Shown here: positions 1-64,000 of the stretch, piece by piece | How positions within the stretch are numbered: the first letter of the stretch is position 1 | Layout of the letters: every line of letters starts with the position of its first letter | From: Arcticibacter eurypsychrophilus | GTDB lineage: Bacteria; Bacteroidota; Bacteroidia; Sphingobacteriales; Sphingobacteriaceae | Assembly: GCF_001730525.1 (NCBI RefSeq) | Contig: NZ_MDFN01000013.1 | Coordinates: 62,001-126,000 of the forward strand | Direction: 5' to 3' | DNA: 64,000 nt | Notes under the pieces: generated by a model | Told to the model about the DNA's origin: nothing | The model's input: only the letters and a program-made list of their open reading frames with translations | Database searches by the model: none | Made by a program: the position numbers and the translations under genes

Positions 1-256
1 AATAACCGTGCTGCGCTTTTAATAGTTCAGATTCATAATTTTTAATCATCTTAAGCCACTTTCCAGCACCCTCCATATTTTCCTTCCGCAGGTAGTATTG
101 TGCGATCAGCATCTTTTCGTTAAAGAAGAAGGTGACAAAAACAAGAATAGACAACAATAGTACAAGAACTCCCGTTCCCCAGAAACTAAAGAACATTAAA
201 GCAACAGTTGCACCTAATAAGGCAAAACCTATTATTAATCTAACAAAATTCGGCAT
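1..256 (-). CDS. Partial small membrane protein, C-terminus outside window
   Basis: An open frame starts with ATG at 256 and runs off the left edge, leaving 85 codons. The N-terminus MPNFVRLIIGFALLGATVAL begins one hydrophobic segment, and a second (LVLLLSILVFVTFFF) follows, so the protein has two membrane helices and then a basic, amphipathic stretch (about residues 50-85: YYLRKENMEGAGKWLKMIK) that looks like the start of a helical, possibly TPR-like, cytosolic part. I do not recognise a named family and assign no function. It is divergent from ung, with about 70 bases between the two starts. Confidence 0.7.
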   Translation of the reverse strand, partial: MPNFVRLIIGFALLGATVALMFFSFWGTGVLVLLLSILVFVTFFFNEKMLIAQYYLRKENMEGAGKWLKMIKNYESELLKAQHGY

Positions 257-328
257 ATATTTATTTCTTTGATGATTGAATGCAAATATCTGCTTTTATT
301 TAGCATCTAAAGCAATAAATATAGAATT

Positions 329-1003
329 ATGACAGTACAAATTGAGGAATCCTGGAAAGAAGCACTTGCTGAGGAATTTGGAAAGGATTATATGAAACAA
401 TTGAAAAACTTTCTTGTCGAGGAAAGAAACAACGGCAAGGTGGTATTCCCCCCCGGACCACTCATCTTTAATGCTTTCAATCAAACTCCTTTTCAATCCG
501 TGAAAGTTGTTATCCTGGGGCAGGATCCCTATCATGGGCAAGGACAGGCTCATGGGCTCTCCTTTTCAGTTTTAAAGGGTATCGGCATCCCTCCTTCTCT
601 AAGAAGTATTTATAAGGAATTACAAACAGACATACCCGGTTTTGAAATGCCCGTTCATGGAGAATTAACGCATTGGGCAGACCAGGGTGTACTAATGCTA
701 AACGCAACCTTAACGGTCAGAAAAGCGGAACCTGCATCACACCATAAAAAGGGATGGGAGATCTTTACAGATCAGGCTATCAAAGCGCTTTCTGAAAATC
801 GTAAAGGGCTCATTTTTCTGCTTTGGGGGAAAAATGCACAGGCTAAAATACCGCTGATAGATGGAACTAAACACAGCATTTTAACAGCAGCACATCCATC
901 GCCTTATTCCGCATACAATGGTTTTTTTGGTTGCAAGCACTTTTCTAAAGCAAATGAGCTATTAAAAGCGCAAGGTTTATCAAAAATAGACTGGCAGATT
1001 TAA
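329..1003 (+). CDS. ung: Uracil-DNA glycosylase (family 1)
   Basis: Removes uracil from DNA by cleaving the N-glycosidic bond, the first step of base excision repair in the cytoplasm. The 224-residue length is normal for family 1 UDG. The water-activating loop GQDPYHG is at residues 64-70 (Asp66 catalytic) and the DNA-intercalation loop HPSPYS at 189-194 carries the conserved His. The N-terminus MTVQIEESW matches the short leader usual in this family. The gene converges with the Lrp-type regulator; the two stop codons overlap in the four bases TTAA at 1000-1003, so there is no room for a terminator between them. Confidence 0.97.
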   Translation: MTVQIEESWKEALAEEFGKDYMKQLKNFLVEERNNGKVVFPPGPLIFNAFNQTPFQSVKVVILGQDPYHGQGQAHGLSFSVLKGIGIPPSLRSIYKELQTDIPGFEMPVHGELTHWADQGVLMLNATLTVRKAEPASHHKKGWEIFTDQAIKALSENRKGLIFLLWGKNAQAKIPLIDGTKHSILTAAHPSPYSAYNGFFGCKHFSKANELLKAQGLSKIDWQI

Positions 1004-1470
1004 TAGTTAAAAGGCAGAACAGCTTCTTTCTTACTTGTAGAAAGGATCATCATCGTCTGAAATGTCTTCACAACCTGAATCTTTCCAATCTTTTCCATGA
1101 TTAGTTTTTCATAGGATTTAATATCCTTAACATATACTTTTAAAATGAAATCACAGCCACCTGTCACATGATGACATTCTGTGATTTCATTTATCTTTTT
1201 CACTTCATCAATAAAAGTCTGAATGGTATTATTGTGATGAAAATCCAGCTGTATCTGTATGAATGTTTTAATGCCTAAACCAAGCTCCTCTTCATCTACA
1301 ACCGCATGATAACTTTTAATGATTCCTGAATTTTCTAATTTCCTCACTCGTTCCAGCGTTGGCGCTGGTGAAAGTCCAATTTCATTGGATAGCTGTAAGT
1401 TGGTTATTCTTCCACTTTCCTGGAGTCTTTTGATAATTTGTAAGTCTGTTTTATCCGGTTGAAATGACAT
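1000..1470 (-). CDS. Lrp/AsnC family transcriptional regulator
   Basis: A 156-residue regulator with the two-domain Lrp/AsnC layout: an N-terminal winged helix-turn-helix (about residues 5-60, with KTDLQIIKRLQESGRITNLQLSNEIGLSPAPTLERVRKL in its core) and a C-terminal RAM/ligand-binding domain (about 65-150, including ECHHVTGGCDFILKVYVKD). Such proteins form octamers or dimers and respond to amino acids. The TGGCDF stretch is the usual RAM turn near the effector site. It is divergent from the Nramp gene; the 108-base gap carries the palindrome at 1520-1535, but that site lies nearer the Nramp start. The effector and targets cannot be read from sequence. Confidence 0.92.
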   Translation of the reverse strand: MSFQPDKTDLQIIKRLQESGRITNLQLSNEIGLSPAPTLERVRKLENSGIIKSYHAVVDEEELGLGIKTFIQIQLDFHHNNTIQTFIDEVKKINEITECHHVTGGCDFILKVYVKDIKSYEKLIMEKIGKIQVVKTFQTMMILSTSKKEAVLPFNY

Positions 1471-1519
1471 AAGCGTAATTTATTGAGCGAATTTAAAACA
1501 AATTAAAAAGAAAGTATAT

Positions 1520-1552
1520 ATTAGATTAATCTAATTCATTTAATTAGATTTG
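1520..1552 (+). promoter_or_regulatory. Palindromic operator overlapping the Nramp gene promoter
   Basis: ATTAGATTAATCTAAT at 1520-1535 is a perfect 16-base palindrome. Its half-site ATTAGATT is repeated at 1543-1550. The second copy overlaps TAGATTTG at 1545-1552, a match to the Bacteroidota -7 element TAnnTTTG, placed about 27 bases before the Nramp ATG. The layout TTAGnnnnnnCTAA resembles operators of DtxR/MntR-type metal repressors, so metal-dependent repression is a reasonable guess; the identity of the binding protein is inference. Confidence 0.6.
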
Positions 1553-1578
1553 CAAAACATGGAAAAGGGCGGTACAAT

Positions 1579-3435
1579 ATGAACGAATCTTTAGGGGAAG
1601 TACATTCTACAGTAACAACTGCAGGTAAAACAGGTTGGCGTAAATTACTTTCATTCCTTGGTCCCGCCTATCTCGTTAGTGTGGGCTACATGGATCCAGG
1701 AAACTGGGCAACCGATTTAGCTGGAGGAAGCCAGTTCGGTTATCAATTAATATGGGTACTGCTGATGTCCAACTTAATAGCACTTCTACTTCAATCTTTA
1801 AGTGCGCGACTTGGTATTGTTCAGGGACTCGATTTAGCACAAGCTTCCAGAAATGCCTATCCTCGCTGGGCAAATTTACCCTTATATATTTTAGCCCAAA
1901 TAGCGATAGTAGCCTGTGATCTTGCCGAAATAATCGGTATGGCTATTGGTTTAAACCTTTTGTTTGGCTTACCGCTGATCTGGGGAATTTCCATCACTAT
2001 TCTGGATACCGTATTACTGCTTTTTTTACTAAACAAGGGCATGCAGGCCATGGAAAGCTTTATTCTCTCTATGGTATTTATTGTAGGACTGGCCTTTTTA
2101 ACGGAGATGTTTATTGTAGAGCCCTCCTTGCACGATGTGCTTAAAGGACTACAGCCATCCATTCTGGAGGGAAATGCCCTTTATATTGCTATCGGAATAC
2201 TAGGGGCAACGGTGATGCCTCATAATCTTTATTTGCATTCTTCACTGGTGCAGACCCGAAAAATTGAGCGGACAAAAAAAGGCATTCAAGAGTCCCTTAA
2301 ATACAACTTAATTGATACTGTAGTTGCATTGAATCTTGCTTTTTTTGTTAATGCGGCTATACTCATCCTGGCGGCCACTGCCTTTTATAAAAACGGCTAT
2401 TTTAAAGTCGCTGAAATACAGGATGCCTACAAACTTCTTGAAAACATATTCGGATCACTTGCTCCTGCATTATTTGCAATAGCCTTAATTGCTGCAGGAC
2501 AAAGTTCAACGGTTACGGGTACACTGGCTGGGCAGATTATCATGGAAGGGCATTTAAAGCTTCGGATTCAACCTTGGCTAAGAAGACTAATTACCCGACT
2601 GCTTGCCATCATTCCTGCTTTTATTACGATAATTTATTTTGGAGAAAATTATTTGGGGGCTTTATTAATCCTAAGCCAGGTCATATTGAGTTTGCAGCTT
2701 GGCTTTGCCGTTATTCCATTAATCCATTTTACTTCTGATAAAAAGCTTATGGGTGACTTCGCCATCAAGCCTTGGGTGAAGATTCTTGCCTGGTTAAGTG
2801 CCCTGATTATTGTCTCGTTGAACATTAAGCTGGTTTATGAATTCCTTCTTACCTGGTTGAGTGGTGGAAATAACTGGTGGGTAATTGCCATTTTGATTCC
2901 CGTTATACTGGCCATTATCTTTCTCTTGTTGTATGTTTCCTTTCATCCTTTGTTCAAGAAGAGCAGTATCATACCATCAAATGTTCCACATGGCAAGGCA
3001 TTAGAGATTCCTGAAGTAGAAACTGTATTGTATACTGCAGTGGGTATTCCGGTTGACTTTTCTTCACATGACAAAGCAACTATCCGCCATGCGCTCTTAC
3101 AGGGTGGTAAACTTGCCCATTATTATCTGATTCATATTGTTGAAACTGCAGGTGCACGTTATTACGGAGACAAGGTGTTGGATTTTGAAACAAGAAGTGA
3201 TGAGGATAACCTGGAAATCTATCGACAGAATCTGGAAAAACTTGGTTACCACTCCACTGTTTTAATCGGTTATGGAAATACGGCGAGAGCAATAGCAAAG
3301 CTTACCAACAAAAACAATCTGGACTTATTGGTGATGGGTGCTCATGGACATAAAACGCTGAAAGATATGATCTTTGGAAGTACCCTTAACTCGGTACGGC
3401 ATCGTGTTAAAATTCCAATTTTAATTATCCGCTAG
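1579..3435 (+). CDS. mntH: Nramp divalent metal transporter with C-terminal UspA domain
   Basis: Proton-coupled Mn2+/Fe2+ importer of the inner membrane with an added cytosolic domain; 618 residues against about 410-450 for plain MntH. Residues 1 to about 440 form the Nramp core: the metal-binding DPGNW motif is in transmembrane helix 1 (VGYMDPGNWATDL) and MPHNLYLHS marks helix 6. From about residue 475 a universal stress protein domain follows. It ends with GAHGHKTLKDMIFGST, which fits the ATP-binding pattern G-2x-G-9x-G(S/T). The ATG at 1579 is chosen because an upstream ATG at 1559 is out of frame. A palindrome overlaps the promoter. Substrate specificity among Mn, Fe and other metals is inferred from family only. 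Confidence 0.93.
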   Translation: MNESLGEVHSTVTTAGKTGWRKLLSFLGPAYLVSVGYMDPGNWATDLAGGSQFGYQLIWVLLMSNLIALLLQSLSARLGIVQGLDLAQASRNAYPRWANLPLYILAQIAIVACDLAEIIGMAIGLNLLFGLPLIWGISITILDTVLLLFLLNKGMQAMESFILSMVFIVGLAFLTEMFIVEPSLHDVLKGLQPSILEGNALYIAIGILGATVMPHNLYLHSSLVQTRKIERTKKGIQESLKYNLIDTVVALNLAFFVNAAILILAATAFYKNGYFKVAEIQDAYKLLENIFGSLAPALFAIALIAAGQSSTVTGTLAGQIIMEGHLKLRIQPWLRRLITRLLAIIPAFITIIYFGENYLGALLILSQVILSLQLGFAVIPLIHFTSDKKLMGDFAIKPWVKILAWLSALIIVSLNIKLVYEFLLTWLSGGNNWWVIAILIPVILAIIFLLLYVSFHPLFKKSSIIPSNVPHGKALEIPEVETVLYTAVGIPVDFSSHDKATIRHALLQGGKLAHYYLIHIVETAGARYYGDKVLDFETRSDEDNLEIYRQNLEKLGYHSTVLIGYGNTARAIAKLTNKNNLDLLVMGAHGHKTLKDMIFGSTLNSVRHRVKIPILIIR

Positions 3436-3453
3436 ATAAAGAGCGTATTTACT

Positions 3454-4065
3454 CTATTTAAGATAGGGTAACAACTCTTTATTGCTTAGTACTTTCTTAA
3501 TATCTATATATCCTGGATATTCCACTTTTTTATCAGCCACAATAATATTCGGTTTTATCTTTACAGTGATCAGAACCGAAGTATCCTTTGAGGCTGAAAA
3601 AAAGTCTGCTATTAACTTTTGATTCTCTGGCTTAGACATGATAGGATAAATGTCGGTATCAATTTTAAAGGGTATAGTAACTTCACCACCATTACCAGGA
3701 ACCATAATCGCCTGATTATAAAAGCCTTTCATTAATTCCTGATCGGCAATCATAATAATGTATTCAAACGCATTAATACCTGCATCCTCAGATCCGGGAT
3801 TAGTAACCCCTAAATTTATTCTCGCTTTTATAGGCAGCTTTTGTTGAAGCATGGAGAAAGCAAGACTAGGTGCCCTGGAAAGATCCAAGCCATTTTTATT
3901 ATACAATTTTTCTATAGGCGTATTCGCCAAATAAATACTGTCTACTGTTTTCACTTTAAAAATGCAGCTTTGCAGAGCTTCCAACTGACTAACTTGCGTT
4001 TCAACTCCACAAGAAAACACAGTACCCATAAAGAATAGTGTAGTTATAATTTTGATGTATTTCAT
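3454..4065 (-). CDS. Predicted lipoprotein of unknown function
   Basis: A 203-residue protein beginning MKYIKIITTLFFMGTVFSCG, a lipoprotein signal peptide with lipobox FSC|G, so it is probably anchored to a membrane facing the periplasm or cell surface. The frame could be extended 18 codons upstream to 4119, but that would bury the signal peptide and overlap the next gene; the start at 4065 is therefore preferred. The mature part alternates beta-rich segments (ARINLGVTNPGSEDAGINAFEYIIMIADQ, VLITVKIKPNIIVADKKVEYPG), which suggests a beta-sandwich (LEA-like or similar) fold. It sits 22 bases downstream of the HMA-AraC regulator and may be co-transcribed with it. No family is assigned with confidence. 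Confidence 0.75.
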   Translation of the reverse strand: MKYIKIITTLFFMGTVFSCGVETQVSQLEALQSCIFKVKTVDSIYLANTPIEKLYNKNGLDLSRAPSLAFSMLQQKLPIKARINLGVTNPGSEDAGINAFEYIIMIADQELMKGFYNQAIMVPGNGGEVTIPFKIDTDIYPIMSKPENQKLIADFFSASKDTSVLITVKIKPNIIVADKKVEYPGYIDIKKVLSNKELLPYLK

Positions 4066-4087
4066 AGTTTCAAAGTATAACCCTCTC

Positions 4088-4666
4088 TCAGATGACTGAA
4101 TCCAGGTTATTGCGTTCAAGAGTGTTGTCCATACCAGCCCTGTATTGTGATGGTGTAAAAGTAGTAATACGTTTGAATTGTGAAGACAGATGAGCTACAC
4201 TGCTATAATCCAGCTGCCAGGCAATCTCCTTTAAACTAAGCTCCTTATAAGAAATGAGCTCCTTTGCCCGCTCTATTTTTTGCCTGATAATATATTGCTC
4301 AATTGTAGTTCCTTCTGATGATGAAAATAAGGCACTTAAATAATTGTAATCGTGCGACAGTTCTTGTCCGATCAGATCAGACCAATTCAACTGGAGAGCA
4401 ATGGATGACTGATGAAATATTTTATTAATGATGAATGTCTTCATATTCTCCACCAGTTTTTCCTTTGAATCGTCCAACAGTTCGAAACCTAAAGATTTTA
4501 TTTGTGTCCGTAATTTTTCAATTTCCTCTGAGTCAAGAAGATCCACTTTAAGGTGTACATAGCCTAATTTAACTTCTTCAAAGTCCAGGCCCTGCTCTTG
4601 AAGTACCTGCTCAATAGCAGATACGCACCGGGGACAAACCATATTTTTAATATAAAGCTCTTTCAT
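4088..4666 (-). CDS. AraC family regulator with N-terminal HMA-like metal-binding domain
   Basis: A 192-residue DNA-binding protein made of two parts. Residues 1 to about 65 look like a heavy-metal-associated (HMA, ferredoxin-like) domain: MKELYIKNMVCPRCVSAI carries the CxxC metal site (CPRC), and the beta-alpha pattern continues to KSLGFELLDD. Residues about 85-185 form the AraC double helix-turn-helix (SHDYNYLSALFSSSEGTTIEQYIIRQKIERAKELI, then LKEIAWQLDYSSVAHLSSQFKRITTFTPSQYR). No cupin sensor is present, so the HMA part is the likely sensor. This architecture is common in Bacteroidota; the metal (Cu, Zn or other) and the targets are not known from the sequence. It lies between an acetyltransferase gene and a lipoprotein gene on the same strand. 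Confidence 0.88.
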   Translation of the reverse strand: MKELYIKNMVCPRCVSAIEQVLQEQGLDFEEVKLGYVHLKVDLLDSEEIEKLRTQIKSLGFELLDDSKEKLVENMKTFIINKIFHQSSIALQLNWSDLIGQELSHDYNYLSALFSSSEGTTIEQYIIRQKIERAKELISYKELSLKEIAWQLDYSSVAHLSSQFKRITTFTPSQYRAGMDNTLERNNLDSVI

Positions 4667-4684
4667 TTTAATGATCTTAATGGA

Positions 4685-5134
4685 TTAAAGTTTCCGGATC
4701 ATTTTAATATGATCAATACCATCTTCATCGTAGATCTCACTGCTTTTTACGAAGCCGAATTTCTCGTAGAATTTCTGTGCCCAAAGCTGAGCACCAATCC
4801 GGAGAGGCTGAAGGCCAAGCAATTCCTCTACATCTGAGAGGATCATGTCCATCATTTTAATCCCTACCCCTGTTCCTCTTACAGAAAGATGGGTAATAAT
4901 ACGTCCAATTGAAGCTTCTTCATACAAAACACCAGCAGGTACAATACGAGCATATGCAATTAATTTACCATCTCCGTACAACATAAAATGATGACATTGC
5001 TGATCAATATGATCAATATCCTGGAAAGCACAATTTTGCTCCACGATAAAAACCTCATTACGAAGGTGCAGTATCTGATATAATTGCTCCAGACTTAAAT
5101 CCTGAAACCGTTTCGTTATCTTAATATAGGACAT
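4685..5134 (-). CDS. elaA: GNAT N-acetyltransferase, ElaA family
   Basis: A 149-residue GNAT protein. The ElaA signature is visible near the N-terminus: LRNEVFIVEQNCAFQDID (about residues 27-44), followed by DxxD and a hydrophobic strand (HHFMLYGDGKLIAYARIVPAG). The acetyl-CoA pyrophosphate-binding loop is represented by HLSVRGTGVGIKMM (V-R-G-x-G-x-G). Members acetylate small molecules or proteins; the acceptor of ElaA itself is not settled. It is the first gene of a possible three-gene minus-strand unit with the HMA-AraC regulator and lipoprotein (18-22 base gaps). Confidence 0.9.
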   Translation of the reverse strand: MSYIKITKRFQDLSLEQLYQILHLRNEVFIVEQNCAFQDIDHIDQQCHHFMLYGDGKLIAYARIVPAGVLYEEASIGRIITHLSVRGTGVGIKMMDMILSDVEELLGLQPLRIGAQLWAQKFYEKFGFVKSSEIYDEDGIDHIKMIRKL

Positions 5135-5160
5135 TTAAATATATTTCTATTGTTACTTAT

Positions 5161-5248
5161 TAAATCCTTCTGGTTTACTTATAAAGTCTTTCCCGTTTGC
5201 TAATTAAATTCTTCTCGTTTGCTTATTACATCCTTTTCGTTTACCAAT
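5161..5248. repeat. Four imperfect tandem units of 21-23 bases
   Basis: Four head-to-tail units can be laid out at 5161-5181, 5182-5204, 5205-5226 and 5227-5248. Each starts with TAAA or TACA, then a T/C-rich run (TCCTTCT, GTCTTTCC, TTCTTCT, TCCTTTT), then the shared core GTTTRCYWAT (for example CGTTTGCTAAT). The spacing of about 22 bases is two helical turns, so the cores fall on one face of the DNA. The block sits 27 bases upstream of the elaA start inside the 368-base gap 5135-5502, whose remaining bases show no gene. Confidence 0.75.
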
Positions 5249-5502
5249 TAACAAGAGTAGAAGTAAAATTTACTATAAACCACATTGTTCCTTCTCTTTT
5301 CCAAAATAGAGTTCTAGTTCTGCAAGCTAAAATTTTCATATCATGTAGCGGAGTAAATATACGCATCCTCCGGGTTTACAACGATGCAAAATGATTGACG
5401 ATTGTGTTGCTCAAGTAAAGAATTAATTAAAATAAGGATTGAATTTGATTTAAAACATTCGAAAAGGTTGAGCTACTCAGTTAAGAAATCGACAGAAATG
5501 GC

Positions 5503-5937
5503 CTAACCGTTATAATCCGTTATCCGTTGTAAAAGCGGCAGGAAAGCTTTGATTAAAGCAAGTTCCTCATTAGAATACACTTCTGACATGGCACCAGCCA
5601 GCCATTCCTCTTTTATCCGGCGGGTCTCCATTAATTTATCAAGACCACTGTCGGTTAGCGAAATTACTACTTTCCGCTTATCCGTTTCGATAATCTCACG
5701 TCTGACATATCCGGCATCGAACAGCCGGTTAATCACTTGTGAAATGGCTTGCTTGGAGACCCTTTCCATCTCTGCAAGATCTGACGGCAACAGCTTGTCA
5801 TATTGTTCCAGTAAGGAAAGGGTATGAATTTCAGTATTGGAAAACTCGGTACGCACATTTTGTTTACGGATCTGACGGGTAAGTCGTGTCACCATAGTTC
5901 GAAACTGAACCGCCAATTCGTAATCCTGATTTGCCAT
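5503..5937 (-). CDS. MarR family transcriptional regulator
   Basis: A 144-residue winged-helix regulator of MarR type, expected to act as a dimer that leaves DNA when it binds a small, often phenolic, ligand. Helical dimerisation segments flank the DNA-binding core: LPSDLAEMERVSKQAISQVINRLFDAGYVRREIIETDKRKVVISLTDSG, where SKQAISQVINRL is the recognition helix region and DKRKVVISLT the wing with its usual D-x-R. It is divergent from an MFS exporter gene 107 bases away, the classical arrangement in which MarR proteins repress both themselves and the pump. An inverted repeat (6017-6031) in the gap is a candidate operator. Confidence 0.93.
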   Translation of the reverse strand: MANQDYELAVQFRTMVTRLTRQIRKQNVRTEFSNTEIHTLSLLEQYDKLLPSDLAEMERVSKQAISQVINRLFDAGYVRREIIETDKRKVVISLTDSGLDKLMETRRIKEEWLAGAMSEVYSNEELALIKAFLPLLQRITDYNG

Positions 5938-6009
5938 TTAAACTAAATTTACTTTATAAAGATAAGAGTTTTATGACCATTTAATTATCATTAAACAACA
6001 AAAAAATAT

Positions 6010-6031
6010 TATTTTTGTAAAGCTGCTTTAC
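6010..6031 (+). promoter_or_regulatory. Promoter -7 element with abutting inverted repeat (candidate MarR operator)
   Basis: TATTTTTG at 6010-6017 matches the Bacteroidota -7 element TAnnTTTG. It shares its last base with the inverted repeat GTAAAGC-T-GCTTTAC at 6017-6031 (7-base arms, one-base centre), which would lie around the transcription start. A bound dimer there would block initiation of the MFS gene that starts at 6045. Confidence 0.6.
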
Positions 6032-6044
6032 TATATTTTGATTT

Positions 6045-7301
6045 ATGAATATCTTTCGCTCCCTTAAATACTACAACTACAGGCTCCATTTCACCGGGCA
6101 GGCCATATCACTTGTTGGCACATGGATGCAAAGGGTAGCAATTAGTTGGTTAGTATACCGACTCACAGGATCTGCTTTTTTATTGGGATTCATCACTTTT
6201 GCAAGTCTTATTCCTTCTTTGTTCCTCTCCCCTTTTGCCGGTAGTTTTATTGACCGTCACAATAAATTTAAAGTATTACTGATTACTCAGGGGGGACTAA
6301 TGCTTCAAGCCGGATTACTAGCTCTGATGATTTGGTTTCAATATTACAGTATCATGTGGATTGGAATACTCAGTCTAATGCAAGGAATTATTAATTCATT
6401 CGATGTAACCGCAAGACAAGCTTTAATGATAGACCTTGTCGATAATAAGGAAGATTTGCCCAATGCCATCGCACTAAATGCAACTGTATTTAATTCAGCC
6501 CGTTTGGTTGGTCCTGCATTAGCTGGAATTATACTCAGCACCCTGGGTGAAGAGATGTGCTTTCTGATTAACTTTATCAGCTTCATCGCTGTATTGGTTT
6601 GTTTGCTATGTATGAAACTGGACATTAAACCAAGCACGAAGGCTACTGAAAATATATGGTCAGACCTGAAGGAAGGGTTTTATCATATAAAAAATTCGCC
6701 GAACGTATTATCATTAATATTGACCATGGCAGCTTCAAGCTTGCTCATTATCCCTTTTATCACACTCCTACCTGTGTTTGCGAAAGACATTTTCAATGGG
6801 GATGCCGGAACATTCAGTTGGTTTGAAAGCGCTGCAGGCCTTGGCGCTTTGTTTGGTGCCATTTATATGGCACGCTTACGAAAAGGAATAAGTCTGCATA
6901 AAGTCACAATCATTTCCGGATTTATTTTGTCATTGTCCGTTATCGCTCTTTCAATAGCACCATCATTAGTGCCTGCACTTATTTTTACTGCAGCAGCAGG
7001 AATCGGCTTGATGGTACAAAATTCATCCATCAATACATACATACAAACGCATTCCACTCCTGAAATGAGGGGAAGAACGATTAGCTATTACATTATGGCT
7101 AACCAGGGAATCCTTCCTATAGGAAGTTTATTAATTGGATTCCTCGCCCATTTCTATGGTGCGCAGACAGTCGTATTTATTGAGGGGATTGCAGGATTAA
7201 TTATTACGGCCGCTCTACTTTATTATAAGTTGATCCGTACCGTTAATAAAGGTAAATTATATCCCATTCGGATAAAGGAAATGTTAAGGACGAGCAGTTA
7301 A
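6045..7301 (+). CDS. MFS transporter (EntS/MFS_3-like exporter)
   Basis: A 418-residue inner-membrane transporter with about 12 hydrophobic helices. It starts MNIFRSLKYYNYRLHFTGQAISLVGTWMQRVAISWLVYRLTGSAF, the N-terminus typical of the MFS_3/EntS-like group (siderophore or drug exporters); the loop between helices 2 and 3 reads GSFIDRHNKFKVLL, a variant of the MFS motif A (G-x3-D-R-x-x-R). The substrate is not predictable. It is divergent from a MarR regulator and probably under its control. Its last codons (encoding NKGKLYPIRIKEMLRTSS) have a degenerate duplicate just downstream at 7322-7380. Confidence 0.93.
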   Translation: MNIFRSLKYYNYRLHFTGQAISLVGTWMQRVAISWLVYRLTGSAFLLGFITFASLIPSLFLSPFAGSFIDRHNKFKVLLITQGGLMLQAGLLALMIWFQYYSIMWIGILSLMQGIINSFDVTARQALMIDLVDNKEDLPNAIALNATVFNSARLVGPALAGIILSTLGEEMCFLINFISFIAVLVCLLCMKLDIKPSTKATENIWSDLKEGFYHIKNSPNVLSLILTMAASSLLIIPFITLLPVFAKDIFNGDAGTFSWFESAAGLGALFGAIYMARLRKGISLHKVTIISGFILSLSVIALSIAPSLVPALIFTAAAGIGLMVQNSSINTYIQTHSTPEMRGRTISYYIMANQGILPIGSLLIGFLAHFYGAQTVVFIEGIAGLIITAALLYYKLIRTVNKGKLYPIRIKEMLRTSS

Positions 7302-7321
7302 ATAAATTGATCAGTATTATA

Positions 7322-7380
7322 AATAAAGGAAAATTATATGCAATTTAGATAAAATAAGTATAAGGACTACTAGTTAAATA
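7322..7380 (+). repeat. Degenerate tandem copy of the MFS gene 3' end
   Basis: This 59-base stretch aligns with 7245-7304, the last 57 bases of the MFS reading frame plus its flank, at about 78 percent identity with one gap, by hand alignment. Both blocks begin AATAAAGG and end AGTTAAATA. Translated in register it reads INKGKLYAI, stop, IK, stops, which mirrors VNKGKLYPIRIK of the intact gene. It is best explained as an old tandem duplication of the gene end that has since decayed. The hairpin at 7361-7387 overlaps the copy. Confidence 0.75.
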
Positions 7381-7387
7381 GTCCTTA
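7361..7387. terminator. Hairpin between MFS gene and small lipoprotein gene
   Basis: TAAGGACTA at 7361-7369 pairs perfectly with TAGTCCTTA at 7379-7387 across a nine-base loop. There is no strong T-run on either side, so it is a possible weak bidirectional terminator for two converging genes. It lies at the end of the duplicated block. Confidence 0.4.
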
Positions 7388-7444
7388 ACCCTAGTGCCAA
7401 AATGCAGGATAGCCAGCTAAAATAGTTACACCAACTTGTTCTTT

Positions 7445-7729
7445 TTATCTGGGCGTAGTAGCGCTTCCCGATCCCATTGAATCCATTCCTGATTTAGTAG
7501 AATCCATTCCTGAAGGTGAAGGATTGCCTGTAGCGGAACCAGATCCGGATGTTGTGCTACTGTTGCCTGTACTCATTGAATCAGTCATTGTTGGTGTACC
7601 ACCTGTAGTATCCATTGAAGAATCCTGCATCATAGTAGAATCTGAACTTTCACTGTTTTTCGAGTTTGAACCACAACTTGCAAGTGCCATACTAGTGATT
7701 GCAATAACTGCTAAATGATTTAATTTCAT
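7445..7729 (-). CDS. Small Ser/Thr/Gly-rich lipoprotein
   Basis: A 94-residue product that begins MKLNHLAVIAITSMALASCG, a lipoprotein signal with lipobox LASC|G. The mature part (about 75 residues) is low complexity, built from repeats of Ser, Thr, Gly, Met, Asp and Pro with GMDSTKSGMDSMGSGS near the end. Such disordered lipoproteins are frequent in Sphingobacteriaceae and have no known enzymatic role. The gene stands alone, facing the MFS gene end on one side and downstream of nothing obvious on the other. The internal GMDST/GMDSM repeats are the only structure seen. Confidence 0.75.
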   Translation of the reverse strand: MKLNHLAVIAITSMALASCGSNSKNSESSDSTMMQDSSMDTTGGTPTMTDSMSTGNSSTTSGSGSATGNPSPSGMDSTKSGMDSMGSGSATTPR

Positions 7730-7874
7730 AATAGATGATTTTAATCATAAAATAATTTCTTTTGCTAAAAGTTTTGTAATACTTTCTAAATCAACACAAA
7801 ACAGGTGTTTATACAAAAAAACAGGTATATGTCATTTCTAAAATACTGGAACCGAATAGATAAAAAAGCATAGT

Positions 7875-10259
7875 TTATTTTAATAGCCGTACAAAGTAAA
7901 CATTTGCTGTTTTGGATCCGTTCTCTGCTGCAAACCGAACCGTTAATTTCTCAGATTGGCTATTTAATAGCACCACCGGCAATTCATAATTAACATCATA
8001 AAGCTTATCCCCTTGCGAACCATCCATCTTTACAGATTTCACTAATACGTCGTTGATGTAGATAGAGAAATCCCGATCCTTGTCCTTCCCATAATAGGTA
8101 ATGCGAAGTGTATGAGCGCCTTTCGCAGGATTTTTCAAATCATAACTAAACCATCCTTCTGCATTTCTAAATTGCCTGTTATTCATCAAACCTGTTTCTG
8201 TTCTTTCGCCCTGAAAATTATGATCTGACTCCGGTTGTTGCTGTCCGCTATTCACCCGGTCAATAGTCTGTTTTTCTATTTCAATTTTACTTCTTTCTGC
8301 TTCCTTTAAAGTGTTTTTCATCGTAGCCAGGTTATTCTGAGTCGTTATTGGCCAGTAAACGATATACCTTGAATCGTGGATCTGGTAAAAGGGAACCAGC
8401 TTAAGATCCTTGTATTTATTGGGCGAAATCATATTTGATGCTGTAAATACCATTGGTTTCCCATCAACAGGCTTTATCGCCGAACCTGGCATTTTTAATG
8501 AAGTAACGATAAAGGGCGATTCTTCCAAAGGAATTAAAGCTCCATTAGCAATATGGCCCATTCTGCTACCATCAGCATAAAGCCCTTTCAGGTCAGTGGT
8601 ATCTGTTGCAGCAGCCAAAACAATGGGGCCATGAATAAAAGAAACCCATGAAGAATTATGCGGTAAATATTCCACCCGGGTATCCATAGGTAAAGTAACC
8701 GTAATTTTATCTCCGGTTTTCCATGTGCGTTTAACAGAAATGTAGGACTGTTTATTTGCCTCAACGGCCACCTCTTTGTTATTTACCATCACCTTCATTT
8801 TTCCATCTACAACCCATTTAGGCACCCTGATATGGATAGCAAATTCTTTAGGGGAAGGCAATGTAAGCTGTAATTCAGACTTTTCACTAAACGGGAATTT
8901 TGTATTTTGAGTTAGGGTAATCTGTTTCTCTTTCCAGTTCAACGTGGATGCCAGGAACAAGTTGACAAAAATATCCTCGTTATTGTGCGCATAAATAAGA
9001 TCACCATACTTGCCATGATTTTCAAGTCCGGACCCTACACAACACCAAAAGCTTTCCTGCGGCTGCGAATATACCCGATAATGATTAGGCCTCATACTCG
9101 TAAAATAAACAAAGCCTCCATCACCAGGATGTTGGGAAGAGAGGATATGATTATACAGAGCCCGCTCGTAATAATCCATATATTTCCCTGTTGGATCAGT
9201 AAGGAAAAGTTCGCGGGTGAGCTTCAGCATGTTATACGTATTGCAGGTCTCCGGTCCTTCCCTCGACTCAATCATCGAAGAAAAATCTCCTGAAGGATGG
9301 AAATGTTCCCCAACACTATTACCACCAATGGAAACCGTACGATTATTAACTACCGTTTCCCAGAAAAAATCAGCAGCATTGCGCCATGGCGTATCATGAT
9401 CTACCTCCGCAATGCGCATATAGCCAATCACTTTAGGGATTTGCGTATTTGCATGAACACCATTTAACTCATCTTTTTGGGCAAGTAATGGATCAAGAAT
9501 AAACTGATCAGAAAATTTACGGGCTAATTGAAGATACTTTTTATCTCCTGTGATCTGATACACATCTGCAAAAACTTCATTCATTCCTCCATGTTCTGAA
9601 CGTAACATCTGCTGCATCTGTTGATTGCTTAGATTAGCGGTCAGATTCAGACACCAATCTGATAACTTAACTAACATTTTTTTCGCTTTTTCATTACCTG
9701 CAACCACATAAGCATCCCGAAGACCTGCATACAATTTATGTATATTGTACCAGGGAACCCATTTATCATTCAATGAAAAACTTCCAGCTTTTATCTTACC
9801 TGCAGCAATTTCTGCCCACATCGCTTTCCCTCCGGGAGTACCCCCTATATACCCATTGCCATTTTTCTGCTGACATTTATCGAGTTCGTCCAGCATATAA
9901 TTAAGTCGCGTTAATATTTCCTGATTTCCTGTAGCTGCATACATATCTGATAAAGCACTCAAATAGTGTCCTCCGATGTGACCATCCAGACCAGTATTTT
10001 CCCAATTCCCATAACTAATAGCTTCGGGTGTTATACCGGCTTCCCGTAAATAGGGAGCGAGCAACCTATCTGGATTAAGAGCAAGGATATACCTTAAATC
10101 TGTTTGCTGCGCATCGTAAAATGGGCTTTCCAACAAACGGACAGCGGATAATGGGAATGCTTTAAGTGGCTCCTGCTGGGCATGTACTTGTTGTAAGATG
10201 CAAAGCAAAACACCAGTGATCATTAATTGGGAAATCGATAATATACTATTTACTTTCAT
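7875..10259 (-). CDS. Glycoside hydrolase family 127 beta-L-arabinofuranosidase (DUF1680)
   Basis: A secreted 794-residue enzyme. The signal peptide ends at about residue 27 (VHAQ). The DUF1680 (alpha/alpha)6 barrel follows, and the zinc/nucleophile set known from GH127 is present: Glu337 and Cys339 in EGPETCNTYN, and Cys406-Cys407 in ESFWCCVGSG, one Cys being the nucleophile in this family. A GSHY-type substrate stretch GLDGHIGGHYLSAL is at about 90-103. The C-terminal 100-odd residues (from GWFSYDLKNPAKGAHTLRITYYG) look like a beta-sandwich carbohydrate-binding module of the DUF6805 kind. It should release beta-L-arabinofuranose from plant glycans in the periplasm or at the surface. No SusC/SusD partner is adjacent. 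Confidence 0.93.
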   Translation of the reverse strand: MKVNSILSISQLMITGVLLCILQQVHAQQEPLKAFPLSAVRLLESPFYDAQQTDLRYILALNPDRLLAPYLREAGITPEAISYGNWENTGLDGHIGGHYLSALSDMYAATGNQEILTRLNYMLDELDKCQQKNGNGYIGGTPGGKAMWAEIAAGKIKAGSFSLNDKWVPWYNIHKLYAGLRDAYVVAGNEKAKKMLVKLSDWCLNLTANLSNQQMQQMLRSEHGGMNEVFADVYQITGDKKYLQLARKFSDQFILDPLLAQKDELNGVHANTQIPKVIGYMRIAEVDHDTPWRNAADFFWETVVNNRTVSIGGNSVGEHFHPSGDFSSMIESREGPETCNTYNMLKLTRELFLTDPTGKYMDYYERALYNHILSSQHPGDGGFVYFTSMRPNHYRVYSQPQESFWCCVGSGLENHGKYGDLIYAHNNEDIFVNLFLASTLNWKEKQITLTQNTKFPFSEKSELQLTLPSPKEFAIHIRVPKWVVDGKMKVMVNNKEVAVEANKQSYISVKRTWKTGDKITVTLPMDTRVEYLPHNSSWVSFIHGPIVLAAATDTTDLKGLYADGSRMGHIANGALIPLEESPFIVTSLKMPGSAIKPVDGKPMVFTASNMISPNKYKDLKLVPFYQIHDSRYIVYWPITTQNNLATMKNTLKEAERSKIEIEKQTIDRVNSGQQQPESDHNFQGERTETGLMNNRQFRNAEGWFSYDLKNPAKGAHTLRITYYGKDKDRDFSIYINDVLVKSVKMDGSQGDKLYDVNYELPVVLLNSQSEKLTVRFAAENGSKTANVYFVRLLK

Positions 10260-11008
10260 CTCTAGCAGGTTTATTCTTTTTTGAAAGAGCTTAAATTCGT
10301 CTATTGGTTAGTCCGTAAGAAACAAGCGATCAATTATATATATTCGCTTTAATAGATAATAAACGTATGATTTACAATTATAGCACAACTGAGCTTATTT
10401 ACAAAATAATATAATTGTTGAAAGGTTGGTTAAGGGGGAAATTGACAGGTAAAAACGTTGTTTATAATCTGAAAAAAGAAATGCCTTGAATGATATCAGT
10501 TTACACATATTCGAAAATCAGCGTATAATAGTTAATTTATATTCCAAGATGAATTGAAAAATAATCGGCTTAGAACGCTGAGAGATAGAAAATAGAGATC
10601 CCAATTTCAGCTTTCATCAAATGTTAGCAAGTTTGCAAAATTAAACGCTGCAAAATTTTAATTTCAGATGCAATACAATTATAGACTTCACTTGCAGTAA
10701 AATCAACTAAAGTAATATTTTCGTTATATAAAAAGATCAGTTTTAGCAGACCTTGCCTTCAGTTTACTTTCATTCCGTGCGGAGAAGGTGCGGAGAAGGT
10801 GCGATACAGGTGGGTATCAGGTGCAGAAGAAATAATAAGATCTGACACACCATTTAATAATCATAAAGATTAAGTTAACAAGTTAGTTTTTCTTTAGTTA
10901 AGTTATAAATTTCTGCTTTATAAACTTTTTTATCAAACAATGTGACATAAGGCACATACAATGTAATATTTACTTGCTTCTTTTGTGCAAGTTATAAAAT
11001 TCACCAAT
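10260..11008. other. 749-base intergenic region with short repeat and Crp-like site
   Basis: The region lies between two divergent genes. GTGCGGAGAAG is repeated twice head to tail at 10777-10798 with a third partial copy (GTGCG). TGTGA-CATAAG-GCACA at 10941-10956 differs by one base from a Crp/Fnr-type TGTGA-N6-TCACA site and sits about 52 bases before the CoA-disulfide reductase start. On the minus strand a stop-free stretch at about 10638-10775 could encode 45 residues but has no start codon and no recognisable family. Nothing else was seen. Confidence 0.4.
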
Positions 11009-12688
11009 ATGAAGTATGTAATTATAGGCGCAGTTGCCGGAGGTGCCACTACAGCCGCACGATTAAGAAGAATGGATGAGCATGCCGAAATAGTTATTTT
11101 CGAAAAAGGCCAGTATATTTCTTATGCGAATTGCGGACTTCCATACTATATAGGTGATGTTATAAAAGACAGAAATAAATTATTTGTACAAACAGCAACT
11201 TCTTTTACCCAACGGTTTAAAGTAGACGTGCGGATCAGTACCAAAGTAACTGATATTAATGCTGAGCAAAAGACGATTACGGCTATTCAACTTGAAACCG
11301 GCAGGGAGTATCAGGAAAGTTATGATAAATTAGTTTTATCACCTGGAGCTTTCCCTGTTCGTCCGCCACTACCGGGCATTAATATGGAAGGCATCTTTAC
11401 CGTTCGCAATGTTACAGATACAGATTACATCAAAAACTACATCAGCCAGTTTAACGTAAAAAAGGCAGTTGTTGTTGGCGCCGGGTTTATTGGGCTTGAA
11501 ATGGCTGAAAACTTTCATGAACTGGGTCTTGATGTTGCAGTCGTAGAAATGGGAGATCAAATTCTTGCTCCCGTGGATTTTCCCATAGCAGCCATAGCGC
11601 AGCAACATTTACGCGATAAAGGAATCCATCTTTATTTGAACACTGCTGTACAGGGATTTACAAAGGAGGGAGATCGCTTAAGAGTTCAGCTCAAGGATGA
11701 AGTGGATTTGGATGCAGACCTGGTGATCCTTTCTATAGGCGTAAAACCGGATACTTCCTTGGCTGTAAAAGCCGGAATCAAATTAGGTGATGCGAAAGGC
11801 ATCCTTGTAAATGAATACTTGCAGACTTCTGATCCTGATATTTATGCGGTTGGTGATGCGATTGAATTTCCTAATCCGATATCCGGACAAGCAACTATTA
11901 CCTATTTAGCAGGACCAGCCAACAAGCAAGGGCGAATCTGTGCAGATAACCTGGTATTTGGTAATCAACATATATATAAAGGATCCATAAATACCGCCAT
12001 TGTAAAAGTATTCGATTTAACTATAGGTGTTGCGGGTATGGCGGCCAAACAGTTAAAAGCACAGGGAATTGAACATGTTGTTTCTACCATCCATAGTAAT
12101 TCGCATGCTGGTTATTATCCCGGAGCAAAGCGCATGACTATTCAAATTGCTTTTTCGCCCGATAATGGCCGTTTGCTCAGTGCACAGGTTATTGGGGAGG
12201 AAGGAGTTGATAAACGTCTGGATTTACTAGCCACCGTCATTAAAAACAAAGGAGCGATAACTGATTTGACGGAGATTGAACATGCTTACGCTCCACCATT
12301 TTCATCAGCCAAAGATCCGGTTAATATGGCGGGTTATGTAGCAGAAAACATACTTTTGGGCCGGTTAAAAATCATTCAATGTGAGGAGATCGCTGATGCA
12401 GATGAATCCACTGCGATACTGGATGTTCGGACTTTAGCAGAACACGCTGCCGGCACAATACCAGGATCGATATTGATTCCTCTGGATGAAATAAGGGATC
12501 GATTGAATGAAATTCCGCGTGATAGAACTCTTTATGTTTTCTGCCAGCAAGGGTTGAGAGGGTATTTAGCTCAACGAATACTGGTTCAAAGCGGATTCGA
12601 CAGTGTGTATAATCTTTCCGGTGGCTACCTGTTATGGAAAAGTTATTCGGACGAGATTGCTCTTCATAAAAAAGAGGTACTGGTTTAA
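11009..12688 (+). CDS. CoA-disulfide reductase-like flavoprotein with C-terminal rhodanese domain
   Basis: A 559-residue NAD(P)H-dependent FAD oxidoreductase. The FAD-binding motif GAVAGGATTAARLRR opens the protein. SYANCGLPYYIGD holds the single active-site Cys of the CoA-disulfide reductase/polysulfide reductase group, and VVVGAGFIGLEMAENFHELG is the NAD(P)H-binding motif. From about residue 460 a rhodanese domain follows (AILDVRTLAEHAAGTIPGSI) with the active-site loop FCQQGLRG. Fusions of this type reduce CoA-persulfide, polysulfide or CoA disulfide, so a role in sulfane sulfur or redox handling is likely. The ATG at 11009 is preferred over an upstream GTG at 10985 because MKYVIIGAVAGG puts the FAD motif at the usual distance. 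The last codons form the 5' arm of the terminator. Confidence 0.92.
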   Translation: MKYVIIGAVAGGATTAARLRRMDEHAEIVIFEKGQYISYANCGLPYYIGDVIKDRNKLFVQTATSFTQRFKVDVRISTKVTDINAEQKTITAIQLETGREYQESYDKLVLSPGAFPVRPPLPGINMEGIFTVRNVTDTDYIKNYISQFNVKKAVVVGAGFIGLEMAENFHELGLDVAVVEMGDQILAPVDFPIAAIAQQHLRDKGIHLYLNTAVQGFTKEGDRLRVQLKDEVDLDADLVILSIGVKPDTSLAVKAGIKLGDAKGILVNEYLQTSDPDIYAVGDAIEFPNPISGQATITYLAGPANKQGRICADNLVFGNQHIYKGSINTAIVKVFDLTIGVAGMAAKQLKAQGIEHVVSTIHSNSHAGYYPGAKRMTIQIAFSPDNGRLLSAQVIGEEGVDKRLDLLATVIKNKGAITDLTEIEHAYAPPFSSAKDPVNMAGYVAENILLGRLKIIQCEEIADADESTAILDVRTLAEHAAGTIPGSILIPLDEIRDRLNEIPRDRTLYVFCQQGLRGYLAQRILVQSGFDSVYNLSGGYLLWKSYSDEIALHKKEVLV

Positions 12689-12706
12689 AACCAGTACCTC
12701 TTTTTT
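12668..12706. terminator. Strong bidirectional hairpin overlapping the end of the reductase gene
   Basis: A 19-base arm at 12668-12686 is perfectly complementary to 12688-12706 (core GAGGTACTGGTTT / AAACCAGTACCTC, flanked by A6 and T6). It is an intrinsic terminator for the reductase on the plus strand and, read the other way, for the M13 peptidase ending at 12725. The 5' arm is inside the coding sequence: it supplies the codons for the final KKEVLV. Confidence 0.9.
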
Positions 12707-12724
12707 ATTATTTATTTTTTTATA

Positions 12725-14758
12725 CTACCAGATCTTAATCCGCTTATCTACCGGCAAAAACATTTTTTCACCTTGTTTAACGTTAAACGCTTTATAGAAA
12801 GGTGTAAAGTTCATCAGTGGTACATTTACACGATATTGTGCTGGCGAATGCGGATCAGTACTAACCTGCAGACGTAACGCTTTGTCTTCCCTTTTCTCTT
12901 TCCATATTCGGGCAAAAGATATAAAGAAACGTTGATCGGGTGTTAATCCATCAATTTTCAACGTATCCTGACCTTGTTTAGTCAGCTTAAAGGCATCATA
13001 AGCAATAGCTATTCCGCCGATATCTGCCATATTTTCGCCAGTTGTTAGCGCACCATTGATATGAAGCGTATCAATGACTTGAAAACTATTGTATAAATTA
13101 ATAACCTGTTTAGACTTAGCTTTAAACCTCACGTTATCTGATACAGCCCACCAGTTTTTTAGATTACCTGTCTTGTCATATTGAGAACCCTGATCATCAA
13201 AGCCATGGGTCATTTCGTGACCAATTACCATGCCTATAGCGCCATAATTTATAGCATCATCGGCGCTAAGCTCAAAGAACGGAAATTGTAAGATTCCGGC
13301 AGGGAATACAATTTCGTTGATAGTCGGGTTATAGTAGGCATTGATCGTTGGAGGAGTCATACCCCATTCCGTCTTATCAACAGGTTTGCCCACTTTATTA
13401 ATTTGGTAAGCAAATTCAACTTTATCACAAGCAACAATATTCTCGAAGTACTTGGAACGGTCTATGGAAACTTTACTGTAATCTTTCCATTTTTCAGGGT
13501 ATCCAATTTTCTTAATAAATGTATGCAGTTTCTCTTTAGCTACCTTCTTTGTGCTATCGGTCATCCAGTCCACACGACTGATACGGCTATCAAAAGCTTT
13601 TTGCAAATTATCAATCAGCTCCATCATTCTGCTTTTAGCATCTTCAGAGAAATGCTTTTTCACATAAAGCTGACCTAATAATTCACCCAGATTCTCATCA
13701 GCACTTCTGTAAATACGTTCCCAGCGTGGTTTAATTTGTTTTTGACCTGAAAGCACTTTCGTATATTCAAAGTCAGCATCTTCGAAAGGAGTGCTTAATG
13801 CACTTGAAGCATTCCGGATAATATGTGCGGCAAGATAGGCTTTCCAGGTATCCAAAGGAGTGCTTTTAAGCAAGTCATTCACTTTAGCGTAATAAGCAGG
13901 CTGACCGACATTTACAGAATCTGTTTTAACTCCAATCAAGGCTAAATAAGCACTTAGATTGAATGCAGGCATCTTTTTATCCAGATCGGAAACTGCTGAT
14001 TTGTTATAATTCTTCTGCGGATCGCGCAATTCTACATTAGTACGATGACTTTCTGCCAGTTGTTTTTCGAAAGCATAAACAGCCTCCGATTTCTTGGTTG
14101 CGGTAGTCTGATTGTCACCCGTCAGGACAAACATTTTCGTAATACATTCTTTATATGCTTTTTGGATTGCTTTGGTTTCCGCATCTGTTTTAAAGTAATA
14201 ATCGCGGTCAGGTAAACCTAAACCAGTTTGATAAAGAGCAAGGATATTAGTGGAGCTATTTTTATCATCAGGACCAACATAAAGACCTGTAAAAATTGCA
14301 GATTGCTGTTTCTCCATTTCAGCTTCGAACTGCAAAACCTGTTGTTGAGTCTTAATGGCTTTAATTTTGTCCAAATAAGGCTTAATAGGTGTATAACCAA
14401 GTTTTTCAATAGCAGCAGAGTCCATACCTGAAGCATAGAAATCACCTACCTTTTGTTCGAGAGTTCCCTTTTCTGCTTTTGCAGCAGCTGACTCTTCGAG
14501 TAAACTTTTAATATTCTCTTTCGTTTTGTTGTACAGTTCATCGAATGTACCTGTACTGGTTTGAGTAGAAGGAATTTTAACTGTTCCGATCCATTTACCG
14601 TTTACATACTGAAAGAAATTATCACCCGGATTTATAGAAGAGTCTAAACTCGACGTTTCTATAAATTTTTCAGAACCGCTTTGAGTTCCTTTATTACACG
14701 CTGTGAGGCTTACCAGGAGCGTTGCCATGGATACATAAGAAATATTCTTAAATCGCAT
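12725..14758 (-). CDS. M13 family zinc metallopeptidase lipoprotein (neprilysin/PepO-like)
   Basis: A 677-residue zinc endopeptidase, probably in the periplasm or at the outer membrane. The N-terminus MRFKNISYVSMATLLVSLTACNKG is a lipoprotein signal (lipobox LTAC|N). The helical N-terminal M13 domain begins with DSSINPGDNFFQYVNGKWI. The catalytic C-terminal domain has the zinc motif HEMTH (in GMVIGHEMTHGFDDQG), the third ligand in ENMADIGG, and the substrate-binding NAYYNPTINEIVFPAGIL typical of neprilysin relatives. The end reads PVDKRIKIW; family members usually end in (I/V)W, so the C-terminus is complete. It faces the reductase gene across the shared terminator. Confidence 0.95.
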   Translation of the reverse strand: MRFKNISYVSMATLLVSLTACNKGTQSGSEKFIETSSLDSSINPGDNFFQYVNGKWIGTVKIPSTQTSTGTFDELYNKTKENIKSLLEESAAAKAEKGTLEQKVGDFYASGMDSAAIEKLGYTPIKPYLDKIKAIKTQQQVLQFEAEMEKQQSAIFTGLYVGPDDKNSSTNILALYQTGLGLPDRDYYFKTDAETKAIQKAYKECITKMFVLTGDNQTTATKKSEAVYAFEKQLAESHRTNVELRDPQKNYNKSAVSDLDKKMPAFNLSAYLALIGVKTDSVNVGQPAYYAKVNDLLKSTPLDTWKAYLAAHIIRNASSALSTPFEDADFEYTKVLSGQKQIKPRWERIYRSADENLGELLGQLYVKKHFSEDAKSRMMELIDNLQKAFDSRISRVDWMTDSTKKVAKEKLHTFIKKIGYPEKWKDYSKVSIDRSKYFENIVACDKVEFAYQINKVGKPVDKTEWGMTPPTINAYYNPTINEIVFPAGILQFPFFELSADDAINYGAIGMVIGHEMTHGFDDQGSQYDKTGNLKNWWAVSDNVRFKAKSKQVINLYNSFQVIDTLHINGALTTGENMADIGGIAIAYDAFKLTKQGQDTLKIDGLTPDQRFFISFARIWKEKREDKALRLQVSTDPHSPAQYRVNVPLMNFTPFYKAFNVKQGEKMFLPVDKRIKIW

Positions 14759-14970
14759 ATTGTATGGAGTAATTTTAAAGACTGATTGGGAAAATTACAA
14801 ATTTATTTAACAATTAAAAAAAATTGTACGTAGAATGTACCATACATACCTTATAAGCGGTATAAATTACGTTTGTGTATAAAATGATATTCCGTTAGTG
14901 TAATAAGAACTGGAGGATACCGTTTTTACCCTATAAAAACTATACACTTATTTTTTTGTTCTTTTAAATC

Positions 14971-15606
14971 ATGAAAAAACTACTTTTTTTTAGCTTAACT
15001 TTTTTACTCTTCCATTTCGCACAAGCACAGGATACCGATATCCCCTTTAAGAAGAAGGATTATCCACTGGATGCCAATAAAAAATTATCATATTCGATCA
15101 TTCAGGAAGTACCAAAAACTTCTAAAGACGAACTTTATTCCAGAGCTTTATCCTGGATTAATGAAGCCTTTAAAGATCAACCTGGAGTAATTAAACTGCA
15201 AGATAAGGACAATGGCAAGATTATCATTGAGGGATCTACTGAAGACAGTTATAGCGTTAAAACTTTAGGCGTATTGGTTCCCAAAAAATACTATCAAAAT
15301 GTAAAAATGGAATTCTCTATTAAAGATGGCAAATACAGGTTGATAATGAGTCCTTTTCAGATAGAAAACATTGCTGCTCGGTTTGGAGGATCTTATATTC
15401 CCTCATCCAAACGTCCCATAGAGAGATATTTCGAACAAATACCCGATTCCTATTCTTTTACTGCCCTTACTTCATTAGAGAAAACACAATTGTTTAGTTC
15501 TAAAACAATACTAATAAAAGCAGGCAGGTTTGCAGATTCAACACTTTTGTCTATTAAAGGATATATGGCTAAGGCAACGGCACCTGTTAAAAAAGATGAA
15601 TGGTAG
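14971..15606 (+). CDS. Exported DUF4468-like protein
   Basis: A 211-residue protein with a cleavable signal peptide (MKKLLFFSLTFLLFHFAQAQ). The next 130 residues (YPLDANKKLSYSIIQEVPKTSKDELYSRALSWINEAF, then NGKIIIEGST and VKMEFSIKDGKYRLIMSPFQIENI) match the pattern of DUF4468, a TBP-like fold of unknown function seen in Bacteroidota. The second half is less conserved and ends in a Lys-rich tail. It stands alone, so context gives no clue to its role. Confidence 0.75.
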   Translation: MKKLLFFSLTFLLFHFAQAQDTDIPFKKKDYPLDANKKLSYSIIQEVPKTSKDELYSRALSWINEAFKDQPGVIKLQDKDNGKIIIEGSTEDSYSVKTLGVLVPKKYYQNVKMEFSIKDGKYRLIMSPFQIENIAARFGGSYIPSSKRPIERYFEQIPDSYSFTALTSLEKTQLFSSKTILIKAGRFADSTLLSIKGYMAKATAPVKKDEW

Positions 15607-15717
15607 GCTGGTGTAGTTTGCACTGCATATATGAATTAAAGGGAGCTGATCGTAGCAACCAATTTTACATCTTCTGAATAAGCCATATCTACCCCTTCTA
15701 CATCATCTGAGTGAAGA

Positions 15718-15771
15718 TAACTAATATATTGATTTAAACATTTGATTAAATCAATATATTAGTTACTTTTG
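15718..15771 (+). promoter_or_regulatory. 20-base-arm palindrome with promoter of the TetR efflux operon
   Basis: TAACTAATATATTGATTTAA at 15718-15737 is perfectly repeated in inverse at 15746-15765 with an eight-base centre. The promoter is built into it: TTTG at 15741-15744 lies in the centre and, after 19 bases, TACTTTTG at 15764-15771 gives the -7 element TAnnTTTG. The first gene starts at 15793. A TetR dimer, or a pair of dimers, bound here would block the promoter; autoregulation is inferred from position. Confidence 0.75.
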
Positions 15772-15792
15772 TCTCTACAAGATGTGCACAAT

Positions 15793-16410
15793 ATGGCAAA
15801 GAAGACAAAAGAGGAATTAGATGTTTCTGCAGAGGAGAAAATTAAGGAGGCCGCGAGAAAGGTTTTTACTTTAAAAGGTTACGCCGCAACACGAACCCGT
15901 GATATTGCTGAAGCGTCTGGCATTAACCTGGCGCTCCTAAACTATTATTTCAGAAGTAAGGAAAAGCTGTTTCATGTCATCATGATAGAGAAGATCCAAA
16001 AGCTTTTCGGCGTTATCATCCCCATCGCAAACGATACTAATTTAGCACTGGAAATAAAAATTGAGCTGATTGTAACCAATTATATTGATTTGCTTTTAGA
16101 GCATCCCGATCTACCCCTATTTGTTTTTAGTGAGGTGAGAAATAACACTGAACAGTTTATTCATTCAACAAACGCCGATAACCTATTGCGCAATTCTTCT
16201 CTGATTAAACAGATTGAATTAAAGAAGCCGGATATTAATCCTTTACATTTTTTAATGAGCTTATTAGGTATGGTCGTTTTCCCATTCATTGGTAAACCTG
16301 TATTTACAGCTGCAGGAATATTAGACGAGGAGATCTTTCAAAAACTAATGAATGAACGTAAGGCATTGATTCCAAAATGGATTAAAAGCATGTTAGAATT
16401 AGAGTTATGA
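15793..16410 (+). CDS. TetR family transcriptional regulator (CecR-like)
   Basis: A 205-residue regulator. The N-terminal TetR helix-turn-helix is clear: EEKIKEAARKVFTLKGYAATRTRDIAEASGINLALLNYYFRSKEKLF (about residues 10-60). The C-terminal part is the ligand-binding helical domain with VFPFIGKPVF, seen in CecR/YbiH-like proteins that control YbhFSR-type exporters. The ATG at 15793 is chosen; an in-frame TTG at 15769 overlaps the -7 promoter element and would precede the transcription start. The stop overlaps the TolC gene by four bases (ATGA), so it is the first gene of the efflux operon. Confidence 0.93.
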   Translation: MAKKTKEELDVSAEEKIKEAARKVFTLKGYAATRTRDIAEASGINLALLNYYFRSKEKLFHVIMIEKIQKLFGVIIPIANDTNLALEIKIELIVTNYIDLLLEHPDLPLFVFSEVRNNTEQFIHSTNADNLLRNSSLIKQIELKKPDINPLHFLMSLLGMVVFPFIGKPVFTAAGILDEEIFQKLMNERKALIPKWIKSMLELEL

Positions 16411-17672
16411 AAATAAAATGGATCCTGATCTTGCTGTGCTCGATAAGCATGAAAGATCTACTGGCACAATCTACTGCACCTTTTACCATTGAAGTGTGTT
16501 ATCAGCTTGCAAAAGAGCATTATCCTTTGATCAAAAAGCAGGAACTCATTCTACAAAAAAGTAAATATTTACTTCAGAACAGTTCAAAAACAAATCTTCC
16601 TCAATTAAATGTTAGCGGACAGGCTTCCTATCAATCAGAAACCGTTAGTTTTCCTGCTATGGGTGCAGGCATCTCGTTATCTTCTTTAGACAAAGATCAG
16701 TATAAGATTTTAGCGGATGTTTCACAGAACCTTTTTGATGGTGGGAATACCCACCATCAAAAAGCAGCTATACGGGCGAATGAAGCGGTTCAACAGCAAA
16801 GTCTGGAAGTCAGCTTACAAGTTATAAAGGATCGCATTAATCAAATTTACTTTTCAATTCTCCTCCTGGATGAACAGCTGAAACAAAATACAATCAGAAC
16901 AAGTGACCTGAATAGTTCGGCAGCAAAGGTAAGCGCATTGATTAAAAATGGTACTTCTTTTAGAAGTAATCTGGATGAGTTAAAAGCTGAACTGGTTCAG
17001 GCTGAGATGACGAATATTGAGATCAAGACGCAGTCGCAGGCTAATTTAGAGATGCTTTCGCTCCTGACGGGTAGCACAATTACGCGCCCCTCGCAATTAA
17101 TAGTTCCCAAACCACTTAGCAGTCCGGCCACTATCAACAGACCAGAGCTCAAATTATACGACTTACAAAAGAAGGTTTATACGATAGACGAGCAAAAGCT
17201 GCATACAGATTACCTTCCAAAGGTGAGTGCCTTTTTTCAGGGAGGATATGGACGGCCAACATTAAATTTCATCAAGAATGAATTCGGCCCCTGGTACATT
17301 ACTGGTGTAAGATTGAACTGGGCATTTGGTAGCCTCTACACCTTAAAAGACAACAAGAAAATACTGAATTTAAATAAGCTGTCTGTTGAGGCTGAAAGGG
17401 AAAGTTTCCTGCAGAACACCACAGTAAATTTAGCCCAGCAAACGAACGAAATACTCAAATTTAAAGCCCTCATTGAGCAGGATAGAAAAGCTATTGAACT
17501 TCGTGCATCCATCAAAAAAGCAGCTCAAGCACAACAGGAAAATGGGGTGATTACAATGCGGGATTATATTTCGCAGCTTAATGCGGAAAACATAGCCAGG
17601 CAGGCGCTGATACTTCACACTATTCAACTCTTGCAATCTCAATACAATTACATATATACTTCAGGAAATTAA
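16407..17672 (+). CDS. TolC-like outer membrane efflux protein
   Basis: A 421-residue outer-membrane channel for a tripartite exporter. A signal peptide (MKIKWILILLCSISMKDLLAQ) is followed by two OEP repeats rich in long helices. Typical pieces are YQLAKEHYPLIKKQELILQKSKYLL near the N-terminus, LFDGGNTHHQKAA (the D-G-G turn) and the second repeat starting at RPELKLYDLQKKVY. It should form a trimeric conduit with the HlyD-type adaptor encoded two bases downstream. Start and stop overlap or nearly touch those of its neighbours, which supports a single transcript. Confidence 0.93.
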   Translation: MKIKWILILLCSISMKDLLAQSTAPFTIEVCYQLAKEHYPLIKKQELILQKSKYLLQNSSKTNLPQLNVSGQASYQSETVSFPAMGAGISLSSLDKDQYKILADVSQNLFDGGNTHHQKAAIRANEAVQQQSLEVSLQVIKDRINQIYFSILLLDEQLKQNTIRTSDLNSSAAKVSALIKNGTSFRSNLDELKAELVQAEMTNIEIKTQSQANLEMLSLLTGSTITRPSQLIVPKPLSSPATINRPELKLYDLQKKVYTIDEQKLHTDYLPKVSAFFQGGYGRPTLNFIKNEFGPWYITGVRLNWAFGSLYTLKDNKKILNLNKLSVEAERESFLQNTTVNLAQQTNEILKFKALIEQDRKAIELRASIKKAAQAQQENGVITMRDYISQLNAENIARQALILHTIQLLQSQYNYIYTSGN

Positions 17673-17674
17673 TT

Positions 17675-18613
17675 ATGAAACAGCTTTATATATCACTGTG
17701 TTGCCTAATACTCATATCATGTTCCAATGAGCACGATTATGTCGCTTCAGGTAATTTTGAATCGGATGAGGTAATAGTCTCCGCTCAACAGAATGGGTTG
17801 CTGGAATCTTTTAACATCAAAGAAGGCTCCATGCTGAAGAAAGACAGTTTAGTGGGACAGATTGATGTAACCCTGGTTAAACTTCAAAAAGAGCAAACTG
17901 AAGCGACCATCCATTCTTTACAAGAAAAAACAAGCAATCCGGTAGAGCAAGCAAAAGTAGTAAAACGACAACTTCTGGTGCAGCAATCACAGCTGAATCA
18001 GCAACAAAGGGAACGACTCCGGACAAAGAACCTCGTAGAAGCTGATGCAGCAACACAAAAGCAACTGGATGACCTGGATGCCGGTATTGATCAGCTTCAA
18101 AAACAAATTGGCGTAACACATCAGCAACTTAAATTATATAATTCCAATACTTCTACTCAAAACCGCAGTATTTTGAGTGAAAAAGCGCCATTGGAAGTAG
18201 GTGCACGACAATATCAGGAGCAGATTGATAAGGGACAGGTAATAAACCCAATTAACGGAACAGTGCTGACCACGTATATCCTGAAAGGGGAACTTGCTGT
18301 AATTGGTAAACCGCTCTACAAAATCGCAAATGTAGACACTTTGTACCTAAAAGCCTATATAACAGGGGATCTACTTTCAGGTATTAAACCAGGACAACAA
18401 GTTCAGGTTCGTATTGACCAGGGGGATAAGGGCTATAAAAACTATTCGGGAGTCATATCCTGGATTTCTGACAAATCTGAATTTACCCCTAAAACCATCC
18501 AGACCAAAAATGAGCGGGCCAATCTGGTATATGCGCTTAAAGTAAGGGTTAAAAATGACGGTTACCTTAAAATTGGCATGTACGGGGAAGTCATCGCTGC
18601 TAAGGATAAATAA
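17675..18613 (+). CDS. HlyD/YbhG-family periplasmic adaptor (lipoprotein)
   Basis: A 312-residue membrane fusion protein. The N-terminus MKQLYISLCCLILISCSNEH is a lipoprotein signal (ISC|S). The mature protein has a first half-barrel/lipoyl strand (ASGNFESDEVIVSAQQNGLLESFNIKEGSMLKK), a long Gln/Leu-rich helical hairpin (about residues 70-165: coiled coil with HQQLKLYN), the returning lipoyl part (GQVINPINGTVLTTYILKGELAVIGKPLYKIANVDTLYLKAYI) and a beta-barrel domain (GQQVQVRIDQGDKGYKNYSGVISWIS). It links the inner-membrane ABC-2 permeases to the TolC protein. One base separates its stop from the next start. Confidence 0.93.
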   Translation: MKQLYISLCCLILISCSNEHDYVASGNFESDEVIVSAQQNGLLESFNIKEGSMLKKDSLVGQIDVTLVKLQKEQTEATIHSLQEKTSNPVEQAKVVKRQLLVQQSQLNQQQRERLRTKNLVEADAATQKQLDDLDAGIDQLQKQIGVTHQQLKLYNSNTSTQNRSILSEKAPLEVGARQYQEQIDKGQVINPINGTVLTTYILKGELAVIGKPLYKIANVDTLYLKAYITGDLLSGIKPGQQVQVRIDQGDKGYKNYSGVISWISDKSEFTPKTIQTKNERANLVYALKVRVKNDGYLKIGMYGEVIAAKDK

Positions 18614-18614
18614 A

Positions 18615-19538
18615 ATGAATGCGGTAACACTTCAAAATATTAGCAAAACCTACGATAAAGGGAAGGTACTTGCAGTAGATGATATCTCTTTTGAGGTAAA
18701 GGAGGGTGAATTGTTTGGACTTATTGGTCCGGATGGGGCAGGTAAAACTTCTATCTTCCGGATTCTGACCACTTTGTTGTTGGCCGACAAAGGAGAAGCC
18801 AGTGTTGCCGGCTTCGATGTAATTAAAGATTATCAATCGATCAGAAACAATGTAGGTTATATGCCTGGCAAGTTTTCGCTATACCAGGATCTTACTGTAG
18901 TAGAAAATCTGAGTTTTTTTGCAACTGTATTTGGCACTACAATAGAGGCCAATTACGAGTTGATCAAGGATATTTATGATCAGATCAAACCTTTCAGTAA
19001 CCGAAGGGCGGGAAAGCTATCAGGAGGTATGAAACAAAAGCTAGCGCTTTGCTGTGCGTTGATCCACAAACCGTTGGTCTTGTTGTTGGATGAACCCACT
19101 ACTGGCGTCGACGTGGTATCCCGTAAGGAATTCTGGGAGATGCTTAAAACATTAAAAAAAAAGGGCATCACTATTTTGGTATCTACGCCTTATATGGATG
19201 AGGCCAATTTATGCGAACGGATTGCTCTTCTTCAAAAAGGTAAAATCATGTCGGTTGATACGCCTGAAAATATCATCAAGGCATTTCCGTATATGCTGTA
19301 TGGGGCAAAATCTGATCATATATACAAACTGCTTAATGATTTAAGGACTGCTAAACAAGTGGAAAGCTGTTATGCATTTGGCGAATTTCTACATGTTACC
19401 TTAAAAGAAAAGCAGGATGATGGTAAGGAAATATTAAGGGTAATTGCGGAGCAAAATGGGCATTCTAATATTTGGATTGAAGAGATTAAACCTGGGATTG
19501 AAGACAGTTTTATTTTACTATCTGCGGAACAGGATTAA
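18615..19538 (+). CDS. ABC transporter ATPase, YbhF/RbbA-type first nucleotide-binding domain
   Basis: A 307-residue ABC ATPase. Walker A is GPDGAGKTS, the signature LSGGMKQKL, Walker B VLLLDEPTTGVD. The switch region reads VSTPYMDEAN, with Pro where most NBDs have the H-loop His. This set (GPDGAGK and STPYMDEA) is the pattern of the first half of YbhF/RbbA, which in E. coli is fused to a second NBD; here the second half is a separate gene at 19746. The ATG at 18615 is preferred over an in-frame start inside hlyD because it gives the normal N-terminus MNAVTLQNISKTYDKG. The C-terminal 80 residues are an extension after the NBD. Confidence 0.93.
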   Translation: MNAVTLQNISKTYDKGKVLAVDDISFEVKEGELFGLIGPDGAGKTSIFRILTTLLLADKGEASVAGFDVIKDYQSIRNNVGYMPGKFSLYQDLTVVENLSFFATVFGTTIEANYELIKDIYDQIKPFSNRRAGKLSGGMKQKLALCCALIHKPLVLLLDEPTTGVDVVSRKEFWEMLKTLKKKGITILVSTPYMDEANLCERIALLQKGKIMSVDTPENIIKAFPYMLYGAKSDHIYKLLNDLRTAKQVESCYAFGEFLHVTLKEKQDDGKEILRVIAEQNGHSNIWIEEIKPGIEDSFILLSAEQD

Positions 19539-19597
19539 CTTGATAAACTAAAAAAAAGGAAAGTCATTTTTTATAAAAGCAGAGTGATTGAAGAACA

Positions 19598-19657
19598 GAA
19601 CTAACCTTTTATACCGAAGGTGAATAAAACCATTTCTGATTAAAATAAGGTTAGTTC
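19598..19657. repeat. Spaced inverted repeat between the two ABC ATPase genes
   Basis: GAACTAACCTT at 19598-19608 is perfectly inverted at 19647-19657 (AAGGTTAGTTC), 38 bases apart, in the 207-base gap 19539-19745. Every other junction in this operon has a gap or overlap of four bases or fewer, so the gap stands out. As RNA it would form a long-looped hairpin; there is no T-run after it, so it may be a processing or operator site rather than a terminator. Confidence 0.5.
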
Positions 19658-19745
19658 GATTCGAGGTTAACATCTTATAATGGACAGATTTAAAATCATT
19701 CCTATATAAAATAAAGTCAGCACTAAAAAACGTTTACTCACAACA

Positions 19746-20492
19746 ATGGACGAAGAAAAAGTAATCACATGCAAAGCGCTCAGTAAAAAGTTTGGGGACT
19801 TTTATGCCGTCAATGAAATAACTTTTGATGTCAATAAAGGAGAAATCTTCGGCTTCCTTGGTGCAAATGGAGCGGGTAAAACAACGGCTATGCGGATGCT
19901 TTGCGGGCTCTCTTTTCCGAGTTCAGGCGAAGCAACTGTAGCCGGTTTTGATGTATATAAACAACAGGAATCTATAAAAAAGAATATCGGGTATATGAGT
20001 CAGAAGTTTTCTCTTTATGAGAACCTGAACATACTTGAGAATATTGAATTCTTTGGCGGCGTTTATGGTGTGGAGCGTAAAGAAATTAAAGAGCGGAGTG
20101 CCCTACTCATCCAATCATTAGGACTTGAAAAAGAAGCAAAAAAAATGGTAGGCGAACTCCCTTTAGGTTGGAAGCAAAAATTAGCTTTTTCGGTAGCTAT
20201 ATTCCACCGTCCAAAGATTGTATTTCTGGATGAACCCACCGGAGGAGTTGATCCCGTTACCAGAAGACAGTTTTGGGATATGATTTATGAAGCTGCCGCA
20301 ACAGGCATCACCATATTCGTCACCACCCATTACATGGATGAAGCGGAGTATTGCAACCGAATCTCAATTATGGTTGATGGAAAAGTGGAAGCACTCGATT
20401 CTCCGGCGAACTTGAAGTCTCAATTCTCCGTCCATTCTATGGATGACGTTTTTTACCAGTTGGCCCGTGGAGCGAGCCGATCAGCAGATTAA
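19746..20492 (+). CDS. ABC transporter ATPase, YbhF/RbbA-type second nucleotide-binding domain
   Basis: A 248-residue ABC ATPase. Walker A GANGAGKTT and Walker B VFLDEPTGGVDP are canonical, and the H-loop is present (VTTHYMDEAEYCNRI). The signature motif is degenerate: LPLGWKQKL in place of LSGGQ. This is typical of the second NBD of YbhF-like proteins. With the preceding ATPase it should form a heterodimer with one canonical and one degenerate ATP site. It ends one base before the start of the first permease, so the two are translationally close. Confidence 0.93.
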   Translation: MDEEKVITCKALSKKFGDFYAVNEITFDVNKGEIFGFLGANGAGKTTAMRMLCGLSFPSSGEATVAGFDVYKQQESIKKNIGYMSQKFSLYENLNILENIEFFGGVYGVERKEIKERSALLIQSLGLEKEAKKMVGELPLGWKQKLAFSVAIFHRPKIVFLDEPTGGVDPVTRRQFWDMIYEAAATGITIFVTTHYMDEAEYCNRISIMVDGKVEALDSPANLKSQFSVHSMDDVFYQLARGASRSAD

Positions 20493-20493
20493 T

Positions 20494-21600
20494 ATGAAAC
20501 AGCTACTAGCATTCACAAAAAAGGAGTTTTACCAGGTTATCCGTGACAAGCGTACCCTGCTAATCATGTTCGGATTGCCAATTGTGCAGATCATCCTATT
20601 TGGATTTGCGTTGACTAGTGAAGTAAAAAACGTGCACCTCATCATTTCCGATAACTCCAAAGATGTCAATACCCTACAAATCATCAATAAAATCAAAGCA
20701 TCACCTTACTTCAGCGTAGATGAATCTGTTATGGGATATGCGGATATTGAGGAGGCATTTAAAAAAGGAACAGTAAAAAGCGCCTTAATTTTTCCTTCCG
20801 ATTTCGGGAAGGATCTTGTGCATTCAGGAAAAGCCCAGGTACAGATTATTGCTGACGGCTCTGATCCTAATACAGCTAAAACTATTGTCAATTATCTGAC
20901 TGCCATTATCAATGATTATCAGGCACAGCTATCCCCTGCCGCAGGCTTAACCTACAAAATAATCCCAGAAACAAGAATGCTTTACAATGAAGAAGGGAAT
21001 GGATCATTAAACTTTATTCCAGGGGTTATGGCACTCATCCTGATGATTGTGTGCACGGCACTCACCTCTGTTTCAGTCGTTAAAGAAAAAGAACTGGGAA
21101 CGATGGAAATCTTACTGGTATCTCCCTTTAAACCTTTTATGGTACTCATCTCCAAAGCTATACCTTACCTGGTTCTCTCCATAGCTAACTTTACTGTTAT
21201 TATACTGCTTTCTGTATATGCTTTGGATGTGGAAATAAAAGGCAGCATCCTCTTGCTATTCATGGAAAGCGCCCTTTTTATTATTACTTGCCTTTCACTC
21301 GGCTTGTTGATTTCCAATGTGACGGCGTCACAACAAACAGCCCTACTGATTTCTATGATGGGATTGCAGATACCCACACTGATTTTTACAGGATTTATGT
21401 TTCCTCTGGAAAACATGCCCTGGATCTTTCAGGCTATTTCAAAAATAATCCCTGCACACTGGTATTATTTGATTGTCAAGTCCGTAATGCTAAAAGGTCT
21501 GGGTTTTGAAGGTGTCTGGAAAGAAACCCTTATTTTGATAGGAATGACCACTGTGTTGCTTAGTGTGGCACTAAAGAACTTTAAAATCAGGCTATCATGA
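20494..21600 (+). CDS. ABC-2 type permease (YbhS/YbhR-like), first subunit
   Basis: A 368-residue inner-membrane permease of the ABC-2/YhhJ group: one N-terminal helix (LLIMFGLPIVQIILFGFALT), a large periplasmic domain of about 140 residues, then five helices (FIPGVMALILMIVCTALTSVSVV, with the EKELGTMEILLVSPF cytosolic elbow that contacts the ATPase). The ATG at 20494 is chosen because the frame upstream of it lies inside the ATPase gene and the N-terminus MKQLLAFTKKEFYQVIRDKRT is the family standard. It overlaps the second permease by four bases (ATGA). Confidence 0.93.
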   Translation: MKQLLAFTKKEFYQVIRDKRTLLIMFGLPIVQIILFGFALTSEVKNVHLIISDNSKDVNTLQIINKIKASPYFSVDESVMGYADIEEAFKKGTVKSALIFPSDFGKDLVHSGKAQVQIIADGSDPNTAKTIVNYLTAIINDYQAQLSPAAGLTYKIIPETRMLYNEEGNGSLNFIPGVMALILMIVCTALTSVSVVKEKELGTMEILLVSPFKPFMVLISKAIPYLVLSIANFTVIILLSVYALDVEIKGSILLLFMESALFIITCLSLGLLISNVTASQQTALLISMMGLQIPTLIFTGFMFPLENMPWIFQAISKIIPAHWYYLIVKSVMLKGLGFEGVWKETLILIGMTTVLLSVALKNFKIRLS

Positions 21601-22709
21601 AGATCCTAGGCTTTATATTGCAAAAAGAATTCAGACAAGTTTCCAGGGATAAAACCATCCTGATCATGATGTTCTTGATGCCCACCATACAGTTAATCGT
21701 ATTTCCTATTGCCATGAATTTTGATGTCAAAAGTGTCAACATCTCAATTATCGATCATGACAACAGTACTTACTCTCAAAAGCTGATTAGCAAAATTGGG
21801 TCTTCCGGATTTTTCAAGATTATCAGTATGGAAACTTCTTATCCAAACGCTTTACAGAAAATCGAACAGGATAAAGCAGATATTGTAATGGAAATTCCCT
21901 CCGGATTTGAGCGTAACTTAGTCAGAGAAGGAATGCAAAAAATAGGAATTTCTGTTGATGCTATAAACGGTGCCAAGGCTTCTATTGGCGGAAGTTATCT
22001 GACTGCTGTACTGAAGGATTTCAATGCGAACCTCGAAATAAACACTGAGAATCCTGCTAAGCAACAGGGCATGATTGACGTTACCTTCCGAAATTGGTAT
22101 AATATCCGGGCGGAGTATAAATACAATATTGTTCCGGCTATCCTCGTGATCCTTTTAACGATGATCGGCGGATTCCTGGCAGCACTCAACATTGTAAAGG
22201 AAAAAGAAATGGGTACCATCGAACAGATTAATGTTACCCCGATAAAAAAATGGGAGTTTATTCTAGGTAAACTGATCCCCTTCTGGATTATTGGTATGAT
22301 CATTTTCACAATTGGTTTATTCGTCTGTTGGATCGTATATGGCATTATCTCCCAGGGAAGTATTCCGCTCCTCTATTTATTTGCCTCTGTTTATCTGATT
22401 GCGTTGCTGGGTTTCGGTTTATTAATTTCCACTTATTGCGACAGTCAGGTTCAAGCAATGTTTGTTGCTTTCTTCTTTATGATGATTTTCATGTTGATGG
22501 GTGGACTGTTTACATCCGTAGAAAGCATGCCCTCATGGGCAAGAGGAATATCTAATATGCTGCCTGTAACCCATTTCATTAAGGTCGTTAGGATGATCAT
22601 GTTAAAGGGCAGTAACTTTGGTGATGTACAAACCGAGTTTTTGTATTTAATCGTCTTTGGCATCATACTGAACGGCTGGGCTATATGGAATTACCGCAAA
22701 ACTTCTTAA
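21597..22709 (+). CDS. ABC-2 type permease (YbhS/YbhR-like), second subunit
   Basis: A 370-residue partner of the preceding permease with the same layout: N-terminal MKILGFILQKEFRQVSRDKTILIMMFLMP, a periplasmic domain, and five C-terminal helices with the elbow sequence EKEMGTIEQINVTPIKKWEF. Together the two permeases, two ATPases, HlyD adaptor and TolC form a complete exporter resembling E. coli YbhGFSR, which has been linked to drug and cation efflux. The substrate here is unknown. It is the last gene of the tight cluster; the next gene is 84 bases away. Confidence 0.93.
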   Translation: MKILGFILQKEFRQVSRDKTILIMMFLMPTIQLIVFPIAMNFDVKSVNISIIDHDNSTYSQKLISKIGSSGFFKIISMETSYPNALQKIEQDKADIVMEIPSGFERNLVREGMQKIGISVDAINGAKASIGGSYLTAVLKDFNANLEINTENPAKQQGMIDVTFRNWYNIRAEYKYNIVPAILVILLTMIGGFLAALNIVKEKEMGTIEQINVTPIKKWEFILGKLIPFWIIGMIIFTIGLFVCWIVYGIISQGSIPLLYLFASVYLIALLGFGLLISTYCDSQVQAMFVAFFFMMIFMLMGGLFTSVESMPSWARGISNMLPVTHFIKVVRMIMLKGSNFGDVQTEFLYLIVFGIILNGWAIWNYRKTS

Positions 22710-22793
22710 TAAATTAACAAAGCTTTTGTAACATATTGGTTATCAAATAATCAAATATACTATTTCAACTAATTAAGCACCAATCTATGACTT

Positions 22794-23018
22794 ATGGAAA
22801 ATTTCAATCACATCCTGGTCTTCAAAACAAATATTAAAACTCCAGAAGACAGAGAAACGTTAAAACCATTGTTTGAAAAACATGAAAGTATAAAACAATG
22901 GAATGTGGACCTATATGACGAAGATTATGTATTGAGAATTATATCATACACCCTTAATCATCAGTACATTATCAAACTACTTCATGTTCATGGATACGAC
23001 TGTGAGGAACTTATTTAA
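22794..23018 (+). CDS. Small HMA-fold-like protein lacking the CxxC site
   Basis: A 74-residue protein. The order of hydrophobic strands and helices (NHILVFKTNI, a helix over PEDRETLKPLFEKHESI, WNVDLYDEDYVLRIISYT, a helix over HQYIIKLLHVHG, then YDCEELI) fits a beta-alpha-beta-beta-alpha-beta ferredoxin-like fold as in heavy-metal-associated domains, but there is no CxxC. Short proteins of this look are common next to transporters and dehydrogenases in Bacteroidota; the function is not known. Two bases separate it from the MFS gene downstream, so the two are surely co-translated. Confidence 0.7.
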   Translation: MENFNHILVFKTNIKTPEDRETLKPLFEKHESIKQWNVDLYDEDYVLRIISYTLNHQYIIKLLHVHGYDCEELI

Positions 23019-23020
23019 CT

Positions 23021-24277
23021 ATGATCAAAGAAGATACCCTACCTTTTACAGGATACCAGAAATTTGCAATTTTCATTCTTGCCCTCACTCAATTTACAGT
23101 CATTCTCGACTTTATGGTCATGTCGCCATTGGGTGACATGTTGATGAAATCATTGAGTTTACAACCATCCTCCTTTGGACTGGCGGTATCGGCCTATGCT
23201 TTTAGTGCAGGTATTTCAGGATTGCTTACTGCTGGATTCGCAGATCGTTTTGACCGGAAAAAGTTATTGGTATTTTTCTATATAGGATTTATAATTGGGA
23301 CTATATTCTGCGGATTAGCCCATTCTTACGTCGCATTAATCGTTGCAAGGATCATCACAGGATTATTTGGCGGAGTGATCGGCTCCATTTCAATGGCCAT
23401 CATCACCGATCTGTTTGTTTTGCAACAGCGGGGACGAGTAATGGGCTTTATTCAAATGGGTTTTGGAGCCAGTCAAGTATTGGGCATCCCTATTAGCTTA
23501 TATATTGCCAATTATTGGGGTTGGGAAGCTCCCTTTTTAATGGTAGCCGCTATTGCCATAATGACCGTAGTTTGCATCATGATAAAACTAAGACCAGTTA
23601 CCAAACATCTTGCTGCTCAGCACGACAAATCCGCTTTTCTGCACCTATGGCATACACTAGCCAAAAAAGACTATCGGATAGGCTTTTCAGCTACGGCATT
23701 ATTGTCCATTGGAGGGTTTATGATGATGCCTTTTAGCAGTGCCTTTGCAATCAATAATTTAAAGGTTTCTATGGATCAGCTGCCGATCTTATTTATGGTA
23801 GCCGGAGTAAGTTCACTAATTATTATGCCTATTGTTGGTAAGCTAAGCGACAGTTTAGACAAGTTTAAAATTTTTGCCTTTGCTTCAGTTTGGATGATGA
23901 TTATGTGTGTGCTGTATACCAATCTGGGGGTAACCTCTTTCTGGGTCGTCATCATCTTTAATATCCTGATGATGATGGGCATTATGAGCAGGATGGTCCC
24001 TTCATCCGCTTTAACAAGTGCTGTTCCCGAAACATACGATCGTGGTTCTTTTATGAGCATTAACTCCTCTTTACAACAAATTGCTGGTGGTGTTGCCGCT
24101 GCAATTGCAGGAATGATTGTAGTTCAAAAAGATAAAGCAAGTCCGCTTGAACATTATGATACCGTAGGTTATGTCATTGTTGTCATCTCTATTCTCAGCA
24201 TCATTCTGATGTACCGGGTAAGTGAACTCATCAAAAAGAATACAAAAATACGTGCTGTGACCAGCAATGTTATTTGA
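23021..24277 (+). CDS. MFS transporter, AraJ/sugar-efflux-like
   Basis: A 418-residue transporter with 12 predicted membrane helices. MFS motif A is present as GFADRFDRKKLLVF (G-x3-D-R-x-x-R-K) after helix 2, and the N-terminal region FAIFILALTQFTVILDFMVMSPLGDMLMK contains the D-x-M-V-M-S/P pattern seen in drug/H+ antiporters of the YdhP/AraJ type. Members export drugs or sugars by proton exchange. Its location behind a complete ABC exporter and next to a dehydrogenase suggests a detoxification locus, but no substrate can be named. Confidence 0.9.
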   Translation: MIKEDTLPFTGYQKFAIFILALTQFTVILDFMVMSPLGDMLMKSLSLQPSSFGLAVSAYAFSAGISGLLTAGFADRFDRKKLLVFFYIGFIIGTIFCGLAHSYVALIVARIITGLFGGVIGSISMAIITDLFVLQQRGRVMGFIQMGFGASQVLGIPISLYIANYWGWEAPFLMVAAIAIMTVVCIMIKLRPVTKHLAAQHDKSAFLHLWHTLAKKDYRIGFSATALLSIGGFMMMPFSSAFAINNLKVSMDQLPILFMVAGVSSLIIMPIVGKLSDSLDKFKIFAFASVWMMIMCVLYTNLGVTSFWVVIIFNILMMMGIMSRMVPSSALTSAVPETYDRGSFMSINSSLQQIAGGVAAAIAGMIVVQKDKASPLEHYDTVGYVIVVISILSIILMYRVSELIKKNTKIRAVTSNVI

Positions 24278-24351
24278 AGATCTTTAAAACTTATTAAAGT
24301 GTGGTAGTGTTATTCCCAGCATCTACTATACTATTAATAAACATACTATCT

Positions 24352-25509
24352 ATGAAAGCAGCAGTATTTCACAAACCAGGTGATATCAGTTATGATACCG
24401 TGGAAGACCCACGTATCGAACAAGGAGGGGACGTAATTTTACGGGTTACCTCAACCGCTATTTGCGGATCAGACCTTCACATCTTTAGTGGTGCAGTACC
24501 CCAACCTACGGATATGATCATAGGGCATGAGTTCATGGGAATTGTTGAAGAAGTTGGCCCTTCAGTTAAGAATTTGAAACGTGGCGACCGGGTGATTGTT
24601 CCCTTCCCCATTGCATGCGGACACTGTTTCTTTTGTAGTCATGGCGCTTCTCCACATTGCGAAAACTCCAACTACGAACATTATGGGCCCAATGGCGACG
24701 TGGCGGATCAAAAAGGCGCAGCATTATTCGGCTATACAGACCTTTACGGTGGATATTCAGGCGGACAAGCTGAATACGTTAGAGTCCCTTATGCTGATAT
24801 TAGTCCAAGAATTATTCCGGACAATATTACCGATGAGCAAGCTTTGTTTTTAACTGATATTTTCCCTACAGGCTGGTCTGCAATTGATTGGGCACAGCTC
24901 AAAGGCGGAGAAGTGGTTGCTATTTTTGGCTCTGGTCCGGTTGGCCTTATGGCACAAAAAGCAGCATGGATCAATGGCGCCAGCAGGGTAATTGCGATAG
25001 ATCCATTGGATTACCGTTTGGAAAAGGCAAAAGAAGTGAATAAAGTTGACACGATAAATCCAAATAAAGTAGACGTTGTTGAAGCCATCAGAGCGATGAC
25101 CGGAGGCAGAGGAGCTGACGTTTGTGTGGATGCTGTCGGGTTTGAACCTGAACGCTCCTTTATGGATAAGGTTAAAGCAACAGTTAATTTTGAAAAAGGA
25201 AGTATCAAAGTTATAGACCTTTGCTTTAAAGCCGTCAGAAGAAGTGGTACGGTTTCTATAGTTGGAGTTTACGGAAGTCCTTTCGATAATTTCCCTGTTC
25301 ATCGGATGTTTGATAAAGGCTTGACTATCAAGCAGGGGCAAGCACCAGTACTGAACTACATAGACCACCTGATCGATTTAGTTAAAGAGGAAAAGGTTGT
25401 TCTGGATGATATTATTACACACAGCCTTCCATTAAGTGATGTAGCGCATGCGTATAAGATCTTTGATGAAAAGGAAGACGATTGCGTAAAAGTTGTCTTG
25501 AAACCATAG
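24352..25509 (+). CDS. Zinc-dependent alcohol/formaldehyde dehydrogenase (MDR family)
   Basis: A 385-residue medium-chain dehydrogenase. Catalytic zinc ligands are in AICGSDLHIF (Cys) and GHEFMGIVEEVG (His, Glu). A structural zinc site is seen as C-x2-C-x2-C-x7-C in ACGHCFFCSHGASPHC. The NAD(P)-binding motif is FGSGPVGLMAQ. The sequence resembles the glutathione-independent formaldehyde dehydrogenase group and related threonine-dehydrogenase-like enzymes used for aldehyde detoxification. The ATG at 24352 is chosen over a GTG at 24301 because MKAAVFHKPGDI is the normal family N-terminus. It is followed by a strong terminator, which likely ends the whole 15.8-25.5 kb cluster. Confidence 0.92.
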   Translation: MKAAVFHKPGDISYDTVEDPRIEQGGDVILRVTSTAICGSDLHIFSGAVPQPTDMIIGHEFMGIVEEVGPSVKNLKRGDRVIVPFPIACGHCFFCSHGASPHCENSNYEHYGPNGDVADQKGAALFGYTDLYGGYSGGQAEYVRVPYADISPRIIPDNITDEQALFLTDIFPTGWSAIDWAQLKGGEVVAIFGSGPVGLMAQKAAWINGASRVIAIDPLDYRLEKAKEVNKVDTINPNKVDVVEAIRAMTGGRGADVCVDAVGFEPERSFMDKVKATVNFEKGSIKVIDLCFKAVRRSGTVSIVGVYGSPFDNFPVHRMFDKGLTIKQGQAPVLNYIDHLIDLVKEEKVVLDDIITHSLPLSDVAHAYKIFDEKEDDCVKVVLKP

Positions 25510-25582
25510 CCCTATTCCGCAATATGAATAAACAGCAAAAACCAGTAGATAAGTAATTGTAGAGTTTTTCTGCATACCGTAT

Positions 25583-25642
25583 TTAAAAGCAAAAAGCATC
25601 CTAGAGAAGTAACTCATTCTTTCAGGATGTTTTGCTTTTAAA
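25583..25642 (+). terminator. Intrinsic terminator after the dehydrogenase gene
   Basis: TTAAAAGCAAAA-AGCATCCT (from 25583) pairs with AGGATGTTTTGCTTTTAA (ending 25642); only a two-base AG bulge breaks the long stem and the loop is about 21 bases. The 3' arm is T-rich. The remaining 372 bases up to the PhzF start at 26015 contain no gene or repeat that I can see. Confidence 0.8.
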
Positions 25643-26014
25643 TTTTCTTAAATCGCATCTTTATGCATGGGGATCAAAGGACATAACGCACACTCCTCCC
25701 AGTTACTAACGGTTTGTCTCGAATTACACTTGTTAAAGACAATTCCATTAACGAATAATTCCTTAGAGTGAATTTACAAACTATATCTAAACAGTTACGC
25801 GTTTGCTTAGACAAATTAAACTGTATATTCCTTTTCTGAATCCCATATTGCAGAACCGTATAATTTTATTTATAATTGAACTACATTGTTAATATCGTAC
25901 AACAGGATAACATTCTAATTTTTAAAATCGAGAGTATTAACCCTATTGTTTCATTTATTTCAGATTCAAACGACTGGTTATAGATACTGAAAATTTAAAT
26001 AAATAAATAAGCCC

Positions 26015-26803
26015 TTGAAAAATATTAAGTTTTACCAGGTTGATGCATTTACGAATCAGCCATTCAAAGGAAATCCAGCAGCAATTTGCATACTTGAAGA
26101 AGAATTAAGTACAGCAACGATGCTCCAGATTGCAGCGGAAAACAACCTTGCTGAAACAGCTTTTGTTCAAAAGAGTGCAGATGGATTCAACCTGCGTTGG
26201 TTTACCCCTACTGTCGAGGTACACTTATGCGGACACGCTACTTTAGCCACTTCTCATATTCTTTGGCAGGAAGGAATTCTTCAAACAAACGAAACTGCAC
26301 GTTATCATACACTAAGTGGTTTACTTATAGCAAAAAAGAAAGGTGAGTGGATTGAAATTGATCTTCCTGCTCAAGAAAACAGACCAGTTGAGGTACCTGA
26401 AGAAGTATTAGCGGCATTGCATGTTCAACCCATTCGTACCGCTTATTCTGACCGCTACATCATCGAATTACAGACTCCTGAAGAAGTTGTAAACGCTAAA
26501 CCAGACTTCAATGTATTGAGGCACCATGAAATGGTAATCATTACTAGCAAAGGTGGGCCATCCATTCCCTATGACTTCGTATCAAGAACATTTGGCCCTT
26601 CGGTTGGCGTAGATGAAGACCCCGTAACAGGATCTTCCCATTGCAGTTTAGCGCCTTACTATGCGCAACAACTGAATAAGACTGAATTCTTTGCTTATCA
26701 GGCATCAGAAAGAGGTGGGGAAATGAAACTAGAACTTAAGGGCGACCGGGTTCTGCTGTCAGGACATGCAGTAACCTTGATATCAGGAACGTTGATGATT
26801 TAA
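26015..26803 (+). CDS. PhzF family isomerase/epimerase-like protein (TTG start)
   Basis: A 262-residue PhzF-fold protein made of two similar halves. Characteristic motifs are FKGNPAAIC near the N-terminus, NLAETAFV with the catalytic Glu, RWFTPTVEVHLCGHATLA, and DEDPVTGSSHCSLAPYYA with the D-P-V-T-G-S turn. PhzF itself isomerises DHHA in phenazine synthesis, but no other phenazine genes are present here, so the substrate is unknown. The start must be the TTG at 26015: it gives KNIKFYQVDAFTNQ, the family N-terminus, and the nearest in-frame ATG is inside the conserved core. Confidence 0.93.
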   Translation: MKNIKFYQVDAFTNQPFKGNPAAICILEEELSTATMLQIAAENNLAETAFVQKSADGFNLRWFTPTVEVHLCGHATLATSHILWQEGILQTNETARYHTLSGLLIAKKKGEWIEIDLPAQENRPVEVPEEVLAALHVQPIRTAYSDRYIIELQTPEEVVNAKPDFNVLRHHEMVIITSKGGPSIPYDFVSRTFGPSVGVDEDPVTGSSHCSLAPYYAQQLNKTEFFAYQASERGGEMKLELKGDRVLLSGHAVTLISGTLMI

Positions 26804-27090
26804 AACAGCAAGTTAGGTATAGAATTATCTTCGTCTACTGCTTTACAAAGCAATCCAACGAGTAGATGTATCTTCATCTGACTATTGAAGAAAAATCCAC
26901 AATGTAAAATTAGGTATCTCTTATGCATCCCATGCCATTCAGCCGATATTGCCAAGAACGCAGCTAAGAATCCATGGTCAATCTATACCCTTATTCTCCA
27001 AGATTAAGGAATTTTTGAACTCATCATTGTTAACATAGAAATCATTTTAAACTCTTAATAAAGATATCTCTCTGTACTAACTTGCCAGAT

Positions 27091-28845
27091 ATGGCAGTAG
27101 TATCTAAGGAAGATTTTTCAAAGACAGCAGGAATAAGCAAGATACCGATGCCTGGACTCGATTTATTACTGATGAAGATCATGAAGATCAACGATCTAAA
27201 TGAAATAATAGAACAAGCTGAATCATTGCAAGGACCTGAGTTTGCTGCACATTTACTTCACATTCTCGGAATAACACTTGAGGTTGATGAAGCTGACCTG
27301 GCTAACATTCCCCAAGATGGAGCCTTCATAGCTATCGCAAACCATCCTTATGGAGCCATTGAGGCACTTGCATTACTTCAAATATTGGTCACCCAACGTC
27401 CCGAAACTAAGTTTATGGGAAACTTCCTGCTCAAAAAAATTCCAAATCTTGCGGATTATATTATACCTGTGAATCCATTTGAAAAAATTAAAGACAAATC
27501 AAGTATCACTGGTCTGAAAAGCACCCTTCAATTATTGAGGCATGGAACACCTGTAGCGATATTTCCAGCAGGTGAAGTTTCGGGTTATGCACCCGGAAAA
27601 CAGCAGATTATCGATCGTAAGTGGCATCCCGTTGTAGGGAAAATTATAAGCAAGGCAAATGTACCAGTGCTTCCTGTTTATTTTCATGGCAATAATGGTA
27701 TCCTGTTCAGTCTGCTTAAATATATCCATCCAATGCTTCAAACGGCAAAACTCCCTTCTGAACTATTTAATAAAAAGGGGCATGTCCTGCGCATTAGAAT
27801 TGGAAAACCTGTTACCCTGGACCAAATCCCTGGCCGGGATAATAACACAGAACTTTTAAACTACCTAAGAGTTAAAACGTATGCTTTAGGGGCCGGACTG
27901 GCTAATGAAAGAAAGATTTTAAACCCGGGAAATATTTTCAAGATTAGAACTAAATCTCAACCAATCGTAGAGCAAATCGCTTCCGGCGTACTCGAAAAGG
28001 AAGTGGCTAATCTGAACCATTTACTAATTTGCAAAGAGAAAAACTATGCCGTTTACATGGCTTCTTCTGCAGAGATTCCGAACCTCCTGAAAGAAATTGG
28101 TCGCCTTAGGGAAACCACCTTCAGGGAAGTTGGCGAAGGAAGTAATAAACCGATTGACCTTGACAAATTTGATATATACTATTACCACCTCTTCATTTGG
28201 GATCATGTAAACAAACAGCTTGTAGGTGCCTATCGCATTGGAAAAGGCGACGAAATCTTCTATAGCATGGGGAAAAAGGGATTTTATACTGCTGAACTGT
28301 TTAAAATCAAAAAAGAGTTCTTCCCTATTCTTAAAGAAAGTCTGGAGCTTGGCAGATCATGGATCAGAAGGGAATACCAGCAAAAACCTCTGCCTCTGTA
28401 TTTGCTCTGGAAAGGAATACTAAAATATTTGCAAACGGATACCAGGTACAAGTACCTTATCGGGCCAGTTAGCATCAGTAACAGATACTCGCGATTCTCC
28501 AAGTCACTCATGGTAGAGTATATCAAAAAACATCACTTTGATCATGAACTGGCAAAATACGTCAAACCCAATAATCATTTCCAGGTTAATTTTTCCAAAT
28601 TAAACCAAAACTTGCTTTTGGATAACTGCGATTCATTGAAAGACTTGAACAGCCTTATTTCTGAACTCGAAACCAGTCACATCAAGATTCCAGTGCTATT
28701 GAGGCAATATCTCGCACTTCAAGCAAATTTTATTGGTTTTAATATCGACCCTAAGTTCTCCGATTGCCTTGATGGCTTCCTAATTTTAAATGTAACAGAA
28801 GTTCCACAAGAAAAGATTGATAAGCTAACGCTGACTTTCAAATAG
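27091..28845 (+). CDS. Bifunctional acyltransferase, OlsF-like (ornithine/amino lipid synthesis)
   Basis: A 584-residue two-domain enzyme. The N-terminal half (about 40-280) is a PlsC/LPLAT-type O-acyltransferase: IAIANHPYGAIEAL corresponds to block I (with a spacing of five and Glu instead of NHx4D), FPAGEVSG to block III (FPEGTRS in PlsC) and PVLPVYFHGNNG to block IV. The C-terminal half (about 300-520) looks like an OlsB/GNAT-type N-acyltransferase: LVGAYRIGKGDEIFYSMGKKGFYTAELF and LELGRSWIRREYQ are the familiar motifs. OlsF proteins known from Flavobacterium and Serratia do both acylations that make ornithine lipid. Whether the head group is ornithine or another amino acid is not visible. 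ATG 27091 is preferred to a TTG nine bases upstream. Confidence 0.82.
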   Translation: MAVVSKEDFSKTAGISKIPMPGLDLLLMKIMKINDLNEIIEQAESLQGPEFAAHLLHILGITLEVDEADLANIPQDGAFIAIANHPYGAIEALALLQILVTQRPETKFMGNFLLKKIPNLADYIIPVNPFEKIKDKSSITGLKSTLQLLRHGTPVAIFPAGEVSGYAPGKQQIIDRKWHPVVGKIISKANVPVLPVYFHGNNGILFSLLKYIHPMLQTAKLPSELFNKKGHVLRIRIGKPVTLDQIPGRDNNTELLNYLRVKTYALGAGLANERKILNPGNIFKIRTKSQPIVEQIASGVLEKEVANLNHLLICKEKNYAVYMASSAEIPNLLKEIGRLRETTFREVGEGSNKPIDLDKFDIYYYHLFIWDHVNKQLVGAYRIGKGDEIFYSMGKKGFYTAELFKIKKEFFPILKESLELGRSWIRREYQQKPLPLYLLWKGILKYLQTDTRYKYLIGPVSISNRYSRFSKSLMVEYIKKHHFDHELAKYVKPNNHFQVNFSKLNQNLLLDNCDSLKDLNSLISELETSHIKIPVLLRQYLALQANFIGFNIDPKFSDCLDGFLILNVTEVPQEKIDKLTLTFK

Positions 28846-28961
28846 AAATCCACTGACTATCTTACCCCATCTAACGCTATATATTGCAATAAAAAATAGA
28901 TTATATATAGCTTGAAAAACAATCCGTTTGATTAATTTTCCTAAATATTAACCACACGTAG

Positions 28962-31900
28962 ATGGCAAATACATTTTATTCCAAAAAGAATATAATTACG
29001 ATTATAATTGCATTGGGCCTAATTATTCTGGCATTTGCAACTTATCTTTTCTTAAAACCCCATCCCTCTAATGAAAACAATCCGGAGTTTGCTGCATATA
29101 TTGAATCTTATACCTCGGGAGTCATCTCAAAAAGTGATAAAATAAAGATCCATCTAACAGGTCAAGTAAGCACGCTGCATCGTATCAATGAACCCTTAGA
29201 TGACGGCATTCTTGATTTCAATCCGGCTATAAAAGGTAAAGCCTATTGGCTTGATGAAAGCACTATCGAATTCAAACCCGACGAACAGCTTAAACCGGGC
29301 GAAACGTATCAGGCCTCCTTTCATTTAGGAAAACTTACAGAAGTAAAAGAGCCGCTTGAAACCTTTATTTTCAGCTTTGAAATCACTAAACCCTCATTTA
29401 AAATTGAATTGGACGGGCTTAAATCCATAAACAGCTCCTCTCTTGAATATTTAAAATGTACAGGAACAATTCTCACATCAGATCAGGAAGAAACGATAGC
29501 TATAGAAAAATTACTTCTTGCCACCTACGCAGGTAATAGTAAGCGCATCAAATGGGAGCATCACCCGGAAATGCATACCTCCAGGTTTACTATCGACAGC
29601 ATCGGGATGGGACAAGCTAGTCAGGCCTTAAAATTAACTTGGAATGGCGATCCCATCCATTCAAATATTAAGGGTGATAAAGAACTGGAAGTTCCAGCAA
29701 AAGGTGTTTTCAAGGTATTAGATCTCAAATCAGTACAAAAAGATGAACAATACGTTTTAATACAACTGTCCAACCCGGTTATGATTGGCCAGGATTTAAA
29801 TGGGCTAATTACGATCAGCAACATCACCGATCCGCAATTTACCATTGAAGGAAGTGAAATCAAGGTGTATTCCCCAGACAGATTGAATGGAAATTATACC
29901 GTTTCCATCAATGCAGGCATTCAAAACATAGCCAGTCAGAAGTTAAAAACCACCCTCAAAGGCAATGTCAATTTCGAGAATATTGAACCTGCCGTAACCA
30001 TTCCCGGAAAGGGAATGATTATTCCCGACTCCGGTAAACTCAGTTATCCTTTTGAAGCAATCAACCTGAAGGCAGTCGATGTAACCATCATTAAGATCTA
30101 TGAAAACAACATCCCACAGTTTCTGCAGGTCAATAATGCGACAGATGGAAGTCAGGATTTAAGACGTGTAGGTAAACCACTCGTACAAAAAACAATTCGT
30201 CTGGATGAAGACAAAACCCTGAACCTAAAAAAGAAAAATCGTTTCGCTCTCGATATCGACAAGCTGATTAAAACCGAACCAGGAGCAATTTACCGGATTA
30301 CAATAGGCTTCAGAAAATCATATTCCCTCTTCACATGTACCGATCAAACAGAGGAGGAAAACCCAGCCGACAGCTATGATTACGGTGAAAAGATTGACGA
30401 GGACGATGAATTCTGGCAACGCTATAACGACTATTATCCTTTCGGATATAATTGGGATGAGAAAGATGACCCTTGTTCAAATTCTTATTTCAACCAGAAC
30501 AGGTGGGTATCCCGAAACGTCATAGCCTCCAACATCGGCATTATAACCAAGAGAGGCAGTGACAATACCGTCACCGTTTTCAGTACGGATATTCTGACCA
30601 CTGAACCGATGCAAGGCGTAGAAATCAAACTTCTTGATTACCAAAACCAGCTCATTCAAACAGCAACCACGAATAACGATGGAATTGCCGTGTTCCAGCT
30701 AAAAAGAAAACCCTTTCTGCTGTTGGCTAAAAAAGATAAACAACGCGGATACTTAAAATTGGATGATGGCTCTTCGCTCCCATTAAGCCGCTTTAATGTA
30801 AGCGGCGATATCATTCAAAATGGTATAAAAGGATTCATTTATGGTGAAAGAGGCGTTTGGAGACCCGGTGATTCTATTTATCTCAGTTTCATTCTCGAAG
30901 ACAAAGACAAGAAACTACCTGAGGGGCTGCCCATCATCTTCGAATTGTATACACCCCAGGGTCAGTTAAACAAAAAGTTGATACAAACCAAGGGAACCCT
31001 TGATTTCTACACCTTTAAAGTAAACACCAACACCGGAGCCCCTACCGGCAACTGGCTGGCAAAGGTAAAAGTAGGTGGATCAACTTTTACTAAGGCGGTA
31101 AAGATTGAAACCATCATGCCTAACCGCTTAAAAATCGATCTTAATTTTGCATCCACCAGCACCTTGGTTAAAGGTCGGGACAATCCCGGTAAGCTAACTG
31201 TCAATTGGCTCTTTGGATCGATAGCCAGAAATCTGAAAGCAAAAGTAGACGTGACGCTAAGTCCCGCTAAAACCACTTTTAAAGGCTTTAAACCCTATAC
31301 CTTCGATGACCCTACCAACGCTTTTGAATCAGAAAGCACCACCATCTTTGATGGCAAACTCAACGATAATGGCGTTGCAGTTGTAAAGGCCAACCTAAGC
31401 TCCACAGAAAGTGCGCCAGGGGTATTACGTGCTAATTTTATCACCAAAGTGTTTGAACCCGGGGGTAATTTCAGTATTGACAACTTCGAAATGCCCTATC
31501 ATATTTACAATTCCTACACTGGAATCCGGGCACCTCAAGGGGCACAGTTAAGCGACATGCTGCTTACTGACCACAATCATCCGATCGACATCATCAATGT
31601 GAATACTGAAGGTAAAGTCCTAAATGGAACCCAACAAGTAGAAATCCAGTTGTATAAAATTCAATGGCGCTGGTGGTGGGATGAAGGGGAAGAAAACCTG
31701 AGTAATTTCAGTCAGAACAAGGTAAACCAGCTCCTGAAAAAAGAAATTATTACCCTTAAAAATGGCAAAGGAAAATGGAACTTCCGGATCAACTACCCGG
31801 AATGGGGCCGCTATCTGATCCGCGTTAAAGATCTTAAAAGCGGACATACATCAGGACAAACCCTTTATGTAGACTGGCCCGGTTGGGCCCAAAGGGAGCA

Positions 31901-34535
31901 GCAGAACAACCCTACCGAAGCCTCCATGCTTTCCTTTACCGCAAACAAAGAAACTTTCAAAGTAGGCGAAAATGTAGAGTTAACTATCCCAAGCAGTAAA
32001 GGCGGCAGAGGATTAATAAGTGTAGAAAGTGGCAGTAAAGTATTGAAAACCTGGTGGATCGAGACCCAGAAAGGCCAAACTAAATTCTCTTTTAAAGTAG
32101 AAAAGAATATGGCGCCCAATGTGTTTCTGAACGTCACCTTATTGCAGCCACACTCCCAAACCATAAATGACCTTCCTATCCGGATGTATGGCGTGATCCC
32201 TATCCTGGTGGAAGATCCTAAAACCATCCTGAAGCCCGTAATCAGTTCGGCAGCAGTCATACGGCCGGAAACAAACAGCAGTTTAACGGTATCCGAGCAG
32301 ACTGGAAGACCGATGACCTATACGATTGCTATTGTTGACGAAGGTCTCCTGGCACTCACCAAGTTCAATACACCTAACCCCCATACGAGCTTTTATGCAA
32401 GGGAAGCATTAGGTGTAAAAACATGGGATCTCTTTGATAATGTGATAGGTGCCTGGGGAGGCGACCTGGTACGAATTTTAAGTATCGGAGGAGATGCCAG
32501 CATCAACCGGAATGTTAATCCCGCAAAAGCCAATCGGTTTAAACCAGTTGTCAAATTTATGGGTCCCTTCTATTTAAAAGCAGGCGAAAAAACAACCCAT
32601 CGCTTTAAGCTCCCTCAATATATCGGCGCGGTAAGAGCCATGGTCGTTGCCGGAAAAGATGGTGCCTATGGCTTCGCTGAAAAGCAGATCCAAGTGAAAA
32701 AACCATTGATGATCTTAGCCACGCTGCCTCGGGTAGCCGGACCGGGTGAAACCTTCAAATTACCCATCACGGTATTCGCCATGGAGAAACAAATTAAAAA
32801 TGTAAAACTTGAAATTAAAACCAGCAATCTATTAAGCACTAGCTCCAGCAGCCAGGTAATTAGCTTTACCGCCCTGGGAGAAAAGATGGCTTATGCTACG
32901 CTCGCAGTGAAACAAGCTACAGGTATTGCTAAAATAAAAATTATCGCTACCAGTGGAAATGAAAAAGCGGAGTATGACGTCGAAATGGATATCAGAAACC
33001 CTAACCCTTATCTGACAGTAGTCACAGGAACCCAACTGGAGCCTAAAAAATCCTACTCTCAGACCTTTAGCCCGATTGGTATTGCAGGCTCAACAAGTGG
33101 CATGCTTGAAGTTTCTACTATTCCGGCGATGAATCTAAGCAAAAGGTTAAATTACCTGATTCAGTACCCGCATGGTTGTGTCGAACAAGTGGTATCAGGT
33201 ATATTCCCTCAATTGGTGTTGAACCAGCTCACCGATGTATCGATGCAACAAAAGGCTGCTATAGAAAGAAACATAAAAAACGTATTGAACAGATTACAAT
33301 CCTTCCAAACGCAGGATGGTGGTATGGCTTACTGGCCAGGAAACCAGGATGCCGATGAATGGGGTACCAATTACACAGGCCACTTCCTGTTGGAAGCGCA
33401 ACGTAAAGGATATAGTCTGCCTGCCGGTCTATGGGATTCATGGAAACGCTATCAAAAGAACAAAGCCAATGCCTATGCTCCTTCCAGCAGTAACTTCTAT
33501 GGTGGCGACCTGATTCAAGCCTATCGCTTGTATCTCCTTGCTTTTGCTAAGAGTCCGGAAGTCGGAGCAATGAACCGTCTTCGTGAATTCAGTTATTTAT
33601 CTGATGCCGCCAAATGGCGATTAGCAGCAGCATATAAACTTATTGGTCAGACCGATATCGCTCTTTCATTAATCAAAAACTTAAGCACTGACATTAAGCC
33701 CTATCAGCAGATGAGTTACACATATGGCTCTGACCTAAGAGACGAAGCCATGATTTTAGAAACACTTACCGAACTTGGAAAAAGAAAGCAAGCGGCAGTA
33801 TTAGTCAATAGAATAGCCAATATGCTGTCTAAAGATCAATGGTACAGCACTCAAACCACTGCTTACTCTTTAATTGCCATCTCAAAATATTGCGGTATAA
33901 ACAAGGACGGCACAAAAATGAACTTCAGCTACAGTATCAATGGAACTAAACAAAGCATCACATCCAACTCCTATTTAAAACGCTTCCCATTGAGCTATAA
34001 ATCCGGCAAGTCAGCCCTACAGCTCATCAATAATGGCAGCAACGTTTTGTACCTAAAGGTTACGCAGGAAGGGCAGGCAGCACAAGGACAGAACCCACCT
34101 CTTGTAAACCATCCTGAACTATTGGACATGAGCATTGTCTATAAAACACAAAACGGCAAAGCAATTAACCCTGTCAGTATCAAACAAGGCACTGATTTTA
34201 TCGCCGAAGTCACTATAAACAACCCAGGTAAAAGAGGCTATTACGAACAAATGGCCCTCACTCAGATCTTCCCTTCTGGTTGGGAAATTATCAATACCCG
34301 TTTAAGTGATCAATCCGGCAATAACAGTGGTTCAAATTACAGTTACAGAGATATCCGTGACGACCGGGTGCTCACCTACTTCAACATCAAACCACGCGAA
34401 ACGCTGATATATCAGGTGTTATTAAACGCTTCCTATTTAGGCAGGTTCTATCTACCAGCAGTAAATTGTGCAGCCATGTATGACAACGAAATTCAAGCAA
34501 CTAAAACAGGCTTCTGGCTGGAGGTGGTTAAATGA
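28962..34535 (+). CDS. Bacterial alpha-2-macroglobulin with thioester motif
   Basis: A 1857-residue protease-trapping protein of the periplasm. An N-terminal hydrophobic helix (NIITIIIALGLIILAFATYLFL, within residues 10-32) has no Cys, so it is anchored by a transmembrane helix and not as a lipoprotein as in E. coli. Macroglobulin-like beta domains follow; YGERGVWRPGDSIYLSFI is the MG motif of the family. The thioester site is YPHGCVEQ with Cys1406 and Gln1409, which would capture attacking proteases covalently. The helical thioester domain (DGGMAYWPGNQDADEWGTNYTGHFLLEA) and a C-terminal domain follow. The stop overlaps the pbpC start by four bases (ATGA), the known pairing of this protein with a peptidoglycan repair enzyme. 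Confidence 0.95.
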   Translation: MANTFYSKKNIITIIIALGLIILAFATYLFLKPHPSNENNPEFAAYIESYTSGVISKSDKIKIHLTGQVSTLHRINEPLDDGILDFNPAIKGKAYWLDESTIEFKPDEQLKPGETYQASFHLGKLTEVKEPLETFIFSFEITKPSFKIELDGLKSINSSSLEYLKCTGTILTSDQEETIAIEKLLLATYAGNSKRIKWEHHPEMHTSRFTIDSIGMGQASQALKLTWNGDPIHSNIKGDKELEVPAKGVFKVLDLKSVQKDEQYVLIQLSNPVMIGQDLNGLITISNITDPQFTIEGSEIKVYSPDRLNGNYTVSINAGIQNIASQKLKTTLKGNVNFENIEPAVTIPGKGMIIPDSGKLSYPFEAINLKAVDVTIIKIYENNIPQFLQVNNATDGSQDLRRVGKPLVQKTIRLDEDKTLNLKKKNRFALDIDKLIKTEPGAIYRITIGFRKSYSLFTCTDQTEEENPADSYDYGEKIDEDDEFWQRYNDYYPFGYNWDEKDDPCSNSYFNQNRWVSRNVIASNIGIITKRGSDNTVTVFSTDILTTEPMQGVEIKLLDYQNQLIQTATTNNDGIAVFQLKRKPFLLLAKKDKQRGYLKLDDGSSLPLSRFNVSGDIIQNGIKGFIYGERGVWRPGDSIYLSFILEDKDKKLPEGLPIIFELYTPQGQLNKKLIQTKGTLDFYTFKVNTNTGAPTGNWLAKVKVGGSTFTKAVKIETIMPNRLKIDLNFASTSTLVKGRDNPGKLTVNWLFGSIARNLKAKVDVTLSPAKTTFKGFKPYTFDDPTNAFESESTTIFDGKLNDNGVAVVKANLSSTESAPGVLRANFITKVFEPGGNFSIDNFEMPYHIYNSYTGIRAPQGAQLSDMLLTDHNHPIDIINVNTEGKVLNGTQQVEIQLYKIQWRWWWDEGEENLSNFSQNKVNQLLKKEIITLKNGKGKWNFRINYPEWGRYLIRVKDLKSGHTSGQTLYVDWPGWAQREQQNNPTEASMLSFTANKETFKVGENVELTIPSSKGGRGLISVESGSKVLKTWWIETQKGQTKFSFKVEKNMAPNVFLNVTLLQPHSQTINDLPIRMYGVIPILVEDPKTILKPVISSAAVIRPETNSSLTVSEQTGRPMTYTIAIVDEGLLALTKFNTPNPHTSFYAREALGVKTWDLFDNVIGAWGGDLVRILSIGGDASINRNVNPAKANRFKPVVKFMGPFYLKAGEKTTHRFKLPQYIGAVRAMVVAGKDGAYGFAEKQIQVKKPLMILATLPRVAGPGETFKLPITVFAMEKQIKNVKLEIKTSNLLSTSSSSQVISFTALGEKMAYATLAVKQATGIAKIKIIATSGNEKAEYDVEMDIRNPNPYLTVVTGTQLEPKKSYSQTFSPIGIAGSTSGMLEVSTIPAMNLSKRLNYLIQYPHGCVEQVVSGIFPQLVLNQLTDVSMQQKAAIERNIKNVLNRLQSFQTQDGGMAYWPGNQDADEWGTNYTGHFLLEAQRKGYSLPAGLWDSWKRYQKNKANAYAPSSSNFYGGDLIQAYRLYLLAFAKSPEVGAMNRLREFSYLSDAAKWRLAAAYKLIGQTDIALSLIKNLSTDIKPYQQMSYTYGSDLRDEAMILETLTELGKRKQAAVLVNRIANMLSKDQWYSTQTTAYSLIAISKYCGINKDGTKMNFSYSINGTKQSITSNSYLKRFPLSYKSGKSALQLINNGSNVLYLKVTQEGQAAQGQNPPLVNHPELLDMSIVYKTQNGKAINPVSIKQGTDFIAEVTINNPGKRGYYEQMALTQIFPSGWEIINTRLSDQSGNNSGSNYSYRDIRDDRVLTYFNIKPRETLIYQVLLNASYLGRFYLPAVNCAAMYDNEIQATKTGFWLEVVK

Positions 34536-36892
34536 AGGTTGTCTTGTTCACTAGTATCATCGCGATCCTGTTGCTGTTATTCTGGTTTTCGCTGCCTTCT
34601 CCTCTGTTCAAAACACCAACCTCCTATGTTATAGAAGATGATCAGGGTGAACTGTTGAACGCCTCTATCGCCAGGGACGGACAATGGCGTTTCCCAACCA
34701 CAGACACAATCCCCGAAAAATTTATAAAATGTATTACCACTTATGAGGATAAACGCTTTTATTACCATCCTGGATTTGATCCTTTAGCGATGCTCCGCGC
34801 GTTAAAACTAAATCTCAGCAATAAAAGAACAGTAAGTGGGGCCAGCACGATTACGATGCAAGTAATCAGGCTGAGCAGAAATAAAAATAGAACTCTATGG
34901 CAAAAAATCGTAGAAATTGTATTGGCCTTTCGGATGGAGCTTTCCTATTCAAAAAATGAAATACTAGCTTTATATGCAGGAAACGCACCCTTTGGAGGGA
35001 ATGTAGTAGGTCTCGATGCCGCCTCGTGGCGCTATTTCGGAAGAGATGCTGCTCAACTCTCCTGGGCCGAAACCGCTATGCTTGCCGTATTGCCTAATTC
35101 CCCAGCCTTGGTGCATCCGGGAAAAAACAGAACACTACTTTTAAAGAAAAGAAATGCACTTTTAACTCAGCTCCTGCAAAATCAGGTGATAGATAAAAAT
35201 ACCGCTCAACTGGCCATGTTAGAGCCTGTGTCTCAACAACCTCTGCCCTTACCCCAAGACGCACCGCATTTGTTAAATAGATTTAAGTCTGATTTCCCTA
35301 CGCTTAAATTAAAAAGCACACGGTTGAGAACTACCGTCCAGTCTGCCCTCCAAAAGAATGTAACCGCGCTCCTCAAGCGTCACCATCAACAATTTAAGGC
35401 AAATGGCATCAATAATGCTGCCGCACTGATTCTCGATGTAGAAACAGGTAACACCCTTGCATATGTCGGTAACGTATATGATCCCGGCGATGCAGAAATG
35501 GAAAGTTACGTGGACGTCATTAATGCTTTAAGAAGTCCGGGAAGCACTTTAAAGCCCCTTTTATACGCCAGTATGTTGCATGATGGTCTGCTTCTCCCCA
35601 ATAGTCTGGTGCCTGATATCCCTGTTCAGATTGGCGGGTACACTCCTCAGAACTACGATCTTGGGTACGACGGCGCCATACCTGCATCGCGGGCACTAAG
35701 TCGTTCGCTCAACATCCCGGCAGTAAAAATGCTGCAGCAATATAAATACGAACGTTTTCATCAGCTCCTCAAAAAGGCTGGCATTCAATCATTAAATAAG
35801 CCTGCTGACTACTATGGTTTATCGATGATTCTTGGAGGTTGCGAGGTCTCCATGTGGGAACTTTCGGGTGCGTATGCCAGTATGGCCCGCACGCTGAATC
35901 ATTATTCCCGGTATAAGGAAAAGTACAATGCATCTGATTACCATCCACCCCTGTATATGAACGCATCTAAGCCCCTTGAAGAGAGTCTTTCCACCTCTAC
36001 TGTTATGGACTATGGGTCGTTATTCTACACCTTTCAAGCCATGCAGGAAGTAATGCGACCTGGCGAAGAATTACTTTGGGAACAATTTAATTCCTCAAAA
36101 AAAATCGCATGGAAAACAGGTACCAGTTTTGGTTTCCGGGATGGATGGGCCATTGGCGTGACCCCCTATTACGTAGTTTGTGTGTGGGTAGGTAATGCCG
36201 ATGGCGAAGGCAGACCTGAATTAACAGGCATCCAAACCGCTGCGCCGATCTTGTTTGATATCTTCGATCTCTTACCTAAAAACAACGAGTTTACAGTTCC
36301 TTACCAAGATTTGATTCAAGTAACCGTATGCCGGCAAAGTGGCTTCAGGGCTGGTGAGTTTTGCAGTAACACCCAAACAACCTATATGCCAGCGGCTTCA
36401 ATGAAATCGCCCCTTTGCTCCTATCATCAACTGATTCATTTAGACCGATCAGGAAAATACAGGGTGAGTTCTGCCTGCGAATCTCCTGAAAACATGCAGC
36501 ATGTCAACTGGTTTGTGTTACCCCCAGCTATGGAATATTATTACAAGATCAGGCATCGCGACTACCAGACACTCCCTCCATTCAGTCCGGCTTGCTTAAA
36601 TGAGCAGGAAAACTACCGCCCGATGGAACTTATTTATCCCAAAAACAATGCGAAGATTTATATTCCTCTGGAAATAGATGGCGTCAGGGGTAAGGTAATT
36701 TTTAATGCCGCACATCGAAATCCGGATAGCAAAATCTACTGGTCTGTGGATCGCGAATTCATCACAACGACGACTGATTTCCATCAAATTGCCATCACTC
36801 CCTCCAATGGCCTCCATGTAATTACCTTAGTTGATGACCAGGGAAATACCCTCCAGCAAAGGTTTGAGGTATTGGATAAAGAGAAAAAATAA
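34532..36892 (+). CDS. pbpC: Penicillin-binding protein 1C
   Basis: A 786-residue bifunctional class A PBP anchored by an N-terminal helix (VLFTSIIAILLLLFWFSL). The transglycosylase domain (about 45-215) has EDKRFYYHPGFDP with the catalytic Glu, and GASTITMQVIRL. The transpeptidase domain has SPGSTLKP (nucleophile Ser, S-x-x-K), SRSLN (S-x-N) and WKTGTSFGFRD (KTG). The C-terminal domain from about 690 (YPKNNAKIYIPLEIDGVRGKVIFNAAH) is the BiPBP_C domain found only in PBP1C. It is translated together with the alpha-2-macroglobulin, and the pair is thought to respond to cell-wall damage or host proteases. Its stop is seven bases from that of the converging PQQ dehydrogenase gene. Confidence 0.96.
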   Translation: MKVVLFTSIIAILLLLFWFSLPSPLFKTPTSYVIEDDQGELLNASIARDGQWRFPTTDTIPEKFIKCITTYEDKRFYYHPGFDPLAMLRALKLNLSNKRTVSGASTITMQVIRLSRNKNRTLWQKIVEIVLAFRMELSYSKNEILALYAGNAPFGGNVVGLDAASWRYFGRDAAQLSWAETAMLAVLPNSPALVHPGKNRTLLLKKRNALLTQLLQNQVIDKNTAQLAMLEPVSQQPLPLPQDAPHLLNRFKSDFPTLKLKSTRLRTTVQSALQKNVTALLKRHHQQFKANGINNAAALILDVETGNTLAYVGNVYDPGDAEMESYVDVINALRSPGSTLKPLLYASMLHDGLLLPNSLVPDIPVQIGGYTPQNYDLGYDGAIPASRALSRSLNIPAVKMLQQYKYERFHQLLKKAGIQSLNKPADYYGLSMILGGCEVSMWELSGAYASMARTLNHYSRYKEKYNASDYHPPLYMNASKPLEESLSTSTVMDYGSLFYTFQAMQEVMRPGEELLWEQFNSSKKIAWKTGTSFGFRDGWAIGVTPYYVVCVWVGNADGEGRPELTGIQTAAPILFDIFDLLPKNNEFTVPYQDLIQVTVCRQSGFRAGEFCSNTQTTYMPAASMKSPLCSYHQLIHLDRSGKYRVSSACESPENMQHVNWFVLPPAMEYYYKIRHRDYQTLPPFSPACLNEQENYRPMELIYPKNNAKIYIPLEIDGVRGKVIFNAAHRNPDSKIYWSVDREFITTTTDFHQIAITPSNGLHVITLVDDQGNTLQQRFEVLDKEKK

Positions 36893-36899
36893 TCAAATA

Positions 36900-38330
36900 T
36901 TAACGCCTCTTTCTTTTACTTATAATATAGTCTGCAATTTTATCGATATCAGGCTTGCTGATTGCCCCATTCCATGCTGGCATTCCCTTAAGCATGACCC
37001 CATTTGTAATCGTCCGCACAATAGCCGGCTTAGTTGATCCATATACCAGTTTTGCTCCCAATAAACCTTTAGCACGCTCCGTTCCCTGCAAATTATTCCC
37101 ATGACAACTTCCACACATCTGCTGATATAAAACCACTATTTTGGGTGTTGCAGCAGGCTTTTTTATTGGAGTTCTAACGACCAGTTTCTGAGAAGATAAC
37201 TTAGAATTGCTACTTCCAGAAGGCCGCATGCGTAAGATCATATCATATTCAGGACGAGCAACCCCTTCCGGCGGATCATTCTGTGAGGTAGAAAAATAGA
37301 TATAACCATCCGGACCAGTTACTAGAGATCTTATTCGCCCATATCGCCCTTTTAAAAGTACGTCCTGGGAAACAACTTTCCCCATATCCAGCTGAATATC
37401 AAGGACAGACTCCCCTCTCAGACAGGCCACCAACAAGTGCCCTTGTAATTGAGGAAACCGGTTTCCCGAATAAAACAGTGCTTCACCAGGTGCAATAGAT
37501 GGTGTGTACTCCGCTATTGGAGAAATCATCCCCGCTCTGCTATCACGATGATGTACCATCGGCCAGCCGTAATTACCAGTCTTAATGATCCTGTTAATCT
37601 CGTCACCACCAGTTGGCCCATGTTCCGAACTGAATAAAAAACCAGTGCCTGGTTGAAAAGCCAGACCTTGCGTATTCCGATGTCCATACGTCCATATAGA
37701 ATGTAATGCCGTGTCTACACCATGAAAAGGATTATCCAAAGGGATAGTTCCATCATCATTAAAACGCAAAATCTTCCCGTTATAGGTCTTTAGGTCCTGA
37801 GCCAAACCAGGCTCATCAGCATCACCGGTAGTGATATACAGCTTTTTATCCGGACTAAACAGGAGTCTGCAACCAGTATGATTTTGATTCGCCGGAATAT
37901 TTTCCAAAATAACAAAGGGATTAATAAGCGTATCGTTTTTGAACTGATAGCGTACCACCCGCAATCTCATTCTTTTATCCCTTGTGTAGTTATTTGCCAG
38001 GTAAACAAATTTGTTAGTAGCAAATTCAGGATGAATGCACATGCCCAATAAACCTGTTTTATTCCTTAATGGTATATCAGGAACAACAAAAGCAGGTTTG
38101 TCAACCAATTTACCATTCCGGTATACCCTAACCCGTCCCTCACGTTCTGTAAAAAGCATAGTTCGATCCGGCAAAAAAACAATCTGCCAGGGAACAAAGA
38201 GATTCTTCATCAACGTATCGATTACGAACCCATCTTCTGGAGCTTGTTGTTGAGTCCTTTTATTCTGATATACAAATGCACTTATTAATATGCCAAGACA
38301 GATGATAGCTGAACTTTTTAGTAACTTCAT
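36900..38330 (-). CDS. PQQ-type soluble sugar dehydrogenase fused to cytochrome c
   Basis: A 476-residue exported enzyme. A signal segment (LLKSSAIICLGILISAFVYQ) precedes a six-bladed propeller of the GDH-B/YliI type: FVPWQIVFLPDRTMLFTEREGRVRVYRNGKL, GLLGMCIHPEFATN, NQNHTGCRLLFSPD-like blades and TYGHRNTQGLAFQPG, SSEHGPTGGDEINRI, all hallmark stretches of PQQ aldose dehydrogenases. The last 90 residues are a class I cytochrome c: CGSCH binds haem and GMPAW gives the axial Met. The fusion would pass electrons from sugar oxidation directly to the respiratory chain in the periplasm. The sugar substrate is not known. Confidence 0.93.
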   Translation of the reverse strand: MKLLKSSAIICLGILISAFVYQNKRTQQQAPEDGFVIDTLMKNLFVPWQIVFLPDRTMLFTEREGRVRVYRNGKLVDKPAFVVPDIPLRNKTGLLGMCIHPEFATNKFVYLANNYTRDKRMRLRVVRYQFKNDTLINPFVILENIPANQNHTGCRLLFSPDKKLYITTGDADEPGLAQDLKTYNGKILRFNDDGTIPLDNPFHGVDTALHSIWTYGHRNTQGLAFQPGTGFLFSSEHGPTGGDEINRIIKTGNYGWPMVHHRDSRAGMISPIAEYTPSIAPGEALFYSGNRFPQLQGHLLVACLRGESVLDIQLDMGKVVSQDVLLKGRYGRIRSLVTGPDGYIYFSTSQNDPPEGVARPEYDMILRMRPSGSSNSKLSSQKLVVRTPIKKPAATPKIVVLYQQMCGSCHGNNLQGTERAKGLLGAKLVYGSTKPAIVRTITNGVMLKGMPAWNGAISKPDIDKIADYIISKRKRR

Positions 38331-38348
38331 TTGAATGAGGAGTTTGAA

Positions 38349-38852
38349 TTACATAGTTGGGGCTTGCTCATAAATAGTCCAGTATTGTAAATCTGTCGTA
38401 TTTCGCCTGGCCAGTATAATGGTAGAATTGACACTCCCTTGCGGGTCGGATGGGGTAATATATAAATCGGTTCCCTTCATTTTAATCAAAAAGGTTCCTT
38501 TTTTAACTGGTATAAACTCATACTGTTGTTGAGGATTTCCAGCAAGAAGAGGTTGCTCTTCAAGCAATATACCATGAGCAGCCGAACTTTGAGGTTGAAA
38601 AGTTTTATGCGTTAATAAATTTTCGAGCTGATAGGCATTTCCTCCTGTACTTTTAAAGTTCCAGGTCATACATTTCCAGTTTTGCGGAGAATAAGCAACT
38701 AATGGCGTTCCATTTTTAGAAGCAGCATCTTTTACTCTTAAAAGCATCCCTGTTTTTGTATTTCTAATGGCATAATTACCTTTAATATCCTGTGAAAAAG
38801 CATCCGAAAATAGGGTTATAAACACAAGGATTACCGTACAGATTGATTTCAT
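38349..38852 (-). CDS. Exported ricin-type beta-trefoil protein
   Basis: A 167-residue protein with a signal peptide (MKSICTVILVFITLFSDAFSQ). The mature part is one RICIN-like beta-trefoil of about 140 residues: GNYAIRNTKTGMLLRVKDAASKNGTPLVAYSPQNWKCMTWNFKS, then AYQLENLLTHKTFQPQSS and FLIKMKGTDLYITP. The Q-x-W motif of ricin repeats is reduced to MTWNF and YWTIYE. Such single-domain proteins usually bind carbohydrate. It lies 18 bases upstream of the PQQ dehydrogenase gene on the same strand, so the two may form an operon with a sugar-related role. Confidence 0.8.
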   Translation of the reverse strand: MKSICTVILVFITLFSDAFSQDIKGNYAIRNTKTGMLLRVKDAASKNGTPLVAYSPQNWKCMTWNFKSTGGNAYQLENLLTHKTFQPQSSAAHGILLEEQPLLAGNPQQQYEFIPVKKGTFLIKMKGTDLYITPSDPQGSVNSTIILARRNTTDLQYWTIYEQAPTM

Positions 38853-39072
38853 AATAGGTTATTTTTAGTTTAATAATTAATCCGCTATTCGTTTTGTATT
38901 GGTAATACAAATTAAAGTAAAAATTAACTAAAAACAAGCTTCTTGATTAACTAAAACGTTTTTATTTCATTTCAATTTTAATGAGTAAAGCAGGTATTTT
39001 TAAGGCTAAAGATATCCCGGAGTAAAACCATTAAATAAAAAGCTTTTGAGCGCAAAAGTTTTTCAAAGCTCT

Positions 39073-40038
39073 TTATTCTTGTTTGAAGGAAATCTTTTTT
39101 CTAAGGCTAAAATCTGAAATTATCATCTTTGGTTTTATTTTTTTGTTGCTCTTATTTGCTTGTTTATCAATACGACAGGAAAGACCCAACATCAGGAGAT
39201 TCCCTTTATAAAACATCTCTTTGATCTTTTCTTCCCTGCCAGGGTAGCTGGATGACTGATAGTTAACTTCTTTAAATGGATAGCCAGACGGTTTCTCTGA
39301 TTGAAAAGTACCAATAATTGCACATGGACTGAACTCTTTGCTGTTCAGCAAGACACTTTCATTGGTTTGACTTACAGTAGAGTACAACATCAGAGACATA
39401 CTTACCAAAGCCAAACAATCCTCTGGGACTTTTTCTATAAAAGTGACCACCTGTCCTTCAAAGTTTTGATACCCTTCCAGATCCAGATCCTGGAACCCCA
39501 GGTTTTCATAATACTCCTCCCTGAAATTAAAAGCAACCAACATCAGCCTTATGCGGTATTTCATATAAGCCCCGCTTTGGTTTTTAGGCCTTTTAATTCC
39601 TGTTTTGGTGTTCAAGGGACCAAGGGTAACACTTACTTGTCCGTTTGAACTTTTACTCACCGAGCGGCTCATTTGCAATACTTCATGCAGTTTACTGTTT
39701 GCGTTAAAGTCCATTCCGTTTATTAAAGAAAGATCCCCATCATGCAAATCCCTCTTCCCTTTCTCGCCACTCACATTATTTAATATCGACCGGTACACCA
39801 GCTGCGTACTCCTGTAAGCAGCCGTTCCATCTTTGAAAAAATAAGCCGGTTCAAATGCAGTCCGGATTACTGCTGCAGCTGAACTTGAAAGTCCAAACTC
39901 AGTAGCGCTCCTGATCGTTTTTTCGGTTTGCTTAAATGCTTTTGCTTTTCCCTGGATGATATTTTTTCCCCGGTACTCACGGTAGATTACCGAACCTGCC
40001 GTTCCATGTACCATTCCTTTCTTATCTATTGTAGCCAT
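39073..40038 (-). CDS. Bacteroidota-specific protein of unknown function (DUF6266-like)
   Basis: A 321-residue protein without signal peptide or membrane helix. The N-terminus MATIDKKGMVHGTAGSVIYR, rich in Gly and followed by EYRGKNIIQGKAKAF, resembles the start of DUF6266 proteins of Pedobacter relatives, in which a G-x-x-G-x-V-x-x-R/G pattern is constant. The body is basic (many Lys/Arg) and beta-rich (KYRIRLMLVAFNF, CLALVSMSLMLYS). The tail is very Lys-rich. Function unknown; it is flanked by gaps of 220 and 490 bases and has no operon partner. DUF6266 membership is my impression only. Confidence 0.6.
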   Translation of the reverse strand: MATIDKKGMVHGTAGSVIYREYRGKNIIQGKAKAFKQTEKTIRSATEFGLSSSAAAVIRTAFEPAYFFKDGTAAYRSTQLVYRSILNNVSGEKGKRDLHDGDLSLINGMDFNANSKLHEVLQMSRSVSKSSNGQVSVTLGPLNTKTGIKRPKNQSGAYMKYRIRLMLVAFNFREEYYENLGFQDLDLEGYQNFEGQVVTFIEKVPEDCLALVSMSLMLYSTVSQTNESVLLNSKEFSPCAIIGTFQSEKPSGYPFKEVNYQSSSYPGREEKIKEMFYKGNLLMLGLSCRIDKQANKSNKKIKPKMIISDFSLRKKISFKQE

Positions 40039-40528
40039 ACTATTATGTTATTTGCATAAAGTAATCGCTAAAAATTCTAAAGCGTGAAATAACTGCTGAA
40101 ATTTCTCAAATCTTCCGGTAAACGGCTTAAATTTCTTAAAAAAGACAATTTGCTTAAACTTCAGTTAAAAGACAAAAAAGCAATTGGTTAATGCTGCCAC
40201 TCTTTAGGGAGTATTTTGTTTTAATTTTATAACCTTCAATAGCAAACCACATCTGATCCGTTATTCTCTTTTGAATAACATGCTTATATGTTTAAAATTG
40301 CAATAAGGCAGGATAATTAGTAAAATGATTGCTATGGAGCGGAAAAACAAGCTAGTAAAATTCCACTGTAAGTCCGACTTCAACTAGCTATAGCCGGACT
40401 CATTTGGGATTTTTATTGCATTCTTATTAGAAGATTTAATAATCTGGTTCCAGCTAGGTACCTGTCACCTACAAAATAAATCAGTAAAAAGGCCGAACCT
40501 AAATACCAGCGGTAAAAAGTTACACTTA
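40039..40528. other. 490-base intergenic region
   Basis: No convincing gene is seen here. AGTCCG at 40371-40376 and CGGACT at 40395-40400 can form a six-base stem with an 18-base loop. The palindrome AGGTACCT occurs near 40460. The region separates two same-strand genes of unknown function, so it probably holds the promoter of the DUF6266-like gene. Confidence 0.4.
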
Positions 40529-40849
40529 CTATAAAATGTCTTTTGTAATCTGAATGGTTTTTTCTAAAACGCGTACAAGTGTATCTTTATATAATACAAA
40601 GTTACTCTGACGTGTTTCATCTGAATCTGCTTCTTTAACAGCCTTTTTAGCTCGATTAATTTCCTGCAATTCGTTTTTGTATAAATCGCCGAAACTATCC
40701 GGTTGTTTATTCTTTAAGATTCTGATGGTGTGCGAATAGTTCTCATGAATATCAATGAGAATAGCCATACTTTTCTCATCATAAGCAGTTATACCTGCAA
40801 CCTTTATAACCAGCTTTTCAAGCTTTCCTCGTTCTTTTGCGTAACCCAT
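40529..40849 (-). CDS. Small helical protein of unknown function
   Basis: A 106-residue, highly charged and largely helical product with no signal peptide, Cys or membrane segment. The sequence (ERGKLEKLVIKVAGITAYDEKSMAILIDIHENYSHTIRILKN, then NELQEINRAKKAVKEAD) suggests three or four helices. I do not recognise a family. The frame is well formed, with an ATG at 40849 and a TAA, and there is no competing frame, so it is probably real. It lies upstream of nothing on its strand within 490 bases and 146 bases downstream of the DUF2805 gene. Confidence 0.6.
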   Translation of the reverse strand: MGYAKERGKLEKLVIKVAGITAYDEKSMAILIDIHENYSHTIRILKNKQPDSFGDLYKNELQEINRAKKAVKEADSDETRQSNFVLYKDTLVRVLEKTIQITKDIL

Positions 40850-40995
40850 AATTTGTGGCGAATATACCTGTTCTTCCGAATAGTTGTACTATGAAAGCCT
40901 GAATATTGCTTAAATACAGATCTATACGCATCCTAAATAAATTTAGGATAGGAAACCAGCCTCAAAATTTGAGCGAAACTAACTGTATATTAGGT

Positions 40996-41304
40996 TTATC
41001 TTTTAGAGATCTTATTCAGCGTGATACTTCTTTGTGAATTGCATTTGAACCTGTTTATCCCGTCTAAACGCTTCTTTAAATGTTTGGTTTTACAGTTGCT
41101 TACCCTGTCGCGCCACAACCTATAGCTGCTAAATTTAAGCTGCTTCTTCATTAAAATTTTAACACTTTCTTCCGATAAGCCAAATTGCATTTCAATGGCC
41201 TCAAATGGAGTTCTATCCTCCCAGGCCATTTCAATAATTCTGTCCATATCTATATCTGAGTAAACTTTACTAATTTCCATTTGCAATGCTTGTTTTTTTA
41301 TCAT
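40996..41304 (-). CDS. DUF2805/TIGR03643-like protein
   Basis: A 102-residue basic protein. The core MDRIIEMAWEDRTPFEAIEMQFGLSEESVKILMKKQLKFSSYRLWRDRV (about residues 20-68) is the recognisable DUF2805/TIGR03643 sequence, a helix-turn-helix-like segment of unknown function; a Lys/Arg-rich tail (TKHLKKRLDG) follows. From memory, genes of this family often neighbour cryptochrome or photolyase genes, and here a CRY-DASH gene starts 188 bases away on the opposite strand. The start at 41304 adds about 19 residues before the core; a start at the internal Met at residue 20 is possible. Confidence 0.78.
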   Translation of the reverse strand: MIKKQALQMEISKVYSDIDMDRIIEMAWEDRTPFEAIEMQFGLSEESVKILMKKQLKFSSYRLWRDRVSNCKTKHLKKRLDGINRFKCNSQRSITLNKISKR

Positions 41305-41491
41305 GTATACACCTCATTTGGTGCCCTTTGCAAAATGAGTACTGTTTAGAGCATCGCAACTAGGTAACATGTTGGAATGAACACTTATTTAGCTTATTTT
41401 TCCCTTATGTAATAAACCTTTAGAATATACGAACATAGTGGTCAAAATGTTTGTTCGGGTTAAGTAATATAGATAAAACAAACTGATAGCG

Positions 41492-42784
41492 ATGACTACC
41501 TCAATTTTATGGTTCAAGAACGATTTAAGGCTGGAAGACAACGAGGCGCTTGTTGAGGCAATAGCGCAAAGCGATCAGCTGATTCCTGTATATTGCTTTG
41601 ACGAAGCCATATACAAAACCATTCCATATGGCTTTACAAGGATCGGTAAGTTTAGAGCTAAATTTCTTTTGGAATCACTTAGTGAGCTCAAATTTCGACT
41701 GGCGGAATTAGGTGCTAATCTGCAGATAGTCAAAGGGAATCCGGAGGAAGAATTGCCTAAAATAGCCTTTAAATATAACGCAAAAAAGGTATTTACTGAA
41801 AGAGAGATCGCTTTTGAGGAATTACAGACGCTGGATAAGGTAAGATCTGCATTGCTTAAAAACGACTGTTTCCTGATGACGTCGGCAAGCAATACATTAT
41901 ATCATATTGATGACTTGCCACTGTCTATTGACCGGATACCTGATATATTTAGTCAGTTCAGAGTGCTTGTAGAAAAAAAAACAACGATCAGACCTGCTCT
42001 TAATATCCCACATCATATCCCTACCCCTGATTTGGGTAGTATGGATATACCCACTCTTGCAGAGATGGGACTCCCTGCAGTTGAAAGAGATGCCCGCGCT
42101 GTTCTTAATTATAAAGGAGGAGAAAGCGAGGCAATAAAAAGACTTAAATACTATTTTCAAGAGTCTAAGGCTATTTCAAGATATAAAGAAACCCGAAACG
42201 GGATGGTAGGGTCAGATTTTTCAACCAAATTTTCTGCATGGCTCTCCATGGGATGCCTATCTTCCAGGTATATCTATTCGGAATTGAAAGCTTTTGAAGA
42301 TACGTTTGGCGCTAATGAATCCACTTACTGGCTTCAGTTTGAGCTATTGTGGCGCGATTACTTTAAACTGATGATGGAGAAATACGGCAACAAGTTATTC
42401 TTATTCAATGGAATAAAAGCACGGCGTGAAAAGCCGGATGCTGTCAATTTTACGATTCTGCAGCAATGGATTAATGGCGAAACAGGTGTTGACTTTGTAG
42501 ATGCCAATATGAAAGAACTCAAGTTTACGGGCTACATGAGTAACCGCGGAAGGCAGAATGTGGCCAGCTTTTTAATTAATGATCTTCAAATTGATTGGAG
42601 ATATGGTGCCGCTTATTTTGAGCAACAATTGATCGATTATGATGTAAGCAGCAATTGGGGCAACTGGGCCTACCTGTCTGGTGTGGGCAATGACCCCAGG
42701 GGAAAGCGCTACTTCAATATTGAAAAACAGGCCAATGATTACGACCAGGATAAAAAGTACCGTAATCTTTGGCTTAATCTTTAA
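41492..42784 (+). CDS. DASH family cryptochrome
   Basis: A 430-residue flavoprotein of the photolyase/cryptochrome superfamily. The N-terminal photolyase alpha/beta domain starts TSILWFKNDLRLEDNEAL. The C-terminal FAD domain shows KFSAWLSMGCLSSRYIYSEL, WLQFELLWRDYFKLM and the CRY-DASH signature NRGRQNVASFLINDLQIDWRYGAAYFE followed by DVSSNWGNWAYLSGVGNDPR. CRY-DASH proteins bind FAD and MTHF and repair cyclobutane dimers in single-stranded or looped DNA. An inverted repeat CTCATTT/AAATGAG (41313-41319/41333-41339) lies in the gap shared with the divergent DUF2805 gene. Confidence 0.95.
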   Translation: MTTSILWFKNDLRLEDNEALVEAIAQSDQLIPVYCFDEAIYKTIPYGFTRIGKFRAKFLLESLSELKFRLAELGANLQIVKGNPEEELPKIAFKYNAKKVFTEREIAFEELQTLDKVRSALLKNDCFLMTSASNTLYHIDDLPLSIDRIPDIFSQFRVLVEKKTTIRPALNIPHHIPTPDLGSMDIPTLAEMGLPAVERDARAVLNYKGGESEAIKRLKYYFQESKAISRYKETRNGMVGSDFSTKFSAWLSMGCLSSRYIYSELKAFEDTFGANESTYWLQFELLWRDYFKLMMEKYGNKLFLFNGIKARREKPDAVNFTILQQWINGETGVDFVDANMKELKFTGYMSNRGRQNVASFLINDLQIDWRYGAAYFEQQLIDYDVSSNWGNWAYLSGVGNDPRGKRYFNIEKQANDYDQDKKYRNLWLNL

Positions 42785-42790
42785 CAGAGC

Positions 42791-43915
42791 TTATAAAACA
42801 ATTCTTTTACCGCTTGCCGCTGATCTCTTTGCCGCATCAAGGATCTCCATTACGATCATATTGTATTTTAATGAAGATAGATCGTCAGTACCTGCAATCT
42901 GATTACGGAGCACTGCCGATAAGTAAGTGATAGGGTCCTTTATTTGAGCAGGCAGATCTTTAGCTTGAGTAATACTGGAAATCTTTTCATGGTTAACACT
43001 GTTGATGTTGATGTCGTCGAGCGCATGCAAATAACCGCTTACTCCAAAAATTTCCAGATCCTTGATAGAAAAAGGCCAGTTCCATGAGGCTTCAATAAGA
43101 CCGGTTGCTCCCGGATATTCTAAAATTACAGTTGCATCATCCTCAACTTTAGGATAAACTGCCGGTTTATAATGCCTCGTAACAGCTGTTACTGCAATAG
43201 GTTTCTGGCCTTTCATCATCCACGTCATTACATTGGCACCATAGCAACCAAAGTCATTTAGTGCTCCTGCACCGTTCAATACAGGGTCGGTAAGCCAACT
43301 TAAAAATTCAGCACTACACCCTATTTCTTTTGGACCTGAATGGCCATCGTGCATCACCATCTTTTTAATATTGCCGATACTACATTTGTTTATTGTATTG
43401 TAAACATCATAATAGGATGCATACCAAGTAGTTTCGTAGTTAGTTAACACTTTAACATGGTATTGATCAGCTAGCTTTTCAATTTGTTTGGCTTGTTCCA
43501 GAGTTGCGGCCAATGGCTTTTCCACCATGACAGGTAGATGTAATGGAGCGCATATTTTTACAATATCTAAATGACCGGCAACCTCATTGTAACCCAATAC
43601 AGCATCTGGCTTCTTTTGCAGCAACAATTTTTTAAGGTCAATAGAAAACAAAGAATCTGGCAGATTATATTGTTTACCCAATCTCTTCCATAATTGTTGA
43701 TTGGGTTCAACTATACCTATAATCGTTACTTTACCATTCTTAAAAGCATTTAATACGTTATGTACATGATCATGGTTCAATCCTACTACCACTACTTTTA
43801 ATTTTTCTTGAGAATAACTAGTGTTATTTAATCCAATCATCAGAGAAACAAGGATCAAAAGCCTGTTAAAAATATTTCTAACAACCTGTGAATGTGCTTG
43901 ATTATAGTTTATCAT
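42791..43915 (-). CDS. Exported Gfo/Idh/MocA family oxidoreductase
   Basis: A 374-residue NAD(P)-dependent oxidoreductase with an N-terminal export segment (LLILVSLMIGLNNTSYSQ), so it probably acts in the periplasm with a tightly bound cofactor, as several Bacteroidota members do. The Rossmann motif is KVVVVGLNHDHVHNVLNAF, a variant of G-x-G-x-x-G. The conserved EKPLA (VMVEKPLAATLEQAK) is at about residue 135. The dimer domain contains DFGCYGANVMTWMMKG. Members convert sugars, inositols or glycosides. The gene converges with CRY-DASH (six bases between stops) and is separated from the TonB receptor by a hairpin region; its substrate is unknown. Confidence 0.92.
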   Translation of the reverse strand: MINYNQAHSQVVRNIFNRLLILVSLMIGLNNTSYSQEKLKVVVVGLNHDHVHNVLNAFKNGKVTIIGIVEPNQQLWKRLGKQYNLPDSLFSIDLKKLLLQKKPDAVLGYNEVAGHLDIVKICAPLHLPVMVEKPLAATLEQAKQIEKLADQYHVKVLTNYETTWYASYYDVYNTINKCSIGNIKKMVMHDGHSGPKEIGCSAEFLSWLTDPVLNGAGALNDFGCYGANVMTWMMKGQKPIAVTAVTRHYKPAVYPKVEDDATVILEYPGATGLIEASWNWPFSIKDLEIFGVSGYLHALDDININSVNHEKISSITQAKDLPAQIKDPITYLSAVLRNQIAGTDDLSSLKYNMIVMEILDAAKRSAASGKRIVL

Positions 43916-44142
43916 GATCTTTGTGCTGTTACATAAACGGATTTCTAATTTAGGATTTAATCTTTAAGTATTTATTAATTTGGAGATATTTTAAAAAACT
44001 TACCTGAGGCGCAAATCTACTCTTAATGGAACAATGCGCTACGATTGGCTATAATTTCGGGAAGGTAATTAAAAAGAAATACCTGCACCGGGTACAGCCA
44101 TTTACTGTTAGCGGAAAGATTTACCAAGAAATTGCGGCCCCC

Positions 44143-44183
44143 AAAAAGGGGCTGTCTCAAAAGTATGAGAACTGCCCCTTTTT
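44143..44183. terminator. Strong symmetric hairpin downstream of the TonB receptor gene
   Basis: AAAAAGGGGC (44143-44152) pairs with GCCCCTTTTT (44174-44183), and inside it TCTCA pairs with TGAGA. T-runs on both strands make it a bidirectional intrinsic terminator, 112 bases after the end of the TonB receptor on the minus strand. The sequence GGGGCTGTCTCAAAAGT also resembles the terminal repeats of some IS families, so it could be a relic of an insertion end. The rest of the 379-base gap 43916-44294 has no gene that I trust. Confidence 0.7.
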
Positions 44184-44294
44184 CTTTTATTTATTCGGTT
44201 ATGCGTTAGCGAACGTTTTTTTAGAGTCGATTCTCAGCGTACTTAATTCATATTTAAAAAAACTTCATTTTTAAACAAAACTAGTTTGATATAC

Positions 44295-47060
44295 CTAGAA
44301 ACTTATACCTATACGAGCATAAAAACGTCGACCGTTCCCTCCCATTTGAACCGCATCAAATGGTCCGGATGGCTCATTATTATAAGCATATCCCTTAGCC
44401 CCATTGACGTAGGCAAGGTCTGGATGCACGTTGAACACGTTATCCGTACCTAAAGAAAAATTAGTGGATTTGCCGAACTTATATGAAAAATAAAGATCAC
44501 TCACTACTTTACCACTATAATTATACTGATCGGGCACAGTACCTGTTCCATCGTCAAGTGGAACAACCGGGTAGATACTAGATCCATCACCATAACCCAA
44601 TAACTCAATTTTACCGAAGTAAGTAAATCGTGTGCCTACAGTAAAGTCTTTGTGGCCGTACTCCGGATTGATAGAATACTTTGCTGGTGGAGCAGAGGCC
44701 AGGATAAATTTCTTTTCCCTTGAACTCAGGAATGTTTCTCTTAAGGCTTCTGTTGCACCAAGTATGGTCGGATAGTTTACCTTATCAATGGTCATGTGTT
44801 GGAAATTGCCGGTAAACAATAGGCGGTAGCGATTGTCGCCAACCGATTTGCTATAATCAATTACAACATCAAGTCCACGGTTTGTCGTATTTACTGCATT
44901 AGCAAAGAATTGCGCGGAGCCTACATTCAAATCATTTAATGAGTTAGTGAAGGAAGGATCGAGCGTTTCGTCTGCAGCACTAAACTGTCCGGATAATACC
45001 ACACGGTCCTTCACTTTGATAATATATCCATCGGCAGTGATGCTTAGTTGGGGAATGGGTTTAAAGGTGAAGCCTAAACCTGCGTTTTTAGATTTTTCCT
45101 GTGTAAGATTCGATATTCCTGCTGCTTGTGTAATCGGACTGTGGTTAGGCGCGATCTTAACTTCTGAAATTTCTGTTCCCTGTACGTTGGTGAAAGTAGA
45201 ACTGTAATTGATCTGTTGTAGGGATGGAGCCCTGAAACCGGTACCCAATGAACCACGCAGGTTAAAGTTGTCGGTTATTTTATAACGTGTTGCTAGTTTG
45301 GTATTGAAGTTATAACCGAAATCGCTGTAGTGCTCCAATCGATTGGCAAAATTAATGAGCCACTTATCAGTTACGTCTAGTTCCAGATCAACGAAAGCAC
45401 CCAATACAGAACGATTTGCATTTGCTTCATCAGCAGGTTGAAATCCAGGAAAGCCTTGTGATCCAGCTGCCTGATCTCCTGTTGGATCATAGTTTCGGTA
45501 AGAGGCTTCTTCACCAGCAAATATTTGATATCGTTCATACCGGTATTCTGCTCCTAGTCCTATATTAAAACCAGATAACACTTTATCGAAATGTTTATTA
45601 AAATTTAAGTTAGTTGTGTTTTGCAGAAATTTAGATCCGCCATCATCAAAGTTGGTCTGGTCGGCACCCAGAGAAGCATTATAGGTTTTATCCCCAAAGA
45701 AATGGAAGGTATTATTACCAATATTATTACTTAAATCCCAATCCCAGTCATGACCAACTGTTCCTTTTAATCCAGCAGCAAAGGCAAGGTCTGATATGTG
45801 TGTTTGTATAAGTGGATTATAGTAGGATTCGCCATCAGGAGTGTTAAAGATAATGCCACTCGCAGGAACCAATGCTCCATTATTGGTCGGGAAACGCTCT
45901 GGTCTGGATGAAAAGTTACGTGTGAAGGCATAAGCTTCTGACGCTTTATAGCTGTAACCACCAAAGCTGTAGAAGGTTATATTATCACTTAAAGGAATTT
46001 CGTTATTTAAAAAGAAGGAACCTGTCTCTGCTGATCCGTCACCATTTGCCCGTCTGTACGGGTTGATTGGTAATGCATCAGGATCTGTGCCCGTGGTATC
46101 ATGAGTCTGTCTGAAGGTTTTGCCACTGTTTGAATAATCGGCAGTAAAGTTGATGAACCCATTTTTACCTATTGGCAAACCGTAATTGGCATCCACGGTA
46201 ATTGCGTTTCCGTCAATAGCTTTTCCATGTGGATATTGTGCGGAAACCACACTTTTACCACTGTTGAAAGATGGATCATTAAAACCCGAATAACCTACGT
46301 TGACTGTAAACAAGTTGACATTCTTTTTTAGAACCAGGTTAATTACCCCGGCAATTGCATCTGAACCATATTGAGCGGAAGCGCCATCACGTAATATTTC
46401 TACGCGATCTATGGAGGCAGTTGGTATGGCACTCAGGTCGACTCCTGAGTTTCCCCGGCCACGTGTACCAAACACGGAAACGAAGGCTGTAGAATGGCGA
46501 CGTTTGCCATTTACCAATACAAGTGTTTGGTCAGGACCTAAACCTCTTAAGGTTCCAAGTTCCACATGGTCAGCTCCATCTGATCCGGATTGTTTGTTAT
46601 AGTTAAATGAGGGTGCTGCATAATTTAATATGTCGGTAAGATCCTGTCGGCCTGTTGTTGCAGCAGTTTTAGATACATTCACTACGTCAACAGGAACAGT
46701 GGTTTCGAGTTTTACTCGTCCGGCTGAACGCGTACCAACTAAAACAACTTCATTCAACTGGGCAACATTGCTTTCTAAGGAAACATTAATGGTAGTTCGG
46801 GAGCCAATTGCGACTATTACTGCTTTATAACCGGTATAACTGAATACCAATTGGTCTGTAGAGGCCGCCTGAATAAGAAATTGTCCGCTTGGACTTGTAC
46901 TAGTACCCAAGTTACTTCCTTTTATGCGTACAGTTACGCCTACCAGGGTTTCTTTACTAGCCATATCAGTGATAATACCTGTAATGGTTTTTGTTTGAGC
47001 CAGCAGTACATGGCTACTAATAATCAATAAGGCAAAAAAAAAGAGTATTTTTTTATCCAT
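44295..47060 (-). CDS. TonB-dependent outer membrane receptor
   Basis: A 921-residue outer-membrane importer. A signal peptide (KKILFFFALLIISSHVLLAQ) is followed by a carboxypeptidase-D-regulatory-like beta domain (KTITGIITDMASKETLVGVTVRIKGSNLGTSTSPSGQFLIQA), then the plug domain (LNEVVLVGTRSAGRVKLETTVPVDVVNV, GLGPDQTLVLVNGKRRHSTA, VEILRDGASAQYGSDAIAGVINLVLKK) and a 22-strand barrel ending in GRRFYARIGISF with the terminal Phe. It is not SusC-length and has no SusD partner. It resembles receptors in carbohydrate loci, and the neighbouring decayed GH32 and GH2 genes suggest a sugar ligand, though this is inference. Confidence 0.94.
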   Translation of the reverse strand: MDKKILFFFALLIISSHVLLAQTKTITGIITDMASKETLVGVTVRIKGSNLGTSTSPSGQFLIQAASTDQLVFSYTGYKAVIVAIGSRTTINVSLESNVAQLNEVVLVGTRSAGRVKLETTVPVDVVNVSKTAATTGRQDLTDILNYAAPSFNYNKQSGSDGADHVELGTLRGLGPDQTLVLVNGKRRHSTAFVSVFGTRGRGNSGVDLSAIPTASIDRVEILRDGASAQYGSDAIAGVINLVLKKNVNLFTVNVGYSGFNDPSFNSGKSVVSAQYPHGKAIDGNAITVDANYGLPIGKNGFINFTADYSNSGKTFRQTHDTTGTDPDALPINPYRRANGDGSAETGSFFLNNEIPLSDNITFYSFGGYSYKASEAYAFTRNFSSRPERFPTNNGALVPASGIIFNTPDGESYYNPLIQTHISDLAFAAGLKGTVGHDWDWDLSNNIGNNTFHFFGDKTYNASLGADQTNFDDGGSKFLQNTTNLNFNKHFDKVLSGFNIGLGAEYRYERYQIFAGEEASYRNYDPTGDQAAGSQGFPGFQPADEANANRSVLGAFVDLELDVTDKWLINFANRLEHYSDFGYNFNTKLATRYKITDNFNLRGSLGTGFRAPSLQQINYSSTFTNVQGTEISEVKIAPNHSPITQAAGISNLTQEKSKNAGLGFTFKPIPQLSITADGYIIKVKDRVVLSGQFSAADETLDPSFTNSLNDLNVGSAQFFANAVNTTNRGLDVVIDYSKSVGDNRYRLLFTGNFQHMTIDKVNYPTILGATEALRETFLSSREKKFILASAPPAKYSINPEYGHKDFTVGTRFTYFGKIELLGYGDGSSIYPVVPLDDGTGTVPDQYNYSGKVVSDLYFSYKFGKSTNFSLGTDNVFNVHPDLAYVNGAKGYAYNNEPSGPFDAVQMGGNGRRFYARIGISF

Positions 47061-47128
47061 GTAAGTAAGATGAGGTTAAAAGCAGTAAAATATTATTGAA
47101 ATATAGCAATTATTATATAATTAATAAA

Positions 47129-47215
47129 AAATGCAATAATAATTTGCAAAATATGGATATATAATTGCATTTATGTGTAATTATATTGCCGTAAAACGCA
47201 CAATATAATTACACA
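47129..47215. promoter_or_regulatory. Two inverted repeats upstream of the TonB receptor gene
   Basis: TGTGTAATTATATTG at 47174-47188 is perfectly inverted at 47201-47215 with a 12-base centre. Nearer the gene, AAATGCAAT at 47129-47137 is inverted at 47164-47172. Both lie 70-155 bases before the receptor's ATG at 47060 in a very AT-rich tract, and are candidates for operator or transcript-control structures. The rest of the 384-base gap 47061-47444 shows no gene. Confidence 0.6.
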
Positions 47216-47444
47216 ATGTCTTTATATAGAAATAAAACTTACTGAAAATGCTATTTTATATGATAAAATCTGCTTATTGACACAAATCCGACTTAATTAG
47301 AACACTATCTATCAAATCAATCTTATCATACGCAATTTTTTGTATTTGATTATTGGGTAAACATAGCATGTAGCAAGAGCGTATTATCCCTGGTTATCAA
47401 GTTCAATTGTAGCTTATCTTGTGGATAGAGTTCATAGTGAATTT

Positions 47445-49523
47445 TTATTTAAGCCAGATCATCTGTGTAAAGGCACCGTTTGCGGCTATATCCCAGGCTT
47501 CAATTCTTACCCATTTCCTATTTTTAAGGTTTATCGGCCAATTAAACTCCTTTTTGCCAAAAGCGAGTGTCTGATTCAGGTTGATTTGCTCGCGATATAC
47601 CTTTTGGCCATCTCCGGAGATTATCTCTGCATAATTTAAAGGAAAGGTCCAATCAATTTTGATTCTAACAGTAGCTTTTCCGGTTTGATCCAGCGTTAAG
47701 GTTTCCCCAGCTGTTTTGCCATTGATGCTGAAAGCAGGAAACAGCACCTCTCCTGTTGAAACGAAAAACCTGCCAGTGCGCATTACGTTTAAAACTGATT
47801 TCCATCCGTTCTTATACTCAGGAAGGCTATCCATTTGGAGATAATTAACGTTGAGGTGCGCATACATCTCGTTTCTATGGGTAATTGTAAATATGTCGGC
47901 TTCTGAAATCACATGCTTTTTGAGTCCCCAGTTTGCCATATCATCCATTAAATTCAGCACCCTTTTACTGAGTGTTGACCAGGAAAGATCTGCTGGAATA
48001 GCTTTCCATGCTGCCCCCAGGTAAGTATCAGATTTAAAGAAGTCTTCATCTTTATAGTTATCCGGATAATTCGTTGAAGCTTTAGTTCTGGCATGAGCTA
48101 CCCAGGCTAATCCATTCTCGATTTCCAGAAGCTTTTGCATTTCGGCTTTATCGCCAATATGATAAATCTTTCCATATTTAGGATCATCAACAACGAAAAG
48201 CTGTTCGGGCTTTCTTGACATGACCCAATAAACAGGTTTTGGAAAGAAGGCAAGCCAGTGACCGCCGTAGAAATTGTTTGCTTCTTCTCCCGGTAGTAAT
48301 AAAAAGTGTTTATCAGAAAGGCGTTTCGTTTGCTCAAATAAGCATGACAACTCTTTTAAACGAGTAGAATCCGGACCTTTAGGGTGACCAGGACCATGAA
48401 ATTCGGCAAGTTTAACAATATCCAGACCACTGCCTTTAAGCACATCTACGAACTCAGGGTGCTCGGGAACTGGCTTACCAGACAGGGCTTCATTAGAAAT
48501 AAATTCATTATGAAAATGGCTGGCCATTGTTTTATATCCAGGAAGGGGGACATAGGTATCATTATGCGTGTATGTTTTCACTTCATCTAAAACCTGCTGA
48601 GAGTCTCCATTACTCAAAAGGCAAAAGAAATTAAGGCGCTGCCTGGTTCCAGGAGGTGCATTGAACCATGGAACATATCGTTTATCTCCGATGGGATCTT
48701 GCCGAATCCCCATGGCAAAACCTGGAATTAAATCAAGATAATTATTCCCGTACCAGGTAAATTTCAAATTAAACGCTTCGTCTAAGGGCTAAAAATATTG
48801 ATGTGGAGCGGGAAACAAAGCCAGACTCCCCTGAGGATTTTCTCCGATAATTGTGCGGTATTTTACTTCCAGGTTTCTGCTGATATCTTCCCTGGAAGGT
48901 ACAGTTTTGTGGAGTTTTTGGTCTGTATCAGACCATGCCATTTGTTTCCAGATTTGCCTTTTCGACACCAAACCAGCATCATATAGTATGGCTGTAGAAT
49001 CAATTTCTGTGGTTATACTAGCAGAAATATTGAACAATGCAGTTCCGTTGTACAGTATAATTTCCAAATCGCCTTTAAAAGTTGATGCTGAAATGTTTGA
49101 AATTGATATGATAGTTCTTGTACCGTCAGTTTTAACTTTGACCTTCTTTTTATCCAATTTCAGGGCATACGTTTTATAGGGTTTTGTGGGAAAACGATCA
49201 AAAAAAACATCCCATCCACCACTTGAGGGACTTAAAATACGTTTTCCTATCCTTAGCACAAAGGCAGGATCAAGTCCTGAGGCAATTTCTGCAAACTTTT
49301 CTCCTGTACCAAGCTGAACGCTGCTAAACAAGGGTCTATCCTGATCAAGGTTTAATACCATCTTACCCCTACCCTCCTTTCCTGATGGCCATAAAAAGGT
49401 CAGCTCGTTGTGGTTTCGAGTGAAGGTTGTCCCATTCTTTTTAAATTCACTCAGATCTACTACTGTCTGTCCAACAGCAGATTCTATAATAAGCAGAACA
49501 ATAAGAATTGCAATATATTTCAT
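47445..49523 (-). pseudogene. PHP/CehA-like metallohydrolase gene interrupted by an in-frame TAG
   Basis: One reading frame of 692 codons is broken only by TAG at 48789-48791. Upstream of the stop are 244 residues with a signal peptide (MKYIAILIVLLIIESAVGQ) and a beta-rich domain ending LFPAPHQYF. After the stop the same frame continues PLDEAFNLKFTWYGNNYLDL to 47445. The second part carries histidines and acids like those of PHP-type metallohydrolases: HFHNEF, AEFHGPGHP, LLPGEEANNFYGGHWLAFF and WVAHARTKAS. A separate 440-residue product from a TTG at 48767 would lack a signal peptide. The plain reading is a recent nonsense mutation; a sequencing error or stop readthrough are alternatives. Confidence 0.8.
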
Positions 49524-49576
49524 TTTTAAGTTCTTTATAGTTAATTGACAGTACTCATGCTACAGCTCTAATATAA

Positions 49577-49703
49577 CTAGGTTATATCATCTTCAGCACA
49601 TTTCTTCATCTCAACGCAGACAAATACATAAGTCAATGTGAATACTAAAATAAGAATATTTAGGATAAAATAAAAGGCATTCCAGGCTGCTGCAATCCCA
49701 ACC
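49577..49703 (-). pseudogene. Probable C-terminal remnant of a membrane transporter
   Basis: A frame different from that of the GH32 remnant reads VGIAAAWNAFYFILNILILV and continues FTLTYVFVCVEMKKCAEDDIT before TAG at 49577-49579. One strong hydrophobic helix followed by a short charged tail is how sodium:solute symporters and similar carriers end. No start codon or upstream part exists: immediately before it is the GH32 remnant. A deletion that joined two neighbouring genes explains this. The family is a guess from the helix and tail only. Confidence 0.4.
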
Positions 49704-50050
49704 TATCTGAATCCTCCTGCCATCTGATTCTGGTATATTACTAAAAGTCTGCGCCGCGTAGATGGTACCGGTAACAAAATAATATTTTCCATATTCAGGA
49801 GTAAAAGATTTACCATCAAACGATCCGATCATATAGGCATTTGAAGCACCATACATCACCCACTTGGTTTTGTTCTGGTCGCCTTCTTTAGGCAGTTTTA
49901 AAAGATCGGGATATTCCAGAATCCGGTAACATGACTTTCCGAATTCCATACCTTTAGATCTTTTGAGGTGTAGATAGAATATCCATCTTTTTCGTTGAGC
50001 ACCATCACCCAGTGAATGATTTGATTGAACACATAAGTACATTTATTGAT
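49690..50050 (-). pseudogene. Frameshifted remnant of a glycoside hydrolase family 32 gene
   Basis: About 115 codons of a GH32 (levanase/fructanase) five-bladed propeller remain, in two frames. The first reads VFNQIIHWVMVLNEKDGYSI and then YTSKDLKVWNSESHVTGFW. The second continues YPDLLKLPKEGDQNKTKWVMYG, then IGSFDGKSFTPEYGKYYF and TFSNIPESDGRRIQIGW. The change of frame is at 49914-49918, where TGGAA stands for an expected TGGGAA, a one-base deletion. The E-x-P-D-L catalytic-region motif of the family became EYPDLL. Both ends are missing: there is a stop upstream of codon 1 and the propeller stops after IQIGW. It cannot make an active enzyme. Confidence 0.85.
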
Positions 50051-50285
50051 TTAAGAGACACGAACAATTTATGGTACTTATATACAAGAAAACCGCTAGA
50101 ACCATTTGGGTATAACTGTGATAGTATGTATTTTTGTTTAGAGATCAATTGCAACTCCAACAATCAGAGATAGATTATTCGACTATATAGGTTATGCTGA
50201 AAGCAAGAATGTAGAGGCGATATATTAGAAAGGTTGTGGATGAAATTAACTAATAAATTGTTAACCAAATTACTTTGTCCCCTAA

Positions 50286-53135
50286 ATGAGAACCTTAACA
50301 TTCACCCTTCTTGTCTTTCTATGCTCTTCCTTAACTTTTGCACAACCTTTAAACCATCTTGCGGGAAAAAGAGAACATATAAGTATTGATACCGCATGGC
50401 GTTTTGCATTTGGCCACCCTTCCGACGCAAAAAGGGATTTCAACAACGGAACAAGTTATTTTTCTTATCTGGCAAAGGCAGGTTATGGAGATGGTGCTGC
50501 TTCCGCTGATTTTGATGACCGTTCCTGGCGAAAACTAAACGTTCCCCACGATTGGGCTGTAGAAGCCGGATTTAGTGAATCGGCTAGTTTTAGTCATGGA
50601 TTTAAAGCTATCGGAATGAATTTCCCCGAAAATAGCGTAGGCTGGTATCGCAAAAAAATCAATATACCTGAAGGGGACTATGGAAAAAGAATCACTATTA
50701 CTTTCGATGGAGTATTCCGTAACGCTATAGTATGGGTGAACGGGCATTATTTAGGTACAGAGCCAAGCGGATATAATGCTTTCGAATATGACATCACCGA
50801 TCTGTTGAATTATGGGGGAGATAATACAATTGCAGTCCGCGTTGATGCCTCTATGGAAGAAGGGTGGTTTTACGAGGGGGCTGGTATTTACCGGCACGTT
50901 TGGCTTAATAAAACCAATCCGGTACATATAGCGACTAACGGAACTTTTATTACGACTAACTTAAAGAACGATAGCGCATCTGTAACGGCTAAAGTTAACA
51001 TCAAAAATGAGGGAAAAAGCAATATTCACTTTACTATAGAGCAAAAAATCTACGATAGAGAAGGACATATTCTAGCTACTCAGCAAACCAGCAGTGCCGA
51101 GTTAGCCCCATATAAAGGAGGAGAATATGTAAGCCAGCTGATGTTAGCCCATCCAAAACTTTGGTCAGTTGATACGCCTTACTTGCATCATATAGTAACT
51201 ACACTTCTAATAAATAATATTCCGGTAGATGAGTATACAACTAAATTCGGGATACGTACCATACGCTTTGATGCCAACACCGGATTCTTTTTAAATGGGA
51301 AACGTTTAGCGATTAAAGGAACGAATAACCATCAGGAGCATGCAGGTGTGGGCGCGGCAATGCCTGATGAGCTTCAGTACTTCAGGATTGCAAAGCTGAA
51401 AGAAATGGGCAGTAATGCCTATCGTTGTTCCCATAACCCTCCTACCCCTGAATTGCTTGATGCCTGTGATAGTTTAGGGATGCTGGTCATTGACGAAAAT
51501 CGTTTAATGGGCATTAATGATTATCATCTGGGGAATCTGAAGAAATTAATTGAAAGAGACCGTAACCATCCAAGCATCATCAGCTGGTCTATTGGAAATG
51601 AAGAATGGGGAATTGAAAACAATAGTACAGGGGCAAGAATAGCAACGACTATGCAGGCTTACGTTAAAAGTCTGGACACCACACGTGCCATTACTGCAGG
51701 TTTCAGCGGAGGCTGGGGACAGGGACTATCAGCCGTTGTAGATCTAATGGGCTACAATTATATTGCGCAAGAAAACCCTGATGCGCAACATCAAAAGTTT
51801 CCAGAACAAAAGGGATGGGGTACTGAGGAAGGATCTACCTTTTCGACCCGTGGAGTTTACGTTACCAATGACAGTCTACATTATAAATCAGCTTATGATG
51901 CAAAGCCCCGCCCTAGTGCCTATAGTATAGAGGAGGGTTGGAACTACTATGCACAGCGGCCCTTTCTGGCTGGCATGTTTATCTGGACAGGCTTTGATTA
52001 CCGGGGTGAACCGACTCCATATAAATGGCCATCAGTTGGTTCTTATTTTGGTATGCTTGATCAATGTGGTTTTCCGAAAGATGATGCCTGGTACCTTAGG
52101 TCTTGGTGGGGGAACAAACCTGTACTGCACCTACTCCCTCATTGGAACTGGAAAGGAAAAGAAGGGCAATTGATAGAAGTTTGGGCATACAGTAACTGCA
52201 ATGAAGTGGAACTCTTTCTTAATGGAAAAAGCCTGGGCAAAAAGACGATGATCAAAAATAGCCATCTGGAATGGAAGGTACCATTTACAGCTGGAATCCT
52301 TAAAGCCATCGGATACTCTGATGGCAAAAAAGCACTTACAGAAACTGTTCAAACTACGGGACCACAAACAGAAATCAAACTTACTGCACATAAAAACAAT
52401 ATTGAGGCAGACGGAAAAGATATATCAATCATAACAATTGCTGTGGTGGATAAAAAAAACCGCCAAGTACCGGATGCCAATAACGAGATCCACTTTTCGA
52501 TTGAAGGTCCCGGTAAGATTATCGGTGTTGGCAATGGTAATCCTACATCTCTCGAACCAGATCAATATACAGAGAAGATCCAGAATTTATCAATTGTAGA
52601 TCTGAAGGAATTGCCTGTTTCTGATACAATTAACAGAAGCGAAATGAAGGTAGATTTTGATGATAACAACTGGAAGAAAGCATTTACAGGTCTTGCTGAT
52701 ACCAGTATTAAAGCTTGGGTGTATCGGGGCAGCATTAATTTAACGAAAGATATGGCCAATTCGTGGTTAACTTTTTTTTATAATAGCATTGGACGCGAAC
52801 AATCTGTTTATATCAACGGTCACTTGTTAGCTGCCAATCTTGCCTATAAAAAAGAAGGCAATGTCTTCAGCATAAACAAAAGCATGATAAAAGAAGGCCG
52901 TAATTCAATTACTATAATTACCTTACCACTCAAAAAGATACATGATTGGGATGTGTTAAACACCAACCCTGGTCTAATTCAATTCAAAGTTCCATCGGCT
53001 CCCTGGAAGCGAAAGTTATTTAATGGGTTGGCGCAGATTATCATCCAGTCAGAAAATAAAAGAACCGGCGATATTAAGGTAACGGCTACTTCATCAGGAT
53101 TGGTTAAAAACACATTGGTGATTCGCACTAATTAG
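50286..53135 (+). CDS. Glycoside hydrolase family 2 (beta-galactosidase-like, DUF4982 type)
   Basis: A secreted 949-residue GH2 enzyme with signal peptide MRTLTFTLLVFLCSSLTFAQ. The order is: jelly-roll sugar-binding domain (SVGWYRKKINIPEGDYGKRITITFDGVFRNAIVWVNGHYLG), Ig-like domain, TIM barrel (IKGTNNHQEHAGVGAAMPDELQYFRIAKLKEMGSNAYRCSHNPP), then DUF4982 and an Ig/invasin-like domain (LTAHKNNIEADGKDISIITIAVVDKKNRQVPDA). The acid/base Glu is in SWSIGNEEWG; the nucleophile is probably a Glu in GTEEGSTFSTRGVY. The late segment 760-900 looks like a second jelly roll (WVYRGSINLTKDMANSWLTF) inserted in the Ig part. It would cleave beta-galactosides or related bonds. It is the only intact catabolic enzyme of the decayed locus. 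Confidence 0.93.
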   Translation: MRTLTFTLLVFLCSSLTFAQPLNHLAGKREHISIDTAWRFAFGHPSDAKRDFNNGTSYFSYLAKAGYGDGAASADFDDRSWRKLNVPHDWAVEAGFSESASFSHGFKAIGMNFPENSVGWYRKKINIPEGDYGKRITITFDGVFRNAIVWVNGHYLGTEPSGYNAFEYDITDLLNYGGDNTIAVRVDASMEEGWFYEGAGIYRHVWLNKTNPVHIATNGTFITTNLKNDSASVTAKVNIKNEGKSNIHFTIEQKIYDREGHILATQQTSSAELAPYKGGEYVSQLMLAHPKLWSVDTPYLHHIVTTLLINNIPVDEYTTKFGIRTIRFDANTGFFLNGKRLAIKGTNNHQEHAGVGAAMPDELQYFRIAKLKEMGSNAYRCSHNPPTPELLDACDSLGMLVIDENRLMGINDYHLGNLKKLIERDRNHPSIISWSIGNEEWGIENNSTGARIATTMQAYVKSLDTTRAITAGFSGGWGQGLSAVVDLMGYNYIAQENPDAQHQKFPEQKGWGTEEGSTFSTRGVYVTNDSLHYKSAYDAKPRPSAYSIEEGWNYYAQRPFLAGMFIWTGFDYRGEPTPYKWPSVGSYFGMLDQCGFPKDDAWYLRSWWGNKPVLHLLPHWNWKGKEGQLIEVWAYSNCNEVELFLNGKSLGKKTMIKNSHLEWKVPFTAGILKAIGYSDGKKALTETVQTTGPQTEIKLTAHKNNIEADGKDISIITIAVVDKKNRQVPDANNEIHFSIEGPGKIIGVGNGNPTSLEPDQYTEKIQNLSIVDLKELPVSDTINRSEMKVDFDDNNWKKAFTGLADTSIKAWVYRGSINLTKDMANSWLTFFYNSIGREQSVYINGHLLAANLAYKKEGNVFSINKSMIKEGRNSITIITLPLKKIHDWDVLNTNPGLIQFKVPSAPWKRKLFNGLAQIIIQSENKRTGDIKVTATSSGLVKNTLVIRTN

Positions 53136-53213
53136 CCAAAATGCTAAGTCAGCGAAAGTGCATTTAGGCAAATAGTAATTATACAATCTATTGATTAATT
53201 GTTATGCACTTTT

Positions 53214-53387
53214 TTAACTAAAACTATGGCGATAAGCAACAGGGGATACTTTCGACTTACTTTTAAATAGTTTACTTAACGATTGCAGGTAATCAAAGCC
53301 AAGTTGATAAACTATTTCAGTGATTGATAACGACGTCCCTGTTAATGCCTCCTTTGCTTTCTCAATCAATTTTTCACGTATGTGCTG
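53214..53387 (-). pseudogene. C-terminal remnant of an AraC family regulator
   Basis: The minus strand reads QHIREKLIEKAKEALTGTSL, then SITEIVYQLGFDYLQSLSKL and FKSKSKVSPVAYRHSFS, followed by TAA at 53214-53216. This is the second half of an AraC helix-turn-helix domain with the usual EIAYQLGF-like and F-x-K-x-x-SP-x-x-(Y/F)R signatures. In-frame stops come directly before it (TAG two codons upstream of QHIREKL) and there is no ATG, so it is a fragment. Confidence 0.85.
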
Positions 53388-53389
53388 CT

Positions 53390-53580
53390 TCTAATGGCAA
53401 TTAAAAGAATAAGTTATAATAAGCTTTGGTACTTTTTGGCGAGGAGGGATACCATTTTGATGATTAGTTCTAAAAATCTCTTTTCTTTTTCGATTATATC
53501 GATGACATATCTGCCAGGCAATAACGGCATAAATTCCACTACCCCTCTATCATCTGTCTTTAATTCTTCATACCAGCCAG
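53390..53580 (-). pseudogene. Remnant of a DUF4198-like periplasmic protein gene
   Basis: A start-less stretch reads WYEELKTDDRGVVEFMPLLPGRYVIDIIEKE and, after an apparent frameshift, EIFRTNHQNGIPPRQKVPKLIITYSFNCH then stop at about 53391. The pattern of LKTD-x-x-G-x-x-x-F-x-P-L-x-PGRYVI resembles the Ig-like end of DUF4198 proteins, which are often linked to TonB-dependent metal uptake. Family assignment is moderate; the absence of a start and the change of frame are clear. It touches the AraC remnant, so this whole interval is coding debris. Confidence 0.5.
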
Positions 53581-53744
53581 ATTAATGCCTACTTGTATTT
53601 GCAGCTATACTTTAAAGTCTTTAAAATAACTAAAATAATTAGTTTATTTAATTTGACACCACTAATCATTTTAGTTTTAAATTTATTGTCGACATTTGCT
53701 CTTGTCTGGATAATTACCTGACTTGAAAAATAAAAACTTTAATT

Positions 53745-54245
53745 ATGTACAGAAATATTTACAATTTTATAACAGACTGGAAGAATGAGACAGAAGGTAC
53801 CGTTAAAGTATTCTCATTAATTACAGAAGAAACACGTCAGGTAAAAATTCATGAACATGTACGCTCATTGGAACGACTGGCATGGCATTTAACTCAAACC
53901 ATTACAGAAATGGGACACAAAGCAGGATTATTCCCTGTTGATCATTTAGAGAATAGTCCTACGCCTGAATCTATTTCCGAACTTGTAAGTACCTATCAGG
54001 ATTATTGTGAACAGCTTAGCAAGGCAGTAAATTCAAAATGGACTAATTCTTCTCTTGAGGATAAAGTAAACATGTACGGTGAAGAATGGGAAAAGGGTAA
54101 GATATTGCAGGTACTGATTATACATCAAACACATCACCGTGGACAAATGACTGTGATTATGCGGATGCTTGGACTTCCTGTTCCAGGAATTTATGGACCA
54201 TCAAAAGAAGAGTGGGCCAATATGGGAATGCAGGCTATGGAATAG
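53745..54245 (+). CDS. DinB-like four-helix protein
   Basis: A 166-residue DinB/YfiT-superfamily protein, a four-helix bundle that usually holds one divalent metal through three His. The likely ligands are His in LAWHLTQT and the pair in LIIHQTHHRGQM, the normal DinB signature HxxxH-R-G/A-Q. Members include bacillithiol- or mycothiol-dependent transferases, but the function of this branch is not known. It stands alone and is closed by the terminator at 54307-54352. Confidence 0.9.
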   Translation: MYRNIYNFITDWKNETEGTVKVFSLITEETRQVKIHEHVRSLERLAWHLTQTITEMGHKAGLFPVDHLENSPTPESISELVSTYQDYCEQLSKAVNSKWTNSSLEDKVNMYGEEWEKGKILQVLIIHQTHHRGQMTVIMRMLGLPVPGIYGPSKEEWANMGMQAME

Positions 54246-54306
54246 TTGTTTTTTCCAATTGACTGTTTATTTTAAAAGATTTAACTGGTTATTTTCAAAG
54301 ATGATT

Positions 54307-54352
54307 AAAAGTAGCTGCCTGTCGTCACCTATTATTGACAGCAGCTACTTTT
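54307..54352 (+). terminator. Intrinsic terminator after the DinB-like gene
   Basis: AAAAGTAGCTGC (54307-54318) pairs with GCAGCTACTTTT (54341-54352), and TGTC/GACA extend the stem after a one-base bulge. A T-run follows. It lies 61 bases after the dinB-like stop. Confidence 0.85.
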
Positions 54353-54710
54353 TGGTCTTAGCATCCGTGTAGTCTTTCCATTTAACCAACGAATCATATC
54401 AACTTTTTGTAGAACCTGTTTCAAAAACATTAACAATTCTTTCTGTTTTATCTTTGGTGATAATGGTCATCATGTTACAAGTATTTCCAGTAAATTCATA
54501 AAAATCCTGCAATCCTTAAATAGCTAGTAGTAGTCACTAAATGAAATTAATAAATTTCGGAATGGGCTATACTAGTAAGATTTCATCAATCAGCCCTTAT
54601 TTTTGGGTAATGACATCATCGTTATTACCAGCATCTACTTTTAATTTTCCTGATAAGTTAAAAGTAAACAATAAAGCTTTTACCGTGATGTGCGTTTTTC
54701 CATTAAAGTT
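54353..54710 (-). other. 358-base interval with possible coding debris
   Basis: No complete gene is present. Two minus-strand stretches read like protein ends without starts: one ends at TAA 54597-54599 (FNGKTHITVKALLFTFNLSG, then KLKVDAGNNDDVITQK), the other ends at TGA 54399-54401 (LQDFYEFTGNTCNMMTIITK, then DKTERIVNVFETGSTKS). They may be the ends of one decayed gene in two frames. I cannot name a family. The interval could equally be non-coding. Confidence 0.3.
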
Positions 54711-55721
54711 TTAAAGTGACGACCTTTCAATTAATTTGCATGAATTGCGAACCTGTTTAAATTCTTTATTCAGAATTAGGGTAGCAGCAGTATTCCCCAT
54801 TTCTTCAAAGTTGGTGGTTATAACGGTTATGTCTAACAATTCCTTTAGTACCGTTTCATTGAATGAGATAATTCCAATATCAGTTCCCAATTTTAATCCT
54901 TTAGACCTGACCATCTTGATTAGATCTGCCAGAGCAGACTCAGTAAGGGTAAGAAATACCTGTCCCTTTTTTAATTGAACTCGGTCGACATCAGGAACGA
55001 TAGCAAATTTCTTTTTATAATCCTTACAAAACTGCTTGATTCCATCCAGCGTTTCAATAGGATGATTGTTTAATTCCGGAAATACGATTGTAATGCTTTT
55101 GTATTTTTGAAGCGATTTTTCTGCTGACAACAATGCTTCATAAATATCCCGTTTAAAATCCTGATATACGGCAATATGGGCCTCGTCATCCAATAAAACA
55201 TTCTTATCAAGGATCACTAACTCATGAGGAGGGATACTTTTTAACACCGGCATATAATCTTTAGGATCAGCGTCATGAAAGAAATGAGGCATGATGACGT
55301 AATAGTGATATTTTCCCTTGTTATGATCTAATATTTCTTTTAAAAGTTTGGGATCATAATGATGGATCTGAAGGTCGACTTTGGCTTTAGTACCGAGTTT
55401 TTTTAGAAAGGAATAATATACTTCCTTTTTGTAGGAGCTCATTTTATTTAATACCATTAGGATATTTAGTCTATCCTGAACCCTTTCAGCTACATAATTT
55501 CCTTTTCCGGGAACGGATATTAGAAATCCTTTTTCTTTCAGTCTGGAATAAGCCTTTTCAACCGTATCTCTGGCAATTTGATGCTGTTTACTAAAATCAT
55601 TAATTGAAGGAAGGCGCTCATCTTTTTTTAAAACTCCCTTTTCAATGTCCCGTATAAGTGCCTGTACAATCTGTTTAATCTTAGGTAATTTATCATTAGG
55701 GTCAATCAATAATTTATGCAT
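54711..55721 (-). CDS. GntR-type regulator with LacI-like ligand-binding domain
   Basis: A 336-residue regulator. The N-terminal winged helix is of GntR type: KLPKIKQIVQALIRDIEKGVLKKDERLPSINDFSKQHQIARDTVEKAYSRLKEKGFLISVPGKGNYV. The C-terminal 260 residues form a periplasmic-binding-protein-like sugar sensor (LNILMVLNKMSSYKKEVYYSFLKKLG, GLKLGTDIGIISFNETVLKELLDITVITTNFEEMGNTAATLIL). Such proteins often control sugar catabolic genes in Bacteroidota. A TTG at 55739 in the same frame overlaps the -7 promoter element, so the ATG at 55721 is the start. The nearby decayed carbohydrate genes could be former targets. Confidence 0.92.
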   Translation of the reverse strand: MHKLLIDPNDKLPKIKQIVQALIRDIEKGVLKKDERLPSINDFSKQHQIARDTVEKAYSRLKEKGFLISVPGKGNYVAERVQDRLNILMVLNKMSSYKKEVYYSFLKKLGTKAKVDLQIHHYDPKLLKEILDHNKGKYHYYVIMPHFFHDADPKDYMPVLKSIPPHELVILDKNVLLDDEAHIAVYQDFKRDIYEALLSAEKSLQKYKSITIVFPELNNHPIETLDGIKQFCKDYKKKFAIVPDVDRVQLKKGQVFLTLTESALADLIKMVRSKGLKLGTDIGIISFNETVLKELLDITVITTNFEEMGNTAATLILNKEFKQVRNSCKLIERSSL

Positions 55722-55736
55722 TGGGATTAGGTTTGT

Positions 55737-55796
55737 CAAAATTAAGCATTAGTTTTAATTTTATCAAATAGCTATTCATTTGCTGAATAGCTATTT
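55737..55796 (-). promoter_or_regulatory. Promoter and palindromic operator of the GntR gene
   Basis: On the minus strand, TTTG (55765-55768) and TAATTTTG (55737-55744) are separated by 20 bases, a good Bacteroidota promoter. The -33 element lies inside a perfect inverted repeat, AAATAGCTATTCA at 55766-55778 and TGAATAGCTATTT at 55784-55796, with a five-base centre. Self-repression by the GntR protein is likely from this geometry. Confidence 0.7.
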
Positions 55797-55843
55797 CAAG
55801 GGAACTAAAACATTTAGTTAAGCATAAGTATCTATTTCAGCTT

Positions 55844-56488
55844 TTAATTCGCGAATTTCTTTGCTAACAAATAGCACAAATAAGTAAATGCAGGGGCGAA
55901 AACTACATCAATAGTATAGTGGGCATGTTGCACCAGCACCAGCAACCCCATTAAAGTAGTGGTAATAAGGGCGAGTCGTTTGTCACTTTTCTTTTGGAGT
56001 ATCAGGAAAAACAAGAATTGGGTTGCTGTGTGTCCTGAGTAAAACAAATCTTTAGTGACATAGGTAGCTCCGTAAAACAGATCCGTAATGGGATCCCATA
56101 TGTCAATTAAACCTTCAGGTGGATTAAGAGGTACCAAAGAAATTGTAATAAACCTTGAAATATTCAGTACAATAATTTCATACATTAAGTTTAGAAGCAA
56201 TGTAGGACTTTGCACCACTCTTATCATCGAAAAGATCGCCATTCCCCAGGTAATGGTAAAAATAGGTATAGAGACATCTGTTGCAGGAACATTAATCAGC
56301 AACCAGTCATTGTACGCATAACCCTGTCGGGCTTCTATGTACTGATAAAAAATAGGAAAAACCGGGGTAAGGCATAACATCATGGCTATGGCCAATAGCA
56401 GCTTTTGCTTAAAAAGAGATTCGGACCAGGCAAGAGCCCATCTTCCAGACAGGGAAGCATTGATGATGTTAACTTTCTTATCGTTCAT
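55844..56488 (-). CDS. PAP2-like membrane phosphatase
   Basis: A 214-residue integral membrane protein with about six helices. Two conserved parts of the PAP2/sphingomyelin-synthase-like fold are visible near the C-terminus: YSGHTATQFLF (the S-G-H-T/S motif with catalytic His) and HAHYTIDVVFAPAF (the H-x3-D type motif). The usual first motif (K-x6-RP) is not obvious, so it fits the PAP2_C/sphingomyelin synthase-like branch. It may remove phosphate from, or transfer headgroups to, lipids. The ATG at 56488 is chosen; an in-frame GTG at 56497 lies within an inverted repeat TCACAT-AA-ATGTGA (56494-56507). Confidence 0.82.
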   Translation of the reverse strand: MNDKKVNIINASLSGRWALAWSESLFKQKLLLAIAMMLCLTPVFPIFYQYIEARQGYAYNDWLLINVPATDVSIPIFTITWGMAIFSMIRVVQSPTLLLNLMYEIIVLNISRFITISLVPLNPPEGLIDIWDPITDLFYGATYVTKDLFYSGHTATQFLFFLILQKKSDKRLALITTTLMGLLVLVQHAHYTIDVVFAPAFTYLCYLLAKKFAN

Positions 56489-56774
56489 TAATTTCACATA
56501 AATGTGAGATAAATTTTATGTTAAGGAGGTGCCAAATATAGAAGTAATAGGGATCAATAATAATTTAATATCGAATGGTTTCGAAATGAGAGTTGTAAGC
56601 TATTGAAAATCGAATCGAAAAGCAAAAGCAACAGATAGTAAGAAAACTTGTTATTAATTTGAAAACCATATCATTAGAAATAGAGCATTACAACTCCTTT
56701 TTAGCGACAATAATATAAGAAGAATGATCATTCCTTATTATTTTGGTCAATTCAATTTCAAAAAATCCCTTTAA

Positions 56775-56933
56775 ATGCTATTTACTGTAATATCAGGATT
56801 AACAATATCAGGTCTTTTCATTCCATTCGGAAAAGATTTCCGTACTAAATGGATTGCTGTTATAGCAATGCTGTCCATCTTATTATTTTGGTATTTATTG
56901 CAGTTTATTCCAGTAATAAGTATCTCATCGTGA
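56775..56933 (+). CDS. Possible 52-residue membrane peptide
   Basis: An ATG at 56775 opens 52 codons ending at TGA 56931-56933. The product has two hydrophobic segments (MLFTVISGLTISGLFIPFGK and KWIAVIAMLSILLFWYLLQF) joined by a short charged loop (DFRTK), a credible two-helix inner-membrane peptide. It lies in the 968-base gap between the PAP2-like gene and the SusC gene. No family is known to me. The rest of that gap upstream of the riboswitch promoter shows nothing else. Confidence 0.5.
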   Translation: MLFTVISGLTISGLFIPFGKDFRTKWIAVIAMLSILLFWYLLQFIPVISISS

Positions 56934-57083
56934 CTTAATAGCAGATAGGGATGTCATAGCTTATTTGAAGTCGGTTAAAAGAACTTAACAGTAATTACAT
57001 TTATGTAAAGCTCATAAACAGTCAGTAAAAGGTAAATAAAATAAAATTCGCACTTGTACTCTATAAAAACAATAGAATATACA

Positions 57084-57091
57084 TACATTTG
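57084..57091 (+). promoter_or_regulatory. -7 promoter element of the riboswitch-SusCD operon
   Basis: TACATTTG matches TAnnTTTG and lies 37 bases before the riboswitch. A TTG is present upstream but at 27 bases, longer than usual, so the -33 element is uncertain. Confidence 0.5.
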
Positions 57092-57120
57092 TCGCATTAC
57101 AAACACGTTCTTTTAAATAC

Positions 57121-57205
57121 TTATTAAGAAAGACCGAGGGATAAGGCCCGAAGACGTCTTAGCAACCTACGTCTGCAGGCGAAAGGTGCTAAATCCTTTC
57201 AGGAA
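57121..57205 (+). promoter_or_regulatory. SAM-I riboswitch (S-box)
   Basis: The conserved core of the class I S-adenosylmethionine riboswitch is present in order: GAGGGATAAGGCCCGAAGA, then TTAGCAACC (Bacteroidota members often have TTAGCAACC where Firmicutes have CGGCAACC), a variable hairpin loop, and AAGGTGCTAAATCC. GAAAG at 57128-57132 can pair with CTTTC at 57196-57200 to form P1. It senses SAM and normally lowers expression of sulfur amino-acid genes when SAM is high. The next genes on the strand are a poly-Cys leader frame and the SusC gene; no clear terminator follows, so the output mechanism is not evident. Confidence 0.92.
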
Positions 57206-57320
57206 TATTAATGCTACTGAAATGATAAGTGAACAGTTTCCCAATATATTAACAAAGAACATTGCTTCATTTCGTTTTCCTCTTCCCATCGTCATTTCTT
57301 GATTATTAACAAAAAAAACA

Positions 57321-57395
57321 ATGACACGAAAAACTTTTTCATCTAACTCCCCTATGTATATTCCTATAATGTGCTGTTGTTGCTGTATGCCCTGA
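57321..57395 (+). CDS. Poly-cysteine leader peptide 1
   Basis: A short frame from ATG 57321 to TGA 57393-57395 encodes 24 residues. It begins MTRKTFSSNSPM and ends IMCCCCCMP: five Cys codons in a row (TGC TGT TGT TGC TGT) flanked by Met codons. It lies 116 bases after the riboswitch and 61 bases before the SusC start, the position of an attenuation leader. Translation would stall when charged Cys-tRNA (and perhaps Met-tRNA) is scarce. Poly-Cys upstream frames that control sulfur genes are known in mycobacteria; in Bacteroidota I know of no established case. Regulation is inference. Confidence 0.75.
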   Translation: MTRKTFSSNSPMYIPIMCCCCCMP

Positions 57396-57456
57396 TCAAT
57401 CAGATCGCACCCTTCTAACAAGTGTATAATCCAGATCCTATTCAATATATATCCAT

Positions 57457-60400
57457 ATGTTTAAAAAATTATTTTTAACAGGTTTTCTTCTGTCCATACT
57501 TTTATGTCAATTAAATGCCCAATCCTCAAAGGTCGAGGGTGTAGTGCTCTCTAAATCTGATGGTTTAACGATACCTGGTGTTAGTGTTTCAATTAAAGGA
57601 AAGCCCATTGCACTTCAAACCGATGCCAATGGTAAGTTTTCAGTAAATGCTGCAGTAAATGATCTTCTTGTATTTTCTTCTATAGGGTACAACCCACAAG
57701 AAGTATTGGTTAAAGCACATTCAAGCAATCTTAAAATTGTATTGGAAGATGCACAGAACTTTTTAAATGAAGTGGTGGTAACTGCCTTAAATATTTCAAA
57801 AGAAAAGAAATCGCTAGGTTATTCCATTCAGGAAGTAAAAGGGGCACAAATTGCAGAGGCAAGGGAAAACAATTTTATTAAGGCCTTATCAGGAAAAATT
57901 GCCGGTGTACAGGTAACCAATAGCCAGGGTAATATGGGTTCAGCCCGCATCATTATTCGTGGGGAAACTTCAATTGCTGGCAACAACCAGCCTTTGTTTG
58001 TGGTCGATGGTGTACCTGTTGATAATTCGCAACAGGGCACAGGAGGCACAAGGGATTGGGCAAATGCTATTGCCGATATCAATTCGGAAGATATAGAATC
58101 TGTGAGTGTCTTAAAAGGTCCCAATGCTGCCGCTTTATATGGTTCACGCGCTGCGGCAGGTGTGATATTAATCAAAACCAAAACAGGAAAAGGAAAACAA
58201 GGAATAGGCATCACCATTAATTCAAATAATACTTTTGACCAGATTGCGCTGCTGCCAACGTATCAGAATATATACGGACAAGGAGCTGATGGAAACTTTA
58301 GCTTTAAAGATGGTAAAGGTGGGGGTGTTAATGATGGTGTAGACGAAAGCTGGGGTCCTAAAATGGACGGTCGCCTAATCCCTCAATTTAACTCCAATGG
58401 AGTCCCTGTCCCTTTTATCCCTCACCCAGACAATGTAAAAAGCTTTTTTAAAACTGGGTATTCTCTGAATAATGGGGTAGCTATAGCCAATTCAAGTGAT
58501 AATTTAGATTACCGTTTCTCTTATAATAACAGCGATCAATCGGGTATTACACCCAACACAGCAGTTGGTAAAAACAGCTTTTCCCTCAATACTTCTTATA
58601 AAATCACTCCTGAACTGACACTTACCGCAAATGCAAACTACGTAAGAACCAATACAGATAACCTGCCTAGTGCTGTATTCCGGTCTAATGGGTACATGCT
58701 CCAGTTCACTTGGTTCGGCAGGCAGGTAGACGTCTCTCAATTGAAAAAATATAAAGATGATCAGGGAAATAACATAAACTGGAATAACAGTTACTACGCC
58801 AATCCTTATTTCATCGCATATGAAAATACGGTAACCCAGTTACGCGATCGTCTTATAGGAAATGTAGGATTGAATTATAAAATCACGAAAAACCTGATCG
58901 CTAACTTCCGTACCGGTAATGATTATTATACCGATAGGCGAAAAATCAGAATTGCTTACGGTACCAGCGGAACGCCGAATGGGTCGTATGAAGAAGATGC
59001 CTATACCGTCAATGAAAACAATACAGAGTTCACATTAAACTTTAACAAAAAGCTCTCCGGCGACTTTGCCCTGGATATCCTTGGCGGTGGAAACATCCGA
59101 AGCCAATCCTTTCAGCGTAATAACCAAAAGGCTCCCCGTCTGGCTATTCCAGATGTGTATACCTTAACGAACTCCAGAGATGCACTCATTTCTTCAGGAA
59201 CCTCTACATCTTTAAAAAATTACAGTCTGTTTTCTTCTGCTCAGCTTGGTTTTCGTAATTATGCTTTCCTAAACTTAACTGCCCGTAATGACTGGTCTTC
59301 TACCCTTCCGATTGATCACCTTTCCTATTTTTACCCATCCGTAAATGCCAGTCTGGTGCTTACCGATGCCTTGAACATTCAAAGCAATATACTTACTTAT
59401 GCCAAAATACGCGGAGGCTGGTCTAAAGTAGGGAAAGATACAGATCCCTATAACCTGATTGACGCTTACGGCTTTAGTGCTCCTTTTAATGGAAATCCGC
59501 AGCTGACGTCTAATGGGATAAAAAAGAACCCTGATCTAAAACCGGAAACCACTACCTCTTCCGAGCTGGGTACTGAACTTGGATTTTTTAAGAACCGCTT
59601 GAAACTGGACTTCAGTTATTATGACATCAACAGCAGCGATCAGATCTTAAGCATTGATGTGAGTCCTACAACTGGTTACAATAAACAATTAGTGAACGCC
59701 GGAAAAATCAATAATAAGGGAGTTGAATTGCAGGTAGGCATCAACCCTATAAAAACGAAGGACTTCAGCTGGGATATAGATTTCAACTTTTCCAGAAACC
59801 GCAGTAAGGTTGTGGAACTTGACAAAGCAGGCTTCCTGACCAGTTATACGATTGGAACAAGCGGAACCGCTCAGGTACTGGCAACCGTTGGTCAACCTTA
59901 CGGAACCTTATTTGGAACAGCCTACCTGAAAGATGCAAATGGAAATACAGTAGTCAATGCAGATGGAACCCCTGCAACAGACCCTTCTTATCATATTTTA
60001 GGGAAATATACACCAGATTGGTTAGGCGGTATAACGAACCGTTTTGGATATAAAGATTTTGACCTGAGCTTCCTGATCGACGTACGTCATGGAGGAGAAA
60101 TTTACTCCAGCACAAATGCTACCGGTAAATACACCGGTATATTGGAATCCACTTTACAAGGCAGAGATGCAGAGCATGGAGGATTAACCTACACGACAGA
60201 CGATAGAATAACACATGATGATGGAATTATAGTGGATGGCGTAACTGCAAGTGGCCAAAAAAACACCCAAATAGTATCCGCACAAAGCTATTACAAAGCA
60301 CTATATAGCATTAATGAGTCAAATACTTACGATGCCTCTTATGTCAAATTAAGAGAAGTAAAACTCGGTTATGCGTTACCTAAAAAGCTAATCAGCAAGG

Positions 60401-60576
60401 TAGGGTTATATGGAGCCACCTTTTCACTGGTTGGTAGGAACCTGTGGATCATCCATAAAAACGCCCCGAATATAGATCCCGAAACAGCTTCAAGCGCTGG
60501 CAATTTTCAGGGAGTTGAATCACTGACATTACCTACAACACGCAGTTTTGGTTTTAACCTTAACCTTAAATTTTAA
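57457..60576 (+). CDS. SusC/RagA-type TonB-linked outer membrane transporter
   Basis: A 1039-residue SusC-family barrel. A signal peptide (LFLTGFLLSILLCQLNAQ) is followed by the carboxypeptidase-D-regulatory-like domain (VEGVVLSKSDGLTIPGVSVSIKGKPIALQTDANGKFSV), the plug (LNEVVVTALNISKEKKSLGYSIQEVKG, PLFVVDGVPVDNSQQG, IESVSVLKGPNAAALYGSRAAAGVILIKTK) and the barrel, ending FNLNLKF. With the SusD-like lipoprotein encoded 10 bases downstream it forms a lidded importer. SusC/D pairs are best known for glycans, but several import peptides. The SAM riboswitch and poly-Cys leader upstream point to a sulfur-containing ligand; no glycoside hydrolase is nearby. Confidence 0.95.
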   Translation: MFKKLFLTGFLLSILLCQLNAQSSKVEGVVLSKSDGLTIPGVSVSIKGKPIALQTDANGKFSVNAAVNDLLVFSSIGYNPQEVLVKAHSSNLKIVLEDAQNFLNEVVVTALNISKEKKSLGYSIQEVKGAQIAEARENNFIKALSGKIAGVQVTNSQGNMGSARIIIRGETSIAGNNQPLFVVDGVPVDNSQQGTGGTRDWANAIADINSEDIESVSVLKGPNAAALYGSRAAAGVILIKTKTGKGKQGIGITINSNNTFDQIALLPTYQNIYGQGADGNFSFKDGKGGGVNDGVDESWGPKMDGRLIPQFNSNGVPVPFIPHPDNVKSFFKTGYSLNNGVAIANSSDNLDYRFSYNNSDQSGITPNTAVGKNSFSLNTSYKITPELTLTANANYVRTNTDNLPSAVFRSNGYMLQFTWFGRQVDVSQLKKYKDDQGNNINWNNSYYANPYFIAYENTVTQLRDRLIGNVGLNYKITKNLIANFRTGNDYYTDRRKIRIAYGTSGTPNGSYEEDAYTVNENNTEFTLNFNKKLSGDFALDILGGGNIRSQSFQRNNQKAPRLAIPDVYTLTNSRDALISSGTSTSLKNYSLFSSAQLGFRNYAFLNLTARNDWSSTLPIDHLSYFYPSVNASLVLTDALNIQSNILTYAKIRGGWSKVGKDTDPYNLIDAYGFSAPFNGNPQLTSNGIKKNPDLKPETTTSSELGTELGFFKNRLKLDFSYYDINSSDQILSIDVSPTTGYNKQLVNAGKINNKGVELQVGINPIKTKDFSWDIDFNFSRNRSKVVELDKAGFLTSYTIGTSGTAQVLATVGQPYGTLFGTAYLKDANGNTVVNADGTPATDPSYHILGKYTPDWLGGITNRFGYKDFDLSFLIDVRHGGEIYSSTNATGKYTGILESTLQGRDAEHGGLTYTTDDRITHDDGIIVDGVTASGQKNTQIVSAQSYYKALYSINESNTYDASYVKLREVKLGYALPKKLISKVGLYGATFSLVGRNLWIIHKNAPNIDPETASSAGNFQGVESLTLPTTRSFGFNLNLKF

Positions 60577-60586
60577 AGAATCTACT

Positions 60587-62026
60587 ATGAACCGAAATAT
60601 ATTTCTTCTCAGCATATTCATTACAACATTAGCTGGTTTCAGTGGATGTAAAGATGAACTTTCCGATATCAATAAGAATCCAAATGAAGCAACTGTACCT
60701 CAGCCGGCTTATTTGCTCACCAGTACAATAAGAACGGCTTCAGATCAATATTGGGGGGTAACCAATAATATGGGGTCAAGCCTTCTTTTTGTTCAGCATT
60801 GGGCCATGGTGCAATATACTGATCCCGACCGCTATGTTTTTACCCCCAATAGTTTCACTAGCGGCTGGTCCAGCTGGTACGCAACCTGTATTGCACAGTT
60901 AAAAACCATTAATTCGCTTGGTGAGGCTTCTGGAAACAACAATTATCAAGGAGTTTCACTGGTACTCCAGGCATGGGTCTATTCCTTGCTGACCGAAACC
61001 TATGGAGACATTCCCTATTCTCAAGCCAATTCCATCACGGAGTACCTTACGCCTGTTTATGATAGCCAGGAAGATGTCTATAAGGGCTTATTGAATGATT
61101 TAAAACAAGCTCAAACCTTACTGAAGGTCGACGGACCGGCTATTAGCGGAGATGTTATTTATAACGGAAATATCTTAAATTGGAAGAAGCTTGCCAATTC
61201 TCTCCGCTTACGTCTTGCCCTGCGTATTGCAGACCGCCTTCCAGCAACCACTCAAACTGTCATTAATGAAATCCAACAGGAAGGAAGTGGTTATATTTCT
61301 TCAAATGCCGAAAACGCTAAACTGGACTATCAGGACGCTCCTTACCAAAACCCGGTATATCTTTCCTTTTTCACAAGGCAGGATTACAGAATCAGTAAAA
61401 CCATAGTGGACAAGCTGTTCGAGTTGAATGACCCCCGGCTTCCTGTTTATGCCACTCCAACAACAATTCCGAGTACCCAATTATACATAGGTCTTTCCAA
61501 TGGGCTTACTACAAGTGAGGCCAGTAATATTGGTTTTGACAATGTATCATTGCCTGGAGCATATTTCAGAGCAGTAAAAGCTCCTTCTGTCATTATTAGT
61601 AATGCCGAAGTATTGTTCTTTTTAGCTGAAGCCTCCAGTCGCGGTTTTATTCAGGATGATGCAGCTACATTATATAAAAATGCAATTCGCGCCTCGTTAG
61701 GACAATATGGAATAGGTACGGTTGCTACCGAACAATACATCAATCAGCCCAGCATAACATTCGATCCCATAAACTATAAAAAGTCAATTGGTGAACAAAA
61801 ATGGATTGCTCTCTTTGGACAGGGACTTGAGGCCTTTTCTGAATGGCGCCGTTTAGACTATCCACAATTAGTTCCTGCTAAAACAGGTGTGCTGGGCGGG
61901 AAGATTCCAGTACGTTTTCTTTATCCCGGAACAGAACAATCTCTAAACGGAGTTAACTATAAAGCCGCTGTGTCCCATCAAGGTGTAGATGCATTAACTA
62001 CAAAACTTTGGTTTGACGTAAATTAA
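60587..62026 (+). CDS. SusD/RagB-type surface lipoprotein
   Basis: A 479-residue partner of the SusC protein, in the SusD-like_2 group. The lipoprotein signal reads NIFLLSIFITTLAGFSGCKD (lipobox FSGC|K). Early conserved parts are DINKNPNEATVPQPAYLLTSTIRTASDQYWG and the TPR-like helices around LVLQAWVYSLLTETYGDIPYSQA; further on are VYKGLLNDLKQAQTLL and EVLFFLAEASSRGFI. The C-terminal EQKWIALFGQGLEAFSEWRRLDYP is diagnostic. It captures the ligand at the cell surface and caps the SusC barrel. The ATG at 60587 is chosen as it gives the signal peptide; an earlier in-frame GTG lies inside susC. Confidence 0.95.
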   Translation: MNRNIFLLSIFITTLAGFSGCKDELSDINKNPNEATVPQPAYLLTSTIRTASDQYWGVTNNMGSSLLFVQHWAMVQYTDPDRYVFTPNSFTSGWSSWYATCIAQLKTINSLGEASGNNNYQGVSLVLQAWVYSLLTETYGDIPYSQANSITEYLTPVYDSQEDVYKGLLNDLKQAQTLLKVDGPAISGDVIYNGNILNWKKLANSLRLRLALRIADRLPATTQTVINEIQQEGSGYISSNAENAKLDYQDAPYQNPVYLSFFTRQDYRISKTIVDKLFELNDPRLPVYATPTTIPSTQLYIGLSNGLTTSEASNIGFDNVSLPGAYFRAVKAPSVIISNAEVLFFLAEASSRGFIQDDAATLYKNAIRASLGQYGIGTVATEQYINQPSITFDPINYKKSIGEQKWIALFGQGLEAFSEWRRLDYPQLVPAKTGVLGGKIPVRFLYPGTEQSLNGVNYKAAVSHQGVDALTTKLWFDVN

Positions 62027-62036
62027 TATAACAGCT

Positions 62037-62594
62037 ATGAAAAAACTAATTTTAGTACTAGTGGTATTTGCCACTTTCCATTCCAGTGTTTCCTTTGCAC
62101 AGACTGATCAGAATACTGATGACAGGGGCTATCTGGTAAAAGTTGGCGATCAGGCTCCCGATGATTTTGAATTAATCTTAACTGATGGGACAAAAACAAA
62201 CCTGAAAAGTCTACGTGGAAAAGTAGTTGTTCTTCAATTTACAGCCAGCTGGTGCAGCGTTTGCCGCGAAGAAATGCCTTATTTGGAAAAAGAAGTATGG
62301 CAGGCAAACAAAGATAATGGACTTGTTCTGATTGGTGTTGACCGGGATGAACCATTAAACAAAGTGCAGAAGTTTAAACAGGACATGAAAATATCCTATC
62401 CTTTGGCACTTGATCCTGGAGCGGATATCTTTGGCCGTTTTGCCCATAAAAAGAGTGGAGTAACTCGCAACGTAGTGATTGATCGAAATGGGAAAATCGT
62501 ATTCCTAACCCGCTTATACGCTCCAGCAGAATTCAATCAAATGGTCAGTTTTATCAATAACCTGGTACAGCCCAATAGCGCAAAGGCTAACTAA
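62037..62594 (+). CDS. TlpA-like thiol-disulfide oxidoreductase
   Basis: A 185-residue exported thioredoxin-fold protein. The signal peptide is KKLILVLVVFATFHSSVSFAQ; the redox site is FTASWCSVCREEMPYL, a CSVC variant of W-C-x-x-C, and the cis-Pro region is KSGVTRNVVIDRNGKIVFL. Redoxins of this type reduce or isomerise disulfides in the periplasm. It is 10 bases downstream of susD, so it is in the riboswitch operon. A periplasmic disulfide reductase next to an importer under a SAM riboswitch and a poly-Cys leader suggests that the ligand may carry a disulfide, such as cystine or a cysteine-containing peptide; that is inference. Confidence 0.93.
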   Translation: MKKLILVLVVFATFHSSVSFAQTDQNTDDRGYLVKVGDQAPDDFELILTDGTKTNLKSLRGKVVVLQFTASWCSVCREEMPYLEKEVWQANKDNGLVLIGVDRDEPLNKVQKFKQDMKISYPLALDPGADIFGRFAHKKSGVTRNVVIDRNGKIVFLTRLYAPAEFNQMVSFINNLVQPNSAKAN

Positions 62595-63030
62595 GCCGAT
62601 TATAAATTGACCAAAATATAAATAAACAATAATCATCAGCTAAAATGAATAATGACCCTGGAAGCATACCATTGAATCCAACTCCTCTTATCTTGGATTC
62701 TTTTGTTCTTTACAGTCTTTATTTCACTGATGATTATTGTTTTATTTATAACTCCTATTTCAGAAAAGCTAATTTACTTTAATAAAAGCAGTCATTACCT
62801 TTTTACATCTATTTTGATGTTAGTATATATTAGCCTGGACCTGTTTTTATTTCATGTTATCCCCCTTAAAATCATTAACCCAAAATAGAGAAAACAATAG
62901 TTCAATATACCTGTTGAAACAAAATCTACAATTTCTATAGATTTAATTTGTAATATTTAAAAGATTACTATATTTGCTGAAGAATCACCCGTTTCAAAAC
63001 ATTAAAAGACTGTTTACAACATTAAATCAA
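62595..63030 (+). other. Intergenic region with possible small membrane ORF and promoter
   Basis: A frame from TTG 62703 to 62888 could encode 61 residues with two hydrophobic helices (FTVFISLMIIVLFITP and YLFTSILMLVYISLDLFLFHV), but no ATG precedes it and the start is unclear. An overlapping ATG frame at 62644 is only 45 codons. After it, a promoter is seen: TTTG at 62947-62950, 18 bases, TATATTTG at 62969-62976. This would start a transcript at about 62983, carrying poly-Cys leader 2. Confidence 0.5.
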
Positions 63031-63120
63031 ATGATAAAAGATTTACATTTTCTTATAATAAAAACAGAAACACCTAGAGAAGAAATACACCCACATTTAG
63101 ACTGCTGCTGTTGTTGTTGA
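63031..63120 (+). CDS. Poly-cysteine leader peptide 2
   Basis: A frame from ATG 63031 to TGA 63118-63120 encodes 29 residues, beginning MIKDLHFLIIKTETP and ending HPHLDCCCCC directly before the stop: TGC TGC TGT TGT TGT TGA. Five terminal Cys codons are expected to stall ribosomes at the end of the frame when Cys-tRNA is low. It is placed about 48 bases after the predicted transcript start and 195 bases before the next TonB receptor gene. Apart from the Cys run it shares no clear sequence with leader 1, so the Cys run itself is the conserved element. Confidence 0.72.
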   Translation: MIKDLHFLIIKTETPREEIHPHLDCCCCC

Positions 63121-63314
63121 TGCAGCGCACTCTAGTTGCCACCCGGCAATTATGCCCTCAAATCCCAGGCAAAGCTCATAAATCCCTATTGAAATTTTAA
63201 AACAGCTATACAAGATTGCTCTGAAATATGCCTGGCAATAATCATTGCCTAAATAAAATCAAATCTATGCGCATAAACCATACTGTAAAATGCGCACAAC
63301 CAAATTTCAAAATC
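63121..63314 (+). promoter_or_regulatory. Structured leader between poly-Cys peptide 2 and the TonB receptor gene
   Basis: Several complementary pieces are present. TTGCC (63136-63140) pairs with GGCAA (63145-63149); GGCAAT (63234-63239) pairs with ATTGCC (63244-63249) across four bases; TGCGCAT (63268-63274) pairs with ATGCGCA (63290-63296). GCGCA just after the Cys stop (63125-63129) could instead pair with TGCGC of the last stem, and the GGCAA/TTGCC elements can also swap partners. Mutually exclusive stems are what an attenuator needs, but no T-run terminator is visible. Confidence 0.45.
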
Positions 63315-64000
63315 ATGAAAAAAAGTTTACTTATTCTCTTTTCAGTTTTACTCACGATAGGCTATGCCTCTGCCCAAAACGTAGTAACTGGAATAATAAA
63401 GAATGCTAAAGGCGTTCCTGTTCCAAATGCTACTTTGCTGATAAGAGGTACTAACATATCTGTGAGTGCAGATGAAAACGGCTCTTTCCGTATTATTTCA
63501 AAGCAAGAGCCTCCATTCTATATTCGGGTTAGTTCAGTCGGTTATAAACCACAGGACTTTCAGATTCTTAAACTTCAGGATACACCTTTAGAACTGGTTC
63601 TGATAGAAAATTCGGAACTTGATGAAATTGTTGTCACCTCAAGAAGACGCTCAGAGGCCCTACAAGACGTACCTATTCCAATTTCGGTGGTCGGTGGTAC
63701 CAAGCTTGATGAATCTGGTGCTTTCAATGTAAACAGGGTAAAAGAACTTGTTCCTTCGGTTCAGTTCTATTCCTCCAACCCCCGCAATACCACTTTAAAT
63801 ATCCGTGGATTGGGTTCTACGTTCGGACTAACCAATGATGGGATCGATCAGGGCGTAGGTTTCTACGTAGACGGGGTATATTATGCACGTCCTGCCGCAG
63901 GTACATTAGATTTTATTGATGTAGAGCGAATTGAGGTTCTGCGAGGACCCCAAGGAACATTATTCGGTAAAAACACCAGTTCTGGTGCCATCAATATAAT
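63315..64000 (+). CDS. Partial TonB-dependent receptor, C-terminus outside window
   Basis: An open frame from ATG 63315 runs off the right edge after 228 codons. A signal peptide (MKKSLLILFSVLLTIGYASAQ) is followed by a carboxypeptidase-D-regulatory-like domain (GIIKNAKGVPVPNATLLIRGT) and then the plug: the TonB-box-like LDEIVVTSRR, VPIPISVVGG, TTLNIRGLGSTFG, VGFYVDGVYYARP and IEVLRGPQGTLFGKNTSSGA. The plug is of the siderophore/cobalamin-receptor kind and not SusC. With the poly-Cys leader upstream it may serve uptake of a sulfur-containing compound. The barrel cannot be judged. Confidence 0.93.
   Translation, partial: MKKSLLILFSVLLTIGYASAQNVVTGIIKNAKGVPVPNATLLIRGTNISVSADENGSFRIISKQEPPFYIRVSSVGYKPQDFQILKLQDTPLELVLIENSELDEIVVTSRRRSEALQDVPIPISVVGGTKLDESGAFNVNRVKELVPSVQFYSSNPRNTTLNIRGLGSTFGLTNDGIDQGVGFYVDGVYYARPAAGTLDFIDVERIEVLRGPQGTLFGKNTSSGAINI

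Follow-up and report, generated by a model that had tools for sequence, protein, structure and literature searches.

A short open reading frame with five consecutive Cys codons, lying between a SAM-I riboswitch and a susC operon of Arcticibacter eurypsychrophilus, is probably a translated leader ORF that senses Cys- and Met-tRNA, often in series with SAM sensing. Frames with the same codon signature recur in front of susC orthologues, in front of metY and, less regularly, in front of a second TonB receptor gene. The window, i.e. the whole stretch of DNA analysed, comprised 64,000 nucleotides, and all features given below by position alone are on its forward strand.

Leader frame 1 (57321-57395) reads MTRKTFSSNSPMYIPIMCCCCCMP followed by a stop codon. 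Its Cys run, read from the sequence as TGC TGT TGT TGC TGT (57372-57386), has an ATG codon on each side. A SAM-I riboswitch aptamer was matched upstream at 57118-57231 (Rfam RF00162, E 5e-15) with a score above the gathering score (72.5 vs 44.4 bits), and the frame begins 89 bases downstream of its end. The operon downstream encodes a SusC/RagA TonB-linked outer-membrane protein (susC, 57457-60576; TIGR04056, 634.5 bits, above the cut-off), a SusD-like lipoprotein (60587-62026; PF12771, E 1.7e-112) and a redoxin/TlpA-like thiol-disulfide protein (62037-62594; PF08534, E 4.2e-25). The analysis confirmed the frame as originally predicted, with 24 codons, five Cys codons between Met codons and 61 bases from its stop to the susC ATG (57457), and also its placement between a SAM riboswitch and a SusC/SusD operon. 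A candidate -7 promoter element, TACATTTG, was read at 57084-57091 from its match to TAnnTTTG, which we take to be the Bacteroidota -7 promoter consensus. The leader transcript would be predicted from this element to start near 57098.

The window contains a second frame of this kind, which the original prediction did not mention. Leader frame 2 (63031-63120) reads MIKDLHFLIIKTETPREEIHPHLDCCCCC before its stop and thus ends in LDCCCCC. The candidate promoter element TATATTTG at 62969-62976 fits the same presumed consensus, with a TTTG upstream at 62947-62950. The frame is separated by 194 bases from the start of a TonB-dependent receptor gene (63315-63998, running past the window end; PF00593/PF07715), which is followed beyond the window by a methionine aminotransferase gene (NF006569, above the cut-off). 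Conservation of the Cys frame among the orthologues of this receptor is patchy: a Cys-rich frame was found in 10 of 42 upstream regions, compared with a shuffled mean of 0.32, after 5 of 47 loci had been dropped where the script chose too early a start, and under a 260-nt limit that missed the window's own frame 2. Rfam matched no SAM aptamer at the 20 loci scanned of these 47.

In the whole genome (4.69 Mb), five consecutive TGY codons occurred at seven sites and the reversed pattern at none. Three of the seven were stand-alone short Cys frames, two in the window and one before metY, and the remaining four overlapped larger ORFs. Four consecutive TGY codons occurred at 55 distinct sites (62 rows), five of them outside ORFs of at least 100 aa, namely the three leader frames, a frame ending CSCCCC-stop before a PhyH gene, and L042. 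The CSCCCC frame is located at contig C4:130935, outside the window and near the other two leaders, 72 nt 5' of a PhyH dioxygenase-like open frame (L061:9066-9869, minus strand). L042 reads MCCCCYIAH before a small secreted-protein gene and was set aside. A scan of the family Sphingobacteriaceae for five Cys codons and a stop placed 15 of 30 loci outside ORFs of at least 120 aa; 11 of these 15 preceded a metY, susC or TonB gene and 4 were unexplained. Among 26 further stretches of this type, 21 overlapped ORFs of at least 150 aa. At class level, 25 of 29 parsed sites overlapped ORFs of at least 150 aa and the other four had no adjoining sulfur gene; such sites were therefore uninformative, and the upstream regions of orthologues were used instead.

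Among 121 genomes, 17 besides that of the window encode a susC orthologue with 58-72% identity, and all further matches have at most 43%. Together with the window copy, 12 of 18 loci carried an upstream frame with at least three Cys within its last 12 residues, vs a shuffled mean of 0.23 (maximum 3) and none on the reverse strand. A looser rule counting Cys and Met, applied without shuffles, was passed by 16 of the 18, and a single earlier rule by 9 of 18 orthologues vs 0 of 12 paralogues (39-43% identity, L141-L152). The 12 loci with at least three Cys do not include the closest orthologue, L124 with 72% identity: its frame ends in MCGSFISCM, with two Cys near the end, and no riboswitch was found there. 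L130 and L135 fail both Cys rules, L130 having a frame without the tail. The conservation that the original prediction had called for was thus found in two-thirds of the susC loci, but the run itself is missing at L124, L130 and L135. An Rfam aptamer was present at 13 of 18 loci. At some loci a redoxin gene (L129/L373) or a NifS-like gene (G055) lies between the aptamer and the Cys frame, and the frame stands directly 5' of susC even where the aptamer is farther away, indicating that the leader travels with susC and not with the aptamer. At L371 and L373, the SAM riboswitch precedes a NifS-like cysteine desulfurase or redoxin gene, with susC farther down the same stretch. At L360 (genome G004), a frame reading MKNNQLINKQPMCCCCC up to its stop lies 78 nt 5' of another SusC-like gene, and roughly 1.5 kb upstream a SAM riboswitch precedes a sulfhydrylase-like gene (L396).

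The evidence from sequence comparison for a putative leader is strongest at metY. The third leader of the genome, ending in MTSSCCCCC, lies behind a SAM riboswitch and 104 bases before metY, in an operon with the order metY (TIGR01326, above the cut-off), metX (best match MetX, below the cut-off) and hom (PRK06349, above the cut-off). In 101 genomes of the family, 73 metY orthologues with at least 72% identity were collected and a start was recognised in 69; L192, L195, L217 and L223, with no recognised start, were dropped. The SAM riboswitch pattern was present at 61 of the 69 loci. This pattern agreed with Rfam in about 38 family loci run through both; in other families it overlooked aptamers, and in L320 it overlooked a distant one. 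At 60 of the 69 loci, a frame of 19-49 codons starts with the first ATG behind the aptamer, 8-19 nt, mostly 9-12 nt, past the P1 TATAAA; at the 61st aptamer locus (L203), the aptamer stands right at metY without a leader. The distance from aptamer end to leader AUG was 8, 9 and 11 nt in L093, L108 and L115 (Rfam ends, script starts), and the gaps between leader and metY were 70-156 nt. The last 14 residues of the 60 leaders contain 29% Cys and 12% Met, vs 1.4% and 0.6% in the body, with at least three Cys in 50 of 60 tails and at least three Cys plus Met in 55 of 60. Of the five leaders without a Cys/Met tail, four belong to one genus and end in RMR. The eight family loci without an aptamer had no Cys run, their best frames holding at most three scattered Cys; those of L098 and L224 lie 267-279 nt away.

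Similar results were obtained with relatives from public genomes, a set that overlaps the family set. Aptamer and leader were found by script in 76 of the best 80 metY loci, mostly from Pedobacter and Mucilaginibacter. Within the final 14 residues, all 76 leaders have at least three Cys plus Met and 74 at least three Cys; all 15 of these loci that were scanned with Rfam had the aptamer confirmed. In the other four relatives, Rfam matched no aptamer in L243, L245 and L246 and a distant one in L320. Among 142 metY leaders, six of them from class loci (L326 and L338 were dropped), 131 were distinct, and 110 of the 131 scored in the shuffle test, compared with a shuffled mean of 1.5. An Arg-Met-Cys/Arg motif (often CGAATGYG) recurs in metY, susC and TonB leader tails of several genera, e.g. 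L131, L205 and L236, where it stands instead of or next to the Cys run.

Two hallmarks of leader peptides were present: a short upstream ORF with its own start and stop, in the window frames and the metY leaders, and a codon run for the amino acid of the pathway, as Cys/Met tails before metY, susC and TonB genes. The association of the tail with particular genes was assessed in a survey of SAM riboswitches in the source genome and 15 others, which returned 39 matches, 30 of them with loci and 29 of these parsed. A Cys/Met tail was found at all seven metY loci, and an eighth metY locus outside that parse (L384) has CCCCCC-stop. No Cys/Met leader was found behind the riboswitches of the 10 parsed metH loci, of which two have methionine synthase models as best match (partial, below the whole-protein cut-off) and eight were assigned to metH because they share the start motif. 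A Cys sensor would be sensible at metY, whose product adds sulfur, but not at metH, whose product transfers a methyl group; judged from the sequences, the presence of the leader at metY and its absence at metH fit a sensor of sulfur amino acid supply. In genome G066, two SAM riboswitches (L385, L394) are followed by the Cys-rich frames SCCKRMCCC-stop and HACCKSPQASPMIC-stop and then by other genes, one of them for a TonB plug protein.

Outside the family, a Cys/Met-rich frame within 420 nt of metY was found in 9 of 14 loci by a loose rule without shuffle control; examples end in CCCCCC, CCCCTAA and MCCCCCSSC. Nine of these 14 loci have an aptamer, five have frame and aptamer, and four have a frame without an aptamer. 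L327, L332 and L339 are non-family metY loci with a Cys/Met-rich upstream frame at which no SAM riboswitch was found.

From the observed frame, its conservation, its codon signature and its gene context, we infer the following mode of action. The frame would be translated as a leader ORF whose C-terminal Cys codons, together with Met codons, act as control codons. A shortage of Cys-tRNA or Met-tRNA would slow or stop the ribosome on the run, and the stalled ribosome would keep the leader RNA, or the transcript behind it, in a form that permits the gene for sulfur import or assimilation to be expressed. With both tRNAs plentiful, the leader would be translated completely and downstream expression would drop. 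At susC and metY, the SAM-I riboswitch in front would make the response depend on SAM as well as on Cys- and Met-tRNA. At metY, about 8-11 nt separate the aptamer end from the leader AUG, and SAM may therefore gate leader translation itself. Candidates for the output step would be a terminator, Rho or masking of the start site. More tentatively, and with somewhat less than an even chance of being right, these inputs may form a three-input gate: in many Bacteroidia, the direct target of the metY SAM-I riboswitch would be the start of the control ORF and not that of the enzyme, with SAM setting leader translation and Cys- and Met-tRNA then setting metY expression, and with susC importers controlled in a related form.

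RNA structures were examined with regard to this output step. In the window, no terminator was found on either side of leader frame 1, the accessibility of the susC start was unaffected by a modelled ribosome (0.50-0.51), and the leader fold was not better than shuffles (z -0.82). Neither a terminator nor a structure masking the susC start was found for the window leader. The original prediction of a sensor of Cys and Met supply would agree with a leader kept at susC and metY and absent at metH, but the window copy appears to lack the terminator or start-masking structure through which it might act. Where the aptamer is near susC, a terminator-like site lies between aptamer and leader in six of nine loci (L126, L128, L130, L131, L133, L137) and was not found at the window copy, L134 and L139; in the Pedobacter susC leaders L131 and L133, a second terminator-like site begins within the last Cys codon. 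The intrinsic terminator that follows the leader in a classical attenuator was not found at the window copy, and a terminator-like site 3' of the metY leader was seen in 16 of 131 cases, a count without shuffle control.

Conserved hairpins were found behind the metY leaders of two genera. The Mucilaginibacter-type leaders numbered 28, chosen by tail (alignment A3; alignment A2 comprised 20 picked by eye). Their post-leader hairpin is 89.3% paired over the 28, with 14 double-change cells, a result reached by 0 of 500 shuffles, and its 5' arm is also complementary to the Met-Cys codons (105 of 112 cells). Among 20 of these leaders, ribosome-free folding already favoured the downstream hairpin in 14 (mean 0.64), and the mean rose to 0.84 with a ribosome modelled on the Cys codons; the competing helix won in 2 of 20. 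A simple attenuator switch with mutually exclusive structures may exist in Mucilaginibacter, where the pairing is conserved, but it would be thermodynamically weak, the downstream hairpin being favoured ribosome-free in 14 of 20. The Pedobacter-type alignment (A1) contained 27 of 29 leaders, L103 and L266 being left out by eye. All share a double hairpin after the stop, one helix invariant and one covarying, of the form CUUCC..GGAAG then GGYCYC..GRGRUACG (L256:1011-1125). It shows 22 double-change cells, reached by 0 of 500 shuffles, and a number of covarying pairs that 180 of 500 shuffles reached. In Rfam scans that included these loci, the SAM riboswitch alone was matched. Judged by sequence comparison, the sensing part of the proposal thus appears well supported, and the output step may vary between genera.

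Several other explanations of the Cys run were weighed. The original prediction had called it improbable by chance, and this held for the genome-wide runs as well as for susC. A run arising by chance in an AT-rich spacer would agree with the variability of the susC spacers and with its absence from the closest orthologue and two others, but 12 tails were observed among 18 loci where shuffles gave 0.23, and the genome has two more stand-alone runs, one of them within the window; a chance origin, rejected on the shuffles and the orthologues, is extremely improbable. The TGY run might instead be a conserved RNA or DNA element, either a hairpin arm or a protein site, in which the codons have no meaning. 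The Cys/Met codons of metY leaders do take part in hairpins (UGUGC with GCAUA in Pedobacter, GUGU with ACAC in Mucilaginibacter). Such an element, however, would leave unexplained why the tail shares its reading frame with the first ATG past the aptamer: in the 131 metY leaders, stops by frame numbered 0, 311 and 262, and frame 0, though stop-free by construction, was selected solely as the first ATG past the aptamer. Moreover, TGT and TGC are mixed (336 and 255 of the tail Cys codons), Met codons replace Cys, and run and body change in length by whole codons, all of which makes a non-coding element very unlikely.

Two further alternatives accept translation of the frame and assign it another role. 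Cys clusters are able to bind metals, and the peptide keeps its position across many genera, as would be expected of a trans-acting peptide, for example a small one rich in Cys that binds metal or has a redox function. By eye, however, the body is apparently unconserved between genera, the tail alone is kept, and its form varies between a Cys run, CMCCC and RMR, so that we assign a trans-acting peptide a very low probability. The leader might also set or raise translation of the next gene through coupling or re-initiation, with no sensing of Cys. Termination-reinitiation at riboswitch-linked upstream frames has been shown in M. tuberculosis, according to the available part of that report (PMC11260477). 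Against this, the distances to the next gene, 61 and 194 nt in the window and 70-156 nt at metY, are probably long for re-initiation, which moreover accounts neither for the Cys/Met enrichment of the tail nor for the absence of the leader at metH, and there is little chance that it is the explanation. A translated leader sensing Cys- and Met-tRNA is the reading we prefer. If true, a metabolite riboswitch and control codons for amino acids would work together within a single leader, at a gene central to sulfur metabolism and in a phylum whose RNA-level control is little studied. The same reading would also hint that sulfur compounds are the substrates of a SusC/SusD importer, whose substrate class is seldom readable from sequence alone. 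With metH as a sharp control, bearing a SAM riboswitch without a Cys leader, the proposal would be directly testable on the metY leaders of culturable Pedobacter and Mucilaginibacter.

Poly-Cys leaderless short ORFs were reportedly described in mycobacteria by Canestrari in 2020. The precedent named in the original prediction was borne out, as the available part of one paper places poly-Cys leaderless short ORFs in mycobacteria (PMC9031893), and its statement about Bacteroidota stood, no such case being found in the open-licence literature. That literature yielded nothing on a SAM riboswitch with a leader peptide in Bacteroidetes or Pedobacter or on Cys leaders in Sphingobacteria, and the matches listed for SusC with a SAM riboswitch concerned, by title, other subjects. 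Cys-run leader peptides are also known at cys/cbs operons of Mycobacterium, Propionibacterium and Bifidobacterium, as the accessible sections of a further paper state (PMC1262725). As far as these partial texts go, the present leaders share with the actinobacterial ones a short upstream frame, a run of Cys codons and sulfur genes downstream (PMC9031893, PMC1262725), and with the cys/cbs leaders a run near the stop and missing terminators (PMC1262725). The mycobacterial frames, in contrast, belong to another phylum and are called leaderless in the portion available (PMC9031893), whereas the upstream riboswitch at susC and metY argues against a leaderless type, in which the transcript starts at the first codon. 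The present leaders also intersperse Met codons, stand behind a SAM-I riboswitch at metY and susC, and have outer-membrane importers among their presumed targets.

Other known systems resemble parts of this arrangement. The uORFC-8-2 motif, the cysS leader of Rhodobacterales, likewise has Cys codons in an upstream frame and predicted ribosome-mediated attenuation; according to the excerpted text it differs in having a tandem pair of Cys codons, mostly at positions 14 and 15, in a U run that is present at the 3' end of every case, and in its target, Cys-tRNA synthetase (PMC8632094). The B12 riboswitches of M. tuberculosis similarly unite a riboswitch and a translated upstream frame in a single leader, but with another ligand, in another phylum and with re-initiation at ppe2, and the available part of that report names no amino-acid control codons (PMC11260477). 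Some SAM-I riboswitches hold the ribosome site in P1 and have the start site directly 3' of it, as described in the extract at hand (PMC2258182); the nearest start at metY belongs to the leader frame and not to the enzyme gene. Within Bacteroidota, leader peptides have been proposed from transcript maps, as leader-peptide attenuation in Flavobacterium psychrophilum (PMC9723704) and as short ORFs within long 5' UTRs in Bacteroides thetaiotaomicron (PMC7366714), and the accessible parts of both papers name neither a Cys leader nor a link to a SAM riboswitch. Regulators based on Cys leaders are already known; what appears new here is their probable occurrence in Bacteroidota, the mixing of Cys and Met codons, and the coupling to SAM-I.
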